This document shows positions 1 to 64,000 of a stretch of DNA of 64,000 nucleotides, piece by piece (the stretch's first letter is position 1; the number at the start of each line of letters is the position of its first letter). The stretch comes from an uncultured Bacteroides sp. GTDB lineage: Bacteria > Bacteroidota > Bacteroidia > Bacteroidales > Bacteroidaceae. Location of the stretch: contig CAMWGU010000004.1 of the NCBI GenBank assembly GCA_947173895.1, positions 1 to 64,000 on the forward strand. The letters run 5' to 3'. The notes below the pieces were generated by a model, which saw nothing but the letters and a program-made list of their open reading frames with translations, did no database searches and had not been told where the DNA came from. The translations under genes and the position numbers were made by a program.

Positions 1-60
1 GCGGCTCATCCTTCGGCCATGCGCGGCATGACCGCCTACAGCCTGAGCCGCATCCCTTAA
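1..60 (+). repeat. Partial copy of a dispersed small-ORF repeat
   Basis: Bases 1-55 match 62623-62677 with one mismatch, in the same reading frame. That frame reads AAHPSAMRGMTAYSLSRI and here stops at TAA (58-60) after one further codon, whereas the copy at 62551-62745 continues for 23 more codons. This is therefore the 3' part of a truncated copy whose start lies outside the window. It sits directly upstream of the GH29 gene, just as the full copy sits upstream of a beta-helix gene. Whether it encodes a peptide is unknown. Confidence 0.75.
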
Positions 61-110
61 CGCAATGGATCGGACGATATTTGGTTGTTACCATAAATGA
101 TGATATAAAA

Positions 111-1703
111 ATGAAACAAATAGCATTGTTAGTGGCTTTGTTTTTGGGAAGTGTATCTATGTTTTCCCAAGAGAAAGAATTGAGTTGGGAAGAGTTGCAG
201 GCGCAATATGAGTTCCCTGAATGGTATACAAACGCCCGTTTTGGCATTTGGGCAACCATCGGTCCGCAATCGCAACCCCGTATGGGCGGAGGATGGTATG
301 CCCGCCACATGTTTCAACAGGATGTAGGCGGACAGACTTTCGGACGCAATGCGTATACATACCACGTAAAGACATACGGCCACCCTTCCCAGCGGGGATA
401 CACGGAGGTGATCAATCAATGGAAAGCCGAACATCTGAATACAGACGCTTTGGTGGCCTATTTTAAATCGTTGGGAGCAAAGTACATCGTGGTACATGCC
501 AACCATCACGACCATTTCGACAACTTTTCGTCCACGTATCAGCCTTGGAACTCGGTAAATATGGGACCTAAGAAAGATATAGTAGGCTTGTTCGAGAAGT
601 CTGCCCGCAAATATAAGTTGCCTTTCGGGGTTAGCTCGCACGACGACCGTTTCTTGGACTGGTGGCTACCTGCCTTTGAATCCGATGCTTCCGGAAAGTA
701 TAAAGGCATCCCCTACGAAGGCCGAATGACAAAGGCCGACGGCAAAGGCAAATGGTGGGAAGGATATGACCCGGCACAGCTATACGGGCTTCCCCCCGAA
801 AAACGTACTCCGGAATACGAGAAAAAGGTGAAAGAAAACTATCTCCGCCGCCAACAGGAACTGGTCACCAAATACAATGTAGATCTCCTTTGGGTGGACG
901 GCTATGGTTTCCCGTACGGAGATTATGGCAAAGAGGTATTCCGCACTCTATTCAACAACAGTCTGAAACGGAATGGAAAAATAAATGCGGTAGGCATTGC
1001 TAAGGTAGAAAAAGAACCGATGCTGGTGAAGGACATAGAGGCGGGAGTTGCCAATAAGATGTTGCCTTACCCGTGGGATGGAATCTTTACCTTTACACAC
1101 TGGTTTTACAAAGAAGATGATGCCTTGATGCACGATGCCCGTACCATCATCGAATTAACCAGCGATATTATCAGCAAGAACGGCAATATGCTCTTGAATG
1201 TGGAACTGATGGGAGACGGCACCATTGCACCCGGCCATAAAGGGATATTGGACGAAGTGGGCCACTGGATAAACATCAACGAAAAGGCAATTTATGCCAG
1301 CAAACCCTGGAAAATATATGGCGATAATTTGAACTCGTGCAAGCGCGTCATGGAGCGGAATATAGTGAATGCAGACGTGGATAACGTGAATGCAAACGCA
1401 ACGGATGAAAACTTCAATGCACGTACGGTAAGAAGCACTCCGTATGGACACAACGAAGTAAGATTCACCACTCAGGGTAACAAGCTGTACATTTTCGTCT
1501 TGAACCCGATTGAAGGAACCATAGAACTGCCTGCACTAGGACTTGACTCGCCACAGCATCCTTCTAAAATCACCTCCATCAAGATGCTGGGAAGGAAAGG
1601 AAAGGTAAATTTCCAGCAAGACAAAGACAAGCTGATCCTTGAAGTACCCCACAAACGCCCCACTTTATACACGACAGTATTCGAAGTGAAAGGTGCGCTG
1701 TAA
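111..1703 (+). CDS. Secreted GH29-family alpha-L-fucosidase
   Basis: Predicted to remove alpha-L-fucose from host or plant glycans in the periplasm or at the surface. The ATG at 111 begins a clear signal peptide (MKQIALLVALFLGSVSMFSQ); an upstream in-frame TTG at 81 would only add a charged tail. The mature part resembles the GH29 catalytic barrel: the FGIW opening block, the HHDHF block around residue 134, and LLWVDG near residue 263, whose Asp is the expected nucleophile. The length of 530 residues suits the family. The blocks are divergent (FGIWATIG instead of the common FGIFIHWG), so this is an outlying GH29 branch and the exact linkage cannot be told. It converges with mutS, with only 5 bases between the stop codons. 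Confidence 0.85.
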   Translation: MKQIALLVALFLGSVSMFSQEKELSWEELQAQYEFPEWYTNARFGIWATIGPQSQPRMGGGWYARHMFQQDVGGQTFGRNAYTYHVKTYGHPSQRGYTEVINQWKAEHLNTDALVAYFKSLGAKYIVVHANHHDHFDNFSSTYQPWNSVNMGPKKDIVGLFEKSARKYKLPFGVSSHDDRFLDWWLPAFESDASGKYKGIPYEGRMTKADGKGKWWEGYDPAQLYGLPPEKRTPEYEKKVKENYLRRQQELVTKYNVDLLWVDGYGFPYGDYGKEVFRTLFNNSLKRNGKINAVGIAKVEKEPMLVKDIEAGVANKMLPYPWDGIFTFTHWFYKEDDALMHDARTIIELTSDIISKNGNMLLNVELMGDGTIAPGHKGILDEVGHWININEKAIYASKPWKIYGDNLNSCKRVMERNIVNADVDNVNANATDENFNARTVRSTPYGHNEVRFTTQGNKLYIFVLNPIEGTIELPALGLDSPQHPSKITSIKMLGRKGKVNFQQDKDKLILEVPHKRPTLYTTVFEVKGAL

Positions 1704-1708
1704 GGGGG

Positions 1709-4321
1709 TTACTTGCCCTTCACTATTTTCTTGATATCATTCAGCTTGTTCAATGCTTCAAGAGGAGTCAGGTTATTGACATCCAAGTGCAGGATCTCAT
1801 CCCGTATCTGGCTCAACACGGGATCGTCCAGCTGAAAGAAACTGAGTTGCATCCCACTGTGTGCAGACGCCGGTGCCACCGCAGGCTTGGCAATGCCTTG
1901 CTGCCGGTTGTCGGCTTCCAGTTGGTGCAGGATTTCATTGGAGCGCTTTACGATGCTTTTGGGCATGCCCGCCATCTTTGCCACATGGATACCGAAAGAA
2001 TGCTCGCTGCCGCCTTTCTCCAGTTTGCGTAGGAAAATCACTTTGTTGTCTATCTCCTTTACGGACACATTGTAGTTCTTGATGCGCTTAAAAGACTTCT
2101 CCATCTCGTTCAGTTCATGATAGTGGGTGGCGAAAAGCGTACGCGCCTTGGCTTTGGGATGCTGGTGAATATGCTCCACAATGGCCCAGGCAATGGAAAT
2201 GCCGTCGTATGTGGACGTTCCGCGCCCCAACTCGTCAAACAATACCAAGCTGCGGGCGGAAAGGTTGTTCAGGATGTTTGCCGCCTCGTTCATCTCGACC
2301 ATAAAGGTAGATTCGCCCACCGAAATGTTGTCGCTGGCTCCCACTCGAGTGAATATCTTGTCTACCATGCCGATACGTGCGCTCTCGGCAGGCACAAAGC
2401 TACCTATCTGTGCCATCAGAGTGATCAGTGCGGTTTGGCGCAGTAAAGCCGACTTACCCGCCATGTTGGGACCGGTAATGATAATAATCTGCTGGGTTTC
2501 CGAATCCAAAAAGACGTCATTGGCAATATATTTCTCGCCTGCCGGAAGCTGCTTCTCGATGACGGGATGACGGCCTTGCCTGATGTCGATCACATCGCTG
2601 TCCTCCACAATGGGACGGATGTAGTGATTCTCTCTTGCCACATTGGCAAAGGCCAGCAGGCAGTCCAGGCGGGCTATCTGGTTGGCATTAATCTGAATGG
2701 CGGGAATAAATTCGGCCAAGGCAAACACCAAGTCGTTGTATAGTTTCGTCTCAAGTACCATAATCTTGTCTTCGGCACCCAAAATCTTCTCCTCGTATTC
2801 CTTCAGCTCCTGGGTGATATAGCGTTCGGCATTGACCAGTGTCTGTTTGCGTATCCAGTCGGACGGTACCTTGTCCTTGTGGGTGTTGCGCACCTCGATG
2901 TAATAGCCAAACACATTGTTATAGGCTATTTTCAGGCTCGGTATGCCGGTCTGTTCGCTTTCGCGCTGTTGCACCCGAAGCAGATAATCCTTGCCGGAGA
3001 AGGCTATGCGGCGAAGCTCGTCCAGTTCCGCGCTCACTCCGTCGGCAATGACCCCACCCTTGTTCACCAGCAAAGGAGGATCGTTCTTTATCTCTTTCGC
3101 TATCTTGTCGCGGATGGAAAGGCATAAGTTCAGTTGCTCGCCAATGCGGCGGAGGCTCTCGTTATCGGCGTTCAGACAAGCGTTCTTTATAGGCTCTACA
3201 GCCTGCAAGGCCACTTTGAGCTGCACCACCTCGCGCGGAGAGATTCGTCCTACGGCGGCCTTCGACACGATACGTTCCAAATCGCCTATCAGATGCAGTT
3301 TTTCTTCTATGAAGTCTTTGAAGTCGGGCTCGCGGAAGAAATACTCCACCACGTCCAGACGCTCGTTGATAGGTTTCTCGTCCTTCAGCGGGAAAACCAC
3401 CCATCGCTTTAGCAGGCGGGCCCCCATCGGGCTGAGGGTGCGGTCAATCACGTCCAGCAGACTGGTTCCTCCCTCGTTCATGCTGCCGGCCAGCTCCAGG
3501 CTGCGCACCGTGAACTTGTCCAGCCGCACATAGCGGTCCTCTTCGATGCGCGACAAGGAAGTGATATGGCCTATCTGGTAATGCTGCGTCATGTCGAGGT
3601 ATTGCAAAATGGCTCCCGAAGCTACAATTCCGTTCTTGAGATGCTCCACGCCAAATCCTTTCAGGTTCTTGGTCTCGAAGTGCTTCAACAGCTTCTCGCG
3701 CGAGGTGCTTTCATTAAACACCCAGTCATCCAGTTCGAACGTAAAGAACTTGCTTCCGAAATTCCCCTCGAACATGCCACGCCTGCCCCGTTCGAACAAC
3801 ACCTCCTTGGGAGCGAAATTGTTCAACAGCTTGTCCACATAGTCGAAAGGCCCCTCGGCAGTCAGAAACTCACCGGTAGAAATGTCGAGGAAGGCCACAC
3901 CACAAGTGCTTTTCCCAAAATGGACGGCAGCCAGAAAGTTGTTCTCTTTATAAGAAAGGACATTGTCATTGATGGCCACGCCCGGAGTCACCAGCTCGGT
4001 AATGCCCCGTTTCACCAGTTTCTTGGTCATCTTGGGGTCTTCCAGCTGGTCGCAGATGGCCACACGTTTTCCGGCCCGCACCAGCTTGGGCAGATACGTG
4101 TCCAGCGCATGAAAAGGAAATCCGGCCATTTCCACACTCTTGGCCTGTCCGTTGGCACGCTTGGTCAGCGTAATGCCCAGAATCTCCGAAGCAACAACAG
4201 CATCTTCCGAATAAGTTTCGTAGAAGTCTCCACAGCGAAACAGCATAATTGCATCGGGATGCTTTGCCTTCAGTTCGAAAAACTGTTTCATCATCGGAGT
4301 TAGAACCACATCATTTGCCAC
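1709..4321 (-). CDS. mutS: DNA mismatch repair ATPase MutS
   Basis: Recognises mispaired and looped DNA and starts mismatch repair with MutL. The mismatch-reading Phe-x-Glu is in GDFYE (about F33/E35). The ATPase Walker A is GPNMAGKS near residue 615, followed by the DELGRGTST block and the ATHYHEL motif. A C-terminal helical tail contains LSFFQL. I chose the GTG at 4321-4319 because AAAGGA lies just upstream and homologues begin near the [10 protein letters not shown] block; a longer reading to 4366 has no ATG support. The length of 871 residues is normal. The gene is divergent from the flavin reductase gene. Confidence 0.97.
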
Positions 4322-4363
4322 TATATCGTCCTTTCTTTTTTTAATAATTACTATACCAACGGA

Positions 4364-4422
4364 CAAAGATACGAATTAGCGGATTGAATCAGAAACAGTA
4401 TAAAGAAAAAAATCTATCTTTG
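4364..4422. promoter_or_regulatory. Divergent -7 boxes for mutS and the flavin reductase gene
   Basis: TATCTTTG on the minus strand (4364-4371) lies about 43 bases before the mutS GTG. TATCTTTG on the plus strand (4415-4422) lies 23 bases before the flavin reductase ATG. Both fit the Bacteroidetes -7 consensus TAnnTTTG; the -33 boxes are weak. Confidence 0.65.
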
Positions 4423-4445
4423 CACGATCTAAACATATAGAATTT

Positions 4446-4952
4446 ATGAGAGAAATAAACGTAAACCAACTGACAGACAACCTGTTTGAAGCCATTAGCA
4501 AGGAATGGATGCTAGTGACTGCCGGCACCAAGGATGAGTTTAACACCATGACGGCCAACTGGGGAGGCATGGGCTACCTGTGGAACCGTCCGGTGGCCTT
4601 TATCTTTATCCGTCCCGAACGCTACACGTTCAATTTTATAGAACAAAACGACTACCTGACCCTCTCTTTCCTGGGCGAAGAACACAAAGAGGTACACAAA
4701 ATATGCGGAACCCGTTCGGGCCGCGATATGGATAAGGTGAAGGCAACAGGACTGCTTCCCCTGCCTACCCCGAACGAAAGCACCACATTCGAACAAGCCC
4801 GTCTGACTTTTGAATGTAAGAAACTATATGCCGACCTGATCAAGCCCGAGAATTTTATCGACCCAAGCATAACAGACCGATGGTATGACAAAGCGCATGG
4901 CGGTTTCCACAAGATGTATGTAATGGAAATTGTACGCGTTCTGGCCCGTTGA
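4446..4952 (+). CDS. Flavin reductase-like FMN-binding protein
   Basis: A 168-residue cytoplasmic protein of the flavin reductase-like (split-barrel FMN-binding) family. The N-terminal part has the expected block in which a nucleotide-binding Thr-rich strand (LVTAGTKDEFNTMTANWGG) precedes an aromatic segment (YLWNRPVAFIFIRPERYT) and then CGTRSGRDMDK. Such proteins bind FMN and reduce it or pass electrons; the physiological partner is not known. It has its own promoter and is not closely linked to nadB downstream (175 bases). Confidence 0.85.
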   Translation: MREINVNQLTDNLFEAISKEWMLVTAGTKDEFNTMTANWGGMGYLWNRPVAFIFIRPERYTFNFIEQNDYLTLSFLGEEHKEVHKICGTRSGRDMDKVKATGLLPLPTPNESTTFEQARLTFECKKLYADLIKPENFIDPSITDRWYDKAHGGFHKMYVMEIVRVLAR

Positions 4953-4986
4953 ATGTAAAACAGACACGCCTTCAGGCAGGGCTTTT

Positions 4987-5010
4987 TATACGTACGTACG
5001 TGTTTTACGA
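4987..5010. repeat. Solo TACGTA-type repeat unit
   Basis: TACGTACGTACGTG followed by TTTTACGA matches the last unit of the 22-bp arrays in repeat copies A and C (21663-21684, 62303-62324). It is a single isolated unit in the flavin reductase-nadB gap, either a relic or a lone binding site. Confidence 0.5.
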
Positions 5011-5100
5011 CGCAAAAATACACCCGGCAACGAGGCAGAAGATTAGGCAGGCAACCTATTTTTTTTAGATAGCAGAAGTACAATGAAAAAATGTTTTTCG

Positions 5101-5108
5101 TAGCTTTG
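5101..5108 (+). promoter_or_regulatory. nadB -7 promoter box
   Basis: TAGCTTTG, matching TAnnTTTG, lies 19 bases before the nadB ATG. No clear -33 TTTG is visible. Confidence 0.6.
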
Positions 5109-5127
5109 CAACATAAAGCATATTACC

Positions 5128-6708
5128 ATGGTTAGAAAATTCGATTTCCTTGTTATCGGCTCGGGACTTGCCGGAATGAGTTTCGCTCTGAAAGTAGCCC
5201 ACAAAGGCAAAGTCGCCCTAATTTGTAAAGCAGGACTGGAAGAGGCCAACACCTATTTTGCCCAGGGAGGTATAGCCTCTGTTACCAACTTGAAAGTAGA
5301 TAATTTCGAGAAACACATAGAAGACACAATGATTGCCGGCGACTGGATCAGCGATCGCACGGCCGTAGAAAAAGTGGTACGCGAAGCACCGGCACAAATC
5401 AACCAGCTGATAAAATGGGGAGTGGATTTTGACAAAAAGGAAAATGGAGACTTCGACCTTCACAAAGAAGGAGGACATTCCGAATTCCGGATCCTGCACC
5501 ACAAAGACAATACAGGCGCGGAAATACAAACCAGCCTGATAGTAGCAGTCAAGGCACATCCCAATATCACCATATTCACAGACCATTACGCGGTGGAAAT
5601 CATCACCCAGCACCATCTGGGAATCATTGTCACCCGCCATACACCGGGCATCAAATGCTTCGGTGCCTATATCCTGAACGAGAAAACAGGCGAAGTAGAC
5701 ACATTCCTGTCCAAAGTGACTGTCATGGCCACCGGCGGATGTGAAGCTGTATATCGAAACACCACCAATCCGCTGGTAGCCACAGGCGACGGAATAGCTA
5801 TGGTATATCGTGCCAAAGGAGCGGTGAAGGATATGGAGTTCATCCAATTCCATCCCACGGCCCTCTTCCATCCCGGAGACCGGCCCAGCTTTCTTATCAC
5901 CGAGGCTATGCGTGGCTATGGTGCCGTATTGAAAAACCAAAGCGGAGAAGAATTCATGCAGAAATACGATCCACGCCTGTCGCTGGCACCGCGAGATATC
6001 GTGGCACGAGCCATCGACAATGAAATGAAACAACGGGGCGAGGATCATGTATATCTGGATGTGACACACAAAGACCCCGAAGAAACCCGGAAACATTTCC
6101 CAAATATCTATAAGAAATGTCTCAGTCTGGGCATTGACATCACCAAAGACTATATCCCTGTGGCACCGGCCGCCCATTACTTGTGCGGAGGTATCAAGGT
6201 GGACCTGGACGGACAATCAAGCATCAACCGCCTGTATGCCATCGGCGAATGTTCATGCACCGGCCTGCATGGAGGAAACCGGTTGGCTTCCAATTCACTG
6301 ATAGAAGCTATGGTATATGCCGAAGCAGCAGCCGGCCATGCGTTAAGCGTACTGGATCGGTACGATTTTAATGAAGATATCCCCGAATGGAATGACGAAG
6401 GAACCATGAACAACGAAGAACGTGTGTTGATAACCCAAAGCATGAAAGAAGTGAACCAAATTATGGAAGCATACGTAGGTATTGTGCGCAGCAACACCCG
6501 ACTGATACGTGCATGGAACCGCTTGGACATCTTATATGAAGAAACCGAACGATTGTTCAAACGCAGCAAAGCTTCGCGCGAACTGTGCGAACTGCGAAAC
6601 ATGATCAACATCGGATACCTGATTACCCGTCAAGCCATGGAGCGCAAAGAAAGCCGCGGACTACATTACACCATTGACTATCCACATGCAGCCAAGGAAA
6701 AAGAATAA
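5128..6708 (+). CDS. nadB: L-aspartate oxidase NadB
   Basis: Flavoenzyme that oxidises L-aspartate to iminoaspartate, the first step of de novo NAD synthesis; NadA (53778-54770) then makes quinolinate. The FAD-binding glycine motif GSGLAG is at residues 11-16. The succinate dehydrogenase/fumarate reductase flavoprotein fold follows, with the EFIQFHPTAL block, the LITEAMRGYG block, and the C-terminal FAD contact GECSCTGLHGGNRLASNSL. The C-terminal helical domain is complete. The length of 526 residues is normal. nadB and nadA are about 48 kb apart here, and no nadC lies in the window. Confidence 0.96.
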   Translation: MVRKFDFLVIGSGLAGMSFALKVAHKGKVALICKAGLEEANTYFAQGGIASVTNLKVDNFEKHIEDTMIAGDWISDRTAVEKVVREAPAQINQLIKWGVDFDKKENGDFDLHKEGGHSEFRILHHKDNTGAEIQTSLIVAVKAHPNITIFTDHYAVEIITQHHLGIIVTRHTPGIKCFGAYILNEKTGEVDTFLSKVTVMATGGCEAVYRNTTNPLVATGDGIAMVYRAKGAVKDMEFIQFHPTALFHPGDRPSFLITEAMRGYGAVLKNQSGEEFMQKYDPRLSLAPRDIVARAIDNEMKQRGEDHVYLDVTHKDPEETRKHFPNIYKKCLSLGIDITKDYIPVAPAAHYLCGGIKVDLDGQSSINRLYAIGECSCTGLHGGNRLASNSLIEAMVYAEAAAGHALSVLDRYDFNEDIPEWNDEGTMNNEERVLITQSMKEVNQIMEAYVGIVRSNTRLIRAWNRLDILYEETERLFKRSKASRELCELRNMINIGYLITRQAMERKESRGLHYTIDYPHAAKEKE

Positions 6709-6738
6709 AGACCGGAAGAAATACATCGGCACACCATA

Positions 6739-6772
6739 AAATGAGGGTATCAAAATATAGGTGCCCTCATTT
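6739..6772 (+). terminator. nadB terminator hairpin
   Basis: AAATGAGGG (6739-6747) pairs with CCCTCATTT (6764-6772), followed by a T-rich stretch. It lies 30 bases after the nadB stop. Confidence 0.7.
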
Positions 6773-6925
6773 CATTTTTACAGCACATATTTGTAAAGGG
6801 CATAATTCCCATCTTCGTCAAATCCACTTAAATAGGCGGTTTTTCCGTTTTAAACAATTTCAAATCAGGGGTATTGGCAGACACACAGAGAATCCTTGGG
6901 CTTGATTCGGAAACAGAATTCACAA

Positions 6926-6971
6926 AAAAGACCGGAAGGAGAAACGGTTTGCCCTCTCCTTCCGGTCTTTT
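6926..6971. terminator. Bidirectional terminator between nadB and tyrS
   Basis: A perfect 17-bp stem (6926-6942 with 6955-6971; core AAGACCGGAAGGAGA) with a 12-base loop has A-runs on one side and T-runs on the other. It sits between the convergent genes nadB and tyrS and ends 21 bases before the tyrS stop. Confidence 0.9.
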
Positions 6972-6992
6972 ATTATTTATAAATTGCTGCTA

Positions 6993-8285
6993 TTATTTAG
7001 CAATCACCAGATAATAGTTCTTCTTTCCACGCTGAACCAACAGATATTTTTCGTCCAGCAAATCGGCAACTGTAATAATCTGATCGAAAGCACTCAGTTT
7101 CTCCTTATTCAACGAAACACCACCTCCCTGTACCAGCTTGCGCATCTCACCTTTTGAAGCGAATACAGCAGCTTGTTCGGTCAACAAGTCTACAGCCTTC
7201 ACTCCTTCGGCCAATGCATCGCGCGACACTTCAAACTGAGGCACTCCTTCGAACACAGCCAGCAGTGTATCTTCGTCCAGTTTCTTCAATGCCTCGGAAG
7301 TGGCATTGCCAAACAAGATGCCCGATGCCTCGACAGCCGCATTGTAATCTGCTTCCGAATGCACCATGACAGTCACCTCTTTGGCCAAACGCTTCTGCAA
7401 CACACGCAGATGCGGAGCCTCAGCATGCTCGGCTGTCAATGCCTCCACTTCTTCCTGACTCAACGAAGTGAATATCTTGATATAACGGGCAGCATCCTCA
7501 TCGCTCACATTCAACCAGAACTGATAGAACTTGTAAGGAGAAGTGTAATGCGGATCGAGCCAGATATTGCCCGATTCGGTCTTGCCGAACTTGCCGCCGT
7601 CAGCCTTTGTAATCAGCGGACAAGTCAATGCAAACACTTCACCGCCATTGGTACGGCGAATCAATTCGGCACCGGTGGTAATGTTGCCCCACTGGTCTGA
7701 ACCACCCATCTGAAGCTTACATCCCTTTGTTTCGTATAGATGCAAGAAATCGTATCCTTGCAGCAACTGGTAGGTAAACTCTGTGAACGACAAACCATCG
7801 CGAGCCTCACCGTTCAAACGCTTCTGCACGGAATCCTTGGCCATCATGTAATTGACCGTAATGTGCTTACCTATCTCGCGGGCAAAATCAAGGAAAGTAA
7901 AGTCCTTCATCCAATCATAATTGTTCACCAATTCGGCCTTGTTGGGAGCATCGCTCTCAAAGTCAAGGAACTTGGCCAACTGCTTTTTTATGCAGGCCAC
8001 ATTATGACGCAAAGTTTCTTCAGTCAGCAGATTACGCTCCTGCGACTTACCGGAAGGGTCGCCAATCATGCCGGTAGCTCCCCCCACCAGTGCCAACGGT
8101 TTATGTCCGCAACGCTGAAAATGACGCAGCATCATCACACCACACAAGTGGCCGATATGCAAAGAATCAGCCGTAGGGTCAATACCCAAATAAGCAGTCA
8201 CTTGTTCTTTAGCCAATAATTCTTCGGTGCCCGGCATCATCGTATGCACCATTCCACGCCATGTTAATTCTTCTACAAAATTCAT
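6993..8285 (-). CDS. tyrS: Tyrosyl-tRNA synthetase
   Basis: Charges tRNA-Tyr with tyrosine in the cytoplasm. A class I synthetase: HIGH at residues 43-46, the KMSKS-equivalent KFGKT at 232-236, the tyrosine/tRNA block GGSDQWGN near 194-201, and an S4-type RNA-binding domain in the last 70 residues ([14 protein letters not shown]). The length of 430 residues is normal for the bacterial TyrS type. It is the last gene of the run LOG-DUF4271-hemD-rnpA-yidD-tatD, with a 79-base gap from tatD that holds its own -7 box (TATTTTTG, 8331-8338, minus). Confidence 0.97.
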
Positions 8286-8330
8286 CGAATGATTATCTAA
8301 TTAAATAGTTGATTTATACTTTAAATGCCA

Positions 8331-8338
8331 CAAAAATA
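8331..8338 (-). promoter_or_regulatory. tyrS -7 promoter box
   Basis: TATTTTTG on the minus strand, 46 bases before the tyrS ATG, in the tatD-tyrS gap. It fits TAnnTTTG and suggests that tyrS can be transcribed independently. Confidence 0.55.
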
Positions 8339-8364
8339 CAACTCTTTACCTGAAGAAACAACTC

Positions 8365-8991
8365 TTATTGCCGAAAAAAGATACTTCGAACGTTTTCCGC
8401 TATTCTGCCACACAAGAAAGAGGCTTCCACTGCTTTCTCCTCAGCCATACGCCCGATAAGAATCCGGATGTCCAACGCACTTTCATCCGTTTCGACCAAC
8501 AAGCGTTCCAAAGGCAAATGCTGCAACACATCGGACTGGTATTTCTCCCCTAAAGAAAAAAAGATACCTTCCTGCATCAATCGGAAGGCCGTATGCAGAT
8601 TATTACGAAACCCATGTACCACCCAAGGCATCTGCGGACGATACTTCCTTTTCAGCTCTATCAGTTCATTGAACGCCCTGACACAATGAACCACTAAAGG
8701 TTTCCCCACCGATTCACTCAACACAATCTGACGGATAAACACTTCTTTCTGCAACAAGACGTCAGCAGTCAGTTTGTCAATTCCCGCCTCTCCGATGGCC
8801 AGCACAGCCGGATGGCGCGCCACCTCGTCCAGCCTCTTCCAATCCATAAGACCGGCCTCCTTCGCTTTCCAAGGATGAATGCCTACAGAATAACAGCGCC
8901 CCTCTAGTGGATGAAAATAAGCCGGTTCCACATTGAGGATGCTCTCACCGAGCACGCCAGTCTCGCGATGTGTATGAATATCGAGCAGCAT
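8365..8991 (-). CDS. TatD-family metal-dependent hydrolase
   Basis: Putative metal-dependent hydrolase/deoxyribonuclease of the TatD family (TIM barrel). The ATG at 8991 gives MLLDIHTHRE with the first metal-binding HxH at residues 6 and 8; the open frame extends to 9210 but that part overlaps yidD and is not TatD-like. Further family blocks are VGIHPW, IGEAGID (metal Glu), VVHCV (metal His) and VETDES (metal Asp). At 208 residues it is shorter than typical 255-265-residue TatD proteins, as is common for this Bacteroidales form. It starts 14 bases after yidD. Confidence 0.88.
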   Translation of the reverse strand: MLLDIHTHRETGVLGESILNVEPAYFHPLEGRCYSVGIHPWKAKEAGLMDWKRLDEVARHPAVLAIGEAGIDKLTADVLLQKEVFIRQIVLSESVGKPLVVHCVRAFNELIELKRKYRPQMPWVVHGFRNNLHTAFRLMQEGIFFSLGEKYQSDVLQHLPLERLLVETDESALDIRILIGRMAEEKAVEASFLCGRIAENVRSIFFRQ

Positions 8992-9005
8992 AGACAGACC
9001 TAAAA

Positions 9006-9227
9006 TCAGGGAACCGGATCGTAGCCCGAACCTCCCCAAGGATGACAACGCAACAGACGGCGCACGGCCAGATAACAACCTTTGAACGGTCCATGCTTCT
9101 TGACAGCCTGAATGGCATATTCCGAACAGGTAGGTACAAAACGACATGAAGGAGGAGTCATCGGAGAAATATATCCCCGATAAAAATAGACAGGTAGCAG
9201 CAACAGCCAAGAAAGTACCTTTTTCAT
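9006..9227 (-). CDS. yidD: Membrane protein insertion efficiency factor YidD
   Basis: Small (73 residues) inner-membrane-associated protein thought to help YidC-dependent membrane insertion. Diagnostic family sequence: an N-terminal amphipathic/hydrophobic helix, then [17 protein letters not shown] and [12 protein letters not shown]. Its ATG overlaps the rnpA stop (ATGA), so the two are translationally coupled as in many bacteria. Here the usual neighbours rpmH and yidC are absent and hemD/tatD flank the pair. Confidence 0.95.
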
Positions 9228-9616
9228 TTCATTTTTTCCACAATATGCAACAACAATCTCTTCACTTTGTCTTCCACCTCAGTCGATGGGTGAATCTGAT
9301 TGTCCAGCCATATAAAGGCAATGATCAGCCGCCGGTTTTTCGAAACTGCCGCATTCAGCAACCAATGCTTGTTTTTACGGTAAGCCTCACGCACCTGACG
9401 CTTCACCAAATTACGCTTTACGGCACGCTTGAAACGCTTCTTGGACACACTAATCAGTATCGAAGCCCCCGGTTCTTCGTTTTCCAAAAGCGGCAGCTGC
9501 ATATACACCACACGCAACGGAAAAGCCGGAAACGACTTGCTTCCTCCCGAAAAGAGACGCTCTATCAGCGTCCTACTGCTCAGACGCTCTTTCTTATTGA
9601 GTGTATATTCCGCCAT
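9224..9616 (-). CDS. rnpA: Ribonuclease P protein component
   Basis: Basic protein subunit of RNase P, which trims the 5' leaders of tRNAs. The ATG at 9616 gives [12 protein letters not shown], the family start; an in-frame reading to 9670 adds 18 unsupported residues. The signature is the basic helix [21 protein letters not shown] near the middle. The length of 130 residues is normal. A minus-strand TAACTTTG (9670-9677) fits a -7 box 54 bases upstream, so rnpA may have its own promoter after hemD. Confidence 0.93.
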
Positions 9617-9669
9617 ACTTTTTTCTCCTTTTTTTGATTCAAAACAAAGAGACCGGAGGCTCCAGATCA

Positions 9670-9677
9670 CAAAGTTA
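9670..9677 (-). promoter_or_regulatory. rnpA -7 promoter box
   Basis: TAACTTTG on the minus strand in the 111-base hemD-rnpA gap. A TTTG lies 14 bases upstream, which is closer than the usual 19-21. Confidence 0.5.
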
Positions 9678-9727
9678 TCACTTTATAGATACAAAGCCCC
9701 CAGTCTTTAAAAAACAGAAATTAAAAG

Positions 9728-10477
9728 TTAATCCTTATTATGTTCACGGATAAACAAATCCAATGCAGCCGTCATAGACGGAGCCTCTGCCGAGGGAGCT
9801 TCCAAATCCAGGCGCAACCCGGCATCTTTCACCGCCTTGGCAGTAGCAGGACCGAAACATCCTATTGCAATGTTTTTCTGATCGAACTCCGGGAAATTCT
9901 TCATCAGCGAATTGATTCCGGCAGGACTGAAAAACAAAAGCATGTCATAATCAAACTCTTCTTCAGGAGTGAAATCATTGCTTACCGTACGATACATCAC
10001 CACCTCGGTATGCTTGATCTTATTCTTATCAAGCAGCGTCTTGATTTCATCATTGTGCACATCCGACATCGGCACCAGGTATTTTTCCGAATTATGCTTT
10101 ACCACAGAAGGCACCAGATCGGCAAATTTGCCGGTCGCCCCGAAAAACACCTTACGCTTACGATACTGTACATACTTCTGAATGTACAAAGCTATAGTCT
10201 CGGATGTACAGAAGTATTTCATTGTTTCGGGTACAGTTACACGCAACTCTGTACACAAATTAAAAAAATGGTCAATAGCATGCCGCGACGTAAAAATCAC
10301 AGCTGTATGATCAAGTATAGAAACTTTTTGCTGTCTGAACTCTTTAGCCGACAAGCTCTCAACTTTGATGAACGGGCGAAAATCAATTTTCACACCGTAC
10401 TTCTCAGCAATATCATAATATGGCGACTTTTCTGAAGTCGGCTTTGGCTGAGACACAAGGACTTTTTTTATATTCAA
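9728..10477 (-). CDS. hemD: Uroporphyrinogen-III synthase
   Basis: Closes and inverts hydroxymethylbilane to uroporphyrinogen III in tetrapyrrole synthesis. The 249 residues match the HemD fold of this phylum: LVSQPKP at the start, VIFTSRHAIDHFF around residue 60, and LLFFSPAGINSL then IGCFGPATAKA in the second half. The start is a TTG (10477-10475); no ATG lies before residue 86, and the LVSQPKP block directly follows. It begins 4 bases after the DUF4271 stop, so translation is coupled. No other heme genes lie in the window. Confidence 0.88.
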   Translation of the reverse strand: MNIKKVLVSQPKPTSEKSPYYDIAEKYGVKIDFRPFIKVESLSAKEFRQQKVSILDHTAVIFTSRHAIDHFFNLCTELRVTVPETMKYFCTSETIALYIQKYVQYRKRKVFFGATGKFADLVPSVVKHNSEKYLVPMSDVHNDEIKTLLDKNKIKHTEVVMYRTVSNDFTPEEEFDYDMLLFFSPAGINSLMKNFPEFDQKNIAIGCFGPATAKAVKDAGLRLDLEAPSAEAPSMTAALDLFIREHNKD

Positions 10478-10481
10478 TGTA

Positions 10482-11294
10482 CTAAAAATTTAAAACCAGA
10501 ATGTTATTCGCTAAGATAATCCCTTTCCACAGAACAAAATCAGGGAGTATTTCAAGGGCGCAAAAGTACAGAATTAAATGGAAAGCACCATACATTTTGT
10601 TGAAAAAATTGCTAATGCACTTATAAAACAATAGAATTTTAGCAATTATTACCACAAAAACCGTAAAATAAGGAGCAATCTGTGGTGACAAATCAAAATA
10701 TACAATCAAAAGCACTATCGGAAAATACAAAAAGCCAGAACCTATAACTACGTTAAAATAAGAGTCCACCCAAATGGCATTACGTATTTTACTAAAGAAT
10801 ATCCAATTCACAAAACTATAAAAAAACCATTTGCCTATAAAGAAAAGAATCACATAGCCTATATAGATACTGAGCAGTAAATAATGAGGAACCGTACGAA
10901 AAAGAATCAAATCATGATCCGAAAAATAATCGTATACACAGAAACCCGACAAGATGCAGGTCTGTAAAATCAATACCAGTGTATAGCGCACATCAGATGC
11001 CGTAGTATCATCAAACAAGCTGGCACGTTCCTTGGACAAAACAAAATTCTTAAACTGCTGTTTAAGATGTTTTTTCCCATGTGCCAACACATAGGATACT
11101 AAAATAAAACAAAGAAACAACACACTGGTCACCATCCAATCCGAACGCAACTGATAAGGCAAGCGAATGCCACGCATGCCATCTTCTTTGGCCACATGCC
11201 ACGTGCTTTGGGTCAAGGCCGTATCCAGACGGCTTTGCTCCTCTACATGCAACTGGAGGATATAGGTTACTCCGGGATGACAGGTTTCATTCAT
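10482..11294 (-). CDS. DUF4271 integral membrane protein
   Basis: A 270-residue inner-membrane protein of unknown function (DUF4271 type), regularly found beside hemD in Bacteroidales. A soluble N-terminal part of about 50 residues is followed by several hydrophobic segments (roughly residues 53-72, 105-122, 135-157, 180-200, 205-225, 235-265) separated by short basic loops. Its ATG overlaps the upstream LOG-family stop (ATGA). No catalytic motif is visible; I infer only a membrane role. Confidence 0.8.
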   Translation of the reverse strand: MNETCHPGVTYILQLHVEEQSRLDTALTQSTWHVAKEDGMRGIRLPYQLRSDWMVTSVLFLCFILVSYVLAHGKKHLKQQFKNFVLSKERASLFDDTTASDVRYTLVLILQTCILSGFCVYDYFSDHDLILFRTVPHYLLLSIYIGYVILFFIGKWFFYSFVNWIFFSKIRNAIWVDSYFNVVIGSGFLYFPIVLLIVYFDLSPQIAPYFTVFVVIIAKILLFYKCISNFFNKMYGAFHLILYFCALEILPDFVLWKGIILANNILVLNF

Positions 11295-11881
11295 ATCGCT
11301 GCAAGTTTACGCATTTCCTTATTCCACACCGGCACTGCATAGAGCAAACCTACAGCCTCTTCGGGCGTAGAAGCCACTTTCCAGATAGCACCATGCTCCT
11401 TACGCATAAAGTTCTCCTCCATCGCCTTTTGCAACATTTCCAGCAAAGGATCGAAGAATCCATTGATATTTAAGATGATAACCGGATGAAGATAAAGTCC
11501 CAACTGTTTCCAAGTTATTATTTCGAGCAACTCCTCCAGTGTGCCACACCCTCCGGGCAACGCAATGATGCCATCCGACAGGTCGGCCATCAGCCGTTTA
11601 CGTTCGTGCATGGTTTCCGTCTCGATCAGACGAGTCAGTCCCGTATGATGCCACCCCTGCTCTACCATGAAACGAGGAATTACACCTGTCACCGTACCGC
11701 CGGCAACCAATACCGCATCGGAAACGGCTGCCATCAGACCAATGCAACCTGCTCCGTTGATCAGATTGATTTTTCTGGCAGCCAAACAACGCCCCAGTTC
11801 TTCTGCCGCCTCAACATATACATTGGCAAGTTTGGTGCTGGAAGCACTATACACACATACATTCTTTATGTCATTTTCCAT
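11291..11881 (-). CDS. LOG-family Rossmann protein (TIGR00730 type)
   Basis: Member of the Lonely-Guy/TIGR00730 family, many of which act as nucleoside 5'-monophosphate phosphoribohydrolases. The hallmark PGGCGTLEELLE is present near residue 105, with an upstream Arg-containing block (MHERKRLMADLSDG) as expected for the active site. The ATG at 11881 yields MENDIKNVCVYSASS; the open frame to 11911 is less likely. The length of 196 residues is typical. It is the first gene of the operon leading to tyrS. The substrate in this organism is unknown. Confidence 0.88.
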   Translation of the reverse strand: MENDIKNVCVYSASSTKLANVYVEAAEELGRCLAARKINLINGAGCIGLMAAVSDAVLVAGGTVTGVIPRFMVEQGWHHTGLTRLIETETMHERKRLMADLSDGIIALPGGCGTLEELLEIITWKQLGLYLHPVIILNINGFFDPLLEMLQKAMEENFMRKEHGAIWKVASTPEEAVGLLYAVPVWNKEMRKLAAI

Positions 11882-11991
11882 ATTACCCCTAATACTTGCG
11901 GGCGGATCCACCCTGTCATCCGTTCAGCGGAAAAACGCCGTACGTACAGATTGAATTCGCCCGTATGATTCCTGTATCCGGACCGGTTCGT

Positions 11992-13284
11992 TTACAAGCC
12001 GAATACTTCCTTTATCCGATCCACATAATCCAGTTTCTCCCAGGTGAACAGCTCCACCTCCAGCGTCTTTGCCTCGCGATACATGGATTCGTATGTCTTG
12101 GTCACTACTTTCGGTTCACGTCCCATGTGGCCATAAGAGGCTGTTTCTTCGTAAATAGGATTGCGCAGTTTCAGACGCTCTTCGATGGCTTTCGGACGAA
12201 GATCGAACAGTTCGTCTATCTTCTTGGCTATCTCGCCGTCGGTCATCTTCACGTTGCTGCGACCGTATGTGTTGACATAGATATTGATGGGCCGAGCCAC
12301 GCCGATGGCATAGGACACCTGCACCAACATTTCATCGGCCACACCGGCGGCCACCATGTTTTTGGCTATATGGCGAGCGGCATAGGCAGCACTGCGGTCC
12401 ACTTTGCTGGGATCTTTTCCTGAGAAGGCACCTCCACCATGAGCACCTTTTCCGCCGTAAGTATCGACGATAATCTTACGTCCGGTCAATCCGGTATCGC
12501 CGTGCGGGCCACCAATCACAAACTTGCCCGTAGGATTTACGTGATACTTGATTCGGTCATTGAACAGGGCCAGTACTTCTTCATTATGAATGCCTGCAAT
12601 GACACGCGGCATCAGAATTTCAATCACGTCCTGACGGATCTGTGCCAGCATTTCCTCGTCGGCCTTCAGCTGGGCTTCTTTGGAATCGTCGGCCGGAGCG
12701 ATAAATTCGTCGTGCTGGGTAGAAACCACAATGGTGTCGATACGCACCGGCTTTCCGTTATCATCATATTCTATGGTTACCTGGCTTTTGGCATCGGGAC
12801 GGAGGTATGTCATCACCTTCCCCTCGCGACGTATTTCGGCCAGCACCATCAGCAGTTTGTGTGCCAAGTCCAGCGATAGCGGCATATAGTTTTCGGTCTC
12901 GTTCGTAGCATAACCGAACATCATTCCTTGGTCGCCCGCTCCCTGGTTCATCGGGTCCTCGCGTTCCACGCCTCGGTTGATGTCCGCACTCTGCTCATGA
13001 ATGGCAGAGAACACACCGCATGAGTTCCCCTCGAACATGTATTCGCTTTTGGTGTAACCGATACGGTTGATCACTTCGCGCGCAATGCGCTGCAAATCTA
13101 CATACGCTTTGGTTTTCACTTCTCCGGCCAGCACCACCTGTCCGGTAGTCACCAGGGTTTCGCAAGCTACTTTCGAACTGGGATCGAATGCCAACAGTTT
13201 GTCAAGCACAGCGTCCGATATCTGATCGGCCACTTTGTCGGGGTGTCCTTCCGACACCGATTCGGATGTGAATAAATATCCCAT
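11992..13284 (-). CDS. metK: S-adenosylmethionine synthetase
   Basis: Makes S-adenosylmethionine from methionine and ATP. The N-terminal block [19 protein letters not shown] and the hexapeptide loop GGGAFSGKD (substrate and phosphate binding) are intact. The length of 430 residues is that of the longer Bacteroidetes form. The leader from the -7 box (13447-13454) is about 160 bases and AT-rich near the ATG. I looked for a SAM riboswitch there and could not support one. Confidence 0.97.
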
Positions 13285-13446
13285 TTTAAATGAAAAATTA
13301 AGAATTAAAAATTAAAAGTTAATTCGTTAATCAGTTTGGGAAATTATCAGAGTAGATATACGCATCAAGGAAGAAAGTCAATGTGTTTTAGCATTTTTTT
13401 CTGTGGTTGCAAGCTACTCAAATCTCTCCACTGTTTTTAACGGTCG

Positions 13447-13454
13447 CAAAGATA
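13447..13454 (-). promoter_or_regulatory. metK -7 promoter box
   Basis: TATCTTTG on the minus strand with CTTTCGG about 19-20 bases upstream as a weak -33 element. It lies 163 bases before the metK ATG, which predicts a long AT-rich leader. Confidence 0.65.
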
Positions 13455-13565
13455 CACATTATTCCCGAACCGAAAGGCAGATTCCGTGTTCTTTAACACT
13501 GGAACTGCCATTATTTAACACCTATTTTTGATGCCGTCACGCCCCGCTCTTTCGTTTTTTATGCG

Positions 13566-13573
13566 TATCTTTG
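13566..13573 (+). promoter_or_regulatory. -7 box of the nuclease-phosphatase gene
   Basis: TATCTTTG lies 38 bases before the ATG at 13612. Together with the metK box it explains the 327-base divergent gap 13285-13611; nothing else is recognised there. Confidence 0.65.
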
Positions 13574-13611
13574 GGCATTTATTCACTTTAAACAAACATT
13601 TCAAATAGCTC

Positions 13612-15438
13612 ATGAAAAAGATACTTTTATCCTTATTTACAGTTCTGCTGGCACTTTCCGTGCAGTCACAAAACAACCTGCGCCTGATGACATACAACAT
13701 CAGGAATGCAAATGGGATGGACAACGTATGCGATATACAGCGCATAGCCAATGTCATCAACAAAGCCTGTCCGGACGTAGTAGCCATACAAGAAGTGGAC
13801 AGTATCACCCACCGCAGCCAACGGAAATACATCCTGGGCGAAATAGCCGAATGCACACAGATGCATGCCTTCTTTGCTCCCGCCATCAATTACGACGGAG
13901 GAAAATACGGCATCGGGCTTCTGTCCAAACAAGCACCCATCCGTGTGCAGTCCATTCCCCTGCCCGGACGCGAAGAAGCACGGGCCTTGCTCATGGCGGA
14001 GTTTGACAACTATATCTATTGCTGCACCCACCTGTCGCTCACCGAGGAAGACCGCATGAAGTCGCTCGAACTGATAAAGACATTCGCCGCCCAAAGCCGG
14101 AAACCTTTCTTCTTGGCCGGAGACATGAACGCCCAGCCCGAATCGGACTTCATCAAAGGTTTGCAGAAAGACTTCAGAATCCTCTCAAACCCCAAACAGC
14201 ACACGTTCCCTGCTCCCGCCCCCACAGAGACCATTGACTACATCACTGCACTCAAACAAGACACGGAATCGTTTGCCCTCCTTTCGTCCCGCGTGCTGAA
14301 CGAACCTGTGGCATCGGACCACCGTCCCTTGATTGCAGACCTTCGCTTACCCGAAAAGACAGAACAGATATTCCGCACCAAACCTTATTTGCAGAATCCT
14401 GTGGATAATGGCATCACGGTGATGTGGGAAACCAATGTGCCAGCCTATTGCTGGGTGGAATACGGAACAGACACTACCCAACTGAAACGGGCACGCACCC
14501 TGATGGACGGACAAGTGGTCTGCAACAATACGCTCCACAAGATACGCATCGACAACCTGCAACCCGGACAGACGTATTACTATCGTATATGCTCGCAAGA
14601 GATACTGCTCTACCAAGCCTATTACAAGATATTCGGCAACACCGCCCGCTCTTCTTTCAGCTCATTCACCCTGCCTGCCACCCATGCGGATTCGTTCACG
14701 GCCGTTGTTTTCAACGACCTGCACCAACACACCCAAACGTTCCGCGCCTTGTGCAAGCAGATTGAAAACATTGATTATGACTTCGTGATGTTCAACGGCG
14801 ACTGTGTGGATGACCCCGCCAGCCACGACCAGGCAACCGCCTTCATCAGAGAACTGACCGAAGGAGTGCACGGCGACCGCATCCCTACCTTCTTCATGCG
14901 GGGAAACCACGAAATACGCAACGCCTACTCCATCGGGCTGCGCGACCATTATGACTACGTGGGCGACAAAACATACGGCGCGTTCAACTGGGGCGACACC
15001 CGCATCGTGATGCTGGACTGCGGCGAGGACAAAGTAGATGAACATCCGGTGTATTACGATCTGAACGACTTCACCCAGCTGCGCAACGATCAAGTGGACT
15101 TCCTAAAACAGGAGCTGGCATCCAAAGCCTTCAAAAAAGCCAACAAACGCATCTTGCTGCACCACATCCCGCTGTATGGCAACTACGAAAAGAACCTGTG
15201 CGAAGACCTGTGGAAAGAAATCCTGTCGAAAGCACCTTTCGATGTCAGCCTGAACGCACATACCCACAAATATGCTTTCCACCCGAAGAAAGAACTGGGC
15301 AACAACTACCCCGTCATCATCGGCGGAGGCTATAAAATGGACGGAGCCACAGTCATCATTGTCGAGAAAAAGAAAAACGAACTGAACATCACGGTGCTGA
15401 ACGCGAAAGGCGAAACCTTGTTGCACCTCACCCTATAA
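13612..15438 (+). CDS. Exported fusion: EEP-type phosphohydrolase plus purple-acid-phosphatase-like metallophosphoesterase
   Basis: A 608-residue exported protein (signal peptide about residues 1-20, ending SVQSQ) with two unrelated hydrolase domains. Residues about 22-247 are an endonuclease/exonuclease/phosphatase domain: MTYNIRNANG, the metal Glu in IQEVD, GDMNAQPES and the terminal SDHRPL. Residues about 258-350 resemble the fibronectin-like N-domain of purple acid phosphatases (GITVMWETN, LQPGQTYYYRI). Residues about 360-600 are a calcineurin-like phosphoesterase with FNDLH, NGDCVDD, RGNHE, LLHHIPLYG and NAHTHKY, so all metal ligands appear present. It probably cleaves phosphoesters in the periplasm; the substrate is unknown. 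The acyltransferase follows after 13 bases. Confidence 0.85.
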   Translation: MKKILLSLFTVLLALSVQSQNNLRLMTYNIRNANGMDNVCDIQRIANVINKACPDVVAIQEVDSITHRSQRKYILGEIAECTQMHAFFAPAINYDGGKYGIGLLSKQAPIRVQSIPLPGREEARALLMAEFDNYIYCCTHLSLTEEDRMKSLELIKTFAAQSRKPFFLAGDMNAQPESDFIKGLQKDFRILSNPKQHTFPAPAPTETIDYITALKQDTESFALLSSRVLNEPVASDHRPLIADLRLPEKTEQIFRTKPYLQNPVDNGITVMWETNVPAYCWVEYGTDTTQLKRARTLMDGQVVCNNTLHKIRIDNLQPGQTYYYRICSQEILLYQAYYKIFGNTARSSFSSFTLPATHADSFTAVVFNDLHQHTQTFRALCKQIENIDYDFVMFNGDCVDDPASHDQATAFIRELTEGVHGDRIPTFFMRGNHEIRNAYSIGLRDHYDYVGDKTYGAFNWGDTRIVMLDCGEDKVDEHPVYYDLNDFTQLRNDQVDFLKQELASKAFKKANKRILLHHIPLYGNYEKNLCEDLWKEILSKAPFDVSLNAHTHKYAFHPKKELGNNYPVIIGGGYKMDGATVIIVEKKKNELNITVLNAKGETLLHLTL

Positions 15439-15451
15439 AGAAGCCAAGCCC

Positions 15452-16594
15452 ATGGAAAGCCAAACAAGAAAAAATATTGGATGGATAGACATGCTGCGCA
15501 TAGCGGCCTGTTTCCTGGTTGTGTTCGCACATTGCTGCGACCCCTTCGTGGCGTCTTTCGACACCAATCGTTCCAACTTCCTGCAAGGATGCGCGCTGGG
15601 CAGTGCCGTGCGCTGCTGCGTTCCCCTGTTTGTGATGATGACCGGAGTGTTGCTGTTCCCCATACGGGGCGGCATGCACGAGTTTTACCGGAAACGTCTC
15701 GGGCGTATCGCGGTGCCGCTCGTCTTTTGGTCGCTCATGTTGCCCGTGCTCTATTTCATCTACCTGAACTACATAGGCGCGACAGACAATCCCTGTCTGG
15801 ACATGTCCACCTTCAGCGGACGAATGACACTGGTGAAGATGGGGACATTCATCTTCAATTTCAACTATGACACCACTCCCCTTTGGTATCTGTACATGCT
15901 GGTGGGGCTGTATCTCGTCATGCCCATCTTTGGTACGTGGCTGGAACGCGCTTCGCGCAAAGAAGTGCGGCTGTTTCTCTACGTATGGGGCATTTCGCTG
16001 TTCCTGCCTTACGTGAAGATGGCCGCTCCCGCCCTGGGCTACATCGGCAACTGGGGAAACATGGACATTCTGGGCGTGTGCGACTGGAATGCGTTCGGCT
16101 CCTTCTATTATGTATCCGGATTCATCGGCTACCTGATACTGGCGCACTACTTGGTGAAATATCCGTTGCAATGGAGCTGGAAGAAACTGGGTGCCATCGG
16201 CATCCCCATGTTCGTGGTAGGCTATGCCATCACGTTCGGCGGATACCAGATCATGCAAGAACATTTCCCGGGAAACTACGCCTATCTGGAAATTGTATGG
16301 CTTTTCAGCGGCATCAATGTGTTTATGATGACCTTCCCCGTCTTTGTCTGCTTGCAGAAATCCGGTGTGCCTTCCTCGGCCGGACTGTCGCGGGTGGCTT
16401 CCACCACCTTCGGCATCTACCTGTGCCATTTCGTCTTTGTGCAAGTAGCCTACGACGTATTCGCCCGGCTGCTGCCCGAAGAAACTCCCGCCGCCATTCA
16501 TATCCTCTGCATGGCAGTGGCGACTTTCCTTGTTTGCCATTTGCTGGTGCGGGGCATGTATGCCTGCAAATGGACTAAGAGACTGGTGGCATAA
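15452..16594 (+). CDS. Acyltransferase-3 family membrane protein
   Basis: A 380-residue integral membrane protein of the acyltransferase 3 (OafA/WecH-like) family, which transfers acetyl or other acyl groups to sugars of surface polysaccharides. The N-terminal hallmark WIDMLRIAACFLVVFAHCCD holds the conserved RxxA and the catalytic-type His. About ten hydrophobic segments follow, with PLWYLYMLVGLYLVMP in the middle and a C-terminal GIYLCHFVF helix. It is 13 bases downstream of the nuclease-phosphatase gene and probably cotranscribed. The acceptor cannot be inferred. Confidence 0.85.
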   Translation: MESQTRKNIGWIDMLRIAACFLVVFAHCCDPFVASFDTNRSNFLQGCALGSAVRCCVPLFVMMTGVLLFPIRGGMHEFYRKRLGRIAVPLVFWSLMLPVLYFIYLNYIGATDNPCLDMSTFSGRMTLVKMGTFIFNFNYDTTPLWYLYMLVGLYLVMPIFGTWLERASRKEVRLFLYVWGISLFLPYVKMAAPALGYIGNWGNMDILGVCDWNAFGSFYYVSGFIGYLILAHYLVKYPLQWSWKKLGAIGIPMFVVGYAITFGGYQIMQEHFPGNYAYLEIVWLFSGINVFMMTFPVFVCLQKSGVPSSAGLSRVASTTFGIYLCHFVFVQVAYDVFARLLPEETPAAIHILCMAVATFLVCHLLVRGMYACKWTKRLVA

Positions 16595-16605
16595 GAACGC
16601 AACAA

Positions 16606-16693
16606 TGTTGCAGCCTTCTTGCGAAACGCCATATCCCCATCCCTATTGCCTGCTTTCTCCGTCAATAGGGATGGAGGTGGCATGGCTGCGACA
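16606..16693. terminator. Large bidirectional hairpin
   Basis: A 12-bp perfect inner stem (16637-16648 with 16663-16674) lies inside an outer, nearly perfect 10-bp stem (16606-16615 with 16684-16693). It lies between the convergent acyltransferase and lipoprotein genes. There is no long T-run, so it may be a processing or blocking structure as much as a terminator. Confidence 0.6.
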
Positions 16694-16725
16694 CGGCAAT
16701 GACTCACCTCTGATGAAAACAAGCT

Positions 16726-17718
16726 TTACAACAGGCCGCTATCAATATACCCGAACTGGATTTCATCGTCCAGACTCAGAATAAGCCGCCCGTTCTCCTC
16801 GTCATAACAGAAGTGATTGATTTTCCTGCCCACGTCCAGCGTCTTCAAGTACTCTCCTTGGATATTGAACACATGAAGCACACGTGCCCCGTCATGATGC
16901 GCATAGTCACCTCCCACATATGCTGCAACAATCTTATCGCCGCAAATGGCAACATCGCTGAAATGCTTCTTCCGATCGCCACTTGCATCCCAGTTAGGGC
17001 CATATACGTTGCATTGCAGCTCTCCCTCCAGATTATACAAGCTGATTAAATCAAATCGCTGATTGCATTCCACCAACGTGTTGTGTGCCAAAGAGACAGC
17101 CAACACAATCCGCTTCTTGTCGTCTGCCGGATGCACATAGTCTATCGTCTTGAACTCCCCCGTCATCATATTCCATTTCCCGCTGGTCTGGTCGAAGGTG
17201 GAAACAGAGGTAGGTTTGATAACCACGCCATACGACAAGGTATCATTCACATAATAATAGTTACTGGGGAATGCCGTTTCGCCCAATTTGACTTTGGTTG
17301 TCGGCTCGTGTAGAGGATTGGCCAACAGGCTGTCCAAGTTGTAGCGGAAGATTTCAAGCTTCCCATGGTCCGTTACATAAAGGTCGTGTTCCTCTTCATT
17401 CCACGCCACCGTCCCAAGTATGGTTATCTCTTTCGGCCCTTGCCCTTTGTCGCCAAAGCTCACCACAGGCTCGAATGTCTGCTTGTCGAACACATGCACC
17501 TGCTTGTCAAACGATCTAAAATCGGCAATCACCAAATACCTGCCACAGACATACAGGTGCGCAAAATTCCCTATCAGGATATCCCCCGTGCTAATTTCTG
17601 TTACCTTGTCCCGCACGTCCACCCTGTTTGCCCGTTGCTTCTGCCATTTCCCGCCTTTCTGCTCCGAAGCACACGCACTGCAAAACAATACCACTAAAAA
17701 ATAGAATACAACCTTCAT
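16726..17718 (-). CDS. BF3164-like 6-bladed beta-propeller lipoprotein
   Basis: A 330-residue predicted lipoprotein: a signal segment with lipobox SAC and the acceptor Cys at residue 16. The rest consists of repeated strands of the 6-bladed propeller kind, with FAHLYVCGRYLVIADF, SFGDKGQGPKEI, and the C-terminal FNIQGEYLKTLDVG. These are the blocks of the BF3164/TolB-like family common in Bacteroides. Function unknown; likely in the outer or inner membrane leaflet. It is divergent from the broken TPR/HTH regulator gene and shares a compact palindromic promoter region with it, so the two may form a regulatory pair. Confidence 0.75.
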   Translation of the reverse strand: MKVVFYFLVVLFCSACASEQKGGKWQKQRANRVDVRDKVTEISTGDILIGNFAHLYVCGRYLVIADFRSFDKQVHVFDKQTFEPVVSFGDKGQGPKEITILGTVAWNEEEHDLYVTDHGKLEIFRYNLDSLLANPLHEPTTKVKLGETAFPSNYYYVNDTLSYGVVIKPTSVSTFDQTSGKWNMMTGEFKTIDYVHPADDKKRIVLAVSLAHNTLVECNQRFDLISLYNLEGELQCNVYGPNWDASGDRKKHFSDVAICGDKIVAAYVGGDYAHHDGARVLHVFNIQGEYLKTLDVGRKINHFCYDEENGRLILSLDDEIQFGYIDSGLL

Positions 17719-17851
17719 AACTGCTATTATTGATTTGATGACAAATATACTCTTTTTCTATTCCACAAGCAACTTCCTCTACGCTTTCTTCACTGTTTTC
17801 CTATTTTCATCTGCCTAAGCAAGAAATATTTAAGAAAAAAAGACAGCGTTA

Positions 17852-17924
17852 TATGATTGTATCATAATTGTATTTACTTTTGTTTGCAAAAGTAAAAATT
17901 GTCTTCACTTTTTTACTAATTTTG
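17852..17924. promoter_or_regulatory. Divergent promoter region with palindromes
   Basis: TATGAT-TGT-ATCATA (17852-17866) is a perfect dyad. A second perfect dyad, TTTACTTTTG/CAAAAGTAAA around TTTG (17873-17896), contains TACTTTTG on both strands (17875-17882 plus, 17887-17894 minus), so divergent -7 boxes overlap head to head. A further plus-strand TAATTTTG (17917-17924) lies 35 bases before the regulator ATG. Confidence 0.6.
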
Positions 17925-17959
17925 CATGCACAATAAACGCAACTATTTATAACAGCTGA

Positions 17960-19662
17960 ATGAAATCCATACTATATACATCGCTGCTGTTCATCCTCCT
18001 CATCTCCGGATGCCGAAAGGATCAACCCATATCTCCACTGTTATAATCCGTGGAAATGCTATTGCCCGTATATGCCGACAGTGCTTCCGTGTTGCTCGAC
18101 AGCGTGAAGACTCCCGACGAACTGGACGATGAAGACTTTGCCCGCTGGTGTATGCTGCGCGGCAAAGTGACAGACGAAACCACCACCGGACTGCCCCCCA
18201 TCTACCAATGGAAACGGGCACAAGGATGGTTCACCAAGCACGGCACCCCGGAAGAGCAGGCACAAACCGCTTTGTATCTGGGCCGAGCGTACGCGGAAGA
18301 CGGAGAATATGACAAAGCCATGAAAACTTATACGGATGCGCTGCAACTGGCCAAAGAACATCGGGCATACAATGTGGCTGGATATATTTGTACGTATATG
18401 GCAGACCTATATAAATTCAAAGAAACAATCAGTGAATGCCTGAAAAAGATGCAAGAAGCCTGCCAATTCTTCCGACAAACGGAAAACAATAAAAGTTATG
18501 CCTATGCCTTAAAAAGCCTAGCCTGTGAATGGGCACTAGCAGACTCCTTTCACCTTGCCGTGCCTTTGCTCCAAACGGCCGACTCTATCTCCCGATCCAT
18601 TTCTAATAAAGACTTGACCTCTGCCGTAGCCAATGCCTTCGGAATAGTCTATGAAATGCAAGGGAAATATAAAGATGCCGAAAAATACCACTTGAAAGCT
18701 ATTGAAGCGGACAGCGAAGAAAGTTATAAAGATTCTGTCGCCCTATTACATATATACATATAAAAGACAACCAGTTGGCAAAAGCATACGAGTTGCTTGA
18801 AACGATAGCAGAACATACCGACATTAATTATCATTTTAATAATGCACACTATCTGCTTTACAAGGCAGAAGGAAGATACAAAGAAGCACTTCATTACAAA
18901 GAAATCTGTTCCGATATACTCGACTCACTGACGATAGCCCAAAACAACATGAAAATATTGGAAATAGAAAAGAAATACAACAATGCCAAAGTACGCGAAG
19001 AAAACGAACGATTAAAAACTATACAGCAACGAAACTTTATCATCATTGTCATTAGTTTTTCTTTGCTTTTATTGTCTGTTGCCGGATATATCATCCACCG
19101 GCAAAAAATCAAGGCAAGACTCTACCAACAACAGGCCGAAGTAGATAAGATTAAAATAGAATACCTCCATTTATCTATAGAACTGGAGGAAAAGAAACAG
19201 GCATTGCAGACCGCCCTGTCAGAGCAAAGTCAAAAAGCCGAAAAATTACAAGCAGAAATAGAAACCATTTCCCTCAAATATCAAAAGCTTCAACAGCAAC
19301 AATTGGAATCATCCGCCATCGGCAAAAAGCTTGCCACTTTGGTCAAAAAGAACAAGCTTGAAGACAAGCAGACGATTTCCAACGACAAGGCCTGGAAAGC
19401 TATCACGTTGGAAGTCGATAGAATCTATCCCAGATTCTATTCACTGCTGAAAGACACATTCCACCCGGCTCTTACGGAACAGGAATTTCAGTATTGCTAT
19501 CTCCATATCTTCGGTTTCGATGGCAATGAAGAAGCCAAACTGTTAGGTATTAACCCGGACACAGTACGGACCAAACGCAGCCGAATCAATCAAAAACGTC
19601 CTAAGCAGTCAGGAGAAGAAGCGTCTTTACGAGATTTCCTTATCAAAAAGCAGCTAAATTAA
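17960..19662 (+). pseudogene. TPR lipoprotein-type regulator with C-terminal HTH, broken by a stop and a frameshift
   Basis: The ATG at 17960 starts a lipoprotein signal (LLISGCRKD). In the same frame codon 29 is TAA (18044-18046), and the protein then continues as TPR-like helices (18050-18763: YLGRAYAEDGEYDKAMKTY, AFGIVYEMQGKYKDAEKYH). At 18761-18762 an extra TA in an AT-repeat tract shifts the frame. Reading across it gives HIYIKDNQLAKAYELL and restores more TPR (YLLYKAEGRYKEAL), a membrane helix near 19030-19090, a long coiled coil, and a C-terminal HTH-like domain (ALTEQEFQYCYLHIFGF, LLGINPDTVRTKRSRIN) to 19662. The family is common in Bacteroides and senses from the membrane. Two independent lesions suggest a true pseudogene. 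Confidence 0.8.
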
Positions 19663-19741
19663 ATATTGAGAAAAGGAACAGCCACAAACAACTTAAATTC
19701 AAACGCACAAACCATTATAAATCAACACATCACCAACTTCA

Positions 19742-19762
19742 CTGTACACGGCGCTGTACACG
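19742..19762. repeat. Direct repeat CTGTACACG x2
   Basis: CTGTACACG occurs at 19742-19750 and 19754-19762 with a 12-base period, upstream of the DUF3244-like gene. It is a possible regulator site. The rest of the 219-base gap is AT-rich and holds the promoter at 19847. Confidence 0.4.
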
Positions 19763-19846
19763 ATTGTATTTGTAACTTGCTGATAATCAACACAAGCTGT
19801 TCATGCTAAATTCTGCATTTCCTATAGCTTTTAATCCTATACGTAC

Positions 19847-19854
19847 TAAGTTTG
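19847..19854 (+). promoter_or_regulatory. -7 box of the DUF3244-like gene
   Basis: TAAGTTTG, matching TAnnTTTG, lies 27 bases before the ATG at 19882. Confidence 0.6.
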
Positions 19855-19881
19855 CACAAAATTTAAAAACGTAATACGATT

Positions 19882-20247
19882 ATGAACAAGTTAAAAACAA
19901 GTTTGGCTTTGATAGCCTTGATGATTCCTTTATTGGTTTGTGCAAAAGGAAGACGAATTGAACTACAAGAGAAATTAAACAAACATCGTTCCATTGTGGA
20001 AGTAATTTCTGTTGAAGCCTTTATTGATGACTTCAATAAAGAATTAACCATTGAATTCTCCGAAGAATGGGAACCCGTCATTATTGAAATTAAGTCGAAA
20101 GAAGGATGTATAGTATATAGCAATCTCTATATGCCTACCGCCAATTCTACCCTGTCTATTTCTTTAGAGAGTATTTCGGGAGGTGACTATACTTTAACTA
20201 TATCAGACGAAAAGATGGCATTAGCTGGTGACTTTATTCTTGAATAA
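19882..20247 (+). CDS. DUF3244-like small exported protein
   Basis: A 121-residue protein with an N-terminal signal peptide (about residues 1-21, ending LLVCAKG). The remainder is beta-rich with the pattern of DUF3244 Ig-like proteins of Bacteroides: VEAFIDDFNKELTIEF, VIIEIKSKEGCIVYSNLY, a Leu-Ser strand, and GDYTLTISDEKMALAGDFIL. Its function is unknown; such proteins sit near TPR/HTH regulators and propeller lipoproteins. It shows a lower GC content than its neighbours. The barrel gene starts 31 bases downstream, so the two may be cotranscribed. Confidence 0.65.
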   Translation: MNKLKTSLALIALMIPLLVCAKGRRIELQEKLNKHRSIVEVISVEAFIDDFNKELTIEFSEEWEPVIIEIKSKEGCIVYSNLYMPTANSTLSISLESISGGDYTLTISDEKMALAGDFILE

Positions 20248-20278
20248 ATGCAATATTAATTTTTTAATTACAAGCAAC

Positions 20279-20944
20279 ATGAAAAGATTTATTTATATAT
20301 TTCTGGTAGCCTTTGGTTTCGCAGGAAACCTTTCGGCTCAGGTGAAAGTAGGCGTGCAAGCAGGAGCTAACGTGTCCGGCTTTGCAAGTAGTAGTTCCAT
20401 GCCGGCCGAGAGTAGTCTCCGGATGGGTTATCAAGTGGGAGTGACGGCCGATTATGAGTTCAGCAACCATCTGGTGCTGGCATCGGGACTGTCCTTTATC
20501 AACCGGAACAGCAAATTGGAACTGGGACAGAACTATCCTTCGGGCGATGCGTTCATGCGCTTCCCGAATGTGGAAACATCGGTCAATTACTTGCAAGTAC
20601 CCTTGACCATAGGCTACCGTTTCCACTTCGGCGAAGGGTTCTCGCTGACTCCTTCTGTCGGATTGTATGCTGCTTACGGGTTAGGAGCCGGCAGTTGCGC
20701 GCTTGATGTGAAAGCAGACGATGGTGAAGTCTCTTCTGTAGGCTGGAAGCCTTTGCAGGGCAACCGTGAACACGGGCTGGACGGTTTGCGCCGTTGGGAC
20801 TGGGGAGGCACGGCAGCATTGAAAGCCATTATCGGCCGGCACTATACGGCAGAACTTTCTTACTCGCTGGGCATCATGAAGGCACAAACACTGTATGGCC
20901 TTCGCAACTCCACCTTGCAGCTTTCCGTAGGCTATCGTTTTTAA
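20279..20944 (+). CDS. Small outer-membrane beta-barrel (PorT/OmpA-barrel-like)
   Basis: A 221-residue exported protein; the ATG at 20279 gives the signal MKRFIYIFLVAFGFAGNLSAQ. The mature part shows alternating strands typical of an 8-stranded barrel: VKVGVQAGANVSGF, MGYQVGVTADYEF, LVLASGLSFINRN, VPLTIGYRFHFGEGF, SLTPSVGLYAAYG, and a final LSVGYRF ending in an aromatic residue. This matches the 'porin family/outer membrane beta-barrel' group of Bacteroidetes. It probably sits in the outer membrane; the ligand is unknown. Confidence 0.8.
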   Translation: MKRFIYIFLVAFGFAGNLSAQVKVGVQAGANVSGFASSSSMPAESSLRMGYQVGVTADYEFSNHLVLASGLSFINRNSKLELGQNYPSGDAFMRFPNVETSVNYLQVPLTIGYRFHFGEGFSLTPSVGLYAAYGLGAGSCALDVKADDGEVSSVGWKPLQGNREHGLDGLRRWDWGGTAALKAIIGRHYTAELSYSLGIMKAQTLYGLRNSTLQLSVGYRF

Positions 20945-20979
20945 TCCGAATAAACTAAACTATTTGTCTATATAGAAAG

Positions 20980-21019
20980 ATGCCGGCATCCGGAAATGAT
21001 GTTTCCCGTGTGCCGGCAT
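20980..21019 (+). terminator. Two-part terminator hairpin
   Basis: ATGCCGGCA (20980-20988) pairs with TGCCGGCAT (21011-21019); inside, GGAAA pairs with TTTCC. TCGTTTT follows. It ends the transcript of the barrel gene. Confidence 0.75.
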
Positions 21020-21023
21020 TCGT

Positions 21024-21054
21024 TTTGGCATTGTAATTGTTTTGCGTATTTTTG
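21024..21054 (+). promoter_or_regulatory. Consensus promoter with no gene downstream
   Basis: TTTG (21024-21027), a 19-base spacer, and TATTTTTG (21047-21054) form the cleanest Bacteroidetes promoter in the window. No plus-strand gene follows: the next 850 bases are noncoding repeat, and folK is on the other strand. A transcript would start near 21061. Only a short open stretch, not recognised, lies in 21110-21190. Confidence 0.55.
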
Positions 21055-21596
21055 TACACAATAAGGAAACATTATAATAATACACACCGGATCAGCAAAT
21101 ATTTTCGGTTGGCAACATTACGTCAGTCCGATATAATCATAGGAACATCGCAACCGATGGTATCTGTATTCCCAAGTCTTTTTGCTTCTTGACTAAGAGC
21201 CTTCGCCTGCCGAAACCAACACATTATTATTGTATTCCGGCCCTACATTGTCCGAAAACAACATTTTCTTGCATGGCTACCCCTTCAAATAATCCACAGT
21301 ATTGACGTGACTCTACTTTTCCTTTCATCCTTTCATTAGTTGCCGAAACGCCCTGTTGATGGGGATTCCGAGAGTGAAATGACACTCCGTCGGGTCCTTT
21401 CAGCCTCCTTTCATCGGCACATGCAGTGAAACCGCTGAAGGCAGATGTGTGAAAGGATTCATACCGGTGGCTGAAAGGGTCGTGAGGGGATGTACTGTCA
21501 TTTTTAACCGGTTGATTGATAGACGGTTTTACTAAAAATGAAAGGATGAAGGGAGAAGGAGAAGAAGCAACCTGATGAGGGGATGATGTACTTTGC

Positions 21597-21684
21597 ACGT
21601 ACGTACGTATGAGCCTATACATACGTATGTGTAAGCCTATACGTACGTATGTACAAGCCCACACATACGTACGTGTTTTTACGA
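21597..21684 (+). repeat. 22-bp array, type 1, four units (copy A)
   Basis: Exactly four 22-base units at 21597, 21619, 21641 and 21663. Each has a palindromic ACGTACGT or ATACGTAT core in its first half, and the first three have an AGCC-containing second half. The period equals about two helical turns. Confidence 0.85.
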
Positions 21685-21702
21685 CAAGGCGAAATGTGTT
21701 GC

Positions 21703-21813
21703 GGCGCACAGGACAGGTCTGTGCAGTGAACAAGCCGGGCTTGTACGGCGAACAGGGCATGCTCGTGCGGCGAACAAGCATGCCTTGTTCCGGTGAACGA
21801 GCATGCCCTGTTC
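21703..21813 (+). repeat. 22-bp array, type 2, five units (copy A)
   Basis: Units start at 21703, 21725, 21747, 21769 and 21791; four are 22 bases and the last is 23. The core is a dyad of the form GAACAAGC/GCTTGT (for example ACAAGCCGGGCTTGT at 21730-21744). It starts exactly 106 bases after the type 1 array, as in copy C. Confidence 0.8.
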
Positions 21814-21911
21814 CATGATTTCCTAACGCCGGAGTGACAAGCGTCACCACATTAGAAACCTGGAGAGACCATAGTGTACCGGACATCTTCCCTTACCCAT
21901 GAAACAATTTA

Positions 21912-22358
21912 TCACAATTCTTTCAGCTTCTTCCCCAGCACCGGATGCACCACATCCGGTGCTATTTCCACCAACGGATCCATGACAAACCTCCGTCCGG
22001 CCATCAAAGGATGAGGAATCTCCAGTTCGGGCGTATGCAGTATCCGGTCGCCATAGAGCAGAATGTCTATGTCAATCAGCCGGTCGCTATAATTACCATC
22101 CACCGATTTCTTCGTACGTCCCAGCTCACGCTCTATCGCCTGCGTCTCACGCAAGATATCCGAAGGAGAAAGCACGCTCTCTACACAGCAGGCGGCATTC
22201 AGAAACGAATGCTCGGAAGAAAAGCCCCACGGGGCAGTAATATAAAAAGCGGAAAGGGAAGTCACCTCCCCTATCCGCTCATTTATCTTCCGGACAGCAG
22301 CATGCAGGTTCGCTTCTTTATCGCCCAGGTTGGTTCCAAGTCCTAAATAAACCTTCAT
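21912..22358 (-). CDS. folK: Hydroxymethyl-dihydropterin pyrophosphokinase FolK
   Basis: Transfers pyrophosphate from ATP to 6-hydroxymethyl-7,8-dihydropterin in folate synthesis. A complete 148-residue HPPK: YLGLGTNLGDKEANL at the start, SAFYITAPWGF (pterin site), FLNAACCVES, the catalytic block RLIDIDILLYGD, and IPHPLMAGRRFVMDPLVEIAP. It is the last gene of the minus-strand run from the methyltransferase, 19 bases after queA. Confidence 0.95.
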   Translation of the reverse strand: MKVYLGLGTNLGDKEANLHAAVRKINERIGEVTSLSAFYITAPWGFSSEHSFLNAACCVESVLSPSDILRETQAIERELGRTKKSVDGNYSDRLIDIDILLYGDRILHTPELEIPHPLMAGRRFVMDPLVEIAPDVVHPVLGKKLKEL

Positions 22359-22377
22359 ACGCTGTTCTCATCTAATG

Positions 22378-23433
22378 TCACTTATCCAATATCAACATGG
22401 CGTCGCCGTATGTGCCGAAACGGTAATCTTCTTTCAGCGCAGTGTGATAGGCCTCCATCACCAAGTCATAGCCGCCGTAGGCAGCCACCAGCATCAACAG
22501 GGTGGACAGCGGCAGGTGGAAATTGGTCACCATACTGTTGGCCACCGAGAAATCATACGGAGGGAAGATGAACTTGTTGGTCCAACCTTCAAATTCTTTC
22601 AGGTGACCGTCTGTACCCACCGCAGTCTCTATGGTACGCATGACTGTCGTGCCCACCGCACAGACATTCTTGCCCGCATCCTTGGCCTCGTTCACCATGC
22701 GGCACGCATCCGCATTGACCCACATCTGCTCGGAATCCATCTTATGCTTGGTGAGGTCCTCTACATCAATCTCGCGGAAATTACCCAACCCGGCATGCAT
22801 GGTTACAAAAGCAAAGTCTATCCCTTTGATTTCCATACGCTTCATCAGTTCGCGGCTGAAATGAAGTCCGGCAGTAGGAGCAGTCACCGCTCCCTCATTC
22901 CGTGCAAAAATGGTCTGGAAGCGCTCGGCATCCTCTTCTTCGACAGGACGACGGATGAAGCTAGGCAACGGAGCTTCGCCCAACTCATACAAAGATTTTT
23001 TGAACTCATCGTGCGAACCCTCGTACAAGAAACGCAGCGTACGTCCACGCGAAGTGGTATTATCAATCACTTCAGCCACCATGGAGTCATCATCGCCGAA
23101 ATAAAGCTTGTTGCCTATACGGATCTTGCGTGCCGGATCGACCAACACATCCCACAGATGAAGATCCTCGTTCAGCTCGCGTAGCAAAAACACTTCGATA
23201 CGGGCACCGGTCTTCTCCTTATTTCCATACAAACGTGCAGGAAAAACTTTCGTATCATTAAAGATAAACACATCTTTATCATCAAAATAATCCAGAATAT
23301 CCTTAAATATCCTGTGTTCAATTTGACCTGTTGACTTATGAACCACCATCAGACGCGATTCATCTCTGTACTTGGCCGGATGCAAAGCTATTTTATCCTC
23401 CGGCAGTTTAAATTTAAATTGCGACAGTTTCAT
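22378..23433 (-). CDS. queA: tRNA ribosyltransferase-isomerase QueA
   Basis: Transfers and isomerises the ribosyl group of SAM onto 7-deazaguanine-modified tRNA to give epoxyqueuosine. The 351 residues carry the family blocks [33 protein letters not shown] and the C-terminal [19 protein letters not shown]. It begins 11 bases after truB, another tRNA-modification gene. No other queuosine gene lies in the window. Confidence 0.95.
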
Positions 23434-23444
23434 CTTATCTCTCC

Positions 23445-24152
23445 TTATTCGTTTATAACTTCTTCAATCTCTTGCCGGTCAAGCCATTCCACAAAGCCGT
23501 CCACCGACAAGCAATGCTCCAGCCTCACCTCTCCCACCCGGGTACGTACCAATGCCGTCAGGTGTGCCCCGCTGTGCAAAGCCTCGCCTATATCGCGAGC
23601 CAACGCACGTATATAAGTCCCTTTGCTACACACTACCCTGATCTTGATCTGGGGCAGTTTGCACTCCAGCAGTTCTATTTCGTCAATCACCAGTGTTTTG
23701 GGCTTCAGTTCCACTTCCTCACCTTTGCGCGCCAAGTCGTAGGCACGTTTTCCATCCACCTTGCAAGCCGAGAAAACAGGCGGTACCTGCTCGATGCTGC
23801 CTATGAAACGCTGTAGCGTCTGCTCCACCAGTTCGCGGGTGATATGCTCCGTGGGATAGGTAGCATCTATCTCTTTCTCCAGATCAAATGAGGGAGTGGT
23901 GGCCCCCAACTGCAAAGTGGCAATATACTCCTTAGTGTGATACTGAAACTCCTCGATGCGCTTTGTGGCCTTTCCCGTACAAATAATCATCACTCCCGTA
24001 GCCAGCGGATCAAGCGTCCCGGCATGTCCCACTTTTATCTTTTTCACACCCAACTTGCGACAGATGTGATATCTGATCTTGTTCACTACCGCAAATGAAG
24101 TCCATTTCAGCGGTTTGTCAATGTATAAAACTTCTCCTTCCTTAAAATTCAT
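23445..24152 (-). CDS. truB: tRNA pseudouridine-55 synthase TruB
   Basis: Makes pseudouridine 55 in the T-loop of tRNAs. The 235 residues hold the catalytic Asp in [13 protein letters not shown] (about residue 46), the KPLKWTSF opening, [21 protein letters not shown], and [15 protein letters not shown]. The C-terminal PUA-type extension of longer homologues is short. It begins 4 bases after uppP. Confidence 0.95.
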
Positions 24153-24156
24153 CCCA

Positions 24157-24957
24157 TTATATGCATGTACATGCTATCGTAACGGCACCGGCAATGGCGC
24201 AATAGATAGCAAAATATATCAACTTACCCTTCTTCACCACATTAATCATCCATTGGCAGGCCACACATCCCGACAAGAAGGCAGCCAAGAAGCCCACCAG
24301 CAATGACCATACGGATATGTCCGATATCCCGGCGGCAGCTCCTTTCATAATCTTCATGCCGTCCAGCAATGCCTCGCCCAATATGGGAGGAATCACCATC
24401 AGGAAAGAAAACCGGGCAAGTTTCTCCTTTTTATTGCCCAGCAACAAGCCGGTGGCAATGGTGCTCCCCGAACGTGACAAGCCCGGCATCACGGCACAGG
24501 CCTGTGCCAACCCGATGATAAACGCATCTTTCAGGCTGATGTTTTCTTTGGCACGGGGCTTGGCATAATAAGAGAACGTGAGCAACAAAGCAGTGAGCAA
24601 CAACATGCAACCCACAATGAGCAAGCCCGAACCGAAAATTTCCTCCACATAGTCTTTAAAGAACACGCCCACAATACCAATAGGAATCATAGACACCAGA
24701 ATATTGATGACATATTTTGTCGCCGCATTCATCTCGAACTTGAACAAGCCGCGGAATATCCATTCTATTTCTTTCCACAATACCACCAACGTGCTAAGCA
24801 CCGTAGCCACATGTACCGCTATGGTAAACGTCAGATTGTCCTCACCCTGTATGCCAAACAAAGCCGAACCGATGGCCAGATGTCCACTACTGCTGACCGG
24901 CAAATACTCTGTAAGTCCTTGGAGCAAACCAAGAATCAATGCCTCAAACCATTCCAT
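24157..24957 (-). CDS. uppP: Undecaprenyl-diphosphatase UppP (BacA type)
   Basis: Integral membrane phosphatase that recycles undecaprenyl pyrophosphate, the lipid carrier for cell-wall and surface-glycan synthesis; it also lowers bacitracin sensitivity. The 266 residues start with the family block [18 protein letters not shown] and carry the second motif [17 protein letters not shown]. About eight membrane segments are visible. The 5' leader ends in an AT-rich stretch (24961-24985) also seen before metK. Confidence 0.95.
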
Positions 24958-24979
24958 CTTTTAAATTGAGAATTAAAAA

Positions 24980-25225
24980 TTAAAAACGTACTTCTTCGTC
25001 CTTGTCCTTTGGCTTGCGGACGATACCGTAAATCATAAATACAAAACCAAAGAAACATACTGCGGGAGCCACTTTGATGCGACGTACGCTGAAAATATCC
25101 GGTTCAAAATATCCTTCTGTCGAACCGGGTCCCGTCATAAGCAGAAAACCGATAATAATTACCGCCATACCTATGGCAAGCAAGATGAAATTAGTTTTAT
25201 CAAAGGCAAATTTCCGTCTATCCAT
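24980..25225 (-). CDS. DUF3098 small membrane protein
   Basis: An 81-residue protein; the ATG at 25225 yields MDRRKFAFDKTNF, the usual start in Bacteroidetes, while the open frame to 25300 overlaps ftsX. Two hydrophobic segments (about residues 14-30 and 53-68) flank a loop with EGYFEPDIFSVRRIKVAP. Charged tail. Function unknown; it is regularly placed between ftsX and uppP, hinting at envelope or division roles. Confidence 0.85.
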   Translation of the reverse strand: MDRRKFAFDKTNFILLAIGMAVIIIGFLLMTGPGSTEGYFEPDIFSVRRIKVAPAVCFFGFVFMIYGIVRKPKDKDEEVRF

Positions 25226-25236
25226 ATCCTTTATAA

Positions 25237-26106
25237 TTAAATGTAATACAACACACTGGCTTTCATGCGCAGATACTTGTTGATCGATATATATGCACAC
25301 ATGAAAGTGATGGCTACTCCGAATACAAGGACAGCACCCATCACCATCAGCAAAGTAAGAGGAGTAATAATCTCTATTAATTCGGGCTCATACTGTACCA
25401 ATCCGTAGGCCATTCCTATCAACACCGCATCTGCCATGGCAGCAGACAACACACCAATCCATATATTCCGCACCAAAAAAGGACGACGGATAAAGCCCCA
25501 GCTAGCTCCTACCAACTTCATGGTATGAATAAGGAAACGCTTGGAGTATATTGTCAGACGAATGGTGTTGTTGATCAACGCAAAAGAAATCAGAGTAAGC
25601 AATGCGGCCAACCCCAACAACAGGAGGCTGATTTTCCGTATATTGCTATTCACGGCATCCAGCAAATCCTGTGGATAACTGACCTCCATCACTTTCTTAT
25701 TCTGCATGATTTTTTCCGTTATCCACGAGATGCTGTCCGAATTGGCATAGTCGGCATGCAACTTTATTTCAATAGAGGCCGTAAAGGGATTGTAGCCCAA
25801 AAACTCGGCAGGATCAGTACCCATCGCCTCGGTCTGCTCTTTGAGCGCTTGTTCCTTCGAGATATAACATGTTGCTTTCACAAACGATTCCTCATTCAGC
25901 TTCTTCTGAAATTTCAAAGCTTCCGCCTCTTTCATGTCGTCACTGACAAGCACGGAAAAATTAATATTCTCGCGCACGTATCGGGATAGATTATGGGCGG
26001 ATAGCACAAAAAACACCACCGTGCCCAACAAAAGCAATACCAACATCGTACTGATGCTGGAAGTAATGAACTGCATATCGAAAAAGGAGCCCGACTTTTT
26101 TCCCAT
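25237..26106 (-). CDS. ftsX: Cell-division permease FtsX
   Basis: Membrane partner of FtsE, which couples the divisome to peptidoglycan hydrolases. The 289 residues have one N-terminal membrane helix (about 16-38), a periplasmic domain, and three C-terminal helices around 165-280, the usual FtsX layout. I chose the ATG at 26106 (MGKKSGSFFDMQF); a GTG lies two codons upstream and would overlap the methyltransferase stop. ftsE is not adjacent, as is usual in this group. Confidence 0.92.
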   Translation of the reverse strand: MGKKSGSFFDMQFITSSISTMLVLLLLGTVVFFVLSAHNLSRYVRENINFSVLVSDDMKEAEALKFQKKLNEESFVKATCYISKEQALKEQTEAMGTDPAEFLGYNPFTASIEIKLHADYANSDSISWITEKIMQNKKVMEVSYPQDLLDAVNSNIRKISLLLLGLAALLTLISFALINNTIRLTIYSKRFLIHTMKLVGASWGFIRRPFLVRNIWIGVLSAAMADAVLIGMAYGLVQYEPELIEIITPLTLLMVMGAVLVFGVAITFMCAYISINKYLRMKASVLYYI

Positions 26107-26108
26107 AA

Positions 26109-27005
26109 TCACTTCTTTATGAATACATAAATCATTGAACTACTCCGTTCCGTCTCAGCCAGAGAACTTAGCCATGCCCGAAGACCGGTCCACATTCCCC
26201 TGAAAAAAGGCAAACAACTACCTTTATATTTCTCGGTCAGCATAGACACATAAAAAGCATCGAAAGGCATCGGATGCTGTTCCACCAACTTAAAACCATG
26301 TTTTGCTCCGAATTGTTGCATCGTCGAGGGAGTGAAATGCCATAAATGGCGAGGCACATCATAAGCCGCCCACCATTCTTTGTATTTCTCCGCATCATAA
26401 GAACCTACATTGGGAACTGCCACTACCAACACTCCTTCGGCCTTCAACAGCACCGACAGTCTGTCCCACGTTTCATTCAGATGTTCCAAATGTTCCATCA
26501 CATGCCACAGGGTAATGACATCGAAAGAACCGGCAACATAACCGGACAAAGCATCCTCGGCATCCACCTCCAAACCGAAATGCTCCTTGGCAAAAGCGCG
26601 TGCCTGCGCACTTTTCTCGACAGCACTCACCTGCCATCCACACGCTTTCATGGCATGACTGAAATATCCGGTACCGGTACCGATATCCAATAAGGTTCCC
26701 TCATCCATGCCGGACACCCGCCTCACCAATGCGCACTTGCGCCCAAGCATGTACTTACGCACCTGATGGTATACACGATTCATCAACCCCTTGCGGGTAT
26801 CGGTGTGCGAAATATAATCGGGTGTCTCATAATACCGTCCGATTTCAGCCTCTACAGGTGCACCTTGCGTAAACATGAAGCCACACGCATCGCAACGAAC
26901 CACACTGAACTGTTCGCCCGAAGCATAGTGATCCGTACAGGTGATTGCATGTTCCAGATGTTTCCCTCCGCACAACGGACAGGTATTTATATCGAGTATA
27001 TCCAC
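26109..27005 (-). CDS. Class I SAM-dependent methyltransferase with zinc-ribbon start
   Basis: About 298 residues. An N-terminal CPLC...CDAC pair (about residues 8-41) looks like a zinc ribbon. The Rossmann methyltransferase follows, with LLDIGTGTGYFSHAMKACG as the SAM site and DVITLWHVMEHLEH after it, as in methyltransferases acting on sugars or small molecules. The start is uncertain: no ATG precedes the zinc ribbon, and the GTG at 27005 (MDILDINTCPLC) fits homologues better than the TTG at 27035. First gene of the operon with ftsX and the downstream genes. The substrate is unknown. Confidence 0.82.
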   Translation of the reverse strand: MDILDINTCPLCGGKHLEHAITCTDHYASGEQFSVVRCDACGFMFTQGAPVEAEIGRYYETPDYISHTDTRKGLMNRVYHQVRKYMLGRKCALVRRVSGMDEGTLLDIGTGTGYFSHAMKACGWQVSAVEKSAQARAFAKEHFGLEVDAEDALSGYVAGSFDVITLWHVMEHLEHLNETWDRLSVLLKAEGVLVVAVPNVGSYDAEKYKEWWAAYDVPRHLWHFTPSTMQQFGAKHGFKLVEQHPMPFDAFYVSMLTEKYKGSCLPFFRGMWTGLRAWLSSLAETERSSSMIYVFIKK

Positions 27006-27108
27006 TTCTTGCCCTAATTTGCTGCAAAATAACAAATAAAATAGATGTGAAGGGCTATCCGTTAAGTACTTTTAAGAGTATATGTTCATTATTCACCCCC
27101 ACTTTCCG

Positions 27109-27116
27109 TATATTTG
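27109..27116 (+). promoter_or_regulatory. -7 box of the PspC-like gene
   Basis: TATATTTG lies 29 bases before the ATG at 27146. Confidence 0.6.
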
Positions 27117-27145
27117 TCGATATAATCTAATAAATAAATCTAGAA

Positions 27146-27382
27146 ATGGAAAATAAAAAACTAACCCGATCCAACGACAAGATGTTGGCCGGAGTATGTG
27201 CAGGACTGGCCGACTATTTCGGATGGGACGTTACGATGGTACGCATTGTTTACGCATTCGCCACATTCTTCACCGCATTCTCGGGAATTATCGTTTACAT
27301 CATCTTATGTATCGTAATGCCCGAAAAAAGATACCACGACGGATATAAAGACCGAATGAACGACAGGTTGCACAATCAATAA
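27146..27382 (+). CDS. PspC-domain membrane protein
   Basis: A 78-residue protein made of one PspC domain: KLTRSNDKMLAGVCAGLADYFGWD, a transition block VTMVRIVYAF, and a hydrophobic helix ending VYIILCIVMPEK. PspC proteins are membrane-stress factors; in Bacteroidetes they occur alone without the psp operon, as here. A charged tail follows. It is monocistronic, between divergent and convergent neighbours. Confidence 0.92.
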   Translation: MENKKLTRSNDKMLAGVCAGLADYFGWDVTMVRIVYAFATFFTAFSGIIVYIILCIVMPEKRYHDGYKDRMNDRLHNQ

Positions 27383-27509
27383 GCGAACAGAAGACCATCG
27401 TTCCCGTAATATCCAAAACAAGACAAATGAATTACGATACGCCCCTCCCCATCTAGTAGTGGTGCAGTTCAAAGGACGGGAACTCATACAGCACATATAG
27501 CAAATTCAT

Positions 27510-27569
27510 ATAGCAACATGGGAGGACATTATATCAACCCTAAAAGTGATACGCCCCCCATGTTGCTAT
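27510..27569. terminator. 13-bp inverted repeat between pspC-like gene and miaB
   Basis: ATAGCAACATGGG (27510-27522) pairs perfectly with CCCATGTTGCTAT (27557-27569) across a 34-base loop, between convergent genes. It ends 26 bases before the miaB stop. The loop is longer than that of a typical terminator. Confidence 0.6.
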
Positions 27570-27594
27570 GCTTATTCTACTTCTTTCTTGCTCC

Positions 27595-28968
27595 TCAACA
27601 AGATACCTCTTCCCCTTTTAAAGTAGCGGAGCTGGCCTCAGTAATGCGCACATGTACAAAATCGCCGACACGATGATTGCCACGGTCGAAGACCACCACC
27701 TTGTTCTGCTGTGTGCGGCCGAAAAGCTGCTCTTTGGAACGCTTGGAGACTCCCTCCACCAATACCTCAAACGTCTTTCCCACATCGCGGGCATTGCTTT
27801 CGGCAGAAAGCCGGTTCTGCAATTCGATAATCTCATTCAAACGACGGATCTTCACCTCTTCGGACACATCGTCAGGCAGATGCTTGGAAGCATACGTCCC
27901 GGGACGTTCGGAGTATTTGAACATAAAGGCGGAGTCGTATCCACATTCACACATCAACGACAAAGACTCCTGATGGTCTTCTTCCGTCTCCGAATGATAA
28001 CCCGAGAATATATCGGTGCTCAATCCGCAATCGGGAATGATGCGGCGGATAGCCGCCACCCGTTCCAGATACCACTCGCGCGTATATTTACGGTTCATCA
28101 GCTTCAGGATGCGCGAACTTCCGCTTTGCACCGGCAGATGGATGTGCTTGCACACGTTTGGCATATCGGCAATGACCCGCAAGGTCTCATCGCTCATGTC
28201 CTTGGGATGCGAGGTGGTGAAACGGACACGCATGCCCGGCACTGCCTCGGCCACCCTGCGGAGCAACATCGGGAAGGTGATCGCCTCGCCCGCTTTCTCG
28301 AAACGGTATGAATTGACATTCTGCCCCAGCAGGGTCACTTCCTTATAGCCCTTGGCGGAAAGGTCGAGCACCTCGTTCAGGATGCTTTCCACATCGCGGC
28401 TGCGTTCGCGCCCGCGGGTATAGGGCACAATGCAATAATGGCAGAAATTATTGCAACCGCGCATGATGGACACGAAACCGGAAATGTGGTTGCCGCAAAT
28501 GCGCGACGGAATCACCTCGCGATAGGTTTCGGTAGTAGACAGTTCCACATTGATGGCCTTCTCGCCCGCTTCCACCGAAGCAATCAGGTCGGGCAAAGCA
28601 AGATAAGCATCGGGGCCTGCCACGAGGTCCACATGATGATTCTCAATCAAATCATTCTTCACACGCTCCGCCATGCAGCCCAATACGCCGACAATCAGAT
28701 TCCGGCGCTTGTTCTTCTTCATGGAGTGGAAAAACTCCAGGCGATTCAGTATCTTCTGCTCCGCATTGTCACGAATGGAACAAGTGTTCATAAACACGGC
28801 GTCCGCCTCGTCCAGTGTATCACACACCTGATAACCTGCCATTTGCATAATGGAGGCAACCACCTCACTGTCGGCCACATTCATCTGGCATCCATAAGTC
28901 TCGATAAACAGTTTCTTGTTGTCCTGTTCAGTTGCAGATTTAAAGTCTGCTCCTGTTGTTTCTTTCAT
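27595..28968 (-). CDS. miaB: tRNA-2-methylthio-N6-dimethylallyladenosine synthase MiaB
   Basis: Radical-SAM methylthiotransferase acting on A37 of tRNAs. From the ATG at 28968 (457 residues): the N-terminal MTTase domain with IETYGCQMNVADSE and VLGCMAE (cluster cysteines), the radical-SAM motif CNNFCHYC, TTSHPKD, and a C-terminal TRAM domain. The open frame to 29193 is not conserved-looking. The first residues include ADFKSA, encoded by a near-perfect palindrome (28934-28950), so the extra N-terminal peptide may come from a small insertion. A structured leader precedes it. Confidence 0.95.
   Translation of the reverse strand: MKETTGADFKSATEQDNKKLFIETYGCQMNVADSEVVASIMQMAGYQVCDTLDEADAVFMNTCSIRDNAEQKILNRLEFFHSMKKNKRRNLIVGVLGCMAERVKNDLIENHHVDLVAGPDAYLALPDLIASVEAGEKAINVELSTTETYREVIPSRICGNHISGFVSIMRGCNNFCHYCIVPYTRGRERSRDVESILNEVLDLSAKGYKEVTLLGQNVNSYRFEKAGEAITFPMLLRRVAEAVPGMRVRFTTSHPKDMSDETLRVIADMPNVCKHIHLPVQSGSSRILKLMNRKYTREWYLERVAAIRRIIPDCGLSTDIFSGYHSETEEDHQESLSLMCECGYDSAFMFKYSERPGTYASKHLPDDVSEEVKIRRLNEIIELQNRLSAESNARDVGKTFEVLVEGVSKRSKEQLFGRTQQNKVVVFDRGNHRVGDFVHVRITEASSATLKGEEVSC
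28934..28950. repeat. Intragenic 17-base palindrome in miaB
   Basis: GCAGATTTAAAGTCTGC folds on itself (one G-U pair) and encodes the ADFKSA part of the MiaB N-terminus. Confidence 0.6.
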
Positions 28969-28991
28969 ATTTCTTTGATTTCTTTCATTCC

Positions 28992-29089
28992 GCAACCACC
29001 TGTTTTCAAAACAGTCTCTACCGCCGAGCCCCGAACAAGCTGCCAACGGAGTGAGACACATCGGCAAGGCGGCTACATCCAGTGGTTGC
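28992..29089 (-). other. Structured miaB leader candidate
   Basis: GCAACCAC (28992-28999) and GTGGTTGC (29082-29089) can close a 98-base structure. Inside are CCGCC/GGCGG pairing and a perfect CTGTTTT/AAAACAG hairpin (29000-29014). It lies between the miaB promoter box and its ATG. No known riboswitch class was recognised. Confidence 0.45.
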
Positions 29090-29118
29090 AAAAAGCATAA
29101 CCGCTGCCGATATGGCAA

Positions 29119-29126
29119 CAAAAATA
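29119..29126 (-). promoter_or_regulatory. miaB -7 promoter box
   Basis: TATTTTTG on the minus strand, 150 bases before the miaB ATG; it would transcribe the structured leader. Confidence 0.55.
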
Positions 29127-29189
29127 CGAATAAAAAATCATACTCCCGCCGCCTTGGATGGTATTTTTCGTACACCACCCTGCCCGGCA

Positions 29190-30069
29190 TCAACAGCCGG
29201 GCTTGACTACCTCATAAAAAGCGATAACCAGATTTTCGGACTGTGCATCATATTGCCGGAAGAGAGCAGGATATTCACCGGCATGATTGTTGACGCAATA
29301 ATCAATAAAGTCGGGAGAAAGCACGCCAAAGAACCGGCCTTTATACACTCCGTTGATCATGCTGATCAAAGGAATGGTGGGGGCAGCCTTGTTCTGCATC
29401 GCCTTGACGCAGCAGATTTGCTTGTCGTGGGCCAGGTCGTACAAAGCCGCCTGTATATATCCGCTTTTGCTGAAACAGAAATAAAGCAGGCTGTCGCATT
29501 CATACACATTGGATATGCCAAAGGCATAATCCGACTTTACCAGCTCCCATTCGTCAGCTCTTTCTTCTACCTTCGAGAAAGGAAGAGGATCGGGCAAATC
29601 AATGAAATAGCGCGCTTTGATGCTGTCTTTGCCCAGCTGATAGACCGTATTGTCGAAATTCCTACAATAATAGAGTGAGGCACCGTTGTCGTAAAAAGTC
29701 TGCATAGACGACGAACTGAAAATATAGTTTTCCTCGGCCTCATTGTGCAGAATATACCAGGTTGCCTTGCATGTCATAGCAGACAATCTGGTGGGCTTGG
29801 TCCCACACAAAAATCTTATCATCTACAATATGGATGTCATTGATTTGGGTGAGCAAAGGTTCGGGGGCGAGCTTCACATAAGAAGTCGCACGCAGATAGT
29901 CTTCTATGTGATTAAAGTAATCGCCTTCGGTATGGATAGGGATGGTCCACATTTGGTGGGCGACAACGAGGGGTGATTTTACATTGTAAGCATCCTCTTT
30001 TTTGTTTGTCGTAGTGCACGAGCAGGCAAGTAAGAAGATACAAAGTATAAAGAATAGTTTTTTCATCAT
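29190..30069 (-). pseudogene. Broken 6-bladed beta-propeller lipoprotein gene
   Basis: Two out-of-frame pieces make one propeller-lipoprotein relic. The first (30069-29740) has a lipoprotein signal (FLLACSC), then LRATSYVKLAPEPLL, INDIHIVDDKIFVWD and VCYDMQGNLVYSAQ, and stops. The second, in another frame (about 29770-29190), resumes with YDNGASLYYCRNFDNTVYQL, DYAFGISNVYECDSLLYF and ends before 29190. The two halves match the N- and C-terminal parts of the family, and the middle blades (I estimate over 100 residues) are absent. So an internal deletion with frameshift is likelier than a point slip. The relic sits next to another broken exported-protein gene. Confidence 0.75.
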
Positions 30070-30092
30070 GCCATTTATCTTTAAAAGATTTG

Positions 30093-30681
30093 CTAAACAG
30101 TATCAGTTTCTTCCAACGATTGAACCGCCTTTTCCATTTCGGGCAACCATTTTTCCCATCCCAAAGTAGAGGACGATACAAAATCTATCACATAGACATT
30201 CTTCTTGCCCTGAACGTACCATTTCTTCATTTTCATATATATATCCTTACCTGTTTCCTGATGTTTGACAGGTGCGCATTCCAGCTCCACCGTTCTATTC
30301 ACCTTCGCATTGGCAGGCTTCCTCCAACCGACAGAACGATAGAACGCTTTATCTGTAAAGAGCAAACTGTCTCTTTTTTTGTATTACCTTATAGTCCTTA
30401 CATTCCTTGAATTCTAAAACGGAAACAGAAATGCCCAGGCTCTTATCCGGACAGATTCTGGTCGTACACGTGGTTTCATATCCTGTAATGTTCCGCCTCA
30501 TCGGCTTTTTGCTGGTTTGCTCTCCTGTACAGAGTTCCCAGCCTGCCACGAAATTCCACCTATACGTATCACCCTTTATTTGCTCATAAGAAACTTTTTG
30601 ACCGCTGACATGAAGACAACACATAAGCCCGATTAAAAGAAAAACTGTATGCTTACTCAATTTGTACACTCCCTTTTTCAT
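30093..30681 (-). pseudogene. Exported hypothetical protein split by a slip in a T7/A7 run
   Basis: The first part (ATG at 30681) has a signal peptide (HTVFLLIGLMCCLHVSG) and runs to YKVIQKKRQFALYR, then stops. The second part lies in another frame. Reading one base differently in the homopolymer 30374-30380 gives KKRDSLLFTDKAFYRSVGWRK and continues to 30093 with KMKKWYVQGKKNVYVIDFVSS. Repaired, it would be about 195 residues. I do not recognise the family. The lesion could be real, a phase-variable tract, or a sequencing error. Confidence 0.65.
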
Positions 30682-30836
30682 TAATTCCACAATTGGTTCC
30701 TATTTATCTCTCTTACCGAAGAAAATGATAGACAATCATGACAGAGGTATGAATAAAATTTTGAAAAGTCCATTCCTTTAGGTAACAATATTCTTTGGAG
30801 CCTTACGAAAAGTTATTCACAGCCTGTTTATTTCTT

Positions 30837-30915
30837 AAAACTCCGGCGGTGTTTTATAGAACACCGCCGGAGTTTTATAAGACACCGCCGAAAATCATTA
30901 GAACACCGGCGGTGT
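30837..30915. repeat. Cluster of ACACCGCCGG palindromes
   Basis: A 17-bp perfect stem (30837-30853 with 30860-30876, 6-base loop) is followed by a second stem (30882-30890 with 30907-30915). All four arms share the core ACACCG(C)CGG. It lies in the 582-base noncoding gap between the decayed genes and the 31264 gene. Confidence 0.75.
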
Positions 30916-31146
30916 TTTAAGAATTAAGGCGGCCGTCAACAAGTATTCATCGAGCAACGAAGAAGTTTATGACCGCAAGACATGCGGTAAGCATGCGGCT
31001 AGCACTGCAAAGACAGCTTGATAGTTAAACAATATTAAAGGGATGAACTTTTTCCCGTATACGTCACCGATTCTCACGAATTATTTGCATTTTTGTGAAT
31101 GAAAAACATTAGATTTTTTCATAGTTAAGGTTTAGGTTAAAAATAC

Positions 31147-31178
31147 AAAGGAAGACAACTGGGAAGTTCTCTTCCTTT
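31147..31178 (+). terminator. Strong terminator with no upstream plus-strand gene
   Basis: AAAGGAAGA (31147-31155) pairs with TCTTCCTTT (31170-31178), and inside AACT-GGGA-AGTT adds four pairs. A run of Ts follows. No gene on the plus strand ends here, which implies a short noncoding transcript from the 30930-31146 region or blocking of antisense transcription. Confidence 0.6.
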
Positions 31179-31228
31179 TTTTATGCCCTTTTATGCCCTT
31201 TTATAGAGGTAGTTCAGAAATTATTTCC

Positions 31229-31236
31229 TAACTTTG
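31229..31236 (+). promoter_or_regulatory. -7 box of the small membrane protein / CoA-transferase operon
   Basis: TAACTTTG, 27 bases before the ATG at 31264. Just upstream, TTATGCCCTT is directly repeated (about 31181-31200). Confidence 0.6.
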
Positions 31237-31263
31237 AGCCATTCATTATTAAAAAAGTAACGT

Positions 31264-31611
31264 ATGGACATCATTCAAGTCATCACGCTTCTTGTAATCA
31301 TCAGTGCGGCTATCATACAACAAGCCGTAAAATCAAATCGGGAGAAAAAAAACTTTTCTCTCCCCAAGACATCTCCTGACAAATTTGAAACAGAAGAGGA
31401 ACCGTCTGTGCAAGAAACAAGTGCCCCCTCTGTAACCAATATATACAGACCACGACCTACACGCAGTTCCAACCTGCACAAACCCAAAAACACCTTGCTA
31501 CACCAGCCGACAGTTCCTCCGAAAACAGACAACTCTCCTGTACGGCTGAACACCAAAGAAGAGGCAAGACGGGCATTCATCTATTCGGAGATTTTCAACC
31601 GCAAATATTAA
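31264..31611 (+). CDS. Small membrane-anchored protein upstream of the CoA-transferase
   Basis: A 115-residue protein: an N-terminal membrane helix (about residues 4-20, IIQVITLLVIISAAIIQQAV), a long polar low-complexity linker rich in Ser, Thr and Pro, and a conserved-looking basic end, EEARRAFIYSEIFNRKY. It is probably a single-span protein with a cytoplasmic tail. It shares a promoter with the CoA-transferase gene 38 bases downstream. No function can be assigned. Confidence 0.7.
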   Translation: MDIIQVITLLVIISAAIIQQAVKSNREKKNFSLPKTSPDKFETEEEPSVQETSAPSVTNIYRPRPTRSSNLHKPKNTLLHQPTVPPKTDNSPVRLNTKEEARRAFIYSEIFNRKY

Positions 31612-31649
31612 TATTAACAATACCAACAAGAATAACACAATTGAACATC

Positions 31650-33143
31650 ATGGGATTTACTATTATTTCCGCAGCAGAAGCAGCCAGCTACATCAAGCAT
31701 GGCTACAATATCGGACTTAGTGGCTTTACTCCGGCCGGAACCCCCAAAGCCGTGACACCGGAAATTGCCAGAATAGCAGAAGAAGAACATGCCAAGGGAA
31801 ATCCGTTCCAAATAAGTATCCTGACCGGAGCCTCCACCGGAGACGCTACCGACGGGATTTTATCGAGGATAAAAGCAATCCGCTATCGTGCCCCGTATAC
31901 GACAAACCCCGACTTCCGCAAAGCTGTGAACAACGGCGAAATAGCATACAATGATATCCATCTGTCACAAATGGCACAGGAGGTGCGCTACGGATTCATG
32001 GGCAAAGTGGATGTCGCCATTCTGGAAGCATGCGAGGTTACTCCCGACGGCAAAGTATATCTGACAGCCGCAGGAGGTATCGCCCCTACCATCGCACGCC
32101 TGGCCGATAAAGTGATCATCGAGCTGAACACCGCCCATAGCAAGAACTGCATGGGGCTGCACGATGTGTACGAACCGCTTGATCCGCCCTATCGCCGCGA
32201 AATACCTATCTACAAACCAAGCGACCGCATCGGCACGCCTTACGTGCAGGTGGACCCGAAGAAAATAATCGGTGTAGTGGAAATTAACAAACCCGACGAA
32301 GCCCGCTCGTTTACAGCTCCAGATCCTGTCACCGACCGGATAGGGCAGAACGTGGCCGACTTTTTGGCCGCCGATATGAAACGAGGCATCATTCCGGCAA
32401 GCTTCCTACCTCTGCAAAGCGGAGTGGGCAACATTGCCAATGCCGTATTGGGCGCATTGGGAAGAGACAAGACCATTCCTGCTTTCGAAATGTATACCGA
32501 AGTGCTGCAGGATGCAGTGGTCGATCTGATTCGACAAGGACGAGTGAAATTTGGAAGCACCTGCTCGCTGACTGTCACCAACGAATGTCTGCAAGGCATT
32601 TACAACGACATCGACTTCTTCCGCGACAAACTGGTGATGCGGCCGTCCGAAATATCGAACAGCCCGGAAATTATCCGCCGACTGGGTGTCATCTCCATCA
32701 ACACCGCCATCGAGGCAGACATCTATGGCAACGTGAATTCTACCCATATCAGCGGCACCAAAATGATGAACGGCATCGGCGGCTCAGGCGACTTCACCCG
32801 TAATGCCTATATCTCCATCTTCACTTGTCCGTCAGTGGCCAAAGAAGGAAAAATCAGTGCCATTGTCCCCATGGTTTCTCACGAAGACCATAGTGAACAC
32901 GATGTCAACATTGTCATCACCGAACAAGGAGTGGCCGACCTGCGCGGCAAGAGTCCGATGGAGCGTGCCCGGGCCATCATAGAGAACTGCGCACATCCGG
33001 ATTACAAGAACATTCTTTGGGATTACGTAAAAATGTCTTCCAAAGGACATACTCCCCATTGCATTCCAGCCGCACTGGCCATGCACGACACTTTGGCCAA
33101 GAAAGGGGATATGCGCCTGATAGACTGGGCGGAATATAAATAA
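31650..33143 (+). CDS. Acetyl-CoA hydrolase / succinate CoA-transferase family enzyme
   Basis: Class I CoA-transferase of the acetyl-CoA hydrolase/SCACT group (497 residues). It probably moves CoA between acetate, succinate or propionate in the mixed-acid metabolism of Bacteroidales. The likely catalytic Glu is in EMYTEVLQD (residue 284); the CoA-binding glycine loop is MNGIGGSGDFTRN; the C-terminal block VVITEQGVADLRGKSPMERA is complete. I chose the ATG at 31650 (MGFTIISAAEA) over a TTG at 31641. A perfect terminator follows. Confidence 0.9.
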   Translation: MGFTIISAAEAASYIKHGYNIGLSGFTPAGTPKAVTPEIARIAEEEHAKGNPFQISILTGASTGDATDGILSRIKAIRYRAPYTTNPDFRKAVNNGEIAYNDIHLSQMAQEVRYGFMGKVDVAILEACEVTPDGKVYLTAAGGIAPTIARLADKVIIELNTAHSKNCMGLHDVYEPLDPPYRREIPIYKPSDRIGTPYVQVDPKKIIGVVEINKPDEARSFTAPDPVTDRIGQNVADFLAADMKRGIIPASFLPLQSGVGNIANAVLGALGRDKTIPAFEMYTEVLQDAVVDLIRQGRVKFGSTCSLTVTNECLQGIYNDIDFFRDKLVMRPSEISNSPEIIRRLGVISINTAIEADIYGNVNSTHISGTKMMNGIGGSGDFTRNAYISIFTCPSVAKEGKISAIVPMVSHEDHSEHDVNIVITEQGVADLRGKSPMERARAIIENCAHPDYKNILWDYVKMSSKGHTPHCIPAALAMHDTLAKKGDMRLIDWAEYK

Positions 33144-33161
33144 CCGTTTTCCCGGATATAT

Positions 33162-33216
33162 AAAACGACACATCTCCCGGCAGGATACATACATCAGCCG
33201 GGAGATGTGTCGTTTT
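33162..33216. terminator. 20-bp perfect bidirectional terminator
   Basis: 33162-33181 pairs with 33197-33216 (core ACGACACATCTCCCGGC), with flanking A and T runs and a 15-base loop. It separates the convergent CoA-transferase and ABC-F genes. Confidence 0.92.
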
Positions 33217-33229
33217 TAGCCAAGAGATA

Positions 33230-34822
33230 TCAGCCCAATTCCAGCTGCTTATCCACTTCTATCTGACGTACGAAATAGCTGTCATGGCTCACTACCAACA
33301 AAGTGCCCTGATAGGCTTTCAGCGTTTCGGTCAGTATTTCCATATTCCGAATATCAATATTGTTAGTCGGCTCGTCCAGAATGAAAATATCGGGAGTCTG
33401 CGCACCTACCATAAGACAGCAAAGAGAAAGCTTCATCTTCTCGCCTCCGCTCAGGCAGCCGCACCGCTTGTTCCATGTGGAAACCGGAAACAGAAAACGA
33501 TTGAGAATCGTTTTCAATTCATTGTCATACAGTTTGCTATTGAATCGCGAAAGCTGATCTAATACCGACAGTTCATCACAGATAATGGAATATTCCTGAT
33601 CCAGATAAACATAAGTCAATTCCTTATCCCGCATCAACGATCCCTGAATGGGAGAGAGGCTTCCGGTTATCAGCCGTAGCAAAGTAGTCTTGCCACTGCC
33701 GTTGCCTCCCTTCAAATGAATGCGATCGCCACTGCGGATGACAAACTCAAGAGGAGAGGCCCACAAAGGTTTTTCTGCATATGAATAGTTAAGTCCCGAA
33801 GCCACAATCAGCGTTTTGCCGGCATGCAGAGACGAAGCCATGAAATCCATCTTCATCGCCCGCAGAGAGGGCAGGGTCTTACGCAGTTCAGACGCCTCTT
33901 CTGATAACTGGCGAATCCTGTCGGCATGAACACTGCCCAAACGGACACTACTTTTCTCTGCTTTGTCCTGCAACGTATCCATGGCCATTTTCCCTATCCC
34001 TTTCTTTATATTCTGCTTTTTACCCCTCACATCACGTTTCTGCTGACGTTCCATCACCTCGCGTGCCTGTTTCCGAGCTTTTTGCAACTGCTTTTCGCTT
34101 TCTCCCAACCGAGTCTGCAAAGCCTCCACCGCCAGTTTCTTCTGTTCGTTATAAAAATCATAATTCCCGGCATAATACACAACTCCGCCAGCAGTCAGCT
34201 CATAAGTGGAAGTAAGCAGATTGAGCAATGTGCGGTCATGACCAACCACAAGCACTCCCGCCGTCGTATCGGTTATGAAACGATAAAGTCTCATCCGGCT
34301 TTCATCGTCCAGATGATTGGTGGGTTCATCCATCAAAATAAAAGTAGGAGCATGCAAGGTAATCCCCGCTAGGAAAACTTTGGTTTTCTCACCACCGCTC
34401 AACAGATGCATCGGATGGGAGAGGGGTATCCCCGACACACCCCATTCATGCAGAGCGGCAACCGCTTTCTCTTCTATTTCCCAGTCATCCGCCAAAGCCG
34501 TAAAATGCTCTGCAGCGACATCTCCCTGCAAAATGGCATGAAGGGCACACAATTTACCTTCTATCCCTAATGCTCCGGCCACCGTCAGACGATTGAACTG
34601 ACCGAAATGCTGCGGAATATAATAGGGCGTATCCGAACAGGCTATCTGTCCTTCGGACGGTAACAATTCTTTGGTTATCAATCGGATTAAGGTTGATTTC
34701 CCAGAGCCGTTATTTCCGATAAGAGCCACTTTTTCACCTTGACTCACTGTAAAACTCACGTTGCTGAAAAGTACGTCTTTATCCGGATGCATGTAAGTAA
34801 CGGACTGTACATGTATACTCAT
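33230..34822 (-). CDS. ABC-F family ribosome-associated ATPase
   Basis: A 530-residue soluble protein with two ABC ATPase domains and no membrane segments. Domain 1 has Walker A GNNGSGKST (about residues 36-44), signature LSGGEKTK and DEPTNHLDD; domain 2 has GGNGSGKTT, LSGGEKMK and DEPTNNIDI. The linker between (about 225-320) is highly charged, like the ABC-F interdomain linker that reaches the ribosome. Members include translation factors and antibiotic-target protectors; this one cannot be placed. I chose the ATG at 34822 over a TTG at 34837. The leader from its promoter box is about 180 bases and holds a very short uORF (ATG AGA ATC TAA). Confidence 0.88.
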   Translation of the reverse strand: MSIHVQSVTYMHPDKDVLFSNVSFTVSQGEKVALIGNNGSGKSTLIRLITKELLPSEGQIACSDTPYYIPQHFGQFNRLTVAGALGIEGKLCALHAILQGDVAAEHFTALADDWEIEEKAVAALHEWGVSGIPLSHPMHLLSGGEKTKVFLAGITLHAPTFILMDEPTNHLDDESRMRLYRFITDTTAGVLVVGHDRTLLNLLTSTYELTAGGVVYYAGNYDFYNEQKKLAVEALQTRLGESEKQLQKARKQAREVMERQQKRDVRGKKQNIKKGIGKMAMDTLQDKAEKSSVRLGSVHADRIRQLSEEASELRKTLPSLRAMKMDFMASSLHAGKTLIVASGLNYSYAEKPLWASPLEFVIRSGDRIHLKGGNGSGKTTLLRLITGSLSPIQGSLMRDKELTYVYLDQEYSIICDELSVLDQLSRFNSKLYDNELKTILNRFLFPVSTWNKRCGCLSGGEKMKLSLCCLMVGAQTPDIFILDEPTNNIDIRNMEILTETLKAYQGTLLVVSHDSYFVRQIEVDKQLELG

Positions 34823-35001
34823 AGTTGTTTCTGACAATAAAAAAATAAATACTGAAAAGTTGCAGTTGGATTAAGAAGACAACTATCACACAACAAACGA
34901 AATCACTTCGCTGGTTGCTCCAACACGAAAAATGAATAGTTGCAGATAGAAAATGAATGATACTTTTAGATTCTCATCGGAGTATTTTAAAATTTGCACG
35001 G

Positions 35002-35009
35002 CAAAGATA
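35002..35009 (-). promoter_or_regulatory. -7 box of the ABC-F gene
   Basis: TATCTTTG on the minus strand, about 180 bases before the ABC-F ATG. Confidence 0.6.
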
Positions 35010-35032
35010 TGCAATTTGTGGCATATAAAAAA

Positions 35033-35068
35033 ATATTCCCCAATCTAAATAAACAGACCGGGGAATAT
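35033..35068 (-). terminator. Sulfatase terminator
   Basis: ATATTCCCC (35033-35041) pairs perfectly with GGGGAATAT (35060-35068), followed on the minus strand by a T-rich run. It lies 17 bases after the sulfatase stop. Confidence 0.8.
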
Positions 35069-35085
35069 CAGATGAAAAAGCCGTT

Positions 35086-36612
35086 TTATTCAAATGAAGG
35101 CAATGTGACTGAAAAATACGGATTCGGTATATGTTGTGCTTTGATGATCTCTTTTATCTTTTCCACAATGTCCGGATGCTCGGAAGCTATATCATGATCC
35201 TCGTGAATATCGGTTTCCAGATTATAAAGAAACGGAGTTCCTTTCTTCACCACCATCTTCCAGTCGCCCATGCGTACTCCTATCTGGTCGGTCTCGTCAA
35301 ATTCCCAATACAGAAAATCGTGCTCTTTCTGTCCTTCCTGACCTAACAAAGTGGGAGCAAAAGAAATACCGTCAAAGTAATCAACTTCTTTTTTCTTATT
35401 GGTATACTTCTTCACGTAATTCTTTATGCCTGCCAAATCGCAGAATGTAGGCATCAGATCGTAGAAAGCCAACTGATGGTCGTTCACAGTTCCCGCAGGC
35501 ACTTTGCCCGGCCAGCGCACAATGAACGGAATGCGGATACCTCCCTCATGACACTGCCGTTTCAGTCCACGCAGTTTACCGTCGCGCCCAAAGAAAACAG
35601 GATCGGCTCCCCCTTCTTCATGAGGGCCATTGTCGCTGGTAAAAATCACAATAGTCTGTTCGTCCAACCCTTTTTCCTTCAATTTCTTCAACACTTCTCC
35701 CACATAATAGTCCAGACGGGTAATCATACCGGCAAATTGGGCATGCGTATGGACAGAAGAATTATAACGGGAACCTTCATCTCCACCCCAGGTCTTATCA
35801 TGAAAAAACTTCTTTTGATATCCTGTCAGGATGGAATCTTCAGGTTGTGCCAACTCTGCATGAGGCAAAGTATAGGTAAAGATGCCAAAAAAAGGTTGTT
35901 TCCCGTCTTGTTTGTCGAGCCATTTCATTGCCTCCTCATGAATCATGTCAGCCGAATACTGCGGACGTTTGAAATAATCCTTTCCATACATAGGATAGTG
36001 GATGTTCTCGTCCATCACCACACGCACTACTGCCGTATCACCCAATGACTTGCTGTAACGGTTCAAGAAGTTAGGATAATACAGATGGGCCTGAAATTGG
36101 CAGATATAACCATAATATTCATCAATACCTCGTTTGTCGGGAGTAGAGACTGAGCCTTCATACCCGCCTGCCCACTTACCAAACATGCCGGTAGTATAAC
36201 CGTTGTCTTTCATAATTTCGGGCAGAATCACATGATCAGGATCATACGGGTGTTGCCCCACCACGGCATATTCTTTATTTTCTCCATACATCACCACGGG
36301 AGCATCACGCCAATATTCTTTATTTCCACGCACTTCACAATGTCCGGAATGCTGACCGGTCATAAACGATGCACGCGACGGAGCACTCACCGGACTTCCG
36401 GCATACGCTTGTGTGAAACGCATGCCTTCGCGGGCCATATTGTCAAGGTTGGGTGTATTAATATAAGACTGTCCATAACAGCCTAAGTCGCCATACCCCA
36501 TATCATCACACATAATATAAATGATATTCGGCTTCGATGCTTTCTGTGCATAGATCCCTGATAAGGGACATGCCAGTCCGCCAAGAAGAAAAAAAAGGTT
36601 TCGATTTGTCAT
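35086..36612 (-). CDS. Exported Ser-type sulfatase (arylsulfatase family)
   Basis: Removes sulfate esters, probably from host or algal glycans, in the periplasm. The 508 residues begin with a signal peptide (to about residue 22). IIYIMCDDMGYGD carries the calcium-binding Asp pair. The activation site is SAPSR (S76-R80), so the formylglycine is made from Ser and needs an anaerobic sulfatase-maturating enzyme, not seen in this window. TSDNGPH and the C-terminal GDWKMV block complete the fold. Monocistronic, divergent from the tricorn-like protease. Confidence 0.92.
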   Translation of the reverse strand: MTNRNLFFLLGGLACPLSGIYAQKASKPNIIYIMCDDMGYGDLGCYGQSYINTPNLDNMAREGMRFTQAYAGSPVSAPSRASFMTGQHSGHCEVRGNKEYWRDAPVVMYGENKEYAVVGQHPYDPDHVILPEIMKDNGYTTGMFGKWAGGYEGSVSTPDKRGIDEYYGYICQFQAHLYYPNFLNRYSKSLGDTAVVRVVMDENIHYPMYGKDYFKRPQYSADMIHEEAMKWLDKQDGKQPFFGIFTYTLPHAELAQPEDSILTGYQKKFFHDKTWGGDEGSRYNSSVHTHAQFAGMITRLDYYVGEVLKKLKEKGLDEQTIVIFTSDNGPHEEGGADPVFFGRDGKLRGLKRQCHEGGIRIPFIVRWPGKVPAGTVNDHQLAFYDLMPTFCDLAGIKNYVKKYTNKKKEVDYFDGISFAPTLLGQEGQKEHDFLYWEFDETDQIGVRMGDWKMVVKKGTPFLYNLETDIHEDHDIASEHPDIVEKIKEIIKAQHIPNPYFSVTLPSFE

Positions 36613-36616
36613 TGTG

Positions 36617-36624
36617 CAAAAGTA
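36617..36624 (-). promoter_or_regulatory. Sulfatase -7 promoter box
   Basis: TACTTTTG on the minus strand, directly upstream of the sulfatase ATG, so the leader would be very short. Confidence 0.5.
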
Positions 36625-36745
36625 TTAATAGAGTTTCACTTGTTATTGGTTTATTAGAACCGCAATTTAGATAAAATTTCTCAATTAGCAAAAGCCTTTA
36701 AAAAAAAAGAAATAAATTCTATCGCTTATTCTAAAGAATAATGAC

Positions 36746-36753
36746 TACCTTTG
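36746..36753 (+). promoter_or_regulatory. -7 box of the tricorn-like protease gene
   Basis: TACCTTTG, 35 bases before the ATG at 36789. Confidence 0.6.
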
Positions 36754-36788
36754 TTCCAATCCCAAACGACAAACACACTTTTTAAAGT

Positions 36789-39700
36789 ATGAGCAAAAAA
36801 TTATTATTATCGCTACTATTAGCAGGAACAACATTTGCAGGACGTGCCGACGAGGCCAGACTGCTACGCTTTCCTGCAACAAACGGATCCGACATCGTTT
36901 TTTCGTATGCCGGAGACTTGTACAAAGCACCATTGGCCGGAGGAGAGGCACAAAGACTGACCTCGCACATCGGATACGAAATGTTCGCACGCTTCTCGCC
37001 CGATGGAAAATCAATCGCTTTCACCGGTCAGTATGACGGAAATACAGAAGTATACCTGATTCCGAATAAAGGAGGAGAACCCCAACGGCTCACTTACACC
37101 GCCACCAACAGCCGCGATGACCTGGGCGACCGGATGGGACCTAATAATATCGTAATGACCTGGACTCCAGATGGGAAAAACATCATCTACCGTAACCGCA
37201 TCAGCGATGGTTTTGATGGTAAACTATGGAGCATATCAAGAAACGGAGGAATGTCCAAAGTGCTTCCGCTACCCGAAGGAGGATTTTGCAGTTACTCGCC
37301 CGATGGAAAGAAACTGGCTTATAACCGCGTGATGCGCGAGTTCCGCAACTGGAAATACTATCGGGGCGGCATGGCCGATGATATATGGATCTATGATGCA
37401 ACCGCAAAGAAAGTCGAAAATATCACCAACCACATTGCACAAGACATCATTCCGATGTGGATAGGAGAAGAAATTTATTTTCTTTCCGACCGGGATCGTA
37501 CCATGAACATCTTTGTTTATAACACTCGGACCAAGCAGACCGAAAAGGTGACAAACTACACGGATTATGATGTGAAATTCCCCAGCACCAACGGACAAAT
37601 CATTGTCTATGAACAAGGGGGATACCTCCATAAGTTAGATCCCAAGACACGGAAATCGGAGAAAATCTCCATTACACTCACCTCGGACAACATCTATGCC
37701 CGCAAAGAGATGAAACAAGTGGCGCAACATCTGACCGCAGCCGGCCTTTCACCAGACGGACACCGCCTGGCGGTAACAGCCCGTGGAGAAGTATTTGATG
37801 TGCCCGCCGAAAAAGGAGTAACCCGCAATATGACTCGCACTCCGGGAGCCAACGAACGGAAAGGTAGCTGGAGCCCGGACGGAAAACACATCGCTTACAT
37901 CAGCGACCGTACCGGTGAGACGGAAATTTGGTTGCAGGTAGCCGAAGGAGGAGAACCTGTGCAACTGACTAAAAACAACGACACCTACATCCGCCAACTG
38001 ATGTGGAGCCCGGACAGCAAAAAGGTGCTTTATACCGACCGGAAGAACCGCATCGTAGAAGTGGATGTCGCCTCAAAGGCCAAACGGACAGTAATGCAGA
38101 ATCCGGAAGGAGAGTTCTATGAAGTAAATTATTCTCCAGACAGCCAATGGATTACCTACACCCGATCGGGAGCCAACAATATGAGTATAGTTTATGTGTA
38201 CCACCTTTCTTCGGGCAAGGAGTATCCGGTAACCGAAAAATGGTACAGTTCTTCTTCTCCCGCATTCAGTACTGATGGCAAATACCTCATCTTCAGTTCC
38301 GAAAGAGATTTCAATCCCATTTACAGCCAAACGGAATGGAATCATGCCTACAACCGGATGGAAGGAGTATATATGGCCATGCTCGCCAGTGAAACTCCGT
38401 CACCACTGCTACCCTCCGACGAAACTGTCGGTACAGAACAGACTGCAAAATCCAACACCGAAGCCAGCAAGAAAGCGGAAACTACAGACAACACAATCAA
38501 GATTGATCCGAAAGGACTGCCCGGAAGAATAATCAAACTGCCTCTACAGGCAGGATACTACGGAAACTTCTATTCGGATGGCAAGAAAATATGGTATGCC
38601 AACGGCAGAAGCACTAAAGTTTTTGACCTGGCAGAGCAAAAAGAAGAGACCGTAGCCGAAAACGCTTTGATGGATGTGTCTGCCAATCATAAAAAGGCAT
38701 TGTTCTTCAAAGGAAACAAACTGTATATCTGCAACTTCCCATGTACAAAAGCTTCCTTGGAAAATCAAGTTGACTTGAGCGACATGATCGCCCCCATTGA
38801 TTACAGTTTGGAGTGGGCTCAGATATTAGACGAGACATGGCGGGCTTTCCGCGACGGATTCTATCTGGAGAATATGCATGGAGCAGACTGGAAGGCAATC
38901 AAGGAAAAATATGCCGTACTAGTTCCTCATGCAAAAACCCGTCTCGACCTGAACTACATCATCGGCGAGATGATTGCCGAACTGGCATGCGGACATGCAT
39001 ACGTGAATCCGGGAGAGACCAAAGGCCCCGAACGCATCCCGATGGGACTGCTGGGAGCGGAACTGAGCCGTGACAAAAGCGGTTTCTACCGCATCGACAA
39101 AATCCTGCCGGGAGCCGCTTACAGCCAAAAACTGCGGTCGCCGCTCACCGAACCGGGAATTGGAGTAAAAGAGGGAGATTACATTACAGCCATCGACGGA
39201 ATCCCGACCAATACGGTCGACAACATCTACAGCCTGCTGGCAGGCAAAGCCAACGTACTGACCGAACTGAGCATAAGCCATTCGGCGTCAGGACACGAAG
39301 CACGCAAAATAGTCATTAAACCGTTGGACGATGAATATCCACTATACCATTACAACTGGGTGCAAAACAACATCAAAAAGGTGGAAGAAGCCACTCAAGG
39401 CCGTGTAGGCTATATCTACATCCCCGACATGGGACCAGACGGACTGAACGAATTTGCCCGTTACTTCTATCCCCAACTGGACAAGGAAGCCTTGATTATT
39501 GACGACCGCGCCAACGGAGGAGGCAACGTGTCGCCGATGATTATCGAACGCCTGCTCCGTACTCCATACCGCCTGACCATGAGCCGCACTTCAAGCAAAG
39601 TAGGAACCATCCCTGATGCCACCCTAGTGGGTCCTAAAGTATTACTTATCAACAAATACTCGGCTTCGGACGGCGATCTGTTCCCATGGAGCTTCAAAGC

Positions 39701-40025
39701 CAACCAAATAGGCAAAGTAATTGGCACCCGTACCTGGGGAGGCATTATCGGCATCAGCGGCTCATTGCCTTACATGGACGGCACCGACGTACGAGTTCCT
39801 TTCTTCACCAACTATGATGCAAAAACCGGTCAATGGATAGTGGAAAACCACGGAGTGGATCCCGACATACTGATTGACAACGACCCCATTAAAGAACAAA
39901 TGGGAGAGGACCAACAGCTGAACAAAGCAATCGAAGTGATTCTACAGGAACTGAAGGACCGCAAGCCATTACCTCCCGTTCCGGCCCCAAGAACGTACAA
40001 GGATTTGGGAGTGGAAGAAAAGTAA
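36789..40025 (+). CDS. Exported tricorn-like S41 peptidase
   Basis: A 1078-residue exported protease of the tricorn type. Signal peptide about residues 1-20. The propeller region (about 25-550) has many WD40-like/PD40 repeats (RFSPDGKSIAFTG, YSPDGKKLAYNR, WSPDGKHIAYISD, WSPDSKKVLYTD). A Ser/Thr/Lys-rich linker near 545-575 precedes the C-terminal core with a PDZ domain (about 780-840) and the S41 catalytic domain: ACGHAYV (His about 736) and KYSASDGDLFPWSF (nucleophile Ser about 960). It probably degrades peptides in the periplasm. Monocistronic. Confidence 0.9.
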   Translation: MSKKLLLSLLLAGTTFAGRADEARLLRFPATNGSDIVFSYAGDLYKAPLAGGEAQRLTSHIGYEMFARFSPDGKSIAFTGQYDGNTEVYLIPNKGGEPQRLTYTATNSRDDLGDRMGPNNIVMTWTPDGKNIIYRNRISDGFDGKLWSISRNGGMSKVLPLPEGGFCSYSPDGKKLAYNRVMREFRNWKYYRGGMADDIWIYDATAKKVENITNHIAQDIIPMWIGEEIYFLSDRDRTMNIFVYNTRTKQTEKVTNYTDYDVKFPSTNGQIIVYEQGGYLHKLDPKTRKSEKISITLTSDNIYARKEMKQVAQHLTAAGLSPDGHRLAVTARGEVFDVPAEKGVTRNMTRTPGANERKGSWSPDGKHIAYISDRTGETEIWLQVAEGGEPVQLTKNNDTYIRQLMWSPDSKKVLYTDRKNRIVEVDVASKAKRTVMQNPEGEFYEVNYSPDSQWITYTRSGANNMSIVYVYHLSSGKEYPVTEKWYSSSSPAFSTDGKYLIFSSERDFNPIYSQTEWNHAYNRMEGVYMAMLASETPSPLLPSDETVGTEQTAKSNTEASKKAETTDNTIKIDPKGLPGRIIKLPLQAGYYGNFYSDGKKIWYANGRSTKVFDLAEQKEETVAENALMDVSANHKKALFFKGNKLYICNFPCTKASLENQVDLSDMIAPIDYSLEWAQILDETWRAFRDGFYLENMHGADWKAIKEKYAVLVPHAKTRLDLNYIIGEMIAELACGHAYVNPGETKGPERIPMGLLGAELSRDKSGFYRIDKILPGAAYSQKLRSPLTEPGIGVKEGDYITAIDGIPTNTVDNIYSLLAGKANVLTELSISHSASGHEARKIVIKPLDDEYPLYHYNWVQNNIKKVEEATQGRVGYIYIPDMGPDGLNEFARYFYPQLDKEALIIDDRANGGGNVSPMIIERLLRTPYRLTMSRTSSKVGTIPDATLVGPKVLLINKYSASDGDLFPWSFKANQIGKVIGTRTWGGIIGISGSLPYMDGTDVRVPFFTNYDAKTGQWIVENHGVDPDILIDNDPIKEQMGEDQQLNKAIEVILQELKDRKPLPPVPAPRTYKDLGVEEK

Positions 40026-40126
40026 ACGTGCCTACACACAGCAACGAGGGCGTATCAGAATGGAAGAAATCTGGTACGCCTTTGTTTTTAATTCTCCTAA
40101 TTTAAACACTCTATGCATACCGACGC

Positions 40127-40157
40127 CCGAAAAACACGTACGCACATGTTTTTTCGG
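40127..40157. terminator. Hairpin after the tricorn-like gene
   Basis: CCGAAAAA pairs with TTTTTTCGG around a loop containing ACACGTACGCACATG. The loop also holds an ACGTACG word like the 22-bp repeats. Confidence 0.6.
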
Positions 40158-40248
40158 ACATCAATACAGGCGTTTTTTTACGTATCTCCATTAAAAACAC
40201 CAAGCATTTTTATTTCCTCTTCTTTCTGCATATCTCCCCGACTTTCAC

Positions 40249-40256
40249 TATCTTTG
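40249..40256 (+). promoter_or_regulatory. leuS -7 promoter box
   Basis: TATCTTTG, 43 bases before the leuS ATG. The leader (40257-40299) is short, leaving no room for a T-box. Confidence 0.65.
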
Positions 40257-40299
40257 CAACCGCTTAATAACAAAGATATTAAATAACAAAAAATAAATC

Positions 40300-43134
40300 A
40301 TGGAATACAATTTCAGAGAAATTGAAAAGAAATGGCGGCAAAGATGGGTGGAGAACCACACCTATCAAGTGACCGAAGACGAAAACAAAAAGAAATTCTA
40401 CGTATTGAATATGTTCCCCTATCCGTCGGGAGCAGGATTGCACGTAGGCCACCCGCTGGGATACATCGCCAGCGATATTTACGCCCGTTACAAACGCCTG
40501 CAAGGATTCAACGTATTAAACCCGATGGGATACGACGCATACGGGCTTCCCGCAGAACAATATGCCATCCAGACCGGACAGCATCCTGCCATCACCACGG
40601 TGAACAATATCAACCGCTATCGTGAACAGCTAGACAAAATAGGGTTCTCCTTCGACTGGAATCGTGAAGTGCGCACTTGCGAACCCAGTTACTACCACTG
40701 GACCCAGTGGGCATTCCAAAAAATGTTCAACAGCTATTATTGCAACGATACGAAGCAGGCACGCCCCATCAGCGAACTGGCGGAAGCATTCGCCCAGTAT
40801 GGCAACAAAGGACTGAACGCAGCATGCAGCGAAGAAATCAGCTTCACCGCCGATGAATGGAATGCCATGAACGAGAAGCAGCAACAAGAAACACTGATGA
40901 ACTACCGCATTGCCTACCTGGGCGAAACAATGGTGAATTGGTGTCCGCAACTGGGAACCGTGCTGGCCAATGACGAAGTGGTGGACGGAGTTTCGGAACG
41001 TGGTGGTTTCCCTGTCGTACAGAAGAAGATGCGCCAATGGTGCCTGCGCGTGTCGGCCTACGCACAGCGGTTACTGGACGGACTGGACACTGTGGACTGG
41101 ACCGACTCGCTGAAAGAAACACAGCGCAACTGGATAGGACGTTCGGAAGGTACCGAAGTACAGTTCAAAGTGAAAGACAGCGATATCGAATTCACTATCT
41201 TCACCACCCGAGCCGATACCATGTTCGGCGTGACTTTCATGGTGCTGGCACCCGAAAGCGAACTGGTTTCCCAACTTACCACCGAAGCACAGAAAGCCGA
41301 AGTGGAAGCTTACCTGGACCGCACCAAGAAACGTACGGAACGCGAACGCATCGCCGACCGCCGCGTGACCGGTGTGTTCAGCGGCTCGTATGCCGTCAAT
41401 CCGTTTACAGGCGATGCCGTTCCCGTATGGATCAGTGATTATGTGCTGGCAGGCTACGGCACAGGAGCCATCATGGCAGTTCCCGCCCACGACAGCCGCG
41501 ACTACGCTTTTGCCAAACATTTCAACCTGCCTATTGTCCCCTTGGTGGAAGGATGTGACGTAAGCGAAGAAAGTTTCGATGCTAAAGAAGGCATCGTATG
41601 CAACTCCCCCCGCACTGATGCCACTCCTTACTGCGACCTGTCACTGAACGGACTGACCATCAAAGAGGCCATCGCTGCCACCAAAGAATACGTGAAAGCC
41701 CACCACCTAGGACGGGTGAAAGTGAACTACCGCCTGCGCGATGCCATCTTCTCGCGCCAGCGCTACTGGGGCGAACCATTCCCGGTATATTACAAGGACG
41801 GAATGCCCTACATGATTGACTCGTCCAAACTGCCACTCGAACTTCCCGAAGTAGACAAGTTCCTGCCGACCGAGACAGGCGAACCTCCTTTAGGACATGC
41901 CACCCGCTGGGCATGGGACACCGAAAAAGGCGAAGTAGTGGAAAACACCCTGATAGACCATGTGAAAGTATTCCCGCTGGAACTGAACACCATGCCGGGC
42001 TTTGCAGGCTCTTCCGCATACTATCTGCGCTATATGGATCCGCACAACAACCAAGCGCTGGTATCGGAAAAAGCAGACCAATACTGGCAAAATGTAGACC
42101 TCTACGTAGGCGGTACGGAACATGCTACCGGCCACTTGATTTACTCTCGCTTCTGGAATAAGTTCCTGTACGACCTGGGCGTAAGCATCAAGGAAGAGCC
42201 GTTCCAGAAATTGGTGAACCAAGGCATGATTCAGGGACGAAGCAACTTTGTATATCGCATCAAAGACACCAATACGTTTGTGTCGTTGAACCTGAAAGAC
42301 CAGTACGAAACCACCCCGTTGCATGTCGATGTGAACATCGTGTCCAATGATGTGCTTGACGTAGAAGCTTTCAAAGCATGGCGCCCCGAATACAACCATG
42401 CAGAGTTTATCCTGGAAGACGGGAAATACATCTGCGGCTGGGCAGTAGAAAAGATGAGCAAGTCCATGTACAACGTGGTCAATCCGGACATGATTGTCGA
42501 GAAATACGGAGCCGACACACTGCGCATGTACGAGATGTTCCTCGGTCCGGTAGAACAGTCCAAACCCTGGGATACCAACGGCATCGATGGCGTTCACCGC
42601 TTCCTGAAGAAACTGTGGAACCTGTTCTATAGTCGCACAGGCGAATTCCTTCCGGCAGAAGGCGAACCGACAAAAGAAGAACTGAAAGCCATCCACAAAC
42701 TGATAAAGAAAGTGACCGGAGACATCGAAACCTTCTCATACAACACTTCCATCAGTGCCTTCATGATTTGTGTGAACGAACTGACCTCACTGAAATGCCG
42801 CAACCGGGAGGTATTGAGCCAACTCATCGTCTTGCTGGCTCCGTTCGCCCCGCACCTTTCGGAAGAACTTTGGGAAGCCTTGGGCAACACCACCAGTGTG
42901 TGCGACGCACAATGGCCGGTATGCAATGAGGACTACCTGAAGGAAGACACCGTGAAATATACCATTTCCTTCAACGGAAAGGCTCGTTTCACCATGGAGT
43001 TTGCCGCCGACGCCGACAACGACACCATCCAACGTACCGTTATGGCCGATGAGCAGTCGCAGAAATGGATTGAAGGCAAGACTCCCAAAAAGGTCATCAT
43101 CGTTCCGAAGAAGATTGTAAACATCGTACTCTGA
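40300..43134 (+). CDS. leuS: Leucyl-tRNA synthetase
   Basis: Charges tRNA-Leu. A 944-residue class I synthetase with HVGH at residues 48-51, the CP1 editing domain ([18 protein letters not shown] and [19 protein letters not shown]) in the middle, KMSKS at 718-722, and an anticodon-binding domain ending FNGKARFTM. The enzyme is longer than the E. coli one (about 860) because of insertions usual in Bacteroidetes. The yitT-type gene follows after 7 bases. Confidence 0.97.
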
Positions 43135-43141
43135 TTCAGTT

Positions 43142-44038
43142 ATGGACAAACTATTAAGACTCAGAGTCGGCAGAGAGGTAAAGGACTATCTAGCCATTAC
43201 TTTCGGACTGATTTGTTATGCATTGGGATGGGCAGCATTTTTGCTGCCCTACCAGATTACAACTGGTGGAGTGACCGGCATTTCGGCCATCATCTACTAT
43301 GTCACAGGAGTAGAGCTTCAGATTTCCTACTTCCTCATCAATGCCATCTTCCTGGGATTTGCATTGAAGATACTGGGTCCCCGGTTCAGCCTAAAGACAG
43401 TCTATGCCATCTTCATGCTGACATTCCTGTTATGGCTTTTCCAGGCCCTGCTAAAAGACAGCAACGGGCAACTGCCACAACTGATGGGTCCCGGGCAGGA
43501 ATTCATGGCCTGCGTCGTCGGAGCCGGCTTGCTGGGTTTCGGCATCGGCATCGTGTTTTGCAACAACGGAAGCACCGGAGGCACGGACATCATTGCCTGG
43601 ATTATCAATAAGTATAAAGATGTGACCCTGGGCCGTACAATGATGTATTGCGATATTGTCATCATCTCTTCGTGCTACTTCATCTTCCACGACTGGAAAC
43701 GGGTGATGTTCGGGTTCTGCGTATTGTTCATCATGAGCATCGTGATAGATTATGTGATAAACAGTTCACGACAGTCCGTACAGTTCCTCATCTTTTCGCG
43801 CAAACACGACGAGATAGCCGAAGGAATAAACAAGCGGATAGACCGCGGAGTCACCTTATTGGATGGCACAGGATGGTATAGCAAACAGGAAATAAAAGTG
43901 GTAGTGGTATTGGCAAAGAAAAGCCAGTCGCTGGACATATTCCGATTGGTGAAGGATATTGATCCCAACGCATTTATCTCGCAAAGCAACGTAGTGGGAG
44001 TCTATGGCGAAGGCTTCGACCCGCTGAAAGTAAAATAA
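43142..44038 (+). CDS. YitT-family membrane protein (DUF2179 C-terminus)
   Basis: A 298-residue protein with five or six hydrophobic segments (about residues 18-210), including LLPYQITTGGVTGISAIIYY and GIGIVFCNNGSTGGTDIIAWIIN. A soluble DUF2179 domain follows (about 215-295: RGVTLLDGTGWYSKQEIKVVVVLAKK). The YitT family is of unknown transport function. It lies in an operon with leuS, and a clear terminator follows. Confidence 0.92.
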   Translation: MDKLLRLRVGREVKDYLAITFGLICYALGWAAFLLPYQITTGGVTGISAIIYYVTGVELQISYFLINAIFLGFALKILGPRFSLKTVYAIFMLTFLLWLFQALLKDSNGQLPQLMGPGQEFMACVVGAGLLGFGIGIVFCNNGSTGGTDIIAWIINKYKDVTLGRTMMYCDIVIISSCYFIFHDWKRVMFGFCVLFIMSIVIDYVINSSRQSVQFLIFSRKHDEIAEGINKRIDRGVTLLDGTGWYSKQEIKVVVVLAKKSQSLDIFRLVKDIDPNAFISQSNVVGVYGEGFDPLKVK

Positions 44039-44063
44039 AGAATCTGCAAGGCTTTAACTTTAT

Positions 44064-44101
44064 ATGAAGATAGGTTCATGGGCGCACGGACCTATCTTCA
44101 T
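44064..44101. terminator. Terminator between yitT-type and GH88 genes
   Basis: ATGAAGATAGGT (44064-44075) pairs perfectly with ACCTATCTTCAT (44090-44101), between convergent genes. Confidence 0.8.
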
Positions 44102-44120
44102 GAATAAAGAAGCTCGACTA

Positions 44121-45323
44121 TTACTTTTCAATCAACTGCTTCAGGCGTATCAATGCTTCCACATAATAATAATCGGCATAGCTCAACGGAACATCCACTT
44201 CGCTGTTTCCCGGGAAATGGCCGGTAGAATGCATCAAAGCAAAGTGACAATTCGTCCCTTTCGCCGCCAAGTATCCGGGAGACGTCAGCGAACGGACTTG
44301 CTGCTCTGCAAAATCGAGGTAACTCTTTGCCTCCTCGCCCTCAGCCAACTGGCTTAGTTCAATCAACGCGGAAGCCATAATGGCTGCCGCCGAAGCATCC
44401 CTCGGCACATCCGGAATGCCTGGAGCATCGAAATCCCAATACGGAACCTTGTCGGCCGGCATATTCGGATGATTCATTATAAATGCTGCCACATGTTTGG
44501 CCTGGTCCAGATATTCCGGCTTGCAGGTTTCACGATACATCATGGTGAAACCATACAACGCCCAAGCCTGTCCGCGTGCCCATGCCGACTCGTCGGCAGC
44601 CCCCTGGTGGGTTTGTTTCTTATGAGGAACACCAGTTATCGTATCATACGACACCACATGATAACAACTATAGTCGTCACGGAAATGATTGTTCATCGTC
44701 TTGTCGGCATGCGAAACGGCCATCTTGTAAAAACGGTCATCTTCCGACTCTTTCGAAGCCCAGCAAAAGAACTCCAAGTTCATCATATTGTCAATGATTA
44801 CCGGGAACTGCCAAATCTGCCTGTTGAAGTCCCAGGAACGGATAGCACCCACCCGCTCGTCAAAACGGATGGCCAGCGAACGAGCACCCGTCAGCATCAC
44901 CTCTTTATACTCCGGATTACCGGTCAGGCGATAACCGTTTCCGTAACTGCAATTGAGCATGAATCCCACATCGTGGCTGTAAGTGATATGCTTCACTTCC
45001 TCCACACGGGCGGTGTACATTTCGGCATACTTCTTTAATTCCGGAGTCGGATTATTCTCATACAGATACCATAATTCGCCGGGAAAGAAACCACTGCACC
45101 ACCAACTGTAATCACTGGTCTCCAACTGCCCGTCCTTCCCGATAGTTTTAGGAAGACGTCCTTCTTGGGTCTCCAATTCCTCGGCCATCAAAAGAGCCTG
45201 TTCGGTCGATGCTTTCAGGCCACGGTCAATCACATCGGCAAGGGGTTCCTGCCGAGACGATGAATCACAAGAAGCGAGTAACGCGATGAACGCAAACACG
45301 CTATACGAAAGAAATTTATTCAT
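44121..45323 (-). CDS. GH88 unsaturated glucuronyl hydrolase, lipoprotein
   Basis: Predicted to cleave the unsaturated uronic acid left by polysaccharide lyases on glycosaminoglycans or plant glycans. The 400 residues start with a lipoprotein signal (ALLASC). The alpha/alpha-barrel has DYSWWCSGFFPGELWYLY, SHDVGFMLNCSYGNGY (active-site Asp) and IIDNMMNLEFFCWAS (second Asp), then QGAADESAWARGQAWALYG and HFPGNSEVDVPLSYADYYYVEAL. The length is normal. It is transcribed from the promoter module at 45391-45424 shared with repeat copy C. Confidence 0.93.
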   Translation of the reverse strand: MNKFLSYSVFAFIALLASCDSSSRQEPLADVIDRGLKASTEQALLMAEELETQEGRLPKTIGKDGQLETSDYSWWCSGFFPGELWYLYENNPTPELKKYAEMYTARVEEVKHITYSHDVGFMLNCSYGNGYRLTGNPEYKEVMLTGARSLAIRFDERVGAIRSWDFNRQIWQFPVIIDNMMNLEFFCWASKESEDDRFYKMAVSHADKTMNNHFRDDYSCYHVVSYDTITGVPHKKQTHQGAADESAWARGQAWALYGFTMMYRETCKPEYLDQAKHVAAFIMNHPNMPADKVPYWDFDAPGIPDVPRDASAAAIMASALIELSQLAEGEEAKSYLDFAEQQVRSLTSPGYLAAKGTNCHFALMHSTGHFPGNSEVDVPLSYADYYYVEALIRLKQLIEK

Positions 45324-45390
45324 GATATGATTAAGATATTAAAAAAAATATTTTGCAACGATTCAATAGTTCACATTTTTTAGGTAACAA

Positions 45391-45424
45391 TGCAAAGATA
45401 CAACATCAAAATGCGTTTGTCAAG
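45391..45424 (-). promoter_or_regulatory. GH88 promoter module shared with repeat copy C
   Basis: On the minus strand, CTTG, a 20-base spacer and TATCTTTG lie 70 bases before the GH88 ATG. The whole 34-base module matches 62494-62527 at 32 positions, far beyond two promoter boxes. The 134 bases between it and the array at 45558 are AT-rich, with no clear gene. Confidence 0.75.
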
Positions 45425-45557
45425 AGGGAGGCAGCCAAATGGAGCAAATCCGAGTGCAAAATATTAATGAATTTGCCACAAAATATTACGAATTTTTTAC
45501 TACATAGAATCACGGAATTTGGCACAAGGTATATGCAAGCTTGTGTATCGAAACATG

Positions 45558-45645
45558 GCCGGCTTGTACATACGTATGTGTAGCCTTGTACATACGTACG
45601 TGTAGGCTTATACATACGTACGTATAGACTTATACGTACTATCGT
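45558..45645 (-). repeat. 22-bp array, type 1, four units (copy B)
   Basis: Units at 45558, 45580, 45602 and 45624, each 22 bases, with TACGTACGT/ATACGTAT cores on the minus strand. Same unit count and period as in copies A and C; the distal unit is the most degenerate. Confidence 0.8.
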
Positions 45646-45977
45646 GTATTCCGATGCCTGTTCAAGAGCAGATAGCATACCCCTAATCAAGTCGGTTTTT
45701 CGTCTTTCCCCTTCACCCTTTCATTTCTGATAAATCTTATTATAAATCAGCATATTAAAACTGAAACAACATCCTTTCATTACCCTTTCAGCCACACCGC
45801 CCAAGTCCTTTCACATCTGTCTTCAGCGGTTTCCGCCATGCCGCTTTTGTTCGCAGACAAAAGGACGATGAAAGGAGGATGAAAGGACCGTACGGAGTGT
45901 AACTTCACTACCGGATCTCCCGTCAACAGGACGTTTCAACGACTGATGAAAGGATGAAGGGAGAAGCTGAATCATGT
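45558..45977 (-). repeat. Dispersed intergenic repeat, copy B (inverted)
   Basis: The reverse complement aligns with copies A and C: the TGAAAGGA-rich part (about 45720-45977, for example the block around GAAACGTCCTGTTGACGGG) and the four-unit 22-bp array (45558-45645). The second array is missing or too decayed to see. It fills most of the 712-base gap 45324-46035. Confidence 0.8.
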
Positions 45978-46035
45978 CAAAATTTTACCTATTCGAAGGG
46001 TTAACTATATACCAACGAAAAAGTCCGGAGGGCGC

Positions 46036-46902
46036 CTACCTTGAAGGCGGAGGTCCTATGGTGGGATTCCCCATCTTCATCCGGTCCTTGTCGATAACTA
46101 CCTTGTGAAGTATCTCATAAAGCAGGCCGCCAAGGTCTATCCCCAAATCAAACTTGTTGAATTTATAACAAGGAGCTGCTATGGGGACCGTTTCCCATCC
46201 TCCGCGCAACGGATTGTAAAGGCGGCGCACACCGACTTCCATGCTGAACCGCTCACTCATGCCTACCGTCAGGCTACCCCCGTAACCGGCGGAGCGCATG
46301 CCGTAGGACGGCCCGCTATAATAAGCCCCGAACACTTTCAGCGCAACGCGGTCCGAAAGTCGGTACATCAACGCACCCGAAGTACCCAAGGATTGCCCCA
46401 CAGCAAAAGGGATATTCATTTTCAGGGCATCGACCCCTAACTGCATGCTCCAATGCGAATTGAATCGGTACACATATTCCAGCGATGCTTGATTCGTGAT
46501 GCCTATGCCGGGCAATGTAGTCTGCCGCCCGGAAGCATAAAGCGTTCCGTTTTTCCATGCGCCCAACACTCCTCCTGCAACATAATCCCCACGAAGCAGG
46601 GGAGAGGGATTTATATAATAAGGCAAGGCAATCGGTTTTTCCAACGAAAGATGCCACAGGGAATCGGAAGCCGGAAGTTTTCCTGTGGAAGAAGAAAGCT
46701 CCGCCTTGTCGGGCAACGATACTTCCTCGTCGACCAATACGGACAAGGAGCTTGTTTTTCCCACCTCTTCTGTCCGCACGCTGTCGGCCGCCACGCGCTT
46801 CACGTCCTCTTGGGCGAACATCTCCAAGGGGAGAACCGCCAACCAGCAGCAACACACTACTGTGCGGAATACCTTGTAAAATTTATCAGAATCCTGTCTC
46901 AT
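46036..46902 (-). CDS. Exported hypothetical protein, probable outer-membrane barrel
   Basis: About 288 residues; the ATG at 46902 (MRQDSDKFYKVF) precedes a signal peptide ending MFAQ, while an in-frame start at 46932 also exists. A polar Ser/Glu-rich linker (about residues 35-75) is followed by beta-strand pattern: DYVAGGVLGAWKNGTLYASG, ASLEYVYRFNSHWSMQLGVDA, ALKVFGAYYSGPSYG, GSLTVGMSERFSMEVGVRR. The family is not recognised. It lies 38 bases downstream of the SNF2 gene on the same strand and may be read through from it. Confidence 0.6.
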   Translation of the reverse strand: MRQDSDKFYKVFRTVVCCCWLAVLPLEMFAQEDVKRVAADSVRTEEVGKTSSLSVLVDEEVSLPDKAELSSSTGKLPASDSLWHLSLEKPIALPYYINPSPLLRGDYVAGGVLGAWKNGTLYASGRQTTLPGIGITNQASLEYVYRFNSHWSMQLGVDALKMNIPFAVGQSLGTSGALMYRLSDRVALKVFGAYYSGPSYGMRSAGYGGSLTVGMSERFSMEVGVRRLYNPLRGGWETVPIAAPCYKFNKFDLGIDLGGLLYEILHKVVIDKDRMKMGNPTIGPPPSR

Positions 46903-46940
46903 CTTACTTACTCCTTTTGTTCTTGCACACAATAGAGTAA

Positions 46941-49406
46941 TCAGTTCTTTCCCTCAAAGAGTTTTCCCACCATATTCAATATATTGGCCACACTCTCCTT
47001 GTCGGGCACCGGGATGTGCAGCGAAGTTTCTCCGGTCTGCTCGTCCACTTTCACTATCGAATCGACCAACTGCTGTGTCGCTTCGGGAGACTGCAACGTG
47101 CGCGCCAACCTGCTGAAGAACGACATTCCCTGCTTCACCAGTTCCTGGGGAGCAGTCTCCTTACAACAGTGCGCCGAAGTTCCGGCAGATGTTCTGCCCG
47201 TCTCCAAAGAACCTTTCTCGTCCGCCACCAGATTAGTTTCAGGGAAAACCAGATCTTCTTCTTTGATATCCTCTTCTGGAGAAAGCACTTCCTTCTTTTC
47301 TTCCATATCTTCTGCCCCGACCGCATTCTCTTGTTTTCCTTCCGATTCTATCACGCTCCGGATGGAATCCATAATCTTGTCCAGCTTGCTGTCTTCCAAG
47401 AAAACAGAATCCTCCCCGTTGTCCAGAATGCCTTCGAACAAAGACGTCTTGAAATTAAGCGTACCAAGCATACGCTCCTCGATAGTCTGGCTGGCCACCA
47501 GATTGATAACCTGTATATTCCTCCGCTGCCCGATGCGGTAGATGCGGGCTATACGCTGCTCCAGTACCGCCGGATTCCATGGCAGGTCCATATTTATCAA
47601 TACCGAAGCCACTTGCAGGTTCAATCCGGTACTTCCCGCATCTGTCGAAATGAATACACGACTTTCGGGATTCTCTGTAAAGCGTTCGGTCAACAGGCGG
47701 CGTTTCGGCGAAGGCACCCCGCCGTGCAGGTATTCATAGCCTATGCCCAGCTTGTCCAGTTCGGCAGCAATAAGCCGCGTCATACGTTCCCACTGGCTGA
47801 AAATCACTACCTTTTGGTCGCTGCTCTCAAACAGATTGTGAAGGATGTTCATGGTTTCCTCCACCTTAGTATCACACCGGGTCTTCTGATCCAAAATATA
47901 CGTGCTATCGCACACCATGCGCATTTGGTTCAAGAACAACAACAGGCGTTTACGGTCCTTTTCACTCAAGAAATGGTTGCGCACCCACTTAAACACCAAC
48001 TGGGCCACCATCGACTGGCACTCATCATGTATGCCGCGTTGTTCCTTAGTCATAGGCACAAACAAAATCTTGTCCGTCCGCTCGGGCAGTTGCAAAGCTA
48101 CATCGCACTTACGGCGGCGGATCAATACCTTCTTCAACCGTTCACCCACAACATTCAGGTTCTTGTAGCCCACCACCTTTCCGGTCTCCGAAGTGACAAC
48201 CGTCTCATCCATGAACTTATAATAAGGGCCGAGGCAGTACTGATCGACAAACTGCATGATGGAATAAAGTTCTTCCAGTTTGTTTTCCAGCGGGGTGCCC
48301 GACAGCACAACGGCATATTCGGCCTCGATATGGCGCGCCGACTTGGAAATCTGCGTCTTCCAATTCTTCAGGCGCTGCACCTCGTCCATAATCAAAAAAT
48401 CGGTATGCAACGTGCCCGATACCTTGATGTCGTTGCTCATGCTGTTGTATGATACAATCTTATAAAAACTATCCGAATCATACAGCTTCTTGCGAGCCAA
48501 CTGGTTTCCCTCCACCACCGTTGCCGCAGAATCGGTAAAACGCTCTATCTCTTTTTTCCACTGATACTTCAGCGAAGTGGGGCAGACGACAAGCACGGAC
48601 GAAATGAGTTTCATCTTTTTCATCAACTCGGCCGTCCCGATGGCCTGAATGGTCTTTCCCAGCCCCATCTCATCGGCGATGACCGATTTTCCGGCACAGA
48701 AAGCAAAACGGATCCCTTCCTTCTGATAAGGATATAAAGACGTCTTGAGCAACGCATCCAGCTTGGCGTCAGAGAAATCCTCCATCAGTTTCTTCCGATA
48801 CAAAGCGTCCCGTTTCTCGACAATATAACTAAACACATCCGAATACCAGCGGAATGTATTGTCCAGGCGCATAGCCTCGGCAAAGAAAGTCATGATGGAA
48901 CCGACAGCCTGCGGACGTATCACTCCGTCCGGTGTGAAATAAGATTCGGCCAGCTTGCGGAACTCTTCCTCATGTTCCGTCCCTATGCGCAAACACACTT
49001 GACGTCCGCCTTTGTAAGACAAGTACACCGATGTATAGGCCGGTCTTCCCTGATACACAGGCCGATGGTGGTCCGCTATCCACAACTTCACGGCTTCCAG
49101 ATGCTTGCAAGTACCCAGTCGGCTGGTTTTGAAATCCATGCACGAGCAATAATTCCACGGGCTGTTCGTCCCGCGATATACCACCGTATACTCGTTTCTT
49201 GTCGCAACGTTCTCCACCGTATAATATCCGGGAGCATCCTTAAAATCTTGTTCCGAAATGATAAAGGTTTCTTTCCTTGCTGCCTGTTGCCTCAATGCAA
49301 TCTGCCATTCCTCCAACGTCATCCCGTCAGGCTTGTAGTGGTAAGATACTTTCGGTACGGTCTTGTCATTTTTCTTTTTGTTGCCGGTATTGTTTTTTTT
49401 AGCCAT
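46941..49406 (-). CDS. SWIM zinc-finger SNF2-type helicase
   Basis: A DNA-dependent ATPase of the SNF2/RapA type (821 residues). The N-terminal SWIM finger is CSCMDFKTSRLGTCKH (C-x-C-x(n)-C-x-H, about residues 87-102). Helicase core: DEMGLGKT (Walker A), MDEVQRLKN (motif II), LSGTPLENKLEE (III), then HGGVPSPKRR, STDAGSTGLNLQ and QRIARIYRIGQRR (V/VI). An acidic C-terminal tail follows. The start is either the ATG at 49406 (MAKKNN) or 49418. It may remodel nucleoprotein in repair or transcription. No defence partners are adjacent. Confidence 0.9.
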   Translation of the reverse strand: MAKKNNTGNKKKNDKTVPKVSYHYKPDGMTLEEWQIALRQQAARKETFIISEQDFKDAPGYYTVENVATRNEYTVVYRGTNSPWNYCSCMDFKTSRLGTCKHLEAVKLWIADHHRPVYQGRPAYTSVYLSYKGGRQVCLRIGTEHEEEFRKLAESYFTPDGVIRPQAVGSIMTFFAEAMRLDNTFRWYSDVFSYIVEKRDALYRKKLMEDFSDAKLDALLKTSLYPYQKEGIRFAFCAGKSVIADEMGLGKTIQAIGTAELMKKMKLISSVLVVCPTSLKYQWKKEIERFTDSAATVVEGNQLARKKLYDSDSFYKIVSYNSMSNDIKVSGTLHTDFLIMDEVQRLKNWKTQISKSARHIEAEYAVVLSGTPLENKLEELYSIMQFVDQYCLGPYYKFMDETVVTSETGKVVGYKNLNVVGERLKKVLIRRRKCDVALQLPERTDKILFVPMTKEQRGIHDECQSMVAQLVFKWVRNHFLSEKDRKRLLLFLNQMRMVCDSTYILDQKTRCDTKVEETMNILHNLFESSDQKVVIFSQWERMTRLIAAELDKLGIGYEYLHGGVPSPKRRLLTERFTENPESRVFISTDAGSTGLNLQVASVLINMDLPWNPAVLEQRIARIYRIGQRRNIQVINLVASQTIEERMLGTLNFKTSLFEGILDNGEDSVFLEDSKLDKIMDSIRSVIESEGKQENAVGAEDMEEKKEVLSPEEDIKEEDLVFPETNLVADEKGSLETGRTSAGTSAHCCKETAPQELVKQGMSFFSRLARTLQSPEATQQLVDSIVKVDEQTGETSLHIPVPDKESVANILNMVGKLFEGKN

Positions 49407-49453
49407 AAACTGATTCATTTTTAATGGGTCAAAGATACAGATTCTTGTCCAGA

Positions 49454-49684
49454 TTACCTGTTTCCATTCAATATATTGTGCAACATCTGTTCATTTTCAT
49501 TCCCCATAAAGCTGCAATACTCAGCATACGAAAAAGGAAACAACTCTCTAGTGATATGCCTTCCTGTCAATTTCGTACCCAACTCACGACTCAGCATCGA
49601 AGCATTAGAACCGGTAATTACCACATAAAAACCTTCATCCAACTTGCCACGAACATACTCTTTACCAGATTTACCTGCTTCCAT
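49454..49684 (-). pseudogene. Remnant of an AAA ATPase (DUF4143 type)
   Basis: Up to 76 residues. The middle (EGFYVVITGSNASMLSRELGTKLTGRHITRELFPFSYAEYC) is the well-known central block of the AAA+/DUF4143 ATPases abundant in Bacteroides. The Walker A and B parts before it and the DUF4143 domain after it are missing, and the first residues do not match the family. It is a fragment left after deletion, between the SNF2 gene and the DUF1349 gene. Confidence 0.75.
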
Positions 49685-49695
49685 TTAGTCTGGAA

Positions 49696-50352
49696 CTATT
49701 TTCCTTCGCTATTTTTTTCCAGCCATTGCACACGGCGCAAATCCGGTAGATGCTTGATGGAGAAATCCTCAAACTTTGCCCGAAAGCCTTTGCCATCAGG
49801 GCAAGCGCCCATGATTCCCACCATGACGGGACAATTGTCCTCCAGCCAGGCGTTGCGCATCATCGTGTATTCCTTGTCATCCAACGAATAGAAAATCTCC
49901 ACGGCATCCAGCCGGCGCACCGCCTTTATCCAAACAAAGGGCAAAGGCTTTTCCACAGGAATGATGCTCCAGTCGCTGGTGTGATGGGTCACGACGGTAC
50001 TGAGGTTGTATTTTCCGTCCACAAACTCGATGCCTGCTTTGATGTAATTCTCCTGATCGATGCGCAACATTAGTCCCGACTGGTCGAAGCGCGTCTTGTA
50101 GTCGCCCGAAATCTTCACCTTGACCTCAAACTCTCCGCCACGCAAGGTATACAGAAACGGGGCATCGTCCACGGTAAATCCATAATGGGATATGCGCCAG
50201 TAATCGGTCTGTGGAGTGACTTCCATCGAAAGCGAGTTGCCTTCAACTTTCCATTGTTCGGGTTCGTTGAACCACTGCATCTTTTCCAATGCCTGCCCCA
50301 TGCAGGCAAATGAAGTGGCAATCATCCATCCGCTCAACAATAACTTTTTCAT
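49696..50352 (-). CDS. DUF1349 concanavalin-like exported protein
   Basis: About 218 residues with a signal peptide (MKKLLLSGWMIATSFACMGQ). The body is a jelly-roll of the DUF1349 kind: KMQWFNEPEQWKVEGNSLSMEV, DYWRISHYGF, RFDQSGLMLRIDQENYIKAGIEFVDGKYNLSTVVT, and a C-terminal GKGFRAKFEDFSI. Such proteins bind or process glycans, but no catalytic residue can be pointed out. The start may be two codons upstream (50358). Its own -7 box lies at 50377. Confidence 0.85.
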   Translation of the reverse strand: MKKLLLSGWMIATSFACMGQALEKMQWFNEPEQWKVEGNSLSMEVTPQTDYWRISHYGFTVDDAPFLYTLRGGEFEVKVKISGDYKTRFDQSGLMLRIDQENYIKAGIEFVDGKYNLSTVVTHHTSDWSIIPVEKPLPFVWIKAVRRLDAVEIFYSLDDKEYTMMRNAWLEDNCPVMVGIMGACPDGKGFRAKFEDFSIKHLPDLRRVQWLEKNSEGK

Positions 50353-50376
50353 TTTCATTCTTTCTTATTATTTTTG

Positions 50377-50384
50377 CAAAGGTA
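50377..50384 (-). promoter_or_regulatory. -7 box of the DUF1349 gene
   Basis: TACCTTTG on the minus strand, 24 bases before the start. The rest of the 295-base divergent gap is AT-rich, with no clear promoter for the plus-strand barrel gene. Confidence 0.55.
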
Positions 50385-50653
50385 AAGCATTGCAGGACAC
50401 TGCACAATGATTATAAATAACCATTTTAATCACCCAACAAGGAGTTCTTGTCGCAAGATTTTACGAAAGAACAACCGTTATGCGTAAATACTGAACAGAT
50501 ATAAATATCAATAAAGGTACCAAAAATTTGCGATTATAACAGAAATCTTTTAAAAAAATATTCTTCCTAAGTGCAACCCATTATCACAAAGTTTCGTCTA
50601 ATACTAAAAAGCGGGAATGGCCGCCCCGCAATCATTAGTTAAACACAATAAAA

Positions 50654-52981
50654 ATGAAACAGATATTAATTGGAGTCATGTTGCTGGGCGGCATGATACA
50701 GGGAGCTTTTGCTCAAAATTGGGAAATAAAGGGAAATGTATGTGATGCCCGCAGACAAGAAGCGTTGGAGTTTGCAAATGTGGTGCTGAAAACCTTGGAT
50801 TCCACATTTGTGGCAGGGACAACAACGGATGCGCAGGGACGTTTTCTGTTCAACAAAGTTCAAAAAGGAGATTATATATTGTCGGTCTCCAGCCTGGGAT
50901 TTCAGACAGAGCATATTTCCTTGATAGGATTGTCGAAAAATACATACTTGGGAAAAATCACTCTACTGGATGACACTGTATCATTGGAAGGTGTGACAAT
51001 AAGTGCTTCCGCACAAACAAGCCGTGCAGACAAAAAAGTTGTTTTTCCATCGGACCGACAAGTAAAAGCTTCGGGAAACGGAATGGACTTGCTACAACAA
51101 ATGATGTTGCCCCAGGTACAAGTGGATTTGTTGAACAGCGAAATCAAAGCCGTAGGAAATGGAGTCGTTCAGCTACGCATCAACGGCGTGAAGGTAGAAC
51201 AAAGTGAAATCAAGGCATTGAACCCTTCGGATATCATTCGTATAGAATACCATGACAATCCGGGATTGCGCTATGGAAATGCCGACATCGTGCTGGACTA
51301 CATTGTTCGCCGACCAGATACGGGTGGAAGCTTCGGGATGGACATGGCACAAGGCATCAACGCCCTATGGGGGGAACACAATGTCAGAGGAAAAATCAAC
51401 CATAAGAATTCGGAATGGGGAGCCTCCTATAACATCGGGCCACGCGATTTTTATGGCATGAAACGAAACAACGAAGAGGAGTTCCATCTGGCAAACGGGA
51501 AAACCTTGAATCGAGTGGAGTTGGGAGAACCTTCGCATGCTCGCTTGTTTATGCACAACCTGAACGTGAATTACAGTTATCAAAAGCCGGATAAATACAT
51601 GTTCAATGCCACATTCCGCTACCGTAATAACCACCAGCCACATTGGGATTACAAAGGGATATTGATGAACAAGGAAAACCCAGAAGACAAAGTAGAAATG
51701 GTTGACCTATCAGGATCGGATTATCAAACCCCGGCACTGGACTTGTATTACCAACAAAACCTGAAACACAACCAGACATTGGTATTCAACGTAGTAGGAA
51801 CGTACAATCAAACCGGCTCTTCCCGTTTCTACCAGGAGAGCAGGCAAGGACAACTATTGACAGACATAAATAACAAAGTAAACGGCGACAAATACTCCAT
51901 CATCGGCGAGGCTGTCTATGAAAAAAAACTGGCAAACGGCAATCGGTGGAGCAGTGGATTTTACCATAGCCATTCATTCTCGGACAACAGCTATATCAAC
52001 GAACATAACTACAAGACGCACATGAAACAGATGGATAGTTACCTGTATGCCGAGTTTGCGGGAAAAATGAAACGGCTGGATTATACATTGGGCATAAAAG
52101 TAAACCGCTCGGCTTACAGCCAACAGGGTGAAGAAATGGATTACGAACATTACACCGTAACTCCACGCCTGACCCTCTTTTACGCCTTACCTGGAGAATC
52201 GTCCATCCGCCTGAAATCATCCATCGAGAATGTAAGTCCCTCTTTAAGCGAACTAAGCGCCATCGACCAAGTAATCGATTCCTTACAAATCCAACGGGGA
52301 AATCCGAGCTTGAAATCATATATGAGCTATTATACCGAACTGAACTACGAATTCCGCAAAGGACTTCTCTATATAAACGCCATAGGAGCTTACGAGTACC
52401 AGCCGGATGCCATCATGGACGAAAAACGCCTAGAAGGAAACAAGGTTATCCAGACCTGGGACAACCAGAAGAATTGGCAACGGATAACCGCTTTCGCCAA
52501 CTTCAGGATAGGTCCGGTCAAGGACATCTTGCAATTCTCCCTCAATGGAGGCGTGAACCATTATATCAGCAATGGCAACGCTTATACACACCGCTACACC
52601 AACTGGTGGTGTCAGGCCGATGCCTCGGTCACCTGGAAAAAATGGTCACTTGGATATATGGTCATGACAAACTGGAACTGGTTTAAGGGCGAAACGATGA
52701 GTGGAGGAGAGAACTTTCAAGGTTTGCAACTTGGTTACCGCCACAAGGATTTGATGGTAGGAATGCGCGTGTTTAATCCGTTTACAGACAATTACAAGCA
52801 GGAGACCGAGAATTGGAACCGCTACGCTTCGTTCCATCGTTCGAACTACATCAAAGAAAGTTCGAAATTGTTTGTAGCCACTGTCGCATACAATTTTTCG
52901 TTCGGACGCAACTATCATGCAGCCCAAAAGAAAATCAACAACGCCGACAACGATTCAGGAGTAATGAATGCAGGCAAGTAA
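50654..52981 (+). CDS. Outer-membrane barrel with carboxypeptidase-like plug (OMP_b-brl_3 type)
   Basis: A 775-residue TonB-receptor-like protein. Signal peptide to about residue 20 (GAFAQ). A carboxypeptidase-regulatory-like domain (about 22-105: EIKGNVCDARRQEALEFANVVL, TTTDAQGRFLFNKVQKGDYILSVSSLGFQ) leads into a short plug-like region (LQQMMLPQVQVD, LRINGVKVEQSEIKALNPSDIIRIEY). The rest is a many-stranded barrel ending in aromatic-rich strands (VATVAYNFSFGRNYH). No SusD partner or anti-sigma gene is adjacent, so it is not a standard SusC. It probably transports or senses an unknown ligand. Confidence 0.85.
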   Translation: MKQILIGVMLLGGMIQGAFAQNWEIKGNVCDARRQEALEFANVVLKTLDSTFVAGTTTDAQGRFLFNKVQKGDYILSVSSLGFQTEHISLIGLSKNTYLGKITLLDDTVSLEGVTISASAQTSRADKKVVFPSDRQVKASGNGMDLLQQMMLPQVQVDLLNSEIKAVGNGVVQLRINGVKVEQSEIKALNPSDIIRIEYHDNPGLRYGNADIVLDYIVRRPDTGGSFGMDMAQGINALWGEHNVRGKINHKNSEWGASYNIGPRDFYGMKRNNEEEFHLANGKTLNRVELGEPSHARLFMHNLNVNYSYQKPDKYMFNATFRYRNNHQPHWDYKGILMNKENPEDKVEMVDLSGSDYQTPALDLYYQQNLKHNQTLVFNVVGTYNQTGSSRFYQESRQGQLLTDINNKVNGDKYSIIGEAVYEKKLANGNRWSSGFYHSHSFSDNSYINEHNYKTHMKQMDSYLYAEFAGKMKRLDYTLGIKVNRSAYSQQGEEMDYEHYTVTPRLTLFYALPGESSIRLKSSIENVSPSLSELSAIDQVIDSLQIQRGNPSLKSYMSYYTELNYEFRKGLLYINAIGAYEYQPDAIMDEKRLEGNKVIQTWDNQKNWQRITAFANFRIGPVKDILQFSLNGGVNHYISNGNAYTHRYTNWWCQADASVTWKKWSLGYMVMTNWNWFKGETMSGGENFQGLQLGYRHKDLMVGMRVFNPFTDNYKQETENWNRYASFHRSNYIKESSKLFVATVAYNFSFGRNYHAAQKKINNADNDSGVMNAGK

Positions 52982-53101
52982 AATACGTACGTGCTGCCTC
53001 CCACCACCATAACTTTTCTGCATCATTACATAACGCATGATGAACAACAATCGGTTACATAAAAATTGGGTAGCGTTGAATGTCACAAGCAAAGAAATGC
53101 G

Positions 53102-53109
53102 TACCTTTG
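53102..53109 (+). promoter_or_regulatory. rdgB -7 promoter box
   Basis: TACCTTTG, 21 bases before the ATG at 53131. An isolated TACGTACGTG word lies upstream at about 52984. Confidence 0.6.
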
Positions 53110-53130
53110 CATTAATAAATACGATGTAAG

Positions 53131-53712
53131 ATGAAACGAAAATTAGTATTTGCTACAAATAATGCGCATAAATTAGAAGAAATATCCTCCATACTGGGGG
53201 ATAAGGTGGAACTGCTGAGTTTGAAAGACATCTGTTGCACCACCGACATCCCCGAAACAGCCGACACCCTGGAAGGAAATGCCATGTTGAAAGCAGAATA
53301 TATCCACGAGCATTACGGGCTGGACTGTTTTGCCGATGACACAGGACTGGAAGTGGAAGCGCTGAATGGCGCACCGGGAGTTTACTCCGCACGCTACGGG
53401 GGCGGAGAGGGGCACAATTCGGAAGCCAACATGCAGAAACTATTACAGAACATGCAAGGTGTGAACAACAGAAAGGCACAGTTTCGTACTGCCATTTGCC
53501 TGATTATGGACGGCAAGAAACACCTGTTCGAAGGCATCGTAAAAGGAGAGATAACTAAAGAGAAAAGAGGAAATTCCGGATTTGGTTATGATCCGATCTT
53601 CATGCCCGAAGGATACAACAAAACATTTGCCGAAATGGGAAACGAAACAAAGAATAAAATTAGTCACCGCGCACTGGCGGTAGAAAAGCTTTGCCGGTTC
53701 TTAAAGGCGTAA
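53131..53712 (+). CDS. rdgB: Non-canonical purine NTP pyrophosphatase (RdgB/HAM1 family)
   Basis: Hydrolyses dITP, XTP and ITP to keep damaged purines out of DNA and RNA. The 193 residues start with [14 protein letters not shown], then [25 protein letters not shown] (metal and base site), and end with [15 protein letters not shown] and [11 protein letters not shown], all complete. The 3' end overlaps the arm of a 30-bp terminator hairpin shared with nadA. Confidence 0.95.
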
Positions 53713-53772
53713 ATGAAGATGGCAGAACGACTTGGTATCCCAACCAAGTCGTTCTGCCATCTTCATTTACGC
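53707..53772. terminator. 30-bp perfect inverted repeat between rdgB and nadA
   Basis: 53707-53736 is fully complementary to 53743-53772 with a 6-base loop. The left arm includes the last codon and stop of rdgB; the right arm ends 5 bases before the nadA stop. It can serve both convergent genes. The stem is much longer than needed for termination. Confidence 0.9.
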
Positions 53773-53777
53773 AACCA

Positions 53778-54770
53778 TTACAATCCCAATTTCTCCGATA
53801 TTTCGAGCATTTTCCGAATAGGTTTCACTGCCTCATATGCCACCGCTTCATCCACCGTCACTTCAGGCCACTCATATTTTAATGTATTATATAGCTTCTC
53901 CAGTGTATTCAAACGCATGAAGTTGCATTCGTTACAAGCGCAGGTACTATCCTCGGGTGGAGCGGGAATAAAGTTCTTATCGGGACACTGTTTGCGCATC
54001 TCGTGCAGGATGCCGCTCTCTGTGGCTACAATAAAATCTTTCTTATCGCTGGCAATGGCATACTTCAGCAATCCTGCCGTAGAAGCCACCTTATCTGCCA
54101 GTTTGGCAACGGCTCCCTTGCATTCGGGATGCACCAAGACTGCTGCATCGGGATACTGTTGTTTCAGTTTCAGAATCTTTTCCACCGAAAACTGTTCATG
54201 CACATGGCAAGCACCGTTCCACAGCAACATATTCCTATTCGTAATAGAATTAATATAATTTCCCAAGTTTCTATCAGGACCAAAGATTATTTTTGTTTCC
54301 TTTGCAAAACTCTCTACTATCTGTTTGGCATTGGTAGAAGTAACTACCACATCAGTTACCGCTTTAACAGCCGCCGTAGTATTGACATACGAAATGACTG
54401 TATGGTCCGGATGTTCCTTGACAAATTTAGCAAATTCATCTGCAGGGCAACTGTCTGCCAATGAACAGCCGGCATTCAAATCGGGCACCAGTACTTTCTT
54501 GTCGGGACAAAGCACTTTAGCCGTCTCTCCCATGAAGTGAACACCACACATCACAATGACATCGGCGTCTGTCTTGGCCGCCCATTGTGCCAGTGCCAGG
54601 CTGTCGCCCACAAAGTCGGCAATATCCTGTATTTCGTCCGACTGGTAGTAATGTCCCAAAATGACGGCATTCTTTTCTTTACGCAGCTTGTTGATTTCCG
54701 CTTTCAAATCCAAGGTCTTGTCCACCGGTTCGGCGACATAGCCTTTTTTCAACCATTCCTTTTTATTCAT
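53778..54770 (-). CDS. nadA: Quinolinate synthase NadA
   Basis: Iron-sulfur enzyme that condenses iminoaspartate (from NadB) with dihydroxyacetone phosphate to quinolinate. The 330 residues show the three repeated-domain layout, with ILGHYYQSDEIQDIADFVGDSLAL, the cluster cysteines in LNAGCSLAD, VHPECKG and CACNECNFM, and NGACHVHEQFS. The length is normal. It stands alone, with a minus-strand TAACTTTG about 200 bases upstream. Confidence 0.96.
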   Translation of the reverse strand: MNKKEWLKKGYVAEPVDKTLDLKAEINKLRKEKNAVILGHYYQSDEIQDIADFVGDSLALAQWAAKTDADVIVMCGVHFMGETAKVLCPDKKVLVPDLNAGCSLADSCPADEFAKFVKEHPDHTVISYVNTTAAVKAVTDVVVTSTNAKQIVESFAKETKIIFGPDRNLGNYINSITNRNMLLWNGACHVHEQFSVEKILKLKQQYPDAAVLVHPECKGAVAKLADKVASTAGLLKYAIASDKKDFIVATESGILHEMRKQCPDKNFIPAPPEDSTCACNECNFMRLNTLEKLYNTLKYEWPEVTVDEAVAYEAVKPIRKMLEISEKLGL

Positions 54771-54971
54771 TATATCTATGTTTTTTCTTTTCCCAAAAAA
54801 AGAATTTATGATATTAATTATAGCCGGTTAATATAGTTAGTAAAAACAATCGCTTTTTCTTGTCTGATAAGTTATTCATCCGTTATATTGAGATGTGAAT
54901 AGATAATCAACTGTCTTAAGTACTGATATTATTGTTTTTATTTCATTTATTAACCAATTGTTGATAATATG

Positions 54972-54979
54972 CAAAGTTA
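54972..54979 (-). promoter_or_regulatory. Possible nadA promoter box
   Basis: TAACTTTG on the minus strand, about 200 bases before the nadA ATG, in a 454-base AT-rich gap (54771-55224) that otherwise holds only the promoter of the next gene. Confidence 0.4.
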
Positions 54980-55186
54980 AAAACTTTATAGTTACGAACC
55001 ATTAAAATAGTGATTAATTTGTGTTGATATTGCTTGTTTAACTTTTGTGCTTTACTTTTGGTTTGTTGATTTGAAGTATGTACTATATCTTCATTTGAAA
55101 TATACAAGAAATACTTTTGAAATGATATTCTCATGCTTCCTACACGTTTTTCACCGTTTTCAACAGGCGTATGTGAATTAGTTTAT

Positions 55187-55194
55187 TACCTTTG
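55187..55194 (+). promoter_or_regulatory. -7 box of the SpoU-type methylase gene
   Basis: TACCTTTG, 30 bases before the ATG at 55225. Confidence 0.6.
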
Positions 55195-55224
55195 CATTCA
55201 TTCCATAAACAGTAGAAGAAAAAT

Positions 55225-55758
55225 ATGAGAAAACTTAGCATAACCGAATTGCCTCGTCTGACAGTGGACGAATTTAAAAAAGCCGAGAAACTGCCTTTGG
55301 TAGTTGTTTTGGATGAAGTACGTAGTTTGCATAATATAGGTTCGGTGTTTCGTACGTCGGATGCGTTTCTGGTAGATTGCATCTACTTGTGCGGCATCAC
55401 GGCCACTCCCCCTCATCCCGAAATGCATAAGACAGCTTTAGGAGCCGAGGATACGGTAGAATGGAAATATAGAGAAAATACACTCGATGCTGTTCGTGAA
55501 CTTCATGATCAGGGATTTACCGTATTGGCTATTGAGCAAGTAGAAGGTAGTACCATGCTAGACAAGCTGGAACTGAATGCCGGTAAAAAGTATGCAATCG
55601 TTATGGGAAATGAAGTGAAAGGAGTGCAACAGGACGTGGTCAATGCTTGCGATGGATGTGTTGAAATTCCTCAATATGGCACTAAACATTCGCTGAATGT
55701 ATCGGTCACTACTGGAATCATTCTATGGGAATTTGCTCATAAGCTGATGAAATTTTAG
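55225..55758 (+). CDS. SpoU/TrmH-family RNA methyltransferase
   Basis: A 177-residue SPOUT methyltransferase that methylates a ribose 2'-OH of tRNA or rRNA. Motifs: DEVRSLHNIGSVFRTSDAF (motif 1, with the catalytic Arg region), IVMGNEVKGV (motif 2), and IPQYGTKHSLNVSVTTGIILWEF (motif 3, knot). There is no N-terminal RNA-binding extension. The exact target cannot be told from sequence. Confidence 0.9.
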   Translation: MRKLSITELPRLTVDEFKKAEKLPLVVVLDEVRSLHNIGSVFRTSDAFLVDCIYLCGITATPPHPEMHKTALGAEDTVEWKYRENTLDAVRELHDQGFTVLAIEQVEGSTMLDKLELNAGKKYAIVMGNEVKGVQQDVVNACDGCVEIPQYGTKHSLNVSVTTGIILWEFAHKLMKF

Positions 55759-55793
55759 GCATAAGATCAAAGATTTAAGTAACAAGATAAACT

Positions 55794-56390
55794 CTATATT
55801 TGTCCGTTTTCAACTAATAATACCACCCGTTCGGTCAGTTGATCCTCTCCTTCCGGATGATATTCTTTCTTCAGACTGGCACCGAAAAGTGCCGCAAAAG
55901 TTTGGTAGAATCCGGCTTTGAATGGACCCATAAAGGCTTTTATCAATTCGTATGATGAAGAATCGGTTTGGCGGTTTACTAACTTTATCAACAGTTTGCC
56001 TTGTGCAAAGGTTAATTTCTTCATCTGGGGGGTATATTGTTCTTTCAGTCCTTTTTCTACGAGTTTCAAATGTTTGTCCTTGTCTTTTTGATTGGGCAAG
56101 GTTTCTATGTATTCGTAGGTTTCTATTACAGCACGGTTAATGGCGCGGGCCAGTGGCAAGGTTTTCTTTACGTTTCTTACTAGACGGTAGTATTCTTGCC
56201 TCTCTTTTTCGCTTTTAAATTTTAATGGCTTAAAAATATATACATTAGGTAACTGTAAGGCTGGAATGGTGTCACCTTTGTACACACATACAGGTACCAT
56301 GTATCCATTTATAGTAGTTGTTTGTTGCTGAGAATGAGCAGCAATAGCTATAAAGGAAAAAAACAATAATATAATTAGTTCCCTTTTCAT
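55794..56390 (-). CDS. DUF4294 exported protein
   Basis: A 198-residue protein with a signal peptide (to about residue 21, AAHSQ). The body has INGYMVPVCVYKGDTIPALQLPNVYIFKPL followed by a helical, Lys-rich segment with RLVRNVKKTLPLARAINRAVIETYEYIETLP, the DUF4294 pattern of Bacteroidetes. Function unknown; likely periplasmic. A minus-strand TACTTTTG (56396-56403) lies directly upstream. It is divergent from the helix-hairpin-helix barrel gene. Confidence 0.8.
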   Translation of the reverse strand: MKRELIILLFFSFIAIAAHSQQQTTTINGYMVPVCVYKGDTIPALQLPNVYIFKPLKFKSEKERQEYYRLVRNVKKTLPLARAINRAVIETYEYIETLPNQKDKDKHLKLVEKGLKEQYTPQMKKLTFAQGKLLIKLVNRQTDSSSYELIKAFMGPFKAGFYQTFAALFGASLKKEYHPEGEDQLTERVVLLVENGQI

Positions 56391-56395
56391 TGTTG

Positions 56396-56403
56396 CAAAA
56401 GTA
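56396..56403 (-). promoter_or_regulatory. -7 box of the DUF4294 gene
   Basis: TACTTTTG on the minus strand, immediately upstream of the ATG (leader only a few bases). Confidence 0.5.
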
Positions 56404-56459
56404 GCAAGAAATCTGGAACTCTATATAGCGAATAGAACTATTTAACTTAAAACAAACCA

Positions 56460-58532
56460 ATGAATAACAAAATGAACAGTTTGTTGAAACGAGTGTTAAT
56501 TGCTTGTTTTATAATGTCTTTATCTGTGAATAACTTGTATGGGCAGGAAATGTGGGAAGAATTGGCGGAACAATGGGTAAATGATGATGAGGATAATTGG
56601 TCACAGTGGGAAACTTATTTTGAGGAACTCTCTGAATGGCGCGAGCATCCAGTCAATATCAATACCGTTACAAAAGAACAATTGGAGCGATTTCCTTTTC
56701 TTTCCCCTCAAATAGTGGAAAATATTCTGTATTATCTGTATAAGCATGGCCCTATGATTTCCTTGAACGAATTATGGATGATAGAAGATATGGACAGGCG
56801 GACTTTCCAGTACTTGCAACCTTTTCTTTGCGTAAAAGCTCCTGAAAAAGAAGAATATAAGCCAGACTTGAAACGGATATTGAAATATGGGAAGCATGAG
56901 TTGTTAACACGTGTTGATATTCCGCTGTATACAAAAGCCGGATATAAATACTATTCGGATGAGGTGTTGGAAAAGAACCCAAACAAACGATATTTGGGCT
57001 CTAGATATTATCATAATTTGCGCTATAATTTTCATTACCGCAATCAAGTTTATGTAGGACTCACTGCCGAGAAGGATGCCGGAGAACCCTTTTTCGCCGG
57101 ACAGAATAAAAAGGGATATGATTATTATTCACCATACCTGTTCATTCGTAATATAGGGCGTATCAAAGCGTTAGCTTTAGGAAACTATCGTGTGAGCTAT
57201 GGTTATGGACTAGTTATTAACACCGATTTCGGCATGGGGAAAACAGCTACTTTGGCTACTTTAGGGAATAAGAGTAGAGGAATACGAAAACATTCTTCTA
57301 CTGATGAATATACTTATTTTCAGGGGGTGGCATGTAGTTATAAACTATCGGACAGATGGACATTAGATGGTTTCTGTTCTTACCGGAAAATGGATGGTAC
57401 GGTAGATGATCGGTTCATAAGATCGTTGAAAAAAGATGGATATCATCGGTTGTATCGTGAGTTTGAAAAGAAAAATATGTTGAATAATCATTTGATTGGC
57501 AGTAATTTGAATTATAATGGAAAATATTGTGAACTGGGATTAACGGCTGTTTATAATGTTTTCAACAAGCCGTTGAATCCGGAAAAGAAGTACTATAATA
57601 CATATTATCCTCGCGGAAAGGATTTTTATAATGTAGGAGTAGACTATAAGTTTTTTTGGCGGCGTTTTTCTCTATTGGGAGAAACGGCTATAGACAAGTG
57701 TGGTGTTCCGGTTACCATGAACATGTTGCGTTATTCACCGAAACCCAGTACTCAGTTGATAGTTATGAACAGGTATTACGATGCCAAGTATCAGTCGATT
57801 TATGCCCGTTCCATAGGAGAGGGAAGCACGGTGCAGAATGAAAGCGGATTTTATATTGGGCTGGAAACCAATCTGTTAAAGTATGTTCGAATGACCTGTT
57901 ATGGTGATTTCTTTTATTTCCCTTGGAAGAAATATTTGGTGAATAAGGCGGAAACTAAAGGAGTGGACGGATTAATACAGTTGAATTATTCACCTACTTA
58001 TGAACTGGATATGTTTATAAGATACCGTTATAAAAACAAGGAAAAAGACTTCACGGCAGCGGACAAGACAAAGCAAACCATTCCCTACATTCAGCAGAAA
58101 TGTCGGTATCAGTTGAATTATACATTGAAGGACAAGCTGGTGTTGAAAACTATAGCAGATTATGCTTGTGTCCACTTCCGAGGACAACCTGCCTCCAATG
58201 GCTTTCTTCTTTCCCAAAGTGCGGGATATGTGTTCAGTGCATTACCTCTCCAGCTTGATTTGAGTGGAACTTGGTTTCATACGGACGATTATAATTCCAG
58301 GCTCACTATTTATGAAAAGAATGTGCTCTATGCTTTTTCCATGCCTTCGTTTTATTATAAAGGTGTCCGATGGGCAGTGAATATGCGTTATGAACTGAAT
58401 AAGCATGTTACTTTTCAGGCTAAGTATGGAAGTACTTGTTATTTCGATAGAGACAAGATAAGTTCTGCCTTGGAGGAAATTGACGGCAGTATGAAGAGCG
58501 ATCTTTACTTTCAGTTGAGATTGAAATTTTAG
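56460..58532 (+). CDS. Helix-hairpin-helix protein with outer-membrane barrel
   Basis: A 690-residue exported protein (signal ending NNLYGQ at about residue 28, possibly starting at M5). After an acidic stretch, residues about 60-125 form a ComEA-like helix-hairpin-helix: VNINTVTKEQLERFPFLSPQIVENILYYL, then ISLNELWMIEDMD. The rest is a beta-barrel (YYHNLRYNFHYRNQVYVGLTAEK, ALGNYRVSYGYGLVINTDFGMGK, ending DLYFQLRLKF). The pairing is a known Bacteroidetes architecture; helix-hairpin-helix domains usually bind DNA, so a DNA-uptake role is possible but unproven. It is more AT-rich than the genes before 54 kb. Confidence 0.85.
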   Translation: MNNKMNSLLKRVLIACFIMSLSVNNLYGQEMWEELAEQWVNDDEDNWSQWETYFEELSEWREHPVNINTVTKEQLERFPFLSPQIVENILYYLYKHGPMISLNELWMIEDMDRRTFQYLQPFLCVKAPEKEEYKPDLKRILKYGKHELLTRVDIPLYTKAGYKYYSDEVLEKNPNKRYLGSRYYHNLRYNFHYRNQVYVGLTAEKDAGEPFFAGQNKKGYDYYSPYLFIRNIGRIKALALGNYRVSYGYGLVINTDFGMGKTATLATLGNKSRGIRKHSSTDEYTYFQGVACSYKLSDRWTLDGFCSYRKMDGTVDDRFIRSLKKDGYHRLYREFEKKNMLNNHLIGSNLNYNGKYCELGLTAVYNVFNKPLNPEKKYYNTYYPRGKDFYNVGVDYKFFWRRFSLLGETAIDKCGVPVTMNMLRYSPKPSTQLIVMNRYYDAKYQSIYARSIGEGSTVQNESGFYIGLETNLLKYVRMTCYGDFFYFPWKKYLVNKAETKGVDGLIQLNYSPTYELDMFIRYRYKNKEKDFTAADKTKQTIPYIQQKCRYQLNYTLKDKLVLKTIADYACVHFRGQPASNGFLLSQSAGYVFSALPLQLDLSGTWFHTDDYNSRLTIYEKNVLYAFSMPSFYYKGVRWAVNMRYELNKHVTFQAKYGSTCYFDRDKISSALEEIDGSMKSDLYFQLRLKF

Positions 58533-58650
58533 TTGTATCTGCCCTTTCCATATATAGCCGTTATCTAATCTTTCCATAGCCAATCGATGTAAATCATTGG
58601 TGCTGGTTGTTTCTTTGCACAGAATTTATTAACTAAACTGTGTAAAGATT

Positions 58651-58863
58651 ATGATTACTCCATTTATGGTTTGGACGGGTGTGGCAACAGTCATGCTTGT
58701 CATTGTTTTGGTGCGGCTTGTACATGTAATGCGCAGATGCTCTCATGGCGGGCAGCGTGTGTTTGAATGGGGCTGTGAACGAGAAGAATTTTGGATGCCC
58801 GGTGATCGTCTGATGTCGGATTATAGTGAATACGAAGAATATGAAGACTTTGACGACCTCTGA
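58651..58863 (+). CDS. Small single-span membrane protein
   Basis: A 70-residue protein: an N-terminal membrane helix (VWTGVATVMLVIVLVRLVHVM), a basic turn, then a strongly acidic tail rich in Asp, Glu and Tyr. Its 3' end overlaps the start region of the exporter gene (58826 or 58841) by up to 38 bases, which argues for coupling. No family recognised. Confidence 0.55.
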   Translation: MITPFMVWTGVATVMLVIVLVRLVHVMRRCSHGGQRVFEWGCEREEFWMPGDRLMSDYSEYEEYEDFDDL

Positions 58864-59650
58864 TTTCTTTTCTTCACAAGGAGAAAGGCAGGTGATGAAA
58901 ATAGGGCGCTTTCTTTCGGAATATGCTGCCTATTTGTTGGGGTGTGGTGCTACATGTGCACGTCTTGAAAAAAATGTAGGTCGTATGGCCGATGCTTGGC
59001 AAGTGAGTGTAACCATGACCATCATGCCCCGTCACATCCATCTGACTGTGTGTGATAAAGAGGGTGATGGCACTTTTACCTTTATTGCTGCCATCCGCAA
59101 CACACTTATTAGCTATGACATTAATACTCGTCTGAGTAAACTGAGTTGGGAGGTTGCCGACCAAGGTATCGATGTCGGCAATGCAATCCGTTTGTTCAAT
59201 AAGATAAAGGAAACGCCTCCGGCAAATAAGTGGTGGGTGTTGCTGGTAGCTTCATTGGCCAATGCTGCTTTTTGCCGTTTGTTTGGTGGAGATTTTGTGG
59301 CGGTGGGTATTGTATTTATGGCCACATTGGCAGGTTATTACTTGAAGCAGATGTTGGTAGAGGTTCGAATGGATATCAGGTTGGTGTTCATTGTCTGTGC
59401 TTTTGTATCGTCTGTGCTTGGTGCCACCGATGGATTATTTACACTAGGATCTACCCCTTCTATTGCTTTGGGAACTAGTGTCCTCTATATGGTTCCGGGT
59501 ATTCCTTTTCTCAATGCTTTCAGCGATATGATTGATGGTCATTATATTTGTTTTTTCAGCAGGCTGGTCAATGCTGTGGTGTTGACCTGTTGTCTTTCCA
59601 TCGGGCTTTATGGAGGCATGTTGCTGATGAATGTCCGTATGTTTTCTTAA
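58841..59650 (+). CDS. ThrE-type exporter, N-terminal half (DUF1212)
   Basis: The cytoplasmic domain plus five-helix part of the threonine/serine exporter family, which in this group is encoded as two genes. MGRFLSEYAAYLLGCGATCARLEKNVGRM-like blocks (ILSEYAAYLLGCGATCARLE region, about residues 27-45) and ITIMPRHIHLTV are typical, followed by hydrophobic helices with VPGIPFLNAFSDMIDGHY. The start is uncertain: GTG 58826, ATG 58841, or ATG 58895 preceded by AAGGCAGG. The partner gene begins 15 bases downstream. Confidence 0.82.
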   Translation: MKTLTTSDFFSSQGERQVMKIGRFLSEYAAYLLGCGATCARLEKNVGRMADAWQVSVTMTIMPRHIHLTVCDKEGDGTFTFIAAIRNTLISYDINTRLSKLSWEVADQGIDVGNAIRLFNKIKETPPANKWWVLLVASLANAAFCRLFGGDFVAVGIVFMATLAGYYLKQMLVEVRMDIRLVFIVCAFVSSVLGATDGLFTLGSTPSIALGTSVLYMVPGIPFLNAFSDMIDGHYICFFSRLVNAVVLTCCLSIGLYGGMLLMNVRMFS

Positions 59651-59665
59651 AATTCCGCTTTTGAT

Positions 59666-60166
59666 ATGATTGATTTTTTTCAAGATGCATTGTTTGCTTC
59701 TATAGCTGCTATCGGATTTGCTTCTATCAGCAATCCGCCCCATAAGGCTTACTCGTATTGTGCTGTCATTGCGGCTGTGGGACATTCCGTCCGTTTCTTA
59801 TTGATGTTGCCCGAAGTGGCAGGGACTCATATTGTCATTGCTACAGCTATCGCCTCGTTTGTTATCGGCACGATAGCCGTGTTGTTTTCTACTCGTGCAA
59901 AGATGCCTGCCGAGACTTTTCTTTTTCCCTCCTTGTTGCCGATGATACCGGGTATATATGCTTATAAGACGTTTGGTGGATTGGTTTTGTGTCTCTATGG
60001 AAGTGACGAACCAGAATTTATGCACTCTTTCTATCTCTTTGCCAATAACGGATTGACTTGTCTGTTCATTCTTTTGGGTATGGTGATAGGTGCCAATTCT
60101 CCTATTTTTTTATTGAAGAGAATATCGTTTCGTGCCACTAGAGGATCCTTTCATGGAAATTTGTAA
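59666..60166 (+). CDS. ThrE-type exporter, C-terminal half (DUF3815)
   Basis: A 166-residue membrane protein with about five helices (FASIAAIGFASISNPP, YCAVIAAVGHSVRFLLML, IATAIASFVIGTIAVLFS, LFPSLLPMIPGIYAYKTF, LTCLFILLGMVIGANSP). It matches the second half of threonine/serine exporters. Together with the preceding gene it should form one transporter for small amino acids or related metabolites; the substrate here is not known. Confidence 0.82.
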   Translation: MIDFFQDALFASIAAIGFASISNPPHKAYSYCAVIAAVGHSVRFLLMLPEVAGTHIVIATAIASFVIGTIAVLFSTRAKMPAETFLFPSLLPMIPGIYAYKTFGGLVLCLYGSDEPEFMHSFYLFANNGLTCLFILLGMVIGANSPIFLLKRISFRATRGSFHGNL

Positions 60167-60171
60167 CTTTG
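60164..60171 (+). promoter_or_regulatory. -7 box of the LysR gene
   Basis: TAACTTTG, 20 bases before the ATG at 60192, overlapping the exporter stop. Confidence 0.55.
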
Positions 60172-60191
60172 TACCCTATTTTTAATTTAAG

Positions 60192-61097
60192 ATGGAACTC
60201 AGGCAATTAAAGTACTTTGTCAAGGTGGCCGAAACCTTGAACTTTTCAGAAGCGGCGAAAGAGTTGTGTATCACGCAGAGCACACTTTCGCAACAGGTCA
60301 AGCAACTCGAACAAGAACTGGATGCTTGTCTTTTTCTGCGCAACAGCCATGGTGTGAACCTTACGGAAGCCGGAATAGAATTGTTGCCCTACGCAAAGAC
60401 CACCTTGCGCGATGCCGAGGTGTGTGTGGATAGGATTCATGATTTGCGTGACGTGCTGGCCGGTACGTTGAATATAGGAGTAACATATTCCTTTGGCCCT
60501 ATGCTGACGGAGACCATTTTCTCATTTATGAAGCAGTATCCCCGGATCAAGCTGAATGTGTGTTATAAACCCATGGCAGAACTGATGGACTTGCTTCGCC
60601 AGCGCGAAGTGGATTTTGTATTGGCGTTCAAGCCTTCGGTGCCAATAGATGACATCGAGTCGCATATACTTTTTCAGAATTGCTTGTCGGCTATTGTCAG
60701 TCCCAACCATTCCTTGGCCGGCGAGGCTAAGGTGAGTCTTGAAAGGTTGGCCCGGTTCAGTCTTGCTCTTCCGTCCAAAGGATTGCAGGCACGCAATGCT
60801 TTGGATAAAATAATGGAAAGGCATTCTTATCCGTTGAAGATACACATCGAATTGAACGACCCGAACATCTTGTTGGAACTGGTCCGCCAAAGCAACTTGA
60901 TTACAGTGCTGGCTGAGGCTTCCGTACACAATCAGTCTGGGGTGAAAGCCATTCCGATAGATGTGTCGGGCAATGACATGGTGGGGTGTGTACATACGCT
61001 GAAAGATTCATACCGCAAGCGTTCCATGCGTGAGTTTATCCGGATATTGAATGAATCGGTTGCCATCCGTGAACGTGTAAGTGCTTGGATTGTATAA
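60192..61097 (+). CDS. LysR-family transcriptional regulator
   Basis: A 301-residue regulator. Winged HTH at residues 1-60 (MELRQLKYFVKVAETLNFSEAAKEL, ITQSTLSQQVKQLEQELDACLF), a linker helix, then a periplasmic-binding-type effector domain (TLNIGVTYSFGPMLTETIFSF, REVDFVLAF). A dyad between it and the next gene (61131-61147) is a candidate operator. It may control the nitroreductase gene, which is unusual in being in tandem rather than divergent. Confidence 0.92.
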   Translation: MELRQLKYFVKVAETLNFSEAAKELCITQSTLSQQVKQLEQELDACLFLRNSHGVNLTEAGIELLPYAKTTLRDAEVCVDRIHDLRDVLAGTLNIGVTYSFGPMLTETIFSFMKQYPRIKLNVCYKPMAELMDLLRQREVDFVLAFKPSVPIDDIESHILFQNCLSAIVSPNHSLAGEAKVSLERLARFSLALPSKGLQARNALDKIMERHSYPLKIHIELNDPNILLELVRQSNLITVLAEASVHNQSGVKAIPIDVSGNDMVGCVHTLKDSYRKRSMREFIRILNESVAIRERVSAWIV

Positions 61098-61130
61098 TAG
61101 CACTGTACCTTTTTCACGTGAATGGACGTT

Positions 61131-61147
61131 ACGTTATAGATTAACGT
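61131..61147. promoter_or_regulatory. Candidate LysR operator
   Basis: ACGTTA-TAGAT-TAACGT, a perfect 6-bp dyad with a 5-base centre, lies 75 bases before the nitroreductase ATG. Confidence 0.45.
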
Positions 61148-61221
61148 ATATGGCTTATGTTATCACACATGACTATCGAGATAATGTCGAAAAAGATTCT
61201 TACTTATAAAATTATTGTAGC

Positions 61222-61869
61222 ATGAAACGTATCAGAATGACGCTTGCCAGCGCAGCCCTGTTGCTGCTTTGCGGTTGTAACGAACCGAGCAAGCCAGAGT
61301 CCCCGTCCACAGACGGAAACGAAAAGAAAGAGAACGCCGTAATCGAAACGATGATGGCACGCCGTAGCATCCGCAAGTACCTGCCGCACGCCGTAGGCCG
61401 CGACACCATGCAGGTCATCCTAAACTGCGGCATTAATGCCCCCAATGGACAGAACAAGCAGTCGTGGGAAATCCGCGTGGTGGATAATCCCGACTTTATC
61501 AATGGCGTTACGGAAGTCTTCAAACAGAAGAATCCCAAGATGGCGGAAGACCCGAACTTCAAGAACATGTTTCGCAATGCCCCAACCGTGGTGTTCATTG
61601 CCAACGACCTTTCCTACGACTGCTCGCAGATAGACTGCGGACTGCTGGGTGAGAACATGATACTTGCCGCCCAATCCATGGGCATCGGCTCCTGCTGCTT
61701 GGCAAGCCCCACACGCTTTATGAACGACACGCCCGAAGCTGCCGAGTATCTTAAGAAACTGGATTTTCCTGAAGGCTACCAACTGCTCTACTGCATCGCC
61801 TTCGGCTATCCCGATGAAACGCCAGCCGCCAAGCCTCGCAAGGCGGAAAAGATAAGGTTCATCGACTAA
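61222..61869 (+). CDS. Lipoprotein nitroreductase-family protein
   Basis: A 215-residue nitroreductase-fold protein with a lipoprotein signal (lipobox LCGC, acceptor Cys19), then a polar linker. The FMN-binding Arg motif is MMARRSIRKYLP (about residues 44-55), followed by INAPNGQNKQSWEIRVV, the dimer/FMN helix block IDCGLLGENMILAAQSMGIGSCCLAS, and the C-terminal IAFGYPDETP. Most relatives are cytoplasmic; membrane anchoring outside the cytoplasm is unusual because the NAD(P)H supply there is unclear. GC-rich codon use compared with the 55-60 kb genes. Confidence 0.85.
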   Translation: MKRIRMTLASAALLLLCGCNEPSKPESPSTDGNEKKENAVIETMMARRSIRKYLPHAVGRDTMQVILNCGINAPNGQNKQSWEIRVVDNPDFINGVTEVFKQKNPKMAEDPNFKNMFRNAPTVVFIANDLSYDCSQIDCGLLGENMILAAQSMGIGSCCLASPTRFMNDTPEAAEYLKKLDFPEGYQLLYCIAFGYPDETPAAKPRKAEKIRFID

Positions 61870-62236
61870 GAGCCTGTTTACATCCTTTTGCATAGTTGTC
61901 CCTTCACATAGGATACAGCATTGATGTGATTCTGCTTTTTCCCTTTCTCCTTTCACCATCCGCCGAAACGCCCTGCCGATGGGGATTCCGAGGGTGAAAG
62001 GACACTCCGCCGGGTCCTTTCATTCTCCTTTCATCCTCCCTTCATCGGCACACAAAGGCAGCATGGTGTGAAACCGCCGAGGGCAGATGTGAAAGGACTC
62101 ATGCTGGTGGCTGAAAGGGTCGTGAGGGGATGTACTTTCATTTTTAACCAACTGATTGATAGGTGGTTTGCTAAAAAATGAAAGGATGAAGGGAGAAGGA
62201 GAAGAAGCAACCTGATGAGGGGATAATATGCTCTGC

Positions 62237-62324
62237 ACGTACGTACGTGTAGGCCTATACATACGTATGCGTAAGCTTATACGTACGTATGTACAAGCCC
62301 ACACATACGTACGTGTTTTTACAA
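62237..62324 (+). repeat. 22-bp array, type 1, four units (copy C)
   Basis: Units at 62237, 62259, 62281 and 62303. The third unit is identical to the third unit of copy A; the others differ by a few bases, all keeping the TACGTA core. Confidence 0.85.
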
Positions 62325-62342
62325 CAAGGCGGAATGTGTTGC

Positions 62343-62452
62343 GGTGTACATGCAGGTTTGTACAATGAACAAGCCAAGTTTGTGCAACGAACAAGCTAAG
62401 CTTGTACGGCAAACAGGACATGCTTGTGCAGCGAACAAGCATGCCTTGTTCC
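62343..62452 (+). repeat. 22-bp array, type 2, five units (copy C)
   Basis: Five exact 22-base units at 62343, 62365, 62387, 62409 and 62431 with dyad cores such as ACAAGCTAAGCTTGT (62391-62405). Different sequence from the type 1 array but the same period. Confidence 0.82.
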
Positions 62453-62493
62453 GATGAGCATGCCTGTGATTTTCCCATTTCCGGCCGCCCCTT

Positions 62494-62527
62494 CTTGACA
62501 AACGCTTTTTGATGTTGTATATTTGCA
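62494..62527 (+). promoter_or_regulatory. Promoter module at the end of repeat copy C
   Basis: CTTG (62494-62497), a 20-base spacer and TATATTTG (62518-62525), 26 bases before the ATG of the 64-codon ORF. Nearly identical over 34 bases to the GH88 promoter (45391-45424, minus). Confidence 0.75.
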
Positions 62528-62550
62528 GAACGATCCTTAAAACATCCTCT

Positions 62551-62745
62551 ATGAATGTATATTCTCTACGCTCAAAACCGTTTTCTTCGGAAGTAAAGTC
62601 TTGTCGCGTTGAACGAATGAAGGCGGCTCATCCTTCGGCTATGCGCGGCATGACCGCCTACAGCCTGAGCCGCATCCTGCCCCAGCTAGGCGAACGGGTG
62701 CATACGTCCAAGGGGAATGTGTATCGGGTGGTGGCAATTAAATAA
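62551..62745 (+). CDS. Dispersed 64-codon ORF of unknown role
   Basis: Begins MNVYSLRSKPFSSEV and includes MKAAHPSAMRGMTAYSLSRI; a truncated copy lies at 1-60. It is basic, with no signal or membrane helix. It has a good promoter and lies between repeat copy C and a beta-helix gene. It could be a real small protein, a leader of the downstream gene, or just part of a repeat. I do not recognise a family. Confidence 0.45.
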   Translation: MNVYSLRSKPFSSEVKSCRVERMKAAHPSAMRGMTAYSLSRILPQLGERVHTSKGNVYRVVAIK

Positions 62746-62925
62746 GCAGGGGGACTGTTGTGAAGTTCTGGATCAGCGGATTGACTACATATTGTGTGCA
62801 TAAAGAAAATGGATACCAACCGGAAATATCCGCTGACCCGTATTTTGAAGCAAATAATAACAGTAAACAATAATAATCCATCAAATAGACAATTATTTGC
62901 TATTTATTAAAAAAATGCAATGGCT

Positions 62926-62933
62926 TATATTTG
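62926..62933 (+). promoter_or_regulatory. -7 box of the beta-helix gene
   Basis: TATATTTG, 27 bases before the ATG at 62961; a TTTG lies 26 bases upstream of the box. Confidence 0.5.
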
Positions 62934-62960
62934 CCTTTCATTAAAATATATAAAAACTAT

Positions 62961-64000
62961 ATGGGAAATAAAGTATTTCTAATATTGCTATTTACTGTGT
63001 CATGTAGTGTTATAATGGCAAGAGATATTTATGTTTCTGTGAATGGGAATGATATGAACCAAGGTTCTGCAAACTCTCCTTATAAACTATCAACAAAGCG
63101 GCCAAAGAAGCTGTACCCGGTGATGTGATTACAGTACATGAGGGCGTTTATAGAGAATTGGTACTTTGTCAGCGTTGCTACGTTGGTGAAAAGAGCAACA
63201 ATAGAAATGCGTTTGGATGAGCCTAACGGGGAATTGTTGGGTACGTGTGAGATCACAAATACCGGTGATTGGCTGAAAGAAAAGGTCTTTGCCATCAACA
63301 TGAAGCGTGAGTTGAAAGGAAAGCAGAATATTCGTTTGGTGACCCGTGCGCCGAAGTTAGATCCTACTGTTCCTACGATCATTTATGCTCAGTTTCCTGA
63401 TGGAATCGATCCGAATGACGGCAGTGTGGAAATCACGGCTCGTCCACAGGTGTTTTATCCGGAACATGTCGGAGTGGATTATATCACTGTTCGCGGTTTT
63501 ATACTCCAGAATGCGGCCACTAACTGGGCACCGCCTTCGGCTGAACAGCCTGGATTGATAGGACCTCGTTGGGCTAAAGGTTGGGTGATAGAAAATAATG
63601 TGATCCGTAATTCCCGTTGTTCGGGAATTTCTTTGGGACGTCCTACTTTCGGGCATGCACACCATTATTTGCGGATGCCGCCAAAAGTGTATGTCATGCC
63701 GAACGGAGGCCAGACAGTGGAACAGTTGAAAGACTTTTTTGATAATGCTTCTTGGACGAAAGAGGAAGCTGGCTTTCATGTGGTAAGGAACAATCATATT
63801 TACAATTGCGGGCAAGCCGGAATTGTGGGATGTAGCGGCGCTTCTTTCAGCCTTATTGAAGGGAATGAGATTCATGAGATTGGTCAAAATGAAAACTTTT
63901 TGCACAAGGCGCTCATGCTACAAAGACAGATAAAACGGCATTGGTCGACTCTACATTCAATCTAGGAGTGAAGTTGGAGGAACGGGAAGATGGCTGGTAT
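62961..64000 (+). pseudogene. Broken right-handed beta-helix protein gene (runs off the window)
   Basis: The ATG at 62961 starts a signal peptide (VFLILLFTVSCSVIMARD) and the family opening IYVSVNGNDMNQGSANSPYK. There the frame is lost; with one more A near 63083-63088 it would read YKTINKAAKEAVPGDVITVHEGVYRE. A second frame change follows near 63150-63200, and the main part resumes in a third frame (63138-63965) with beta-helix rungs (GVDYITVRGFILQNAATNW, WVIENNVIRNSRCSGISLG, VVRNNHIYNCGQAGIVGCSGASFSLIEGNEIHEIG). From about 63905 another frame continues as TDKTALVDSTFNLGVKLEE to the window end, which suggests that a middle portion was deleted. Probably a dead polysaccharide-active gene. Confidence 0.72.

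What the first reader, a model, noticed from the sequence alone, without database searches (positions are those of the whole stretch)
21597..21813. Two adjacent 22-bp arrays with different dyad cores inside a dispersed repeat
Copy A (21597-21684 and 21703-21813) and copy C (62237-62324 and 62343-62452) each have four units with a TACGTA core, then five units with a GAACAAGC/GCTTGT dyad core, all of period 22 and with the same 106-base offset. Copy B (45558-45645, inverted) has the four-unit array. A fixed unit number, a period of about two helical turns and palindromic cores look like an iteron set for two DNA-binding proteins on one face of the helix. This is not a CRISPR: there are no constant repeats with unique spacers. 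I know of no described element with this layout.
Basis: seen in the sequence. Interest (0 to 1): 0.85.

Follow-up and report, generated by a model that had tools for sequence, protein, structure and literature searches.

The report
Iteron-like arrays of a helicase gene
The repeats are scattered copies of a fixed block of four helix-phased palindromes that also sits in front of a helicase-type gene in several related gut bacteria, which suggests a little-noticed family of mobile DNA parts that probably work as that protein's binding sites.

Summary
The arrays are real: three in the window, 102 called in the genome. The TACGTA array is a fixed block: 77 of 102 are exactly 88 bp (4 x 22), and 57 of 102 stand alone. 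The GAACAAGC array is not fixed (0-7 units). The iteron idea gains support outside the coordinates. In the same genome the same order (TIR module, TACGTA array, GAACAAGC-type array, promoter) precedes an intact 552-aa VapE-like/DUF3874 gene; window copy C keeps that promoter and an internally deleted copy of the gene. Across Phocaeicola, 22 of 27 vapE-like genes have a 22-bp array within 350 bp upstream, against 17 of 368 other genes; in 10 of 21 the last dyad lies 153-177 bp before the ATG. The protein's closest solved structure is PriRep1; its C-terminal domain is predicted to be a winged helix. Two other species groups hold dispersed 4 x 22 families with different cores. Best reading: iteron-type sites of a vapE unit plus solo, non-autonomous copies. 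Binding, replication and dispersal are inferred.

The parts
21316..21559 (+). Copy A: module M, about 244 bp, with terminal inverted repeats (left 21316-21339, right 21534-21559) and internal CCTTTCATCC-type repeats
   Evidence: ends read by eye; homologous modules in P. faecalis and upstream of the full-length vapE-like gene at C108
21592..21679 (+). Copy A: array 1, four TACGTA dyads, period 22
21706..21813 (+). Copy A: array 2, about five units of GAACAAGC/GCTTGT dyads (four by the caller plus a degenerate first unit by eye), one step of 23
45563..45650 (-). Copy B: array 1, four dyads (inverted)
45535..45569 (-). Copy B: remnants of array 2
   Evidence: by eye
45696..45967 (-). Copy B: module M (inverted)
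   Evidence: by eye; TRF 11-bp repeat at 45860-45888
61935..62199 (+). Copy C: module M
   Evidence: right end also by motif
62232..62319 (+). Copy C: array 1, four dyads
62343..62452 (+). Copy C: array 2 (three units by the caller, about five by eye)
62495..62532 (+). Copy C: promoter-like stretch TTGACA..TATATTTG, as in front of the intact vapE-like gene at C108:6750
   Evidence: the promoter reading rests on recalled Bacteroides -33/-7 motifs
62551..62745 (+). Copy C: 64-aa open frame, first residues plus the C-terminal DUF3874 piece of the vapE-like gene (internally deleted copy)
   Evidence: (PF12990, E 4.5e-14, profile positions 31-71)

Best explanation
The arrays are iteron-type binding-site arrays that belong to a VapE-like/DUF3874 gene, a relative of PriRep1 and of the SaPI5 primase-helicase. 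The intact unit is [TIR module +] array(s) of 22-bp dyads - promoter - vapE-like gene. The window copies are non-autonomous derivatives: A and B keep the upstream module and arrays, C also keeps the promoter and an internally deleted gene. Besides these, the 88-bp four-dyad block is scattered alone. How it would work: the protein (or a partner) binds each dyad as a dimer; 22-bp spacing puts four dimers on one face of the helix, commonly 153-177 bp before the start codon, so that binding can regulate the promoter and/or load the helicase at the array. SHOWN: order of parts, association with vapE-like genes, unit number and period of array 1, and one vapE+array unit at different sites in two species. 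PREDICTED by model: helicase fold and C-terminal winged helix. INFERRED: DNA binding by this protein, origin or operator function, and the way solo copies spread.
Confidence: 0.6

Rival explanations
1. REPtron-like system: the vapE-like gene and its array act as a master, and the protein itself disperses the 88-bp solo arrays, as RAYT transposases are thought to do with REPs.
For: Solo arrays in high copy, species-specific, of the same core type as vapE-linked arrays in the own genome and in P. vulgatus. Before rpoN the own genome has an array that its nearest congeners lack: G046, G002 and G015 run from the upstream gene into the rpoN leader, while G041, G010 and G019 have other sequence there.
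Against: No known helicase of this family is recalled to cut or join DNA. No target duplication stands out (k=5: 13 of 42 vs 9.1 expected, k=6: 4 vs 2.3, k=7: 1 vs 0.4, none at 8-10). No vapE-like gene with an exact copy of the own standalone array was found, and none was seen in the held G059 loci.
Confidence: 0.25
2. Passive MITE/BIME-like mosaic repeats: TIR module and minisatellite moved by an unrelated transposase, dyads without a protein partner, like BrickBuilt.
For: Module M has inverted ends; intergenic location; BrickBuilt precedent (PMC4596501).
Against: Array 1 mostly keeps four units and 22-bp steps although copies differ (33 standalone arrays 86% identical on average), and the same 4 x 22 plan recurs with an unrelated core; the vapE association is unexplained.
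Confidence: 0.25
3. RNA-level elements: bidirectional terminators or transcript-stabilising hairpins.
For: Array ends AAAACAC..GTGTTTT; four stretches folded on both strands beat their shuffles (z -3.7 to -11.0); between convergent genes the median distance to a gene 3' end is 94 bp.
Against: 12 of 50 non-M-linked arrays with both neighbours lie between divergent genes (only 11 background gaps, so the comparison has no power). G-U versus A-C mismatches show no clear strand preference. In G059 the centre pair is non-complementary in 49 of 56 units. Linkers of the own arrays repeat directly rather than as complements (by eye).
Confidence: 0.15
4. Chromosome-wide binding sites of a nucleoid or regulatory protein unrelated to vapE.
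For: About 100 sites, fixed phasing, mixed gene contexts.
Against: Copy number runs from about 100 to five or sixteen places in congeners, and cores change; the own rpoN array is missing in the nearest congeners.
Confidence: 0.12

Closest known systems
SaPI / PICI replication module (PriRep1, SaPI5 primase-helicase, ori iterons)
   Same: helicase-type gene of the same fold beside tandem repeats; a C-terminal DNA-binding domain is expected
   Different: array upstream, not downstream; 22-bp dyads in fours; no int, xis or packaging genes noticed (not searched for); many solo arrays in the genome
BrickBuilt and MITE464/PgRS of Porphyromonas gingivalis
   Same: Bacteroidales, intergenic, MITE with a 23-nt (or 41-nt) minisatellite and TIRs
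   Different: unit number 1-22.8 in BrickBuilt versus mostly four; 'vape' does not occur in that paper's main text
REP/BIME elements with RAYT (REPtrons)
   Same: dispersed extragenic palindromes and a master gene carrying the same repeats
   Different: no Y1 transposase found in the own genome; helicase-type gene; 4 x 22 phased array
BOX elements of Streptococcus pneumoniae
   Same: modular, dispersed, dyad-rich intergenic repeats (recalled; only the search listing was seen)
   Different: not linked to a helicase gene as far as recalled; other unit lengths
Tn7 end arrays of 22-bp TnsB sites (recalled)
   Same: 22-bp sites in threes and fours
   Different: transposon ends, not palindromic; no Tn7 genes were looked for here

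Membership tests
Iteron arrays of SaPI/P4-type initiator helicases | tandem repeats next to the initiator gene | tested here: met
   22 of 27 vapE-like genes vs 17 of 368 controls
Iteron arrays of SaPI/P4-type initiator helicases | gene encodes a VapE/D5-type helicase | tested here: met
   PF05272; 7pds by sequence and fold; Walker A variant noted
Iteron arrays of SaPI/P4-type initiator helicases | C-terminal dsDNA-binding domain | tested here: inconclusive
   predicted winged helix only
Iteron arrays of SaPI/P4-type initiator helicases | origin directly downstream of rep (SaPI) | tested here: not met
   arrays lie upstream; so not filed as a SaPI-type origin
Iteron arrays of SaPI/P4-type initiator helicases | protein binds repeats and drives replication | not testable with these tools
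   needs EMSA and a replication assay
BrickBuilt-type MITE | terminal inverted repeats | tested here: met
   module M; not tested for the standalone arrays
BrickBuilt-type MITE | variable number of direct repeats | tested here: not met
   array 1: 77 of 102 exactly 88 bp; array 2 does vary
BrickBuilt-type MITE | target site duplication | tested here: inconclusive
   standalone arrays only: 13 of 42 at k=5 vs 9.1 expected; module M not tested
REP/RAYT | Y1/RAYT transposase in the genome | tested here: not met
   PF01797 0 matches in the own genome, control rings in 5 of 14; assembly 94.8% complete
REP/RAYT | high-copy dispersed extragenic palindromes | tested here: met
CRISPR | constant repeats with unique spacers | tested here: not met
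   linkers are short and alike
Known Rfam RNA | match over gathering score at the arrays | tested here: not met
   the only match in the window is SAM-II elsewhere

The most novel reading that the evidence does not exclude
Bacteroidales genomes carry a REPtron-like system in which a self-loading helicase (VapE-DUF3874), not a transposase, owns and disperses a four-dyad, two-turn-phased DNA block. The block's architecture (4 x 22 bp) is conserved while its sequence is replaced from species to species, so protein and sites co-evolve.
Probability: 0.25. Interest if true: 0.88.

Novelty: new variant of a known kind. Interest (0 to 1): 0.72.

Why it matters
It gives a handle on an apparently unnamed class of intergenic DNA in gut Bacteroidales: an excess of period-22 arrays in the species sampled, a candidate owner gene, and a predicted DNA-binding domain for a family of unknown function (DUF3874). 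It makes a testable claim about how non-coding arrays spread with a fixed unit number, and offers a Bacteroidota counterpart to REP/RAYT and to SaPI-type origins.

Tried and rejected
RAYT link: PF01797 absent. Target duplications around standalone arrays: not clearly above chance. Flank homology of 33 standalone arrays: mean identity 0.557/0.553 against 0.549 for distant control stretches, although flanks chosen by a guessed motif show weak X/Y motifs (that choice is circular). Terminator role by gene context: the background had only 11 gaps, no power. Array polarity with transcription: 11 of 16 in one sense, p 0.21. RNA versus DNA by G-U/A-C counts: G059 8:3 and P. vulgatus clade 8:4 (pairs 1-5) lean to G-U; the own family is mixed and dominated by shared ancestry. 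Nested long-hairpin selection: judged by eye from centre dinucleotides, not supported. Named genomes: exact unit-3 signature 0 in genome contigs and end motif 0 in viral contigs; own or near records may be left out. Phages: no match. Plasmid collection: 19 records, all P. massiliensis; the G059 array has none. First dyad detector too strict, replaced by tandem identity plus dyad. NCBIfam gave no family for the 552-aa protein. Papers: the ten searches showed in their listings no description of these arrays or of a vapE link; only listings were seen except for the papers named in the report, and most subscription journals are not held. The iteron sequence of phage P4 was searched for, not found, and is not used.

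Full report
WHAT IS THERE. The three TACGTA arrays are real and in register: four 18-bp dyads with 4-nt linkers, period 22, in copies A, B and C; five tandem stretches at >=60% identity in the window against none in 100 Markov-1 simulations. A and C also have array 2. Upstream lies a module M with inverted ends and 11-bp internal repeats.

HOW MANY. In the own genome (3.26 Mb, 143 contigs) the array end motif occurs 70+74 times at <=3 mismatches, control 0. With a slightly wider motif at <=2 mismatches the own genome has 58+64 and 6 of 148 other genomes (60 of the 148 in the same genus) have one or two. I fetched and merged 103 segments (290 kb) round listed hits; the tool listed only 100 of the 144 hits, so counts are lower bounds, and copy B itself was missed by the motif. 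After merging split chains there are 102 arrays: 57 not linked to M and 45 linked. Exactly 88 bp: 42 of 57 and 35 of 45. Standalone arrays are 86% identical on average over 88 bp (33 arrays, 528 pairs), while 45-bp flanks are at the level of control stretches, so the 88-bp block behaves as a unit of its own. Most standalone arrays keep one odd unit (GGTCGCGAAGG half). Array 2 in M-linked copies has 0-7 units.

LINK TO A GENE. Copy C goes on into a promoter-like stretch and a 64-aa frame whose end is DUF3874. The own genome has 17 PF12990 matches, 15 over the cut-off. At C108 the gene is intact (552 aa); upstream come M, a TACGTA array of about seven units, a GAACAAGC-type array (by eye), the promoter and the ATG. 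So the dispersed repeat of the finding is the upstream region of a vapE-like gene, with or without a deleted gene. The N-terminal 220 aa found relatives in 10 of 59 other congeners. All 11 remote-type genes examined (frames of 409-475 aa, one of 265) have a 22-bp array upstream, with four dyads on a 22-bp lattice, weakest in one. Overall 22 of 27 genes pass at the 56% cut-off and 25 of 27 at 52%, against 17 of 368 controls at 56%. The 27 share ancestry. They leave out genes cut by contig ends and six further hits, of which three have an array.

MOBILITY. P. vulgatus (L435) and G019 (L442) copies align at 85.8% over 1571 bp, from about 70 bp before the array to the stop codon. Apart from the inverted self-match of the array, the only other shared piece is 107 bp of the gene's end lying 1.1 kb further on in L442, so the sites differ. 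Against this, P. vulgatus and G041 share flanks, and one neighbour gene recurs in three of the 12 loci, so several copies are inherited in place. At the rpoN spacer the own genome has an array with flanks of about 200 bp in all. G046, G002 and G015 go from the upstream gene straight into the rpoN leader; G041, G010 and G019 have other sequence there; G059 and G029 have 22-bp arrays with other cores at the same spacer.

GENERALITY. G059 has its own dispersed family at 16 places, with no match in four other genomes. Of 15 distinct arrays with three or more units in the held loci, 14 have four units and one has seven; all 48 steps are 22 bp (a 42-bp match on C19 was not held). The P. vulgatus clade has another family, five places each in G010, G041 and G046, none in the own genome or G019: 7 arrays with four and 6 with five units by a permissive caller, 44 of 45 steps 22 bp. 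A sequence-blind scan of non-coding DNA (about 340 kb, seven Bacteroidales samples) finds 37 tandem stretches at period 22, 16 at 21, 7 at 23, 1 at 20, 2 at 19. Short periods are also common (25 at 12, 31 at 14), where the same cut-off compares fewer bases. E. coli K-12 (47 kb non-coding) has none from 19 to 40. 12 of 37 period-22 arrays pass a column-permutation test for dyads, against 9 of 113 at other periods (21 and 33 left aside). The E. coli control is small, and much of the sample centres on queA and rpoN loci.

MECHANISM. Shown: anatomy, association, phasing, copy families. Inferred: a dimeric DNA-binding domain, most simply DUF3874, sits on four same-face dyads ahead of its own promoter, as iterons or operators. 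PMC7581432 (passages) reports SaPI Rep and Cch2 reading repeats with the C-terminal domain; PMC6092414 (passages) describes iteron sets at PICI origins; PMC7145576 (passages) describes semi-palindromic iterons of RepA_N initiators. Solo arrays would be to this gene what REPs are to RAYTs (PMC3733652, passages). None of 46 solo arrays of four or more units shows vapE remnants, so how they spread is open.

COMPARISON AND VERDICT. The nearest described element is BrickBuilt (abstract, section 7 part 1, section 8 and passages read). It lacks the fixed number, and its main text does not mention VapE. I file this as a new variant: iteron-like arrays of a vapE unit with dispersed solo copies.

Noticed in passing
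window 13378-13437 (-): SAM-II riboswitch (Rfam RF01726, 62.4 bits).
   Followed up: no
L048, L049, L054 and other standalone arrays: The third unit keeps a non-palindromic half (TACACATACGGTCGCGAAGG) in most standalone arrays, giving the block a polarity; in a few the second unit is its mirror image, making a palindrome of about 40 bp.
   Followed up: partly
flanks of standalone arrays: Weak conserved motifs X (AGCCGTGTCCGCAGGCATGAAA) and Y (TCGACGC..GTACGGGTGTTTTTT), Y resembling a decayed fifth unit.
   Followed up: partly
L226, L233, L237, L243 (P. faecalis): Between M and the TACGTA array sits a different 21-22-bp array (AAAAACATACCGAGCTTTTT), so arrays with different cores are stacked in another order.
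   Followed up: partly
window 45860-45888, 62015-62046: 11-bp repeats (AAAGGACGATG / TCCTTTCATCC), half the 22-bp period, inside module M.
   Followed up: no
C5:67848-67869 (L111): A single dyad CGAAAAACACGTACGTACGTGTTTTTCG between two convergent genes, 34 and 37 bp from their ends; looks like a bidirectional terminator.
   Followed up: no
downstream of hppK in L150, L158, L159, L164, L170, L171, L175: Seven of the 80 queA loci carry 22-bp tandem stretches with unrelated units downstream of hppK, the neighbour of window copy A (in L171 the stretch overlaps a called frame).
   Followed up: partly
alignment A2: The Walker A stretch of the VapE-like proteins reads QGxCKST in the consensus, cysteine where glycine is usual.
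   Followed up: no
PLSDB records OY725981-OY726067: All 19 'plasmid' records matching the element are P. massiliensis, mostly unannotated; they may be chromosomal contigs.
   Followed up: no
L333 (G059 C63:19): One expanded array of seven units beside fourteen of four.
   Followed up: no
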